Part shown: positions 1 to 23,581 of the stretch, piece after piece
Layout: each line of letters begins with the position of its first letter
Numbering within the stretch: position 1 is the stretch's first letter
From: a virus
Length of the DNA stretch: 23,581 nucleotides
Direction: 5' to 3' (one strand)
Virus record (IMG/VR): IMGVR_UViG_3300018009_000024
Coordinates: 1 to 23,581 of that record
Program-made: the position numbers and the translations under genes
The notes under the pieces: model-generated
Told to the model about the DNA's origin: nothing
Database searches by the model: none
The model's input: only the letters and a program-made list of their open reading frames with translations

Positions 1-1436
1 AACAGTACCTCCACGCTGTCCGCGTTCACGGTCACCTTCCGCAGCGCTGACCGCAGCAGCCGGCGCCGGCGCGGATGATCGCTTGACCCCAGGACCTTCT
101 GTATCTCCGCGCCCAGCTCCTCGGCGTTTCGCTCCACGCCGGCTCGCGCTTCGGCGGCGCGCATCTCCTGGCTGATGACGGCGAGCCGGCGCTCGGCGTC
201 CTCGCGCGTCGCGCGCTTCTTCGCCATCTCGGCCCGCAGGTCGGCGGCGTCGCCCGGGCCCCACTCTCCGTCAGCGGCCAGGGCCATGAGATTGTTCATG
301 CGCTGCTGCGCGTTCGAGGCGGAGGCCTCGGCACTCCGCTTGTCGGCCGCCAGGCGTTTGAGGTCGGCAGCGGCCGTCTTCTTCTGAGCGGCCATGGCCG
401 CGTGGAGAGATGACGGATCCGCGAGTCTCTCGGCAACCTTCTCGGCCATGAAGCGGTCAAGCTCCTGGGCATTGAAGGGCTTGCTCTTGCAGGTCCCGCC
501 GCGGCGGTTGCCGGTGCAACCGTAATAGAAGTACCGCTTGCCCATTTTGCCGCGTGCGGTCCACGTCGTCAGGTGCTTGCCGCAGATCCCGCAGAAGATC
601 AGACCGTCGAGGAGGTACTCGTAATGCTCCTTGTGCGTTCGGCGCTGGCCGCCGGCGAGCGCGGCGTTCCGCTCGAGGATCGGCTGGACTCGGTCGTAGA
701 GGCGCTGATCCACGATCGGCATGTGACTGCCGGCGAGTACTTCTCCGGCCCACTGCTGCTTACCGAGATAGATGGGGTTGCGGAGAATGCGGATCACAGT
801 CGTGTGGCTGAGCGGGCGGCCTGACTCGCGCAGGTGCCGCACCAGGTCCGTGGCGCTCTTTCCGGAAGCGTAGAGACGGAAGAGATCGCTGACGATTGCG
901 CGCGTGTCCGGGTTCGGCTCGAGGCCGCCGCCCTGCTTCTGCCGATAGCCGAAGGGAATGCGACCGCCGCAGTATCGGCCCTTCCTGGCGGCGGACTGCA
1001 TTGTCTCGCTCACACGCTCGGCGATCATCTCGCGCTCGAACTGGCCGAAGGAGGCGAGGAGGTTGCGGAGCAGCCTGCCGGCGGGAGTCGTGGTGTCAAT
1101 TTCCTGAGTGACGGCGACGACGTCCACGCCGTGCGCTTCGGCTTCCTGGACGAGCTGGCAGAAGTCGGCGACGGAACGGCTGAGGCGGTCTATTTTCAGG
1201 GCGACCAGGACGTCGAACTTCCCGGCGCGGAGGTCGGCGAGCATGCGCTGGTAGGCGGGGCGCTGCGTGTTCTTGCCGCTCAGTCCCTCGTCACGATAGA
1301 CGTCCACGACCTGCGCAGCGCGCGCTTTCGCCCATAATTGGCAGCGCTCTTCCTGTAAGTCGAGCGAGACGCCTTCTTCGGCCTGGCGCGTGGTGCTGAC
1401 ACGAAGATAGAGCGCGGCGCGGAGCGAGCGCCCCAT
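1..1436 (-). CDS. Large serine recombinase (phage integrase), 3' end cut by window edge
   Basis: Site-specific recombinase of the resolvase/invertase superfamily with the long C-terminal part of phage serine integrases; it would cut and rejoin attP and attB. About 478 residues are visible and the frame is still open at base 1. Seen: the N-terminal catalytic domain starts with YLRVST, so Ser14 is the likely nucleophile; LKIDRLSRS near residues 80-88 supplies the conserved arginines; FGQFEREMIAERV near 130-142 is the E-helix. A recombinase domain with RKGRYCGGRIPFGYR follows. A zinc ribbon (CGIC near 282-285, then CTGNRRGGTC near 307-316) precedes a coiled-coil region at about 340-440. The ATG overlaps the stop of the upstream exported-protein gene by one base (TAATG), with GAGG nine bases upstream, so it is translationally coupled in the lysogeny operon. 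Family assignment is secure; whether it integrates this phage is inferred. Confidence 0.95.
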   Translation of the reverse strand, partial: MGRSLRAALYLRVSTTRQAEEGVSLDLQEERCQLWAKARAAQVVDVYRDEGLSGKNTQRPAYQRMLADLRAGKFDVLVALKIDRLSRSVADFCQLVQEAEAHGVDVVAVTQEIDTTTPAGRLLRNLLASFGQFEREMIAERVSETMQSAARKGRYCGGRIPFGYRQKQGGGLEPNPDTRAIVSDLFRLYASGKSATDLVRHLRESGRPLSHTTVIRILRNPIYLGKQQWAGEVLAGSHMPIVDQRLYDRVQPILERNAALAGGQRRTHKEHYEYLLDGLIFCGICGKHLTTWTARGKMGKRYFYYGCTGNRRGGTCKSKPFNAQELDRFMAEKVAERLADPSSLHAAMAAQKKTAAADLKRLAADKRSAEASASNAQQRMNNLMALAADGEWGPGDAADLRAEMAKKRATREDAERRLAVISQEMRAAEARAGVERNAEELGAEIQKVLGSSDHPRRRRLLRSALRKVTVNADSVEVL

Positions 1437-2098
1437 TAGTAACCGCCTCTGGCGGGAACGCCCGTTTGCCCCGCTTGTATGAGGCCTAATTCGTTGGAAC
1501 GCCATTCCCGGTAGACCCAAGCAGCGCGCCCGGCGTTTCCGTTTTTCACTGCCTCCTCCAGAACCATCGCGTAGGTGATGTTTGTCTTTGCTATGGAAGA
1601 ATCAGGCGTTCTGCCCTTCAGCCATTCATTGAAGCCTGGCTTGGCGGCGATCTCCCGCCAGTCCGGGACCAGCTCGGTCAATCGCGCCTCGAAGGCCGCC
1701 CGCTGACGCGCGATCTCTGCTTCGCGGGCCAAGCGTTCCTTTTCTGCCTTCTGATCCGCGAGCGCTTTGTCTTCACGGGCCTTCTTCTCCTCCGGCGTGA
1801 TCCACTCATCGCCCACTTTGATAAGTCCCTTTTGCGCCTGCGCGGTCTCAAAGGCAGTCTGCTCAGCGCGCGTCCGTAAACCCAAAGCCTTCCGCGTTTC
1901 ATCCGAGAGGGAAGCCAATGGAATCCAGGCGCCTCCATCTGCACAATTCACGAGCGCCTTATCGCCCTTGACCTTCAGGACCGTGACGTTTTTGAAGGCC
2001 TGCCCGTCCGTCGTCGTGACAATATCTACCGGATCCCGCGCGAGCACGGCAACGGAGAGCGAGAACAGAAGAGCCATCGCAAGAGCGAGACGCCCCAT
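1436..2098 (-). CDS. Exported protein of unknown function in the lysogeny operon
   Basis: A 220-residue protein whose function I do not recognise. Residues 1-20 form a typical signal peptide (hydrophobic core ALAMALLFSLSVAVLA, cleavage likely after A20), so it should be exported. Residues 24-70 form a small beta-type module (DGQAFKNVTVLKVKGD, then DGGAWIPLASLSDETRKALG) of a kind I know from exported proteins of Verrucomicrobia-like bacteria. Residues 95-145 are a charged Lys/Glu/Ala-rich helix, probably coiled coil. The C-terminus (VPDWREIAAKPGFNEWL and the following helix) resembles a tail motif found in other phage proteins. The start has AGGAGG six bases upstream. The gene lies 12 bases after the repressor and overlaps the recombinase by one base, so it is probably expressed in the lysogen as a conversion gene. 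A role in surface change or superinfection exclusion would be inference. Confidence 0.85.
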   Translation of the reverse strand: MGRLALAMALLFSLSVAVLARDPVDIVTTTDGQAFKNVTVLKVKGDKALVNCADGGAWIPLASLSDETRKALGLRTRAEQTAFETAQAQKGLIKVGDEWITPEEKKAREDKALADQKAEKERLAREAEIARQRAAFEARLTELVPDWREIAAKPGFNEWLKGRTPDSSIAKTNITYAMVLEEAVKNGNAGRAAWVYREWRSNELGLIQAGQTGVPARGGY

Positions 2099-2110
2099 GA
2101 TATGCCTCCT

Positions 2111-2680
2111 TCAAAATTTCACGCCCCAGACGCGCGTCATTCGCTGAACCTCGTCCGCCGGCACTACGTCGGCATTGTGCGACGGGTTCACCGGCTGAAG
2201 TATAACCTGTCTGCCCTTGCGATGCACGCGCTTGAATGTGCGGGTTCCGTCCGTGAGTTCCACGATGGCCAAGTCGCCGTCGCGGACGGTATCCCCCTTT
2301 TCGACCAACACGATCTGGCCGTCCCGTGCGATCGGTTCCATGGAGTCGCCGCGCACACGGAAGCCGACGAGATTGTCAGGCTTCTTCTCGTGGTATGGCG
2401 CTTCGCCATCGGCAACGATCCAATGCTGGCCGCCGCCGGCGTTGAAGACCGGGAATCTGCCCGGATCGTGAACCTGCTCTTCTTCTCCGTGCCACGATGC
2501 GAGAGAATCTCCAGATAGCTTTGCGAGTCTTTCCAGTACGGCGCGGCCTGGCTTCGCGCTCCCGTGGAGGTACTGCGAGAGCGTCTGAATCTTCCATCCC
2601 ATAGCCTCAGCGAGGCGCTTTTTGCCGCCGAAGTGAACTGCGAGCGCCGATAGCTTTTCCCGAAACGCCCCGTAATTCAA
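2111..2680 (-). CDS. CI/LexA-type phage repressor with S24 self-cleavage domain
   Basis: 189-residue transcriptional repressor. Residues 10-58 form an XRE-type helix-turn-helix (KRLAEAMGWKIQTLSQYLHG, then RLAKLSGDSLASW). Residues 75-189 are a LexA/UmuD-like S24 peptidase domain with Ser113 in GDSMEPI and Lys150 in TRTFKRV as the catalytic dyad. The Ala81-Gly82 bond in VFNAGGG is the probable cleavage site, so RecA-stimulated autocleavage on DNA damage is expected from the family. The start is TTG at 2680: GGAG (2692-2689) lies eight bases upstream. The ATG at 2694 is out of frame and stops after five codons. A TTG start would keep the protein level low. The operator-like palindromes lie directly upstream of the ribosome binding site, which suggests autoregulation. 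It is the first gene of the minus-strand operon. Confidence 0.93.
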   Translation of the reverse strand: MNYGAFREKLSALAVHFGGKKRLAEAMGWKIQTLSQYLHGSAKPGRAVLERLAKLSGDSLASWHGEEEQVHDPGRFPVFNAGGGQHWIVADGEAPYHEKKPDNLVGFRVRGDSMEPIARDGQIVLVEKGDTVRDGDLAIVELTDGTRTFKRVHRKGRQVILQPVNPSHNADVVPADEVQRMTRVWGVKF

Positions 2681-2696
2681 GGGGTTTTCTCCATGG

Positions 2697-2712
2697 TTAC
2701 AAATTCATGTAA
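2697..2712. promoter_or_regulatory. Candidate repressor operator TTACA-N6-TGTAA
   Basis: A perfect inverted repeat, TTACA and TGTAA separated by six bases, lies in a locally AT-rich stretch just upstream of the repressor ribosome binding site. Position and symmetry fit an operator for the helix-turn-helix repressor. Binding is inferred. Confidence 0.5.
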
Positions 2713-2720
2713 TTTTTCTC

Positions 2721-2749
2721 TTGACAGAGTTACGTGACTATGATACCTT
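2721..2749 (+). promoter_or_regulatory. Rightward early promoter candidate
   Basis: A perfect TTGACA (2721-2726) is followed after 17 bases by the weak -10 TACCTT (2744-2749). The -35 is strong and the -10 matches consensus at only three of six positions. It overlaps the 2728 palindrome and points toward the hairpin region and the early operon. Transcription would start near 2756. This is the expected place for the repressed lytic promoter. Confidence 0.45.
2728..2739. promoter_or_regulatory. Candidate repressor operator AGTTACGTGACT
   Basis: An imperfect palindrome (five of six positions symmetrical) built from the half-site GTTAC/GTCAC. It shares GTTAC with the 2697 palindrome, and a further AGTCACGG half-site follows at 2757-2764. 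It sits between the -35 and -10 of the rightward promoter, where bound repressor would block polymerase. Inference from position and symmetry. Confidence 0.45.
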
Positions 2750-2755
2750 TCCACG

Positions 2756-2978
2756 CAGTCACGGAGAATTGAGGTCGAGACAATGCTTCAGAATTCCGAG
2801 CGCGCGCAGCGGGTTGCAAGACCCTCCAGAGCATCACGCTCTACGGCCTCGGTGTCCGTGACTGTTCACCCGCAGTCCGCTGCCGCGCTCCTTACGAGCG
2901 CCCGAACTTCCGCCGACGCCGCCGCGGCACGCGCCTGCCTGCGGCCTGCCAAGGCGGGAGTTCGGGCGCGCTCTTTTT
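2756..2978 (+). ncRNA. Possible structured small RNA or leader
   Basis: Between the rightward promoter and the terminator-like hairpin there are consecutive stem-loops: AGAGC-ATCAC-GCTCT (2828-2842, perfect five-base stem), GACTG-N8-CAGTC (2860-2877, perfect five-base stem), and the large stem at 2896-2973 with a T run after it. With a start near 2756 the transcript would be about 220 nucleotides. It could be a regulatory RNA, or an untranslated leader with an early terminator needing antitermination, as at lambda tR1. I recognise no known RNA family. Confidence 0.35.
2896..2978 (+). terminator. Large terminator-like hairpin with T run
   Basis: The arm 2896-2914 pairs with 2953-2973: GCGCCCGAACTTCCGCC against GGCGGGAGTTCGGGCGC, with one G-U pair, plus three outer pairs across a two-base bulge. 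TTTTT (2974-2978) follows directly. The 38-base apical part is itself GC-rich and can fold. The T run is on the plus strand only, so termination is expected for rightward transcription. Confidence 0.55.
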
Positions 2979-3017
2979 CGGGATGTCGTCCTCGTCTGTC
3001 CGTGACCGATGATGGGC

Positions 3018-3045
3018 ATTGTAGCACCGCGAATCGCGCAGTCAA
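3018..3045 (-). promoter_or_regulatory. Leftward extended -10 promoter candidate
   Basis: On the minus strand TTGACT (3045-3040) is followed after 16 bases by TACAAT (3023-3018), and TG one base before the -10 gives an extended -10. This is a better sigma70 match than anything directly upstream of the repressor. It would transcribe leftward from about 3010, antisense to the hairpin region, and reach the repressor after a leader of about 330 bases. That arrangement recalls an establishment promoter. Activity is inferred. Confidence 0.5.
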
Positions 3046-3093
3046 GGCCCAATGTAATTATCGGCCAGGGCGCCGGCGGGTTGAGGTCCGGCC

Positions 3094-3288
3094 ATGAAGC
3101 GAGACCGGCGGCTGGAGAAGGTCGAGATCGGATTCGTGCCGTGGACGCGGCTGGCGTGGGAAGAGCACGTGGACGCGCTGCTCAGTCCGCTGCCGGCAGT
3201 GCTCGGAGAAATTCAGGAGGAGCAGTCGCATGAACGAAGCAGTGACGGCGAAAGCGGAGACGGACGAGGCACAGCCGGAACGGTCTGA
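3094..3288 (+). CDS. Small early phage protein, unknown function
   Basis: 64-residue protein; I do not recognise the family. The first 45 residues look like a folded protein (VEIGFVPWTRLAWEEHVDALLSPLPAVLGEIQEE), while the tail is Ser/Gly/Asp-rich and lies in the 59-base overlap with the next gene. GAGG sits seven bases before the ATG. It is the first gene of the long plus-strand operon, after the terminator-like hairpin at 2978, so its expression probably depends on readthrough or on an unseen promoter. Confidence 0.55.
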   Translation: MKRDRRLEKVEIGFVPWTRLAWEEHVDALLSPLPAVLGEIQEEQSHERSSDGESGDGRGTAGTV

Positions 3289-3754
3289 GGATTGCAGGGC
3301 CTTCGTTGGTCAGCTCAGCGCGAAGCTGAAGGAGGCGGCGGGAACGCTGCCCACCTTAGAGGACCGGATTGACAACCTGGTGGCCGAGGGAATTCATCTC
3401 AAGCTCGAGAACGAGAAGCTCCGAGAGCTGCGGCAGATTGACCAGGAGAGCATCGCGGGGCTGACACAGGAGGCCATCACGGCGGAGGACGAGCGGCGGA
3501 TTCTGCGGGCGAACCTGATCCGGGCGAACGAGCGGTGCGCGATGATCGGGGCGATGGTGGAATCCGCCAAAAGGTGCGCTCCCACGGCCGTCCCGCATCA
3601 ATGGCTCGATGACCTCTTAACGATCCTTGACGTGCAGGAGTTGCCGAAGATCGTCTGCCCGAAGTGCCACGGCCCGAAGCTGCACGGTCGCGGCGTGGGA
3701 TGCGAGTGGTGTGGGGCCTCGATGGATGCGACAGAGGGATGGGCCAGCGCATGA
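3230..3754 (+). CDS. Coiled-coil protein with C-terminal zinc ribbon
   Basis: 174-residue protein of unknown function. Residues 40-115 are a strongly charged heptad-like helix (IHLKLENEKLRELRQIDQESI and the following stretch), so coiled-coil oligomerisation is likely. Residues 140-165 contain CPKCHGPK and CEWCG, four cysteines (C143, C146, C158, C161) spaced as in a zinc ribbon. The start has GGAGGAG upstream and lies inside the end of the preceding gene. The stop overlaps the next ATG (ATGA at 3751). The zinc ribbon suggests nucleic-acid or protein binding, but no role can be assigned. Confidence 0.8.
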   Translation: MNEAVTAKAETDEAQPERSEDCRAFVGQLSAKLKEAAGTLPTLEDRIDNLVAEGIHLKLENEKLRELRQIDQESIAGLTQEAITAEDERRILRANLIRANERCAMIGAMVESAKRCAPTAVPHQWLDDLLTILDVQELPKIVCPKCHGPKLHGRGVGCEWCGASMDATEGWASA

Positions 3755-3954
3755 GCGTGAATGAACATCCTCGACGGATCAGCATCTCGCTGAGTTCGGA
3801 GCAGGTGGTGAAACTGCTCAACGCGCTGCGCGAGGACAAGCCGTTTGAGTGCTTCGGAGTCAATTACGTCATCGAGATACAGCGCGAGAAGTCGAATTGG
3901 ATTCAGAGCGACCTGGACGAGATCGGGGTTAGGAAAGGTAAGGCACATGGCTGA
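3751..3954 (+). CDS. Small early phage protein, unknown function
   Basis: 67-residue protein, family not recognised. The sequence (RRISISLSSEQVVKLLNALREDKPFECFGVNYVIEIQREKS) predicts strand-helix-strand, with no membrane segment or metal site. I chose the ATG at 3751 because it overlaps the preceding stop as ATGA, the pattern used throughout this operon; an in-frame upstream start at 3664 would overlap the coding part of the previous gene by 90 bases. The end overlaps the DUF2130 gene start by eight bases. Confidence 0.7.
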   Translation: MSVNEHPRRISISLSSEQVVKLLNALREDKPFECFGVNYVIEIQREKSNWIQSDLDEIGVRKGKAHG

Positions 3955-5110
3955 GTCCGAGCAGACCGTTGTGTGTCCGGGGTGCGGGAAGTCCATTCCG
4001 CTGACTAAGGCGCTGACCTCGAACATCGAGGCCACGCTGCGCCGGCAGTTTGAGGCGCAGGCCTCCGACCGCGAGCGCGCGTTGAAACGCGATTACGCGG
4101 AGCAGCTCCAGGAGGCCCAGCAAGAGGCTCGCGCGAAAGCAAGAGAAGGCATCAACGAGGAGATGGCCACGCTGCGCGATCAGCTCATGCAGAGAGACGA
4201 GCAGATCGCGGAGACGCGCCGCAAGGAGATGGACCTCATCCAGCGCGAGCGGTCCCTGACGGACCGTTTGGCCGAGGTTGACCTGGAGATCGCTCGCCGC
4301 CTGGACACCGAGCGGTCCTCGATCCGGGAAGAAGTCGCGCGGAAGATGGAAGACGAGCGCCAACTGAAGGACCTCGAAAAGGACAAGCAGCTTTCCGACC
4401 TGAAGATGCAGGTGGACGTCCTGAAGCGGAAGCTCGAGCAGGGTTCGCAGCAGACCCAGGGCGAAGCGGTCGAGCTTCAGCTCGAGGAGCTGCTCGCCGG
4501 CGCGTTCCCGTTTGACCAGATCGAGCCGGTCGGGAAGGGCATCAAGGGCGCCGATGTGCTCCAGCGTGTCAACACGCAGCAGGGGCAGTACTGCGGCATG
4601 ATCGCGTGGGAGTTCAAGAACACGCGGAACTGGACGGATGGGTGGATCGCCAAGCTCAAGGACGACCAGCGCGCGGCAAAGGCCGAGATCGGGGTTCTCG
4701 CCACGGCCGTCCTGCCGAAGGGCATCACGCACATCGGCCAGGTCGAGGGCGTTTGGGTGACGGACTTCGCGTCGCTGATCGGACTGGCCAGCGCGCTCCG
4801 GACGGGACTTGTCCAGGTGGCGCTTGGCCGGCTCGCCGCGGTGGGGAAGAACGACAAGATGGACATGCTCTACAACTACCTGACCGGGACGGAGTTCAAG
4901 CAGCGGGTCGAGGCGATGATCGAGTCCTTCATCCTCATGCGTGACGACCTCGAGCAGGAGAAGCGCGCGGCCGAGCGGGTATGGGCCAAACGCGAGAAGC
5001 AGATCCAGCGCGTGGTCGGCGGGGTGGCCGGAATGTACGGCGACATGCAGGGGATCGTCGGAGTCAGTCTGCCGAGGATCGAACGGCTCGAACTGCCGGC
5101 GCCTCAGTGA
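3947..5110 (+). CDS. DUF2130 family protein (PD-(D/E)XK nuclease-like)
   Basis: 387 residues matching the DUF2130 layout. A short CPGCG knuckle (C10, C13) is followed by a long coiled coil over about residues 25-165. The C-terminal domain has GIKGADVLQRV (Asp203) and GMIAWEFKNTRNW (Glu222-x-Lys224), which fits a PD-(D/E)XK nuclease core. The conserved KLKDDQRAAKAEIGVLATAVLPKGI and VWVTDFASLIGLA segments follow, then an ending with WAKREKQIQRVVGGVAGMYGDMQGI. From the family a DNA-acting nuclease or DNA-binding role is likely; the substrate is unknown. I chose ATG 3947, preceded by AGGAAAGG, over an earlier in-frame ATG at 3845 that lies inside the previous gene. It directly precedes a second PD-(D/E)XK protein, so the two may act together in end processing or host DNA breakdown. 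Confidence 0.9.
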   Translation: MAESEQTVVCPGCGKSIPLTKALTSNIEATLRRQFEAQASDRERALKRDYAEQLQEAQQEARAKAREGINEEMATLRDQLMQRDEQIAETRRKEMDLIQRERSLTDRLAEVDLEIARRLDTERSSIREEVARKMEDERQLKDLEKDKQLSDLKMQVDVLKRKLEQGSQQTQGEAVELQLEELLAGAFPFDQIEPVGKGIKGADVLQRVNTQQGQYCGMIAWEFKNTRNWTDGWIAKLKDDQRAAKAEIGVLATAVLPKGITHIGQVEGVWVTDFASLIGLASALRTGLVQVALGRLAAVGKNDKMDMLYNYLTGTEFKQRVEAMIESFILMRDDLEQEKRAAERVWAKREKQIQRVVGGVAGMYGDMQGIVGVSLPRIERLELPAPQ

Positions 5111-5124
5111 AAGGAAAGCGAGAG

Positions 5125-6090
5125 ATGAAAGTTCACAAACGCAAGCCGAAGGCGACCGCGCCCAAGGCTGTTGTGCTTCCGACGAAGCCCGGAATGTACG
5201 ACGGGATTCCCTTCACCGATTACTGCCTGCGCCTCAAGGGCGCGAACTCCACGATGCTGCGGCAGTTCCTCCACGAGACGCCCTCGCGCGTTTACTATCT
5301 CATGACGCACCCGGAGAAGGCGGAGGACTCCGTGGCGCTTCGCCTGGGACACGCCACGCATGCGGCGGTCCTGGAGCCAGAGCGGTTCGAGGAGGAATAC
5401 GCGAGGATTCCGAAGTTCGACCTGCGGACGAACGAGGGTAAAGCCGGCGCTTTGAAGTGGGCCGAGGACCATCCGACCCAGGCGCGGCTGCTTCCGGACA
5501 AATACGACGAGACGCTGGCTATGCGCGACGCCCTCCTGGCCCACCCTCTTGCCTCAAAGCTCCTCGGCGCGCCTGGCCGCACCGAAGTCACCGTCCTCTT
5601 CAGCATCCCGGTCTGGAAGAACCGGGAGACGGGTGAGATCGCCTGCCAGCCGGAATCGCCGGGCAAAGGATTCGTCCGCGCCGGCGAGGTCGCGTGCAAG
5701 GCCCGGATCGACAAGCTGATCTCGTGGGAGAACTGGTCAACGGTCCTGGACCTCAAGACGGACCGCGATGCCTCGTTGGCCGGCTTCGGGAAGGCCTGCG
5801 AGAAATTCTCCTACCACGCCCAAGCCGCGATGTACCTGGACGCGCTGGACATTCTCGCGCCGCGCAAGCGCCGGTTCATTCACGTCGTGGTGGACAAGCG
5901 ACCGCCGCACGACGTGGCGGTGCGCGAGCTGGACGAGCCGGAGCTGCGCGAGGGCCGGGCGGCGTATCGCTTTGCGCTCGCGACCTACATCCAGTGCAAG
6001 AAGTCCGGCGTGTGGCCGGCCTATTTCGACGGCATCGAGCCGCAGGAAATGCGCCGGAGCGCTTTCCGGTTCACCGATCCGACTCAGTAA
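5125..6090 (+). CDS. RecE/DUF3799-type PD-(D/E)XK exonuclease
   Basis: 321-residue nuclease of the group annotated as exodeoxyribonuclease VIII C-terminal or PDDEXK-like (DUF3799). Seen: YCLRLKGANSTMLRQFL and LRLGHATHAAVLEPERF (His76, His79) of the N-terminal part; ARIDKL (Asp196) followed by VLDLKTDRDAS (Asp209-x-Lys211), the metal and catalytic core; and YHAQAAMYLDAL (Gln233), the family's QxxxY-type helix. Family members resect double-stranded DNA ends in phage recombination, normally with an annealing partner such as RecT. ATG 5125 has AGGAAAG upstream and lies 14 bases after the DUF2130 stop. The RDF-like gene follows after ten bases. No obvious RecT is next to it. Confidence 0.9.
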   Translation: MKVHKRKPKATAPKAVVLPTKPGMYDGIPFTDYCLRLKGANSTMLRQFLHETPSRVYYLMTHPEKAEDSVALRLGHATHAAVLEPERFEEEYARIPKFDLRTNEGKAGALKWAEDHPTQARLLPDKYDETLAMRDALLAHPLASKLLGAPGRTEVTVLFSIPVWKNRETGEIACQPESPGKGFVRAGEVACKARIDKLISWENWSTVLDLKTDRDASLAGFGKACEKFSYHAQAAMYLDALDILAPRKRRFIHVVVDKRPPHDVAVRELDEPELREGRAAYRFALATYIQCKKSGVWPAYFDGIEPQEMRRSAFRFTDPTQ

Positions 6091-6100
6091 GGAGCCGACG

Positions 6101-7558
6101 ATGGGCCTTGAACGATTCTTCACCGCGAAGCTGACGCCGCTCGGCAAGATCAAGATCGGCGGCAAGGGCGAGGAAAAGGTCAGCGCCAAGGGCAAGACCT
6201 ACCGGCAGCCGCTGAAGTACGACTACTTCGTCGTCACGACGATGCAGAAAGACGCGGCCGGCAATTTCAAGCCGGACGTGAAGCTGATGAAGGAACTGAC
6301 CGAGGAGTACGGCGACGAGGACGGCAAGCTGCGGCAGATCCCGATCCGGCTGCTCTCGAATGATCCGGAGGTCGTCATGCAGACGGCCTTCGTCGCGTAC
6401 CAGGGCAAGGTCTGCATCGCGCGGAGCGATCGGCAGACGGTGACCTGGTTCAATGACCTGAAGACCGGCGCGCGCCTGGCCGAGCCGAAGGTCGAGCCGT
6501 GGGATGAGAAGCTGCGCGAGTTGAAGTCCCAGGAGGGCGGCGCATTCTTCAAGGAGCACAGCGTCTTCAATTGCGTGATCTCGGCGCACGAGGCGAAATG
6601 GGGCGGCGTCTATGAGTTCCGCACGACGGGCGAGATCAGCGGGCAGCAGCTCTACAGCGGGATGCTGGAGACGCTGCGACTGACCTATGGCGTGCTGATC
6701 GGGATGCCGCTCTGGATGGTGGTCGAGCCGAAACAGGTGACGCCGCAGGGCCGCGCGACGACGGTCTACGCGGTGAAGCTCGAGCTGCGCGCGCCCTCGA
6801 TGGAGGACATCGAACGGATGGCGCTGACGCGGATGCAGTACGCGCTGGCGCACAAGGACCAGATCCAGATCATCGAGACGAAGTACAAGGCGCTCATGGC
6901 GCCTCCAGGAACGGAATCGGCGAAGGACGCCGCCGATATCAATCTGGAATTCTCGCCGGAGACGGCGGACGCGAAGGTCGAGAAGCCGCCGGAAGGCGAG
7001 GACGAATTGCTGAAGCCGGCCGCTCCGCTGGCGCCGATGGATCGCCCTAAAGAGCGAGAAGCCGCCGGGGGAAGCTCCAAAGAAGGAGCGCGCACTACCC
7101 CGGCGGCCCCGGGAGACGATCTGCTCGAGGGCTCGAAGCCGCCGAAGGGCCCCAAACCGCCGCCGGCGATGATCGGAAAAGATCAGATCGAGGAACTCAA
7201 GGCGCTGGTCCCTCAGATCATGACAAAGGCCGACTGGCTGAAAGAGCTTGCGAAGCGCAAGGTCGAGCGCGTCAGTCAACTGACGGCCGCGGACGCGCTG
7301 ACGATGATCCTCGACTATCGGAAGCAGCGCGACGAGAAGAACAGGCGCGGGCCGAAGGAAGAGAAGTTCAGCCGCGATGCCGCGATCGGCGCGGTCAAAG
7401 AGGCCCTGGCGGACGATACGATCAGCACCCTCCGATTTGCCCGGGCCTGCGCTTCGCTGGAGATCAAGTACGACGACAAGCACGCGGACGCCTGGCAGGA
7501 AGTTGGGGACGGCAAGTTGAAGGAACTCGTTCACGAGCTGCTGCTGGATCAGCGGTAG
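6101..7558 (+). CDS. Gp3-like recombination directionality factor family protein
   Basis: 485 residues. The N-terminal 270 match, from memory, the family named Gp3-like recombination directionality factor or 'hydrolase or metal-binding protein': AKLTPLGKIKIGGKGEE, then YRQPLKYDYFVVTT, IPIRLLSNDPEVVMQTAFVAYQGKVC, and WMVVEPKQVTPQGRATTVYAVKLEL. In phiC31, Gp3 binds the serine integrase and switches it to excision; a serine recombinase is present here, so the role is plausible. The paired cysteines I associate with relatives (CxC-GDG and CPxC) are absent: the first region reads YQGKVCIARSDRQTV. A Pro/Ala/Glu-rich linker (about 285-365) leads to a small helical module (IEELKALVPQIM to LTAADALTMIL) typical of phage recombination proteins, then a charged tail. 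GGAG precedes ATG 6101. It could instead be an annealing-type partner of the RecE-like nuclease. Confidence 0.65.
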   Translation: MGLERFFTAKLTPLGKIKIGGKGEEKVSAKGKTYRQPLKYDYFVVTTMQKDAAGNFKPDVKLMKELTEEYGDEDGKLRQIPIRLLSNDPEVVMQTAFVAYQGKVCIARSDRQTVTWFNDLKTGARLAEPKVEPWDEKLRELKSQEGGAFFKEHSVFNCVISAHEAKWGGVYEFRTTGEISGQQLYSGMLETLRLTYGVLIGMPLWMVVEPKQVTPQGRATTVYAVKLELRAPSMEDIERMALTRMQYALAHKDQIQIIETKYKALMAPPGTESAKDAADINLEFSPETADAKVEKPPEGEDELLKPAAPLAPMDRPKEREAAGGSSKEGARTTPAAPGDDLLEGSKPPKGPKPPPAMIGKDQIEELKALVPQIMTKADWLKELAKRKVERVSQLTAADALTMILDYRKQRDEKNRRGPKEEKFSRDAAIGAVKEALADDTISTLRFARACASLEIKYDDKHADAWQEVGDGKLKELVHELLLDQR

Positions 7559-7603
7559 ACCATTTTCCTGACGTCACGAAAAAGGTTCTTGGGAGGAAGG
7601 CGC

Positions 7604-7957
7604 ATGGTGGAAATCAAGCCGGATCTGGACATGTGGGCTTACGTCGAGATGTTCGGGCACATTTCTTTTGCGGGGCATGTGACATCAAAACCTGTCGGGT
7701 CGTTTGCTTTTCTCCAGGTGGACGTCGCGGATGGCAACGGCGGCCTGGCATTCACGCGATTCGTCGGGCCATCGGCGATCTACGCCATGACGCCGACCGA
7801 CGAAAAGACCTGTCAGCGGATCATGGCGGATCGCTCCATGAATCCGCTGCCATACATCCCGGCGCTGCCGGCACCTCAGCGGGAAAATTTCGTCGGCCGG
7901 GCCGAGAGGGCGGATCGGAGCGACTTCGATCCAGAGGAAGTCGAAACTGCGCCGTAA
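7604..7957 (+). CDS. Conserved-looking small phage protein, unknown function
   Basis: 117-residue protein of unknown function. The first 80 residues alternate strand-like segments (DMWAYVEMFGHISFAGHVTSKPVGSFAFLQVDVAD, then AFTRFVGPSAIYAMTPTDE), suggesting a small beta-barrel; no catalytic or metal motif is visible. The tail is charged and probably disordered. I chose ATG 7604 because GGGAGG lies just upstream, although the frame could open at TTG 7589. It follows the RDF-like gene by 45 bases and belongs to the same operon. Confidence 0.75.
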   Translation: MVEIKPDLDMWAYVEMFGHISFAGHVTSKPVGSFAFLQVDVADGNGGLAFTRFVGPSAIYAMTPTDEKTCQRIMADRSMNPLPYIPALPAPQRENFVGRAERADRSDFDPEEVETAP

Positions 7958-8038
7958 GCTGTTCCGCGCGGCATTGGACAGCGGGATTCCTCCCGCGTGC
8001 CGCTGCGGACGGTATAAGCGGCGAAAAAGGAGGGTGTC

Positions 8039-8458
8039 GTGCACTATAGAAATGGGCGCGAAGTGAGAAACGGCGACACGGTTGTCAGTCTTGGCTATGA
8101 CGGCGGGAAAATCGTGGCAGTCGGAATCCTTCACAACGCGACGACTGGCAATGACTACTGCAATGGCAGCATCGCGCCGATCAGCACCGGCGTCGCGGTC
8201 GCGAGCGTGTGCGATTGCCTGCACATGGACGATGTGGCCGAGATGCTGAAGGAAAAAGGTCTCGACAAGCGACCGAGCGGAAAAGAGAATTCGCGTGACG
8301 ACAACCTACGACTTCGCGGACGAGCGTGCCGGTCTGGAATACCTCCACAATGTCCGGTCGCGCGGCTTGGCAATTCCCCTCGAGGAGCTTCTGCGGGCCG
8401 GGGCGTGGGAGTTCTCGTCGTCAAGCGACCAGGGCGACAAGGCGACGACGCGGTATGA
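8039..8458 (+). CDS. Small phage protein with out-of-frame overlapping tail
   Basis: 139-codon frame starting at GTG with GGAGG five bases upstream. Residues 1-83 look like a real small protein (MHYRNGREVRNGDTVV, then VGILHNATTGNDYCNGSIAPI and DCLHMDDVAEMLKEKGL), a beta-rich type seen in phage genomes with no known role. From about residue 86 the product becomes Arg/Gly/Pro-rich low complexity. There the DNA is shared with the gene at 8295-8474 in another frame. Either the overlap is genuine and the tail is passive, or a frameshift removed the original stop. No membrane segment or catalytic motif is visible. Confidence 0.65.
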   Translation: MHYRNGREVRNGDTVVSLGYDGGKIVAVGILHNATTGNDYCNGSIAPISTGVAVASVCDCLHMDDVAEMLKEKGLDKRPSGKENSRDDNLRLRGRACRSGIPPQCPVARLGNSPRGASAGRGVGVLVVKRPGRQGDDAV

Positions 8459-8474
8459 GATCGTGAAGAAGTAA
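8295..8474 (+). CDS. Small phage protein overlapping the previous gene
   Basis: 59-residue protein starting at GTG (TTTYDFADERAGLEYLHNV), with a good amphipathic helix (AGLEYLHNVRSRGLAIPLEELLRAGAW) and a natural ending (TTRYEIVKK). Its composition is that of a normal folded protein, unlike the other frame of the same DNA. A GGAAAAGAG stretch precedes the start. It overlaps the end of the 8039 frame by 164 bases. Family and role unknown. Confidence 0.6.
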   Translation: MTTTYDFADERAGLEYLHNVRSRGLAIPLEELLRAGAWEFSSSSDQGDKATTRYEIVKK

Positions 8475-8520
8475 ACGCTCCGGCGCGTGCCGGACGGGTT
8501 TCTTTGGAAAGGAGGCGTGT

Positions 8521-9009
8521 ATGGCGAAGGCGAAGAAGCCGGCGAAGAAAGCGCCGGGCGGTCCGCCGAAGCTGGCGGCCGAGATCAAGGTGGAGGCCCG
8601 CGATTTCACGCATGCGGCCGCGAGCCTCGGATGCAAGTGCGCCCTGCTCAAGGGCTGCACGAAGGCAATCCTCAAGCGCATCGAGAAGGTGAAGGAGGTT
8701 CTCGATGCGAACATCGCCAAGGGCGGACTGGAGTCTCCGCGCGCCGGCATGCTGTTCGGGACCCTGGAGCAGTCGCGCCAGGAATCCCAGAAGGCGGAAC
8801 TCGAGCGGATTGACACGGCGGTCAGCCTCGCTAACTTCGTGCTCGAGAGCGTCGGCGCGGCGGACCTGAAGGCGTTCCGCGCGGGCTGCCGCAAGGTCTC
8901 CGAGGGCGTTGTGAAGAAGGCGGATGGCCGCGAGCCGGCGAAGGCGGCTGAGCCGGATGGCAAGAGCCAGGCGGCCGGCGACAGCCAGAGAGCGCAGGCG
9001 GCAGGATAG
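8521..9009 (+). CDS. Phage protein of unknown function with Lys-rich start
   Basis: 162 residues, no family recognised. The first 20 residues are Lys/Ala/Pro-rich (AKAKKPAKKAPGGPPK), like a nucleic-acid-binding tail. Residues 25-130 are mainly helical with three cysteines in LGCKCALLKGCTKAI (38, 40, 46), and residues 130-162 are a disordered Ala/Gly/Gln tail. A consensus AGGAGG lies upstream of the ATG. Its TAG stop is seven bases before the tmRNA 5' end, and no promoter is visible in its GC-rich 3' part, so the tmRNA is probably made from the same transcript. Confidence 0.75.
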   Translation: MAKAKKPAKKAPGGPPKLAAEIKVEARDFTHAAASLGCKCALLKGCTKAILKRIEKVKEVLDANIAKGGLESPRAGMLFGTLEQSRQESQKAELERIDTAVSLANFVLESVGAADLKAFRAGCRKVSEGVVKKADGREPAKAAEPDGKSQAAGDSQRAQAAG

Positions 9010-9014
9010 TGAGC

Positions 9015-9881
9015 ATGGGCCTGAAAGGATTCGACGGAGTGAATGAGGTCGGATGCTGCGCGCCGGGGACGGCCGCTCGGCCCCGTCAACAATGCGGCCA
9101 CAAGACTAAGTGCTGCCGAATATCGGCAAGCGGCCTAAACGGTCGCCCTGAACCCGGCGAGGAAGCCCGCGTAGCCGGCAGTAGGGACCAGACGCAGGCG
9201 ACGGCCCGGAGAGACGGGCTGGCTTGCCGGTTGAAAGCTGCTCCGAAGGAATTCCGGCTGGCCGGGCGTCGTGGCCAGCCACGCGCAAAAGGGCTGAAAT
9301 CCCCTGGAGCGAAACCGGCTGGTGGAGGCAAGGCTTGCCCGACGAGCCTCAATCATCGGGACACGCGCGTAGACGCACCGGCTGAAGCACGACCGGACGG
9401 GAGTTCGATTCTCCCCAGGTCCACTCATCTTAGCATCCTGGCCTTTGACCTGGCCTCTGTCTGCGGATGGGCCTCTCTCAAGGAAGGCCGTCTCAGTTCG
9501 GGCGCCTGGGAGAATCCGGCGCGGTACGTGGACTCTCCCGGGCGCTTCTTTACCTGTTTCAGGACGTGGCTCGCGGACATGAAGCAGTGGCACGAACCGC
9601 AGCTCGTGGCCTACGAGTTCACCCCGCGCGGCGCGAGCACGAATGCGATGCTGATCCATTTCGGGCTTGTGACCAGGCTGGAGGAGTGGGCGTACCGAAT
9701 GGAGGCGCGCACGGCGTTCATCTATCCGAGCCAACTGAAGAAGCTGGTGACCGGACGCGGCGACGCGGAGAAGGAAGAGGTGCGCGATGTCATGCGGAAG
9801 CGATGGAAGATTCCGAAGCTGACGAGCCTGGACGAGAGTGACGCGGTTGCGGTCTTGACCTGGGCGCTGAGGAAAGCATGA
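9015..9881 (+). CDS. RuvC-like Holliday junction resolvase; start lies across the tmRNA
   Basis: The conserved protein begins at about 9420: STHLSILAFDLASVCGWA with the first catalytic Asp (codon 9447), VAYEFTPRGAS with the Glu, and DESDAVAVLTWAL with the C-terminal Asp. This is the RNase H-fold core of phage RuvC-like crossover junction endonucleases, about 154 residues. No ATG, GTG or TTG is in frame between 9420 and the catalytic core. The frame is open leftward through the whole tmRNA to ATG 9015, which has AGGA eight bases upstream. The given span is this open frame; residues 2-135 would be translated tmRNA and are unlikely to be a functional domain. An ATT at 9408, preceded by GGAG in the T-stem, is an alternative start. 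The end overlaps the next ATG (ATGA). Resolvase function is well supported; the start is not. Confidence 0.8.
   Translation: MGLKGFDGVNEVGCCAPGTAARPRQQCGHKTKCCRISASGLNGRPEPGEEARVAGSRDQTQATARRDGLACRLKAAPKEFRLAGRRGQPRAKGLKSPGAKPAGGGKACPTSLNHRDTRVDAPAEARPDGSSILPRSTHLSILAFDLASVCGWASLKEGRLSSGAWENPARYVDSPGRFFTCFRTWLADMKQWHEPQLVAYEFTPRGASTNAMLIHFGLVTRLEEWAYRMEARTAFIYPSQLKKLVTGRGDAEKEEVRDVMRKRWKIPKLTSLDESDAVAVLTWALRKA
9017..9423 (+). ncRNA. ssrA: tmRNA (transfer-messenger RNA), phage-borne, one-piece
   Basis: A complete tmRNA that rescues stalled ribosomes by acting as alanyl-tRNA and then as a short message. The acceptor stem GGGCCTG (9017-9023) pairs with CAGGTCC (9416-9422) over seven bases; the third pair is G-U, the alanyl-tRNA synthetase identity element. 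The discriminator A is at 9423. The nearly invariant GGATTCGACGG is at 9027-9037. The T-arm is GGGAG-TTCGATT-CTCCC (9399-9415). Helix 2 forms from GGTCG (9047-9051) with CGACC (9390-9394) and continues as TGC/GCA across a two-base bulge. A tag reading frame ends at TAA 9136-9138 inside a stem-loop (GCGGCC-TAAAC-GGTCGC). GC-rich repeats in 9190-9345 fit the pseudoknot domain. CCA is not encoded (CTC follows). No own promoter or terminator is seen. Length is about 407, slightly above the usual 350-400. Confidence 0.95.
9085..9138 (+). other. tmRNA tag-peptide reading frame
   Basis: The message part of the tmRNA. Read from AAC 9088 it gives NNAATRLSAAEYRQAA followed by TAA; one codon earlier (GTC) would add Val. 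The ending QAA resembles the small hydrophobic ends (LAA, VAA) that proteases recognise in ssrA tags. The resume codon is uncertain, placed by analogy with the AGTC-resume context in other tmRNAs. The frame differs from that of the RuvC-like gene downstream. Confidence 0.7.
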
Positions 9882-10777
9882 ACTCGAACGGCCGAAGGCT
9901 GCCGTGCGCGTTTCCGTACATCGGCGGGAAGTGGAGGCTGGCGCCAAGGATCATCGCCCTGATGCCGCCGCATGAAGTCTACGTGGAAGTGTTCGGCGGG
10001 TCCGGCGCGGTGCTTTTCGCCAAGGAGCGCTCGAAGGTCGAGGTCCTCAACGACTGCGATGGCGAGATCGTGAACTTCTTCCGCGTCCTGCAGGATCCGG
10101 GCAAGACTGACCGGTTGATGCAGCGGCTCTTTGTGACGCCCTATTCCCGGAAGGTCTATGCGGAGATGTGCGAGCGGCCGCTGCCGAAGGACGATGTGCT
10201 GCGCGCCTGGGTGTTGTGGGCGCGTGCGCGGATGTGCTTTGGCGGATACCGGCCGGCGGAGAACGGGTTTCGTTTCGCGGGCAACACGCGCGGTCGCTGG
10301 CGCCGATCGCTCGGCTCGCGGCACCAGGGCGGCGGCGATGCGGCGACGCTCCACAACAAGATTGACGAGCTGGACCGGTTCACAGAACGCCTGCGCGGCG
10401 TCTACATCGAGGACAAGGATTTCCCCTACATCCTCGACTGGTGGGATTCGCCCAGGACGGTCTTCTACCTCGATCCGCCGTACTTCGGGACCGAAGGGTA
10501 CTACGACGGCGGGATGTTTCCGGAGTGGCGGCATTACGAACTGGCGGATCACCTGGCGCGCATCAAGGGCAAGGCCGTCGTCAGCTACTACCCGCACCCG
10601 AAGCTGGCGGAGCTGTACCCGGAAGACCGCTGGCATCGCGCGACCTTCCGCGTGCGGAAGAACCAGCAGAAGACGGTTCCCGGCACGGAGGCGAAGTACG
10701 AGACGGAGATGCTGCTGATGAACTACGAACCGACGGACGGGGCCCGGGCCCCGGTTGAGAAAGGCGCAGGCACATGA
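9878..10777 (+). CDS. Dam-type DNA N6-adenine methyltransferase (D12 class)
   Basis: 299 residues of the D12 class. PYIGGKWRLAPRI (13-25) is the family start motif. VEVFGGSGAVLF (36-47) is the S-adenosylmethionine-binding motif. The catalytic motif is DPPY at 199-202 (in FYLDPPYFG). The enzyme methylates adenine N6 in a short site, possibly GATC as in Dam, but specificity cannot be read from sequence. The region between (FGGYRPAENGFRFAGNTRGRW) fits the target recognition domain. It overlaps the resolvase stop by four bases and the cytosine methylase start by four. In a phage it probably protects DNA from host restriction or times replication and packaging. Confidence 0.93.
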   Translation: MNSNGRRLPCAFPYIGGKWRLAPRIIALMPPHEVYVEVFGGSGAVLFAKERSKVEVLNDCDGEIVNFFRVLQDPGKTDRLMQRLFVTPYSRKVYAEMCERPLPKDDVLRAWVLWARARMCFGGYRPAENGFRFAGNTRGRWRRSLGSRHQGGGDAATLHNKIDELDRFTERLRGVYIEDKDFPYILDWWDSPRTVFYLDPPYFGTEGYYDGGMFPEWRHYELADHLARIKGKAVVSYYPHPKLAELYPEDRWHRATFRVRKNQQKTVPGTEAKYETEMLLMNYEPTDGARAPVEKGAGT

Positions 10778-12150
10778 AACGGATCGAAGTCGCAGACCTG
10801 TTTTGCGGGGCCGGCGGGATGAGCGGCGGCGTGATCGAGGCCTGCCGGCAGTTGGGCTTTCCGCTCGGGTTGCTGGCGATCAATCACTGGGCCGTAGCGA
10901 TCAGCACGCACACGCTGAACCATCCGCTCGCGCGCCAGCTCTGCTGGCCCGTCGAGGCGGTCAGCCCCAAGCGCAGTATTCCCGGCGGCCGGCTCGACCT
11001 GCTCTGCGCCTCGCCGGAGTGCACGCATCACAGCATCGCGCGCGGCGGGATGCCCGTCAGCGACCAGCGGCGCGCGGGCGCGTGGGAAGTCTGCCGGTGG
11101 GCGACCGAGTTGCGGATTGACGACATCCTGGTGGAGAACGTGCGCGAGTTCGAGACCTGGGGCCCGGTCGGCGCGAACCGCCGGCCGATCGCCGCGCGCA
11201 AGGGCGAGACGTTCCGGGCATGGGTGAAGGCGCTGGAGTCGCTGAACTACCGCGTGGAGTGGCGCGTGCTGAACTGCGCGGACTTCGGCGACCCGACGTC
11301 CCGGAAGCGGCTGTTCATCCGCGCCAGGCGCGGGAACGGGCACATCGAGTGGCCGGCGGCGACGCACGGCGCGGGCCTGCAGCCGTGGCACACGGCGCGC
11401 GAGATCATTGACTGGACGATCAAGGGGCGCAGCATCTTCAACCGTGAGCGGCCGCTGAAGGCGCGGACCATCGAGCGGATCGCCGCAGGCCTGCGGAAGT
11501 TCGGCGGCGCGGCTGCCGAGCCGTTCCTGGTCATGCTGTACGGGACGAACGAGACGCGAAGCGTGGATCGTCCTGCGCCGACGGTGACGGCGAACGGGCA
11601 GCACATCGGGCTTTGCGAGCCGTTCTTGATGAACATAACGCACGCGAACGATCATGCTTCGCGGACCCATTCCGTTGACGGCCCGCTTCCGACGGTTACC
11701 TGCGCGCATCGTGGCGAGTTCGGTCTGATCGAGCCGTTCCTCGTTCACGCTGATTACTCCGGTCCTGCGCCGTTCATCCTGCCGCACCTGGGATGGACGG
11801 GAAAGAACGTCGCGCAGAGCGTGGATAAACCGATGCCGACCGTGATCGCTTCGCATGGGGTCGGGCATCTTGTTCAGCCGTTCCTGGTCAAGTACTTCGG
11901 GACCGGGAAGACCGCGCCGATCGGCGAGCCGCTGCACACCGTGACGACGAAGGACCGCTTCGGGCTGGTCGAGCCGGTGTACCTGGACATCCTCTTCCGG
12001 ATGCTCGAGCCGCATGAGCTGGCGGCGGCGATGGGATTCCCGAAGGATTACCAGTTCCTCGGGACGAAGAGCGACGTGGTGAAGCAGATCGGGAACGCGG
12101 TGCCGCATCACACGGCCGAGGCGCTGGCGGAAGCGGCGCTCGCGGCGTAG
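10774..12150 (+). CDS. DNA C5-cytosine methyltransferase
   Basis: 458 residues. Motif I is DLFCGAGGMSGG (8-19). The catalytic motif IV is CASPECTHHS with Cys83 as nucleophile, the SPxC variant found in phage-type enzymes instead of PPCQ. Motif VI is ENV (121-123). Motif VIII is SRKRLFIRARR (176-186). Motif X lies near GNAVPHHTAEALAEA at the C-terminus. It transfers methyl from S-adenosylmethionine to cytosine C5. Between residues 249 and 400 the target-recognition region is built from about four repeats of EPFLV...SVD.P.PTVTA. It overlaps the adenine methylase by four bases and ends 12 bases before the ATPase gene. Expected role: protection against restriction; the target site is unknown. Confidence 0.93.
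   Translation: MKRIEVADLFCGAGGMSGGVIEACRQLGFPLGLLAINHWAVAISTHTLNHPLARQLCWPVEAVSPKRSIPGGRLDLLCASPECTHHSIARGGMPVSDQRRAGAWEVCRWATELRIDDILVENVREFETWGPVGANRRPIAARKGETFRAWVKALESLNYRVEWRVLNCADFGDPTSRKRLFIRARRGNGHIEWPAATHGAGLQPWHTAREIIDWTIKGRSIFNRERPLKARTIERIAAGLRKFGGAAAEPFLVMLYGTNETRSVDRPAPTVTANGQHIGLCEPFLMNITHANDHASRTHSVDGPLPTVTCAHRGEFGLIEPFLVHADYSGPAPFILPHLGWTGKNVAQSVDKPMPTVIASHGVGHLVQPFLVKYFGTGKTAPIGEPLHTVTTKDRFGLVEPVYLDILFRMLEPHELAAAMGFPKDYQFLGTKSDVVKQIGNAVPHHTAEALAEAALAA
11518..11973 (+). repeat. Repeated EPFLV/PTVT segments inside the cytosine methylase
   Basis: Four degenerate protein repeats of 32-48 residues, starting EPFLVMLYGTNETRSVD, EPFLMNITHANDHASR, EPFLVHADYSG and QPFLVKYFGTGKTAP, each followed by a P.PTVT-like turn (RPAPTVTA, GPLPTVTC, KPMPTVIA, EPLHTVTT) and a GL(V/I/C) step into the next copy. 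They occupy the place of the target recognition domain. The repeats are clearer in protein than in DNA, so they are old. Confidence 0.75.
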
Positions 12151-12162
12151 GAGATTGGCGAA

Positions 12163-13890
12163 ATGCTGCACGTCGGAAAAACCGCTGACGGGCGCGCGTT
12201 CACGCTTCCCTTGGACATCGTTACGCAGACCGTGGCGATCCTCGCCCGCCGCGGCGCGGGGAAGTCGTACACGGCCTCGGTCGTGGCCGAGGAGCTGCTG
12301 GCCGCGAAGCAGCAGGTGGTCGTCCTTGACCCGACCGGCGGATGGTACGGACTGCGGTCCTCGGCGGATGGCGCGAGCGACGGATTCCCGGTGCTGGTGA
12401 TCGGCGGAGATCATGGCGATATCCCGCTCGAGGAGGCGGCGGGCGAAATGCTCGCCGCGGCCATCGTGGAGAACCGCTTCTCGGCCGTGGTGGACGTATC
12501 GCTCTTCCGAAAGGGACAGATGCGCCGGTTCGTGACGCCGTTCCTGGAGTCGCTCTACCGCCTGAACCGCGAGCCGGTCCACCTGTTCATTGACGAGGCG
12601 GACGACGTTTGCCCGCAGCGGCCTTTCGGCGACGAGGCGCAGATGGTGGGCGCCGTGGAGGATGTCGTCAAGCGCGGGCGGAAGAAGGGCATCGGCTGCA
12701 CGCTGATCACGCAGCGGCCGGCGGACCTGGCGAAGCAGGTACTCACCCAGGTCGAGATGCTCGTGGCGATGCGGCTCTCGCACCCGCTCGACATGAAAGC
12801 GGTCATGGAGTGGATCAACGTCCACGCGGATCCCGACGAGGCGCAGGGGATGATGGAAAGCCTGCCCGGGCTGCCGACCGGCACGGCGTGGTTCTGGTCG
12901 CCGCTGATGGATCTGTTTTCGCGCGTCCAGGTGCGACAGCGCAAGACGTTCGACAGCGGGGCGACGCCGAAGCCGGGGCAGGCGGTCCGCGAGCCGAAGC
13001 GGATCACGAAGGTTGATGTTGCAGCCTTGGGCGAGAAGATCAAGGGTATGGCGGAGAAGGCGAAGGCAAACGATCCGAACGTCCTGAAGCGGCGCGTTGC
13101 GGAACTGGAGAGGCAGCTCAAGACGCTGCCAGCAGCGGCGCCAGCGAAAGTCGAGCGGGTTGAAGTGCCGGTCTGGACGACGAAGGACCGTGCCATGCTA
13201 CAGGATTGCAAGAACGCGATTCAAGAAGCGACGCCCCTGCTCATCGCGCTAGAACGCGCAATAACCCTCGCGGACTGCAAAGTGGCTATGCGCGGCGTTG
13301 CGATCTTTCCGCGTGCGAAATCGCACCCGCCGGCGGCGCCGCCTGCTGCCCGGGTCGCCGATCTCCGGCCATCCCGAACACCGGCGCAGCCTCATTTCAG
13401 CGGCCCCGCCGGCGACTGCGGCAAGCTCGGGCGCGCGCAGCGCATGATCCTGAGCGTCCTCGCGCAGCACGGCGCGAAGCGGAAGGTCCAAGTGGCCGTC
13501 ATGGCCGGCTATTCGGTCGGCGGCGGCGCATTCTGCAATGCCATCGGGTCGCTGGTCTCCGGCGGACTCGTCGTCCGCAACGGCGAGATGCTCGAAGCGA
13601 CGGCCGAGGGCGTCGCGGCATTGGGATCCGCGCCGGCACCGCTTCCGACCGGACACGACCTGATCGCGTACTGGATGGCGCAGCTCGGGAAGGCGGAGCG
13701 GGAAGTGCTCCAGGTCCTCACCTGCCGCTATCCGCAGCAGCTTACGAAGCAGGACATCGCCGAGGCGACGGAGTCGCACTACGCGCCGGACGGCGGCGCT
13801 TTCGGGAATGCGCTCGGCCGGCTTCGGACGCTGGAACTGATCGTCGGGCGCGGGATGATCTCGGCGAGTCCGCATTTGATGGAGGGATGA
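12163..13890 (+). CDS. HerA/FtsK-like ATPase with tandem C-terminal winged helices
   Basis: 575 residues. Walker A is ARRGAGKSYT (Lys34), and VVVLDPTGGWYGL (52-64) is the HerA/DUF87-type 'LDP.G' step. Walker B is VHLFIDEADD (Asp144, Glu145), and CTLITQRPADLAKQVLTQ is the sensor/motif C region. A probable coiled coil (about 305-330) and a Pro/Ala-rich linker (about 395-425) follow. The C-terminal 150 residues hold two similar winged-helix units: GGGAFCNAIGSLVSGGLV and DGGAFGNALGRLRTLELI mark the same position in each. HerA relatives are DNA-translocating hexamers that often work with a nuclease. Here the resolvase and two upstream PD-(D/E)XK nucleases are candidate partners, or it may serve DNA transport. 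GGAG precedes the ATG. Confidence 0.85.
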   Translation: MLHVGKTADGRAFTLPLDIVTQTVAILARRGAGKSYTASVVAEELLAAKQQVVVLDPTGGWYGLRSSADGASDGFPVLVIGGDHGDIPLEEAAGEMLAAAIVENRFSAVVDVSLFRKGQMRRFVTPFLESLYRLNREPVHLFIDEADDVCPQRPFGDEAQMVGAVEDVVKRGRKKGIGCTLITQRPADLAKQVLTQVEMLVAMRLSHPLDMKAVMEWINVHADPDEAQGMMESLPGLPTGTAWFWSPLMDLFSRVQVRQRKTFDSGATPKPGQAVREPKRITKVDVAALGEKIKGMAEKAKANDPNVLKRRVAELERQLKTLPAAAPAKVERVEVPVWTTKDRAMLQDCKNAIQEATPLLIALERAITLADCKVAMRGVAIFPRAKSHPPAAPPAARVADLRPSRTPAQPHFSGPAGDCGKLGRAQRMILSVLAQHGAKRKVQVAVMAGYSVGGGAFCNAIGSLVSGGLVVRNGEMLEATAEGVAALGSAPAPLPTGHDLIAYWMAQLGKAEREVLQVLTCRYPQQLTKQDIAEATESHYAPDGGAFGNALGRLRTLELIVGRGMISASPHLMEG

Positions 13891-13891
13891 C

Positions 13892-14332
13892 ATGGACGCG
13901 ATCACGTTGTGGCAGCCGTGGGCATCGCTGGTGATCATGCGCCTCAAGCCCATCGAGTCTCGCACACACGCCCGCTTTGCCAGCCTGAAAGGATGCCGGT
14001 TCGCAATCCATGCCGGAAAGCAGTTCGATTTCGACGCAGCGGAGATGATTTGCGAGGTGACACATGGCAATCTTCCGGCCGCCCTCGGCGCGACCTTTGC
14101 CGATGGACTGCGGCGACTGCGGAGTGAGCTCGCTTGGCCGAAGAGCGTTGTCCTCGGGACGGCATTTTGCTTGAACCATCGGCCACTCGGCGCGGCGGAT
14201 TCGGCTAAGGCGCTATGCGACTGTGTGAGGACGGCGCGCTGGGGCCTGATCCTTCGCGATGACATCGAGCGGTTCGATCCGCCGATCCCGTGTTCGGGGC
14301 ATCAGGGAATTTGGGAATGGGAGAGGCCATGA
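13892..14332 (+). CDS. ASCH domain protein
   Basis: 146 residues with the ASCH pattern: ITLWQPWASLVI at the start, KPIESRT, then CRFAIHAGKQF, a strand-rich centre (SVVLGTAFCLNHR), and GHQGIWEWE at the end. ASCH domains have a PUA-like fold and bind RNA or modified nucleosides; some (YqfB type) hydrolyse N4-acetylcytidine. Which activity applies here cannot be decided. It starts one base after the ATPase stop with GGAGGG upstream and overlaps the next gene as ATGA. Its place beside two DNA methylases may point to modified-base metabolism, but that is inference. Confidence 0.85.
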   Translation: MDAITLWQPWASLVIMRLKPIESRTHARFASLKGCRFAIHAGKQFDFDAAEMICEVTHGNLPAALGATFADGLRRLRSELAWPKSVVLGTAFCLNHRPLGAADSAKALCDCVRTARWGLILRDDIERFDPPIPCSGHQGIWEWERP

Positions 14333-14637
14333 CCGCGAAGCCGTGGCGGATGAAGCGTTTTTCCTCGCGCGAGATTCTCCAGGGGATCGAGTATGCCAAG
14401 TCCGGCGGTCAGGCCCTGCACGTCTGGAAGGGCTGCTGGCCGAATCCGAAACCTCGCTGCTTCAAGGACGGCGAGCCGTGGGGACATCTGCTTGATCAGG
14501 ATGCCGGCCGTTTGCTTCTCACGGCCCTTCATCTCGGCGTCAAGATGGTCAAGATATCCAATCCCGGAAAGCAGACGCAGCACGTTGACCTCTGCGGCAG
14601 GCCGCTGGAACGGGCGATGAAGGAGTGCAAACCATGA
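14329..14637 (+). CDS. Small phage protein, possibly DUF4031-like
   Basis: 102 residues. The part GEPWGHLLDQDAGRLLLTALHLGVKMVKISNPGKQTQHVDLCGRPLERAMK resembles the DUF4031 layout (H-L...D..EL...A..LG...F....HYDL) only loosely. The front contains WKGCWPNPKPRCFKDGE. No catalytic motif can be named. ATG 14329 overlaps the ASCH stop as ATGA, which I prefer over an in-frame start at 14290 inside the ASCH gene. Its stop overlaps the following ATG in the same way. Confidence 0.7.
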   Translation: MTAKPWRMKRFSSREILQGIEYAKSGGQALHVWKGCWPNPKPRCFKDGEPWGHLLDQDAGRLLLTALHLGVKMVKISNPGKQTQHVDLCGRPLERAMKECKP

Positions 14638-14993
14638 CCGAACCGAACATTGATCCTCGCGCTGCGGTACTGGAATACCTGACGCGCTGGAAGCATCTCG
14701 GCCCGCACACTAAAGGCGACATCGCCCAGGTGACCGGCCTCTCGACGCGCGAGGTCGAGGAGGCGATCCACGAGCTGCGCCACTCCGGCGAGCCGATTGT
14801 CGCGGGCGATAAAGGCTACCTCTGGACTGAAGACCCGCTAAAGCTCGATGAGTGTTTGGCCGCTCTGAAGCATCGCGCGGGGGAGATTCACGGGACGATT
14901 TCCGATCTTGAGGCGACCCGCGACCGGCTGCTGCGGAGTCGGGCGATTGAGCCGGGCGGACAGGCGCGGCTTTTTGCGGAGGCGAAGGCGTGA
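14634..14993 (+). CDS. Winged-helix-like small protein
   Basis: 119 residues. Residues 10-65 look like a winged helix-turn-helix (VLEYLTRWKHLGPHTKGDIA, then LSTREVEEAIHELRHSGEPIVAGDKGYLW with the wing). Residues 75-105 form a charged helix (LAALKHRAGEIHGTISDLEATRDRLLRS). Similar small proteins occur in phage early regions, and DNA binding is a reasonable guess. AAGGAG precedes ATG 14634, which overlaps the previous stop as ATGA. The end overlaps the radical SAM GTG start as GTGA. Confidence 0.75.
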   Translation: MTEPNIDPRAAVLEYLTRWKHLGPHTKGDIAQVTGLSTREVEEAIHELRHSGEPIVAGDKGYLWTEDPLKLDECLAALKHRAGEIHGTISDLEATRDRLLRSRAIEPGGQARLFAEAKA

Positions 14994-15838
14994 GGATCGC
15001 CCGCGTTTTTCCGCGATGGACGACAGCCACGCCGACCGACGATCTGGCCTTCGTCGGGTATCCCGACCTCTACACGCCGGACGTGGACCGCGTTTACATC
15101 AGCGTCGCGTTCACCTGGGATATGGAGGAGGCGGAAAAGCTGGCGTCGGCTTGGGAGAAGCGCGCGCCGGTAACGCTCGGCGGTCCGGCGCTCGGCCGGC
15201 GGTCCGAGGGATTTACGCCGGGGCAGTTCATCAAGCGCGGGTACACGATCACTTCGCGCGGCTGCCCCAACCGCTGCTGGTTCTGCGAGGCGTGGAAGCG
15301 CGAAGGGCCGGTCCGCGAACTGCCGATCATGGACGGATTCAACGTGCTGGACGACAACCTGCTCGCGTGCTCCCGGCGGCACATCGAGGACGTCTTTGCG
15401 ATGCTCGGCCGGCAGAAGCAACGCGCACGGCTGACCGGCGGGTTGGAGGCGCGACGGCTCGAGGACTGGCACGTCGAGCTGCTTGCGCGGCGGATGCCGG
15501 ATGTCGCGTTCCTGGCCTATGACACTGCGGACGACTGGGAGCCCCTTGTCGAGGCCGCTCGGAAGTTGAGGGCTGCCGGTTTGATTTCGGGCAAGCACCG
15601 CATTCGTGCCTACGTGCTCTGCGGTTGGCCGAAGAACGAGCGTTGCGGGAGATCGGCGGACACGATTCGCGCGGCGGACGAGCGCTGCCGGCGTGTCGCG
15701 CGGCTGGGGATCATGCCGGCGGCGATGCTATACGACAACGGCGTCCATGTGGATAAGAGTGACTGGCACGACTGGCGGTTCGCCTGGTCGGACCCGGCGG
15801 CGTGCGGGAAGCGCATGAAAGAGGAGGGGAAGGCATGA
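14990..15838 (+). CDS. Radical SAM family protein
   Basis: 282 residues. The [4Fe-4S] cluster motif is CPNRCWFC (Cys92, Cys96, Cys99), the CX3CX2C signature of radical SAM enzymes. The N-terminal 70 residues (VDRVYISVAFTWDMEEAEKLASAWEKRAPVTLGGPA) look like a shortened cobalamin-binding-type Rossmann domain, as in B12-dependent radical SAM proteins. FNVLDDNLLACSRRHIEDV follows the cluster, as usual in the barrel. The protein is short for the superfamily, so the barrel is partial or compact. The reaction is unknown. The start is GTG, overlapping the previous stop, with GGAGG upstream. It overlaps the DUF5131 gene by four bases; the pairing of two cysteine-motif proteins suggests a shared pathway such as base or tRNA modification. 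Confidence 0.85.
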   Translation: MRIARVFPRWTTATPTDDLAFVGYPDLYTPDVDRVYISVAFTWDMEEAEKLASAWEKRAPVTLGGPALGRRSEGFTPGQFIKRGYTITSRGCPNRCWFCEAWKREGPVRELPIMDGFNVLDDNLLACSRRHIEDVFAMLGRQKQRARLTGGLEARRLEDWHVELLARRMPDVAFLAYDTADDWEPLVEAARKLRAAGLISGKHRIRAYVLCGWPKNERCGRSADTIRAADERCRRVARLGIMPAAMLYDNGVHVDKSDWHDWRFAWSDPAACGKRMKEEGKA

Positions 15839-16599
15839 GCGGCAAGACAAAGATCGAATGGACTGAGGCGGCTTGGAATCCCATCACCGGCTGCTCTCCG
15901 GTCAGCGAGGGCTGCGAACATTGCTACGCGCAGCGGATGGCGCAGCGCCTCGCCGGCAGGTACGGCTACCCGAAAGCATATCCCTTCGCAGTGACGGTCC
16001 ACGACGACCGCATGGTAGAACCACTAAGTTGGAAAAAGCCTCGCCGGATATTCGTGTGCTCAATGGCCGACCTGATGCACGACAACGTCCCGGACATGGC
16101 CATACGCGACGTAATCGGTACGATCAAGGCGGCACCGCAGCACACGTTCCAGATCCTCACCAAGCGCCCGCGACGGCTGGAGGAGTGGGTGTGGCCGTCA
16201 AACGTCTGGCTCGGTGTGACCGCGGAGAATCAGCAGAGGGCTGACGAGCGCATACCGATACTGCTCACGCATCAGCATGCGTCGGTCCTCTTTGTTTCTA
16301 TCGAGCCGATGCTCGGGCCGATCACGCTGAAGCGCTACATCGGCGATCCGATGCCGCGGCCTTGGCCGGTCCTCGTTCACGCAGATGGTGGGACGCCTCC
16401 GCGCGGTCTGGACTGGGTAATCTGCGGCGCAGAGACCGGCCCCGGCGCGCGCCCGATGCACAACGTATGGGCGGACGATCTCTACAGGCAATGCAAAAAG
16501 GCCAGCGTCCCCTTTTTCTTCAAGAAGCAAACAGAGGGGCTTGGCGTTCTGGAGAAGGTGCTGGCGTGCCGAGAGATTCCTGGCGTGGAGTCGCAGTGA
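15835..16599 (+). CDS. Phage Gp37/Gp68 family protein (DUF5131)
   Basis: 254 residues with the family start KIEWTEAAWNPITGCSPVSEGCEHCYAQRMAQRL. Cys20, Cys27 and Cys30 (CX6CX2C) form the three-cysteine motif, thought to bind an iron-sulfur cluster in a radical SAM-like fold. Further family marks are RRIFVCSMADLMHD, FQILTKRPRRL, NVWLGVTAENQ, LFVSIEPMLGPI, WVICGAETGPGARPM, and FFFKK near the end. The family is common in phages and mobile elements; its reaction is not established as far as I know. ATG 15835 overlaps the radical SAM stop as ATGA. The nearest downstream gene is 94 bases away, the largest gap in this part of the operon. Confidence 0.92.
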   Translation: MSGKTKIEWTEAAWNPITGCSPVSEGCEHCYAQRMAQRLAGRYGYPKAYPFAVTVHDDRMVEPLSWKKPRRIFVCSMADLMHDNVPDMAIRDVIGTIKAAPQHTFQILTKRPRRLEEWVWPSNVWLGVTAENQQRADERIPILLTHQHASVLFVSIEPMLGPITLKRYIGDPMPRPWPVLVHADGGTPPRGLDWVICGAETGPGARPMHNVWADDLYRQCKKASVPFFFKKQTEGLGVLEKVLACREIPGVESQ

Positions 16600-16693
16600 T
16601 CGAGCGAAAAAGGAGTTGATCTTTCGCGCAAGGGATGGCTCAGTGTGGGCGCGGACGGCTGGATTCGACGGGACCGGCGCAGAAGGATGAACG

Positions 16694-17503
16694 ATGAGCG
16701 CGAAGGCGGAGAATGGCGGAAAGCAGTTCGTGGTCGACTTCTGGTTCAAGGAGTGGATGGTCGACGGCGCGCTGCGGGGAGCCGGACCTGTGGTCCGCGA
16801 TCGCTGGCATGATGCGCTCTGCCAGATGTGGCTGCACGACACGGACCGGAGGCGGGACACGATGGAGGGTTGGGCGAACGTCTGGGGCTGTCCGGTCGCC
16901 GAGGCGCGGGAGACCGTTCGCGTGATTGCGTTGAGGGACATTGGCTCTGTCACGCTTTGTCACGGTTACGTCACGCTGCGATGTCGGCGGCTGACGAGGA
17001 AGCTCAAAGAGCGCGCCCAGGCTAGAGATCGTCAACGTGCGCACCGTGAGGAGCGCGCGGTGTCACGCCCGTGTCACACGGGCACTGTGATATCACCTAT
17101 CACCACATCACCAGTTAACGTTAAATCACCTTCTGTTAAACGGACGTCTTTAAGGGCGCGGGAGGAAACGAAAGGTGAGATGAAAACTCCTCGTGAGCCG
17201 GTGAAGGGTGAAACGACAGGAACGAACTGGAAACGGGTGTGGAGTATTGTGGTCGACTGGTTTGTCGAACGGAAGGGAAAGGCGGCCGCTGAATGGACGA
17301 ATGCGCTGGCGTCCAAGAGAGGGACGCTGGAGGCGTTCAATCCGTTGATCGTCGTCGGTCATGTCATGGACGTCTACCACGCGAAGTCCAGGCCGCGGGA
17401 TGGACGGCAGGCGGCGGTGTGGGTGATGAGGCGATGTCAGAAGCACTACACGCCGGCGCACTATGACGACGCGAAGCGAGCGCTGGAAGGGATTGCATCA
17501 TGA
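16694..17503 (+). CDS. Phage replication initiator-like protein
   Basis: 269 residues. The N-terminal 90 residues (FVVDFWFKEWMVDGALRGAGPVVRDRWHDALCQMWLHD, then WANVWGCPVAEARETV) resemble the winged-helix start of phage replisome organiser and O-type proteins. A Thr/Ser/Pro/Lys-rich linker lies at about 125-175. The C-terminus (WKRVWSIVVDWFVERKGKAAAEWTNAL to RCQKHYTPAHYDDAKRALEGI) is a helical domain that may recruit helicase. No helicase or primase is seen in the window. An AAGGA element precedes ATG 16694. The DNA coding for the linker is AT-rich with repeats, as in lambda O, where the origin is inside the gene. It overlaps the terminase small subunit gene as ATGA. Assignment rests on architecture, not clear motifs. 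Confidence 0.6.
   Translation: MSAKAENGGKQFVVDFWFKEWMVDGALRGAGPVVRDRWHDALCQMWLHDTDRRRDTMEGWANVWGCPVAEARETVRVIALRDIGSVTLCHGYVTLRCRRLTRKLKERAQARDRQRAHREERAVSRPCHTGTVISPITTSPVNVKSPSVKRTSLRAREETKGEMKTPREPVKGETTGTNWKRVWSIVVDWFVERKGKAAAEWTNALASKRGTLEAFNPLIVVGHVMDVYHAKSRPRDGRQAAVWVMRRCQKHYTPAHYDDAKRALEGIAS
16949..17130. repeat. TCAC-type direct repeats and TTAACGTTAA palindrome, candidate origin
   Basis: Direct repeats in two groups: GTCACG at 16949, 16959 and 16970, then GTCACG 17062, GTCACA 17073, and ATCACC at 17092, 17099, 17107 and 17125. A perfect ten-base palindrome, TTAACGTTAA (17115-17124), lies among the last group. The stretch 17088-17155 is the most AT-rich part of this gene, while the surrounding DNA is GC-rich. 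This is the layout of a lambdoid origin (iterons then AT-rich DNA inside the initiator gene). Function is inferred. Confidence 0.45.
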
Positions 17504-18114
17504 GGCGACGCTGCAAAAAGCGACAATCTGTAGGTACTCCTGGGCGAGACTTCGGGCTTGAAGGTGTGCGTGGGCGGCGGCAAGATTCACAGACTTTGTT
17601 TGCCACAAAACGGTCGCTGAACGTACAGAAAATCGCGGCGCTCCTGGTGAATGGAAAAACGTCGTCAGCGATCATGTCGTGGGCCGTCAGTGACCGCGGC
17701 CTCGGTCTGTCGGAAGCGCAGGCCGGTCGTCTCATGCGTCAGGCGAAGAAACAGATTTCGCGCGACTCAAAATGGAGCCAGGAGGAAGAGCTCGGTCTGG
17801 CAGTCAGTCGTCTCCGCATGCTCTACGCGAAGGCGTTGTCAGCCGGTGACACCGCTGGCGCTTTTTCGATTCAGCGAGAGCTGAATTCACTGACGGGTCT
17901 TCGCGGGCGCGATGGCGATGGCAGCGACGGAAAACCGCCGCCCCACGACGATGGCGCAAGCCGAGAGTTGGCCGCGGCTCGAGCGCATCTTGCCGCCCTG
18001 AACCTCGGAGGCCCGGACGTTCCGGTGAGTGAGTTGGCGCGGTTGGCCGTCCAACGGATCGTGGAGTTGATGACCAGTGCGAATGAAGAAGGCAAGAAGT
18101 CCGGCAAACTATGA
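17500..18114 (+). CDS. Probable terminase small subunit
   Basis: 204 residues. Assignment is mainly from position directly before the large terminase and from a helical DNA-binding-like domain at about 40-85 (NVQKIAALLVNGKTSSAIMSWAV, then GLSEAQAGRLMRQAKKQI), followed by helices at 90-135 (LAVSRLRMLYAKALSAGDTAGAFSIQRELNSLTGL) suited to oligomerisation. A Gly/Asp/Pro-rich linker and a last helix (VSELARLAVQRIVELMTS) complete it. Small subunits recognise the packaging site and form rings on the DNA. ATG 17500 overlaps the replication gene stop; the end overlaps the large subunit start by 32 bases. Confidence 0.65.
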   Translation: MRRRCKKRQSVGTPGRDFGLEGVRGRRQDSQTLFATKRSLNVQKIAALLVNGKTSSAIMSWAVSDRGLGLSEAQAGRLMRQAKKQISRDSKWSQEEELGLAVSRLRMLYAKALSAGDTAGAFSIQRELNSLTGLRGRDGDGSDGKPPPHDDGASRELAAARAHLAALNLGGPDVPVSELARLAVQRIVELMTSANEEGKKSGKL

Positions 18115-20269
18115 GCGTCACAGGGCGGACGCCCGGGCGCGCATGGCCGCCAAGTCGGAGGCGGGCCGCGATATCGGCGAGATGCCGGCGGTCGTAAATC
18201 CGATGCGCAAAGCGCGCTGCGGCGCTTTGCTCCAGGCGTTCATCGAGAGCTACCTCCTGAAGATGTTCACGGTCCGCGGAGACCACTGGCCCTGGTCGGC
18301 AACACACCTGGAGGTCATGCGTCGCATCGAGGCCGTCGTGCGCTACGGCGATATGTTCGGCGTGGCCATGCCGCGCGGCGGCGGCAAGACCTCTCTCATC
18401 AAGGCGGGAACGTTGTGGGCGAGCCTCTTCGGCTTCAGGCGATGGGTCTGCGTTCTCGCCGCCACGGCGCCGAAGTCGGGGGCGATCATTCAGGATTTGC
18501 AGACCATCGTGGAAACCAATCCACTGCTCGCGGCGGATTTCCCGGAGGTCTGTTATCCCGTTCGCAAGCTGGAACGCATCGCTGGCCGGCAGCGCGGGCA
18601 GACATTCAGGCGGGAGCCGACGCGCATGGCCTGGAGCGTGAATGAAATCGTCCTCCCGAACATTCCCGGAAGCCGGTGCGCCGGCAGCATGGTCACGGCG
18701 ACCGGCCTCGAGGGTTCCGGCATCCGCGGCCAGGTGCGCGTGCTGGCCGATGGCACGCAGCTCCGGCCCGACCTGGTGTTCATAGACGATCCGCAGACGG
18801 ACGAGAGCGCGCATTCGGCGTTTCAGACCGACGATCGGCTGAAGTTGCTGGGCGGCGCGGTCCTCGAAATGGGGCCGCCTGGCGTCCCGCTCGCCGCTCT
18901 GATGGCCGTGACGGTGATCGAGAACGGCGATGTCGGCGATACGGTCCTGAAGGACCCGCGATGGAACGGAATCCGTTCGCCGATGCTCGTCAAGTTTCCC
19001 GTCCACATGAGCGCGACGCCCGCCGACATTCCTCACGCGGACCACTGGGACCGCTATGCCGACCTGCTGCGAAGCGGGCGAACTGATGACGCGACGGAGT
19101 TCTATGCGGCGCATCGGTGCCTTCCGGAGTGCGAGGGGATCCTCGACCGGCCGCGCCCTTGCCTGCCCTGCCCGATTCGCGCCGACTGCATGGACGCGGA
19201 CGCCATGGTCTCCTGGCAGCAGCGGAAATATCCCGCCGACCTTTCGCCGGTTCAGCACGCCATGGACCGGCACATTCGCAACCCGATCCTCTTCGCCGCC
19301 GAGATGCAGCAACAGCCGATCTCGGCACAAATGGCCGGCGCAAGGATCACGCCGGCGCAGGTGATCCAGCGGGTCAGCGGCCTTCCGATGTGCCACGTGC
19401 CTGCGGATGCGACGGTCATCACCGCCGGAGTCGACGTCCACGACGAGCTTCTCTACTGGGTCGTGTGCGCCTGGGAAGACGACTTCACCGGCCAGGTCAT
19501 TCAGTACGGCACGCTCCCCGAGCAGCCGGTGCGCTGGTTCCTGCAGGCCAGTCCGCCACGCCCGCTCTCGCGCGAGTTCCCCGGCCAGGACAAGGACGGC
19601 GTGATTCAGTCCGGCCTCGAGCGCCTGTGCGGCGTCATGCTCAAGCATGAGTTCGAGAAACACGCCGGCGGATCCGTGGCTTCGATGTCCATCGAGCAGA
19701 TGCTCGTGGACAGCGGCTACAAACCGACGCTCGTCTACAACGTGCGCCGGAAGCTCGCCAGCCCGATCATGCAGGCCTCGAAGGGCATGGCCCTGCGCGC
19801 AACGAACAAGCCGATCGCCTCCTTCCAGCGTAAGCGCGGATGGAAGTTCGGCGACGACTGGTACGTCCCCAGCGTCCGCGGCACGCGCGAGTACCCGCAC
19901 GTGTGCATTGACACCAACGCCTGGAAGAGCTTCGTCCATCGCGCATTGTCCGTCGCTCCGGGCACGCGCGGCGCCTTGACGCTCTACGGGACGCCGGTGA
20001 CTGCCGGCGACCATGAAGCGTTCGCGGAACAGGTCGCCGCCTCCGAGTACTTCACCGAGGTCTTCGCTCACGGCCGGGTCGTCAACGAGTACAAGCAGAT
20101 GCCGCATCGGCCCGACAACCACTGGTGGGACTGCCTGGTCCTGTGCGCGGTCGGCGCCTCGATGCGCGGCTGCAAGCCGCCGGTCCAGGCGAAAGCGGCT
20201 CAGCGGTCATCCGGCGGTCCGGCGAAGCGCCAGGTGAAGAGCCTTGCAGAAATGGCAGGAGCAACATGA
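18083..20269 (+). CDS. Terminase large subunit (GpA-like)
   Basis: 728 residues. ATPase: Walker A-like MPRGGGKTSLIK (96-107) and Walker B LVFIDDPQTDE (231-241). Nuclease: VITAGVDVHDE (Asp451) opens the RNase H-like domain, DSGYKP carries a second acidic residue, and RPDNHWWDC near the end carries the last, as in the GpA family. ILFAAEMQQQP before the nuclease is typical of large terminases. The enzyme cuts concatemers and pumps DNA into the prohead through the portal. An insertion near 346-370 has five cysteines (CLPEC, then CLPCPIRADC), a possible zinc site between the two domains. ATG 18083 and GTG 18077 are both possible starts; neither has a strong ribosome binding site, so coupling to the small subunit gene is likely. 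The stop overlaps the next ATG. Confidence 0.93.
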   Translation: MKKARSPANYERHRADARARMAAKSEAGRDIGEMPAVVNPMRKARCGALLQAFIESYLLKMFTVRGDHWPWSATHLEVMRRIEAVVRYGDMFGVAMPRGGGKTSLIKAGTLWASLFGFRRWVCVLAATAPKSGAIIQDLQTIVETNPLLAADFPEVCYPVRKLERIAGRQRGQTFRREPTRMAWSVNEIVLPNIPGSRCAGSMVTATGLEGSGIRGQVRVLADGTQLRPDLVFIDDPQTDESAHSAFQTDDRLKLLGGAVLEMGPPGVPLAALMAVTVIENGDVGDTVLKDPRWNGIRSPMLVKFPVHMSATPADIPHADHWDRYADLLRSGRTDDATEFYAAHRCLPECEGILDRPRPCLPCPIRADCMDADAMVSWQQRKYPADLSPVQHAMDRHIRNPILFAAEMQQQPISAQMAGARITPAQVIQRVSGLPMCHVPADATVITAGVDVHDELLYWVVCAWEDDFTGQVIQYGTLPEQPVRWFLQASPPRPLSREFPGQDKDGVIQSGLERLCGVMLKHEFEKHAGGSVASMSIEQMLVDSGYKPTLVYNVRRKLASPIMQASKGMALRATNKPIASFQRKRGWKFGDDWYVPSVRGTREYPHVCIDTNAWKSFVHRALSVAPGTRGALTLYGTPVTAGDHEAFAEQVAASEYFTEVFAHGRVVNEYKQMPHRPDNHWWDCLVLCAVGASMRGCKPPVQAKAAQRSSGGPAKRQVKSLAEMAGAT

Positions 20270-20475
20270 GCAAGACCGCCAAGGAGCCGGTCAGGCGCGT
20301 CCGCCTCTCGCTCGAGGAAATGGCGCGCGGAGACGGTCCTCCGGTGGGCGTCCGCTGCCCGAAGTGCTGGTGCATGCGCTCGCACGTGGACGCGACGCGC
20401 GACGGGCCGGGACAGAGTGGGCGATGGCGGGTGTGCGACAACTGCGGAACCGGCTGGAGAACGGACGAGAAATAG
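20266..20475 (+). CDS. Small zinc-ribbon protein
   Basis: 69 residues. CPKCWC (31-36) and CDNCG (57-61) supply two CXXC pairs about 20 residues apart, a zinc ribbon. The pattern VRCPKCWCMRSHVDATR...WRVCDNCGTGW resembles single-ribbon transcription-factor-type folds. ATG 20266 overlaps the terminase stop as ATGA. Possible DNA binding or late regulation; no direct evidence. Confidence 0.75.
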   Translation: MSKTAKEPVRRVRLSLEEMARGDGPPVGVRCPKCWCMRSHVDATRDGPGQSGRWRVCDNCGTGWRTDEK

Positions 20476-20489
20476 ATCCCCGGGCAACT

Positions 20490-20687
20490 GTGAACGGACA
20501 CCAGAGAGCGAAGAAGCGACGCGAGGAACGCCAGGCCGTCCGTGAGGCGGAACGGGCCACGTGGCGATGTCGCTGTGGGGCGGCCAGGCCAAAACATGTC
20601 TCGACATACGGTCGAATCGAGTACGTAATCTGTAAATTTTGCGCCCGTCATTCCAAGATAATCTATTCATTTCGCCTCGACGAGTGA
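20490..20687 (+). CDS. Second small zinc-ribbon protein
   Basis: 65 residues. The first 22 are highly basic and helical (GHQRAKKRREERQAVREAER). CRC (27-29) and CKFC (48-51) give four cysteines in zinc-ribbon spacing, joined by a strand pair (HVSTYGRIEYVI). I chose GTG 20490 because upstream of it the same frame only shadows the preceding gene; no clear ribosome binding site is visible, so the start is uncertain. The 3' third of the gene is noticeably more AT-rich than its neighbours. Confidence 0.6.
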   Translation: MNGHQRAKKRREERQAVREAERATWRCRCGAARPKHVSTYGRIEYVICKFCARHSKIIYSFRLDE

Positions 20688-20697
20688 AGAACCTTCC

Positions 20698-20726
20698 TTG
20701 CATCTGATCATGTCCTGAACGATAAT
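20698..20726 (+). promoter_or_regulatory. Possible late promoter upstream of the head genes
   Basis: TTGCAT (20698-20703) is followed after 17 bases by GATAAT (20721-20726), a five-of-six -10 match. It lies in the 96-base gap before the head-completion-like gene and would drive the portal and protease genes. Only the -10 is strong. Confidence 0.35.
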
Positions 20727-20783
20727 CCCTGCATCGAAGCAGAAGCCTGCTCCTGGCAAAGGGCGCGCGCATGGGAAGGTGAA

Positions 20784-21023
20784 ATGGGCGACCTCGTCAA
20801 AGCTCTGAAGCACGCCGCGGAGAAACCCGAGAGCGTCACCGCGGGCGACGTGACGGTGCGGCGCCGGCCGCTGACCGAGCAGATCGAAGCGACGAAGTTC
20901 CTCATGGCCACCCGCGCGCGATCCCGCGGCGGTATGGCCGGCGTTTCCATCACCAAGCTGAAACCGCACGGCGCCATTCTTCCCGCCGGTCCCGACTTGC
21001 GTCCTTGGGAATGGGGCGGATGA
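20784..21023 (+). CDS. Probable head-completion protein (gpW-like)
   Basis: 79 residues. Between terminase and portal, as lambda gpW is. The layout also fits: an N-terminal helix (GDLVKALKHAAEKPES), a short hairpin (VTAGDVTVRRRPL), a second helix (TEQIEATKFLMATRA), and a basic tail with Gly (SRGGMAGVSITKLKPHGAI). gpW (68 residues) plugs the portal after packaging and allows tail joining. Sequence identity to gpW is not obvious to me, so the call rests on position, size and topology. GGAAGGTGAA precedes the ATG; the end overlaps the portal start as ATGA. Confidence 0.6.
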   Translation: MGDLVKALKHAAEKPESVTAGDVTVRRRPLTEQIEATKFLMATRARSRGGMAGVSITKLKPHGAILPAGPDLRPWEWGG

Positions 21024-22816
21024 TGTTCGGATTCTCGACTCTTCGTCGCTGGTGGAACGGCCGCAAGGCGGCGCGAGTGCGTCGCCGCGCGGCGAAGACC
21101 CTCGCCGAGATGCTCGACCGGCGGCTCAATCAGCGGCGTGCCGAATGGGACCGCGAGGACGCCGAGCTGCGCTCGGTAATGGCCATGGGGGTCGGCGCCG
21201 CCAACTGGGGCGAGATGATGCGGCAGCTCGGAGTCCGCACGAAACCCGCCCTGGACGAAATGGCCGGCGCTCCAGCTCCGCGAATTTCCGCCCGCTTCGA
21301 TTCCGCGATCACGACCGACGACGACCGCGCGCACTGGGCGATGGCCGATGGCCTGGCCGCCGACGCCGCCGCCAACCCCATGATCCGCTACACACTCCGC
21401 AACCGGGGCCGGTACGAAGATGCGAATAACTGCTACTGCAAGGGCGTCGGCGAAACCATCGCCAATGATTTTGTCGGGACCGGGCCGCGCCTGCACATAG
21501 ACGACGAACGGCTGACCGAGGACGAACGCGAGGACATCGAGGCCAAGTTCGCCGCGTGGGCGCAGGCCATTGACCTTCCGGGCAAACTTCGCACCATGCG
21601 AAAGGCACGCCGGACTGACGGGGAAACCTTCGCCTGCAAGATCACAAACCCAAAACTGAAACATCCGGTGAAGCTCGACCTTCGCGTGATCGAGGCCGAC
21701 CAGGTCCGCTTCGTGGACATCTCGCTACTTCTCTCGCCGTCCGTGGACGGGATCCGGTTCGATGACTACGGCAACCCGGTTTCCTACCACATCCTGCGCA
21801 TCCATCCCGGCTACTGGTCCTACGCGACCGGCTACGTCGGCATGCCGTGGGAATACGACGTATGGGACGCCAGCCTCGTCATCCATTGGTTCCGGCAGGA
21901 CCGGCCCGGGCAGCATCGCGGGCTTCCCGAATTCCTGCCGGCGCTGCCGCTCTACGCCACGCTGCGGCGCTACACCCAGGCCACCCTCGATGCCGCTGAA
22001 ACAGCGGCAGACTATGCGGTGCTTTTGGAAACGCAGGCCGGCGCGATGTTCGTGGACGAGGACGGGAATACGAGCGAGGGCGTCACCGAGGCCAAGGCGT
22101 TTTCCGCCGTGCAGATGCATCGGCGGATGATGGCCGCGCTGCCGGCCGGGTATAGCGCCAAGCAAATGCGGCCCGAACAGCCGACGCAGGAGTACAGCGG
22201 ATTCAAGCGGGAAGTTGCCTCTGAGATCGGGCGATGCGAGGGCGTTCCCCGCAACGTCGTGCTCGCGGATTCGTCTGACTCCAGTTTCGCCAGTGGGCAG
22301 CTCGATCATAAAATCTACTTCCGCCCGCGGGAGATCGAGCGCGCGGAAGCCAACGGGCTGATCCTCGACAACCTATTCGGGGATTTTATCGCCGAGGGCG
22401 TGCGGCTCCGCGAGGGCCACGGCGACTACGGCAAGCCCTATCTGCCGCAGATCCTTCGCACGCTCGGGACCAGCGTTGAACATTCCTGGTACTGGGACAG
22501 CAACGAGATGGGAGATCCGTTCAAGCTTTCGGCCGCGAAATCTACCGCCATGAAAGATGGCCTGACGACGATCCCGGCCGAGTACGAGGCCAAGGGCCGG
22601 AACTGGAACCGCGCGTTCGTCGCGCAGGCCCGCGCGCTCGGCTGCACGGTCGAAGAACTCAAGACGATGGTCCGCAACAGCATCTTCGCCACGCGCGGCA
22701 CGGATCCGGTAGACGCCGGCGCGGACGAAGGCGGCGAGGCCGGCAAAACGCCCGCGCGCAAACCGGCAGTCGCCGTCAAGCGTCCGGCGCAAGGCGCATT
22801 GCAGAGGGCGAATTAG
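21020..22816 (+). CDS. Lambda-family portal protein (GpB)
   Basis: 598 residues. Family marks: ANPMIRYTLRNRGRYEDANNCYCKGVGETIANDFVGTGPRL in the N-terminal third, KARRTDGETFACKI, LDLRVIEADQVRF, GIRFDDYGNPVSYHI, the HWFRQDRPGQHRGLPEFLPAL segment, and SSFASGQLDHKIYFRPREIERAEANGLI with a C-terminal crown region. The dodecameric portal is the DNA gate at one head vertex and the docking site for terminase. The end (from about residue 560) is a Pro/Ala/Lys-rich disordered tail. Three close in-frame ATGs exist (21011, 21020, 21023); I chose 21020 for its ATGA overlap with the preceding stop. Confidence 0.93.
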   Translation: MMFGFSTLRRWWNGRKAARVRRRAAKTLAEMLDRRLNQRRAEWDREDAELRSVMAMGVGAANWGEMMRQLGVRTKPALDEMAGAPAPRISARFDSAITTDDDRAHWAMADGLAADAAANPMIRYTLRNRGRYEDANNCYCKGVGETIANDFVGTGPRLHIDDERLTEDEREDIEAKFAAWAQAIDLPGKLRTMRKARRTDGETFACKITNPKLKHPVKLDLRVIEADQVRFVDISLLLSPSVDGIRFDDYGNPVSYHILRIHPGYWSYATGYVGMPWEYDVWDASLVIHWFRQDRPGQHRGLPEFLPALPLYATLRRYTQATLDAAETAADYAVLLETQAGAMFVDEDGNTSEGVTEAKAFSAVQMHRRMMAALPAGYSAKQMRPEQPTQEYSGFKREVASEIGRCEGVPRNVVLADSSDSSFASGQLDHKIYFRPREIERAEANGLILDNLFGDFIAEGVRLREGHGDYGKPYLPQILRTLGTSVEHSWYWDSNEMGDPFKLSAAKSTAMKDGLTTIPAEYEAKGRNWNRAFVAQARALGCTVEELKTMVRNSIFATRGTDPVDAGADEGGEAGKTPARKPAVAVKRPAQGALQRAN

Positions 22817-22844
22817 TGAGGTAGACCTGAAAGACAATTTGCGC

Positions 22845-22878
22845 GTGTCCCGTGGATGCGGCCGCTGAAGCGGGACGC
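22845..22878 (+). other. Stem-loop between portal and protease genes
   Basis: GTCCCGT (22847-22853) pairs with GCGGGAC (22870-22876), extendable by two outer pairs, around a loop that contains GCGGCCGC. No T run follows it directly. It lies 20 bases before the terminator at 22898 and may form a combined structure with it. Confidence 0.5.
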
Positions 22879-22897
22879 CAAAAAGCGGACTGACAAA

Positions 22898-22937
22898 GGC
22901 TGAACCTGTGCACAGCGGGTTCGGCCTTTTTCTTTTT
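22898..22937 (+). terminator. Rho-independent terminator inside the head operon
   Basis: GGCTGAACC (22898-22906) pairs with GGTTCGGCC (22918-22926) with one G-U pair; three A residues upstream can extend the stem by pairing with the T run. TTTTT-C-TTTTT (22927-22937) follows. It is the best terminator in the window and stands 35 bases before the protease gene, so protease expression needs readthrough or a separate signal. Confidence 0.8.
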
Positions 22938-22972
22938 CCGGCGCGCAACTCAGGTCATTCCGGGAGACGGTA

Positions 22973-23581
22973 ATGAAGAAGAAGCCTTCCGAGGAAGCGC
23001 TGGCCGCCGCGTTCATGTGCACGCTCGCGTCGCGGAAGAGGGAAAGGACCCGCGAGCTTCCGGGATCCGGAACGATGCGCCGCGCGGATCGGGAACGCGC
23101 GCAGGCGCAGCGCCAGTTCGCATGGCTCCTCGGCCGCGGAACCCAGGCTCCGCAATCCGCGCCGCCGATCAGCGCCGCCTCTGGGGAAGGCGAGCAACCG
23201 ATCTCGGCGACCTTCGACGCCGCATTCTCGATCACCGCGCAGGCCGCCGATGCGCCGCCGGCGACCGATCCGAATCCCTCCGCGAAGCTCGACACGCCCG
23301 ACGCGGCCGCCGGCGACAAGACCGCCGTCCCGCCCGGCGCGAACAAGAACTCCACCGACGTGATGAAGCCGGACAAGGACGGGGCCCCGCCGAAACCGCG
23401 CTTCACGATGACAGCCTACAACGGCGGACCCATGAAGCTGAACGGCTACCAGTTTCCCGTCGTCGTGGACGGTGCCGGACTCAAGGCGGCCGGCGCGCGG
23501 CTGCCGGTCTACATCGGCCACAACAAGCCGTGGGACGACGTGGACACGCAGATGGAGCAGCTCTTCGGACAGACCGACGAT
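22973..23581 (+). CDS. Prohead protease (possibly fused to capsid), 3' end outside window
   Basis: 203 codons visible, open at the right edge. Residues 1-140 are a Lys/Arg-rich start followed by an Ala/Pro/Asp-rich, probably disordered region. From about 144 the sequence FTMTAYNGGPMKLNGYQFPVVVDGAGL, then LPVYIGHNKPWDDVDTQMEQLFGQT, matches the start of phage prohead proteases of the type often fused to the major capsid protein (TAY.GG.......P.VVD..GL, then a catalytic His as in GHN). The serine and the possible capsid part lie beyond the window. The protease trims scaffold and capsid during head maturation. GGGAG lies seven bases before the ATG. The disordered N-terminus may act as a scaffold-like region. 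Confidence 0.8.
   Translation, partial: MKKKPSEEALAAAFMCTLASRKRERTRELPGSGTMRRADRERAQAQRQFAWLLGRGTQAPQSAPPISAASGEGEQPISATFDAAFSITAQAADAPPATDPNPSAKLDTPDAAAGDKTAVPPGANKNSTDVMKPDKDGAPPKPRFTMTAYNGGPMKLNGYQFPVVVDGAGLKAAGARLPVYIGHNKPWDDVDTQMEQLFGQTDD

Follow-up and report, generated by a model that had tools for sequence, protein, structure and literature searches.

The locus described here raises the question of how a temperate phage came to carry a tmRNA (ssrA) gene in its early operon, and what this RNA may do for the virus. The window, i.e. the whole stretch of DNA analysed, is the IMG/VR virus record IMGVR_UViG_3300018009_000024 (23,581 bp). A preliminary description of this DNA had placed a complete tmRNA gene at positions 9017–9423 and had suggested the Rfam model RF00023 and ARAGORN as a check. 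Positions 9017–9426 (plus strand) match RF00023 over model positions 1–374, with 66.8 bits (E = 2.7e-24; gathering score 47), and this is the sole RNA family match in the window. ARAGORN also called a single RNA gene: a one-piece tmRNA with its 3′ end at 9424 and the tag AAEYRQAA. Its start at 8862 was discarded, because it lies inside a coding gene and both the Rfam match and the acceptor pairing point to 9017; for the called interval (8862–9424) the 5′ end is thus set 155 nt off, so automated annotation of the phage tmRNA could be wrong. The Rfam check therefore gave a significant one-piece match, while ARAGORN found the gene and a tag but misplaced the start.

The ends of the gene can be read from the acceptor stem. 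Its 5′ strand, GGGCCUG (9017–9023), pairs at all seven positions with CAGGUCC (9416–9422), including the G3-U pair, as had been described from the letters alone. With A9423 as the discriminator base and no encoded CCA, the end coordinate 9423 is exact. Positions 9017–9423 (plus strand) are thus a complete one-piece tmRNA gene, with the acceptor stem, T-arm and helix 2 all present and with the very coordinates first proposed. The G + C content by codon position in this segment (0.69/0.64/0.63, versus about 0.65/0.47/0.85 in the neighbouring genes) lacks a coding composition, as expected of an RNA gene. A simple scan of positions 8400–9900 found neither a sigma-70-like promoter nor a terminator at the gene itself, in agreement with the view that the tmRNA has no obvious signals of its own.

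The phage context of the gene is directly observed. At the left end of the window, and running to it, lies a large serine integrase gene (3–1520, minus strand; Pfam Resolvase, Recombinase and Zn_ribbon_recom); large serine recombinases use short cores near int. It is followed by a CI-like repressor gene with an S24 peptidase domain (2111–2680, minus strand). Between these two, a gene for a secreted protein (1436–2098, minus strand) is a possible lysogenic conversion gene. After the repressor come genes for a DUF2130 protein, an exonuclease VIII-like nuclease, a Gp3-like recombination directionality factor and unknown proteins, the last of them (8521–9009, plus strand) having no Pfam or PHROG match and a coding composition, and then the tmRNA. 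Downstream are a RuvC-like resolvase (body at 9432–9881, plus strand; phrog_159, E = 1.9e-14; Pfam RuvC), a D12-type adenine methylase, a C5 cytosine methylase, a HerA-like ATPase, a radical SAM protein, a DUF5131 protein, a GpA-like terminase large subunit (18077–20269, plus strand) and a lambda-type portal. The radical SAM and DUF5131 genes overlap (14990–16599). Phage genes, and not flanking host DNA, thus lie on both sides of the tmRNA, and the combination of integrase, repressor, Gp3-like factor, portal and terminase identifies a temperate tailed phage, so that the earlier assignment of the gene to a temperate, lambda-like phage and its early operon holds. From about position 14348 on, the same genes recur at 100% protein identity in a second contig (L002), which goes on to capsid genes and does not extend to the tmRNA; the tmRNA is covered by one contig only. 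ARAGORN found no tRNA genes in the window. A phage-encoded SmpB was considered and rejected, since no such gene is present in this record or in L002.

The host was approached through the terminase and the tmRNA itself. Relatives of the terminase (counted at E ≤ 1e-60; identity up to 46%) occur in 48 of 392 Planctomycetota genomes versus 1 of 61 genomes in the phylum of an NPL-UPA2 MAG. The nearest among the tmRNAs fetched is a planctomycete chromosomal ssrA (locus L134, genome G327), with identities of 82% (3′ end) and 73% (5′ end). This gene and another from the same small planctomycete order (L136, genome G210) have the acceptor GGGCCCG/CGGGUCC and so share GGGCCYG with the phage tmRNA, while most sampled planctomycetes have GGGGGCG. 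The phage host is therefore probably a member of the Planctomycetota, and a planctomycete as both host and tmRNA donor is the best reading of these sequence comparisons. This accords with the earlier suggestion of a host group other than mycobacteria. The L134 gene (region 100–700, minus strand) lies between REP-like palindromes, with GAGTCGAAGT before and ACTTCGACTC after it, as if inside a repeat pair.

The two planctomycete genes resemble the phage tmRNA in being one-piece, in having GGGCCYG with G3-U and a near-identical T-arm, and in the order of pseudoknot 1 (PK1), tag and helix 5. They are shorter (about 365 nt versus about 410 nt). In the phage molecule the T-arm region (GGACGGGAGUUCGAUUCUCCCC, 9395–9416) is identical to that of L134 and its stem is fully paired (5/5). 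PK1 (9064–9099) consists of H3, CGGGG/CCCCG (9064–9068/9081–9085, 5/5 pairs), and H4, GGCCGC/GCGGCC (9071–9076/9094–9099, 6/6 pairs). Helix 5 (9130–9146), GCGGCC-UAAAC-GGUCGC, is formed by 9130–9135 and 9141–9146. The two-strand fold of both ends that represents helix 2 has −51.8 kcal/mol and a layout similar to that of L134, and stems compatible with PK2 (CCGGC/GCCGG and AGCCCG/CGGGCT) are present.

When the acceptor, H3, H4 and T stem were compared with L134, all 23 pairs were found to be kept, with four two-sided compensatory changes (acceptor pair 6 and three pairs of PK1) and none broken; as the compared helices were picked by eye, these 23 pairs are support and not a statistical test. 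The pattern suggests that the phage tmRNA evolved under selection for structure. The compensatory changes may have taken place either after the move to the phage or earlier, in an unsampled donor. The z-score of the fold of the tRNA-like domain plus helix 2 is modest (−1.9), which is attributable to the high G + C content, and the structural argument therefore rests on the covariance model and the compensatory changes. The covariance score is itself low, at 66.8 bits versus 117–198 bits for full-length planctomycete host genes (159–164 bits for L134 and L136), chiefly owing to a divergent and longer central part.

The tag frame lies at 9112–9138 (GCU GCC GAA UAU CGG CAA GCG GCC UAA). Its resume codon GCU is separated from PK1 by a 12-nt linker (ACAAGACUAAGU), and the stop codon UAA (9136–9138), whose presence had been noticed at the outset, sits in the loop of helix 5. 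In E. coli tmRNA the resume codon follows about 11–12 nt after PK1, and the phage layout (PK1, 12-nt linker, GCU, helix 5) is that of E. coli. The tag is thus eight codons long, AAEYRQAA, and not the 16-residue peptide NNAATRLSAAEYRQAA of the preliminary description. That candidate was discarded because its frame begins inside PK1: the AAC AAT GCG GCC... part, with the residues NNAATRLS, falls within the PK1 loop and 3′ strand and in the following linker.

The claim that the tag could be told apart from host tags is supported by a comparison with sampled planctomycetes. The residue before the final AA is L, M, F or Y in 32 of 32 planctomycete tmRNA tags (ANNNYALAA or ANHEMALAA in L134 and L136) versus Q in the phage tag, which has the frame, stop and terminal AA but Gln instead of a hydrophobic residue before them. 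E. coli ClpX prefers LAA, and by analogy the host ClpX protease probably recognises the QAA ending less well than one in L/M-A-A. With such a weaker degron, the release of ribosomes may be more important than the removal of the tagged product.

The second question is how the gene came to lie where it does. The preliminary description had given an unknown gene and a resolvase gene as the neighbours of the tmRNA; these are right, but the RNA actually separates a probable GTG start from the resolvase body. The upstream gene stops with TAG (9007–9009), the final G of which opens GTG AGC AT, and nucleotide 1 of the tmRNA comes directly next. The AGCAT at 9012–9016, abutting the tmRNA, recurs as a direct repeat at 9432–9436 (both plus strand), 420 bp away and 8 nt (CTCATCTT) after the discriminator base, so that the repeat is present at both ends of the segment. 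To the right of CTCATCTT, AGC ATC CTG GCC TTT GAC is the start of the RuvC fold. In silico removal of the 420 bp predicts GTGAGCATCCTGGCC, joined, as the empty site; it restores a TAGTG overlap and the reading GTG AGC ATC CTG GCC TTT (V-S-ILAFDLAS) from a probable ancestral ruvC start, GTG at 9009–9011 (plus strand), which overlaps the upstream TAG.

Homologs have a standard start 2–23 codons before the matching Ile (M-S-ILTLDL in phage WO, MTK-ILALDL in L119, and a shared GTG 23 codons before the Ile in planctomycete homologs), and the reconstructed V-S-ILAFDL matches that of phage WO. In the present phage a codon scan of the ruvC frame found no ATG, GTG or TTG between the tmRNA and the Ile of the first motif. 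Further upstream, the frame has TTG 9231 and GTG 9039 within the RNA and, at its 5′ edge, GTG 9009 and ATG 9015. Either, then, the usual start of ruvC is gone, or the gene is translated from an unusual one (ATT 9408, ATC 9435 or CTG 9438). Insertion of the tmRNA segment into the start of ruvC is therefore likely; it falls short of proven, because a few percent of junctions would have a 5-bp repeat nearby by chance (a rough estimate) and no close relative with an empty site was found.

Taken together, we regard it as probable that a temperate Planctomycetota phage acquired a host-type ssrA, at the start of ruvC in its early operon, and that this gene serves ribosome rescue. Its transcript is probably the operon mRNA, from which RNase P would free the 5′ end at nucleotide 1 (9017); the 3′ end would be trimmed by other host nucleases, and CCA then added. 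Going by the G3-U pair, the tmRNA would be charged with alanine. Together with host SmpB, EF-Tu and ribosomes it may then, in infected or induced cells, free ribosomes stalled on broken mRNAs and append (A)AAEYRQAA. Such ribosomes might come from host mRNA decay or from truncated phage mRNAs, with rescue taking place during the lytic phase. RuvC itself may be produced at a low level, may begin at a non-standard start, or may be read through the tmRNA as a fusion. Rescue with host SmpB, processing, charging and a benefit to the phage are all what we infer from the sequence.

Among the other explanations, the strongest is that the tmRNA is non-functional or decaying, a fragment of host ssrA captured by accident and damaging ruvC. 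It is consistent with the low covariance score, which makes loss of function possible, with the presence of the tmRNA in no relative examined, with a position that should harm ruvC and with a tag C-terminus unlike every host tag seen. Even so we consider it unlikely, since no checked pair of the acceptor, PK1 or T stem has been lost, although the sequence has diverged widely and some pairs have changed on both sides, and all functional parts are in order; these changes could, on the other hand, predate the capture if the donor was an unsampled host.

It is also conceivable, if improbable, that the phage tmRNA acts as a decoy or modulator, competing with the host tmRNA for SmpB and alanine, or that a poorly degraded tag protects phage or repressor proteins. 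The Q before AA fits such a role, and phage DS6A has a tag-free tRNA-like domain reported to inhibit tmRNA (PMC4131195). The tag frame, stop codon and PK1, needless for a pure decoy, are kept here.

We would give slightly less credit to a dual use of the 420-bp unit as an in-frame insertion, in which an uncut transcript would yield an extended RuvC (ORF 9009–9881), a cut one would yield tmRNA and leave RuvC off, and the tmRNA would be a mobile unit marked by the 5-bp repeat. The ruvC frame is indeed open through the entire tmRNA (140 codons), as in 4% of dinucleotide shuffles and in 1 of 93 frames of host tmRNAs (31 loci, three of them apparently read on the wrong strand). Read as protein, however, the region has a flat G + C content by codon position and a negative codon score. 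An N-terminal extension encoded by the tmRNA frame was rejected for this non-coding composition, and the frame is probably open by chance. If the dual-use reading were true, processing would switch between DNA repair and ribosome rescue.

Two further readings are very improbable. Although ssrA is a common integration target (PMC3029335; PMC3146451), an attachment-site copy of the host gene was rejected, because the gene is complete and lies well inside the early operon, 7.5 kb from the integrase, and because the integrase is a large serine recombinase. An assembly chimera of a phage contig with host ssrA would agree with the coverage by a single contig and is hardly credible, given bounds that coincide with the exact RNA 5′ end and a 5-bp repeat, flanks that lie in one operon, a ruvC frame that is kept and a tmRNA very divergent from those of sampled hosts.

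The search for relatives with the same arrangement covered several groups. Fifteen virus records related through the terminase and five related through HerA or a methylase yielded no tmRNA, and ARAGORN detected none in 21 planctomycete loci that lie upstream of terminase relatives; many of these records and loci are fragments, and they have little of the early region in common with the window. HerA-like relatives exist (L117–L120) and have no tmRNA, and IMG/VR searches starting from RuvC, the Gp3-like protein and the Dam methylase revealed no syntenic locus. A T-arm pattern search gave no close relative among the matches listed, and a first tmRNA pattern scan used a spacing absent from the window itself and therefore sampled other tmRNAs only. 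On the relatives examined, the phage tmRNA looks lineage-specific.

There are many other phage tmRNAs in IMG/VR. Two 88-nt tmRNA matches (68.4 bits; L068, 10069–10156, and L082, 4831–4918) lie in tRNA arrays of virus contigs and are tRNA-like domains without a tag region, similar to that of DS6A. A third, in a 156-kb virus contig (L076, 4300–4858; 57 bits), lies beside or overlaps a group I intron match (94 bits) and is possibly intron-split. Three phage tmRNAs (L035, L039 and L050) have long tags, AKNNSTFADIFTFGKPVGMKSVAPVFALA and a variant, of about 29 residues.

Phage tmRNAs as such are already known, and they are not confined to some large mycobacteriophages, the carriers named in the preliminary description. 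An earlier list names Bxz1-type mycobacteriophages, Wildcat and Bacillus phage G, with DS6A having the tRNA-like domain only (PMC4131195), and a 2021 survey counted 402 of 18,146 phage genomes (about 2.3%) with a tmRNA (PMC9004378). The tmRNAs of Bxz1-type phages, phage G (PMC4131195) and, by annotation, the Gordonia phages Orchid and Kampe are likewise genes in phage genomes; those genomes are larger (80–160 kb in the Gordonia annotation), whereas the window has no tRNA gene and its tmRNA lies at a ruvC start. The prophage prophiT49-2 of M. abscessus is also a temperate phage with a tmRNA and a serine integrase; it is an 80-kb prophage with 24 tRNAs, and the accessible account of it reports no disrupted gene start (PMC9934374). 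Phages of Bradyrhizobium elkanii have a tmRNA without tRNA genes, but are virulent isolates from an alphaproteobacterial host (PMC12656738). The methylophage Melnitz has an ssrA of bacterial origin in an operon, which differs in being two-piece permuted and in having a glutamine riboswitch (PMC9004378). Huge phages are reported to carry both tmRNA and SmpB (PMC7162821). In the accessible parts of the literature, no earlier report of a tmRNA at a ruvC start, or of a QAA tag, was found, and these two points are what is unusual here.

Phages can depend on the tmRNA system, as is shown by lambda-imm-P22, which requires tmRNA in E. coli (cited in PMC12656738). The present gene adds a probable Planctomycetota phage to the carriers of tmRNA, without the tRNA arrays that frequently accompany it. 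If the insertion at the ruvC start is real, it would be a clear case of a phage gaining ssrA and of the cost to a neighbouring gene, and would, with one short tag, make the question of the role of phage tmRNAs testable.

Follow-up and report, generated by a model that had tools for sequence, protein, structure and literature searches.

The 23,581-base virus record analyzed here in full (hereafter, the window) carries a one-piece tmRNA gene (ssrA) positioned inside the open reading frame of a RuvC-like Holliday junction resolvase, an arrangement that we tentatively attribute to in-frame insertion of the tmRNA gene into the start of the resolvase gene, giving a transcript with two fates, one of which would be translation of a fusion protein; this overall reading is possible, falling somewhat short of probable. 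The frame is free of stops from 9009 to 9881, and the resulting 290-codon open frame spans the whole tmRNA, as the first-pass annotation had claimed. Judged from sequence comparisons, the tmRNA and the resolvase both belong to known families, while the position of the tmRNA inside the frame of an enzyme appears to be new within the literature searched: at the level of titles and listings, no tmRNA inside a reading frame was found described in open-access publications. The arrangement is known from one example on one metagenome contig. The features of the region are as follows:

8521..9009, plus strand: upstream gene, 162 amino acids, with its stop TAG at 9007-9009 (open reading frame list)
9009..9011, plus strand: GTG, probable original start of the resolvase and first start of the open frame (joined flanks read V/M-S-I-L-A-F-D-L-A)
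9012..9016, plus strand: left copy of the 5-base direct repeat AGCAT, immediately before the first tmRNA base (sequence)
9015..9017, plus strand: ATG, the G of which is tmRNA base 1 (sequence)
9017..9423, plus strand: predicted one-piece tmRNA (ssrA), 407 nt, CCA not encoded (Rfam RF00023, ARAGORN)
9064..9099, plus strand: pseudoknot PK1 (exact complementarity of both stems)
9112..9138, plus strand: tag reading frame AAEYRQAA-stop, behind PK1 and directly preceded by TAAGT (ARAGORN)
9399..9415, plus strand: T arm GGGAG-TTCGATT-CTCCC, holding ATT 9408, a codon of the resolvase frame that has GGGAG ahead of it (sequence)
9429..9881, plus strand: RuvC-like Holliday junction resolvase body (PF02075, 1.6e-05; phrog_159, 1.8e-14)
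9432..9436, plus strand: AGCAT, right copy, in frame with the left copy (sequence)
9878..10777, plus strand: D12-class adenine methyltransferase, next gene of the operon (PF02086, 3.6e-19)

Pfam and PHROGs identify the window as part of a tailed phage, with matches to a gpA-type terminase, a portal protein, two DNA methyltransferases, and a Gp3-like recombination directionality factor, as well as a HerA-like ATPase, DUF2130, and PDDEXK proteins. The gene upstream of the tmRNA gave no match in either database; its codon usage is phage-like, and its TAG stop overlaps GTG 9009 as TAGTG. Several neighboring gene borders in the window show ATGA overlaps. No sigma-70-like promoter was found near the tmRNA, the sole one detected being at 8262. 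Elsewhere in the window, two packaging-like ATPases are encoded at 12163-13890 and 18077-20269; one, HerA-like, matches PHROG 2666 (terminase large subunit), and the other is the gpA-type terminase. At 14990-16599, a radical-SAM match that is weak and under the Pfam cut-off, but supported by phrog_9298, adjoins a strong DUF5131 protein, and the pair may possibly form a modification module. DUF2130, the DUF3799 PDDEXK protein, and the Gp3-like directionality factor lie at 3845-7558 in long overlapping listed frames with uncertain start sites.

On covariance and base-pairing evidence, positions 9017-9423 are a complete one-piece tmRNA with predicted tagging and charging function. The RF00023 match (9017-9426) is full-length (model positions 1-374) and scores 66.8 bits against a gathering threshold of 47. 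In the acceptor stem, GGGCCTG (9017-9023) pairs with CAGGTCC (9416-9422) in seven pairs, the third of which is G-U; the G3-U70 pair is the alanine identity pair of the tmRNA acceptor. The discriminator base is A9423, followed by CTC at 9424-9426 in place of CCA. An alternative 5' end at 8862 proposed by ARAGORN was rejected, since both Rfam and the acceptor pairing give 9017. The two PK1 stems are CGGGG 9064-9068 with CCCCG 9081-9085 and GGCCGC 9071-9076 with GCGGCC 9094-9099. The predicted fold is somewhat better than that of shuffled sequences (z -1.97; none of 100 shuffles equaled it). The tag has its stop and ends in two alanines. Its last three residues are QAA, whereas 28 Planctomycetota tmRNA tags end in LAA, MAA, or FAA; a QAA end may possibly be less favored by host proteases.

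In the resolvase frame, the only ATG, GTG, or TTG codons ahead of the catalytic Asp are those at 9009, 9015, 9039, and 9231, which agrees with the earlier statement that none lies between the tmRNA 3' end and that residue. The ordinary start nearest to the resolvase is TTG 9231, 66 codons upstream, in the middle of the tmRNA. Among 80 viral relatives, an ATG, GTG, or TTG lies within 34 codons of the conserved start in all 80, within 25 codons in 78, and within 10 codons in 57, these counts referring to the nearest codon by position, which is not a proven start. An ordinary start close to strand 1, usual but not defining for the RuvC-like family, is absent here. The first-pass annotation had chosen ATG 9015 as the start; its G is indeed the first base of the tmRNA, but GTG 9009, GTG 9039, and TTG 9231 are further candidate starts in frame. 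The sole Shine-Dalgarno sequence available to GTG 9009 is poorly spaced, a point against the insertion reading.

Across the tmRNA, the three frames contain 5, 0, and 7 stops (12 in all), the zero belonging to the resolvase frame, which is the sole frame without obligatory stops because each of the other two has a stop that is part of a functional tmRNA element (the TAA preceding the resume codon in one, the stop of the tag in the other). The probability that the resolvase frame is open through the tmRNA by chance is 3.2% under base shuffling and 4.9% under a Markov model, close to the few percent estimated earlier; that any of the three frames is open is 13.9%. When Markov sequences were restricted to those with 10-14 stops in all, the resolvase frame was open in 81 of 7,152 (1.1%). 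For comparison, 54 Planctomycetota tmRNA loci exceeded the cut-off, of which ARAGORN placed 50, and an open frame of any kind occurred in one of these 50 (in an earlier subset of 30 loci, 0 of the 28 placed); the phage tmRNAs of Kampe and Nappy have stops in all frames. The open frame is unlikely by chance (~1-5%), not extreme. No coding signature was found in the resolvase frame of the tmRNA stretch (-0.20 bits per codon, versus -0.14 and -0.26 in the other frames with stops set aside), and the idea of a coding-like composition there was rejected.

It is quite unlikely, in our estimate, that the resolvase is instead translated from a non-ATG start at the tmRNA 3' end, most plausibly ATT 9408 or else ATC 9435 or CTG 9438, which would leave the open frame as a chance event of 1-5%. 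All three codons are in frame, ATT 9408 lies merely seven codons ahead of codon 9429 and thus within the range of the relatives, and the GGGAG of the T stem could serve as a Shine-Dalgarno sequence. However, the resemblance of GGGAG-TTCGATT to a start site weighs little, as any T arm normally looks like this; the spacing is just 4 bases, and GGGAG is base-paired in the folded tmRNA. A start at CTG 9438 would remove part of strand 1.

The resolvase body matches RuvC structures by profile, and D10, E66, and D141 (numbered from 9420), which we take from RuvC to be the catalytic acids, do not vary among the 38 sequences aligned. Phage codon usage scores +0.36 bits per codon in the resolvase frame and -0.47 and -0.29 in the other frames. 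An AlphaFold2 model built on the entire open frame (9009-9878) predicts the RuvC domain with confidence from residue ~141 onward, with strand 1 at residues 143-148, and mostly pLDDT <60 for the tmRNA-coded residues 1-140. The top Foldseek match of the model is Deinococcus RuvC (7xhj, TM 0.84 by target length), and its domain compares with E. coli RuvC (1hjr) at TM 0.75 by target length. Judged from its fold, catalytic acids, codon bias, and the ATGA by which its stop overlaps the methyltransferase start, the enzyme looks intact. These data also bear on a second explanation, that the resolvase was inactivated or silenced by the insertion, so that another resolvase or a host enzyme is used and the frame is a recent relic. 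The lack of a nearby ordinary start would fit such a loss, as would the divergence of the protein (25-36% identity to relatives) and the absence of some near-invariant residues, e.g., the glycine at position 12; yet the body contains no stop or frameshift, retains its acids and codon usage, and is still coupled to the methyltransferase, and we give this explanation the same low weight as a non-ATG start.

A local assembly or base-calling error masking an ordinary start or stop at the tmRNA/resolvase junction is improbable: the site is covered by a single metagenome contig, a second contig of the same virus beginning only at window position 14348, beyond the site, and running ~4.2 kb past the right end of the window, but the two contigs agree at 9,233 of 9,234 overlapping bases, and 9336-9444 contains no ATG, GTG, or TTG in any frame, so a one-base shift there would not on its own put an existing ordinary start in frame.

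For an in-frame insertion, the ends of the insert are best placed by the AGCAT repeat. Its two copies lie 420 bases (140 codons) apart, and joining them gives GTG AGC ATC CTG GCC TTT GAC, that is, M-S-I-L-A-F-D, comparable to the resolvase N-termini MSILTLD in Wolbachia phages and MKILALD in ctRVW222. In the alignment, the initial Met of the Wolbachia-type and ctRVW222 proteins falls on codon 9429, and the AcaML1 Met on ~9423. Both positions coincide with the tmRNA end or lie slightly beyond it, so the proposal that the conserved resolvase begins inside the tmRNA at 9420 does not hold. Counting against this placement, a repeat of at least 5 bases adjoins 3.8% of the other window positions (1.7% in frame), and shuffling the 23 bases that follow the tmRNA produces AGCAT 0.6% of the time (0.2% in frame); all statistical tests on the insertion reading are post hoc. 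A longer imperfect repeat is also present (9010-9022 and 9462-9474), with out-of-frame spacing, which again weakens the case.

An AGCAT/AGCAT junction with a 420-base insert is the likely one on sequence grounds, and the ancestral resolvase start was probably GTG 9009, in the TAGTG stop-start overlap, as suggested by the repeat together with the MSIL start of the homologs. With this junction, ATG 9015 is explained as AT joined to tmRNA base 1, and we rejected it as the ancestral start, regarding it as a junction by-product. The first-pass annotation had instead removed 402 bases (9018-9419); this likewise preserves the frame but is less supported. It would leave a few residues behind ATG that lack a counterpart in Wolbachia-type homologs, and no repeat beyond one shared G was found to mark the junction. 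Its view that the tmRNA entered directly behind ATG, with the gene resuming at TCC ACT CAT, is probably wrong, as AGCAT and MSIL favor GTG 9009, whereas its broader suggestion of insertion into an existing resolvase gene, in frame at the 5' end, fits best with an intact enzyme that has no start of its own, an open frame through the tmRNA, and a place in an operon.

The sequence itself shows the anatomy of the locus, the open frame, the absence of a closer ordinary start, and intact features in both resolvase and tmRNA, whereas the insertion history, co-transcription, processing, and fusion translation outlined here are inferred. A phage-borne one-piece tmRNA gene would have inserted in frame within the third codon of a RuvC-like resolvase gene whose GTG 9009 start was coupled to the upstream gene through TAGTG, and the event would have used or created the 5-base repeat. 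The region would be co-transcribed with its neighbors. RNase P is expected, from the mature 5' end, to cut between 9016 and 9017, inside ATG 9015, and the CCA-less 3' end suits a cut after A9423, as in tRNA processing. Cleavage at 9016/9017 and 3' processing after 9423 would free the tmRNA and leave a resolvase message without a start; either cut would separate the resolvase body from its start, so that a fusion could arise from uncut RNA only. Mutually exclusive tmRNA and resolvase products, as proposed earlier, would be a logical consequence of the RNase P cut.

On an uncut transcript, ribosomes starting at GTG 9009 (or ATG 9015) would read through the tmRNA and produce a resolvase of 288-290 residues carrying a disordered, RNA-encoded tail of ~140 residues. 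We regard such fusion translation as possible, if somewhat less than probable; the tight tmRNA fold and the expected fast action of RNase P count against it. A fully dual-purpose transcript, with codons 3 to ~138 of the enzyme supplied by a working tmRNA and with RNA maturation and enzyme synthesis competing for one molecule, seems unlikely. A ribosome starting from GTG 9009 on the cut leader would stall or run off after two codons and become a substrate for the freed tmRNA; cut-leader stalling and the released tmRNA could possibly constitute a self-regulating loop.

Neither an occupied nor an empty insertion site was found in any relative from the viral-contig searches and the terminase and resolvase profile searches, which counts against the insertion reading. 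Single queries of viral contigs with the resolvase, the upstream protein, and the Gp3-like protein gave no confirmed close relatives. Besides the second contig of this virus, the terminase search returned 14 others, at 31-40% identity, and the terminase profile returned 80 loci (79 new) at 37-43%; in the 82 terminase loci compared, neither a resolvase nor a tmRNA (ARAGORN) was found. In 32 longer records searched whole, no tmRNA exceeded the cut-off, with one sub-threshold match of 18 positions; the resolvase was not found in these records either, many of which are fragments, so that this empty answer carries no weight as absence. The resolvase profile returned 80 loci at 27-36% identity, and ARAGORN detected no tmRNA in their fetched flanks (0/80). 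Exact patterns of the tmRNA 5' end and the junction had no match in viral and genome collections, a result of little weight given that 19-32 exact bases were required. On the cellular side, only distant terminase relatives were found, in a Phycisphaerales MAG and in an NPL-UPA2 MAG. No closer cellular link turned up than the Phycisphaerales relative (38% identity), on a 151 kb contig that is perhaps a prophage. Of 294 Planctomycetota genomes, 6 gave matches to the window tmRNA, in short pieces only.

Resolvases from Wolbachia phage WO, from AcaML1, and from related phages share 27-30% identity with the window protein over nearly the whole length, including the catalytic residues and the N-terminal strand. 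Unlike the window gene, full-length members of this type have an ordinary start close to strand 1, and no tmRNA was found in six such records searched.

According to one survey, tmRNA occurs in 402 of 18,146 phages (PMC9004378). Like the window, the tailed phages Nappy (Bixzunavirus), Kampe (a Gordonia phage), and the methylophage Melnitz have complete tmRNAs in their genomes; their positions differ, that of Kampe lying ~295 bases before the next gene and that of Nappy among tRNAs. In Melnitz, the tmRNA is two-piece, and the gene that immediately follows it belongs to the same operon; this tmRNA is not described as lying inside a gene (PMC9004378). In Streptococcus pyogenes, ssrA and speA form a bicistronic transcript, which the authors suggest may be cut by tmRNA maturation (PMC9951164). 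The likeness, a precedent for a processed tmRNA-mRNA transcript, lies in a protein gene downstream of tmRNA on the same transcript; however, speA is a separate gene ~1 kb downstream, reached by terminator read-through, whereas the window tmRNA lies inside the reading frame (PMC9951164). Cluster K1 mycobacteriophages integrate at the 3' end of host ssrA, with an attP consisting of a 24-bp 3' core beside the integrase (PMC3203893). Phage DNA is joined to tmRNA in both cases, but the window has a whole tmRNA amid phage genes. No integrase was recognized among the 20 window open reading frames searched with Pfam and PHROGs, and with phage-type genes on both sides of the tmRNA, a prophage-end or attachment-site explanation was rejected.

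If the fusion is made, a structured and processed RNA gene would double as the coding sequence of a conserved enzyme, and the arrangement would let the phage switch, in a simple way, from an RNA that rescues ribosomes to a protein that processes DNA or back. Without the fusion, the locus still shows how a phage tmRNA can come to lie at the start of a gene that looks intact, and it raises the question of how the resolvase gene gets started.
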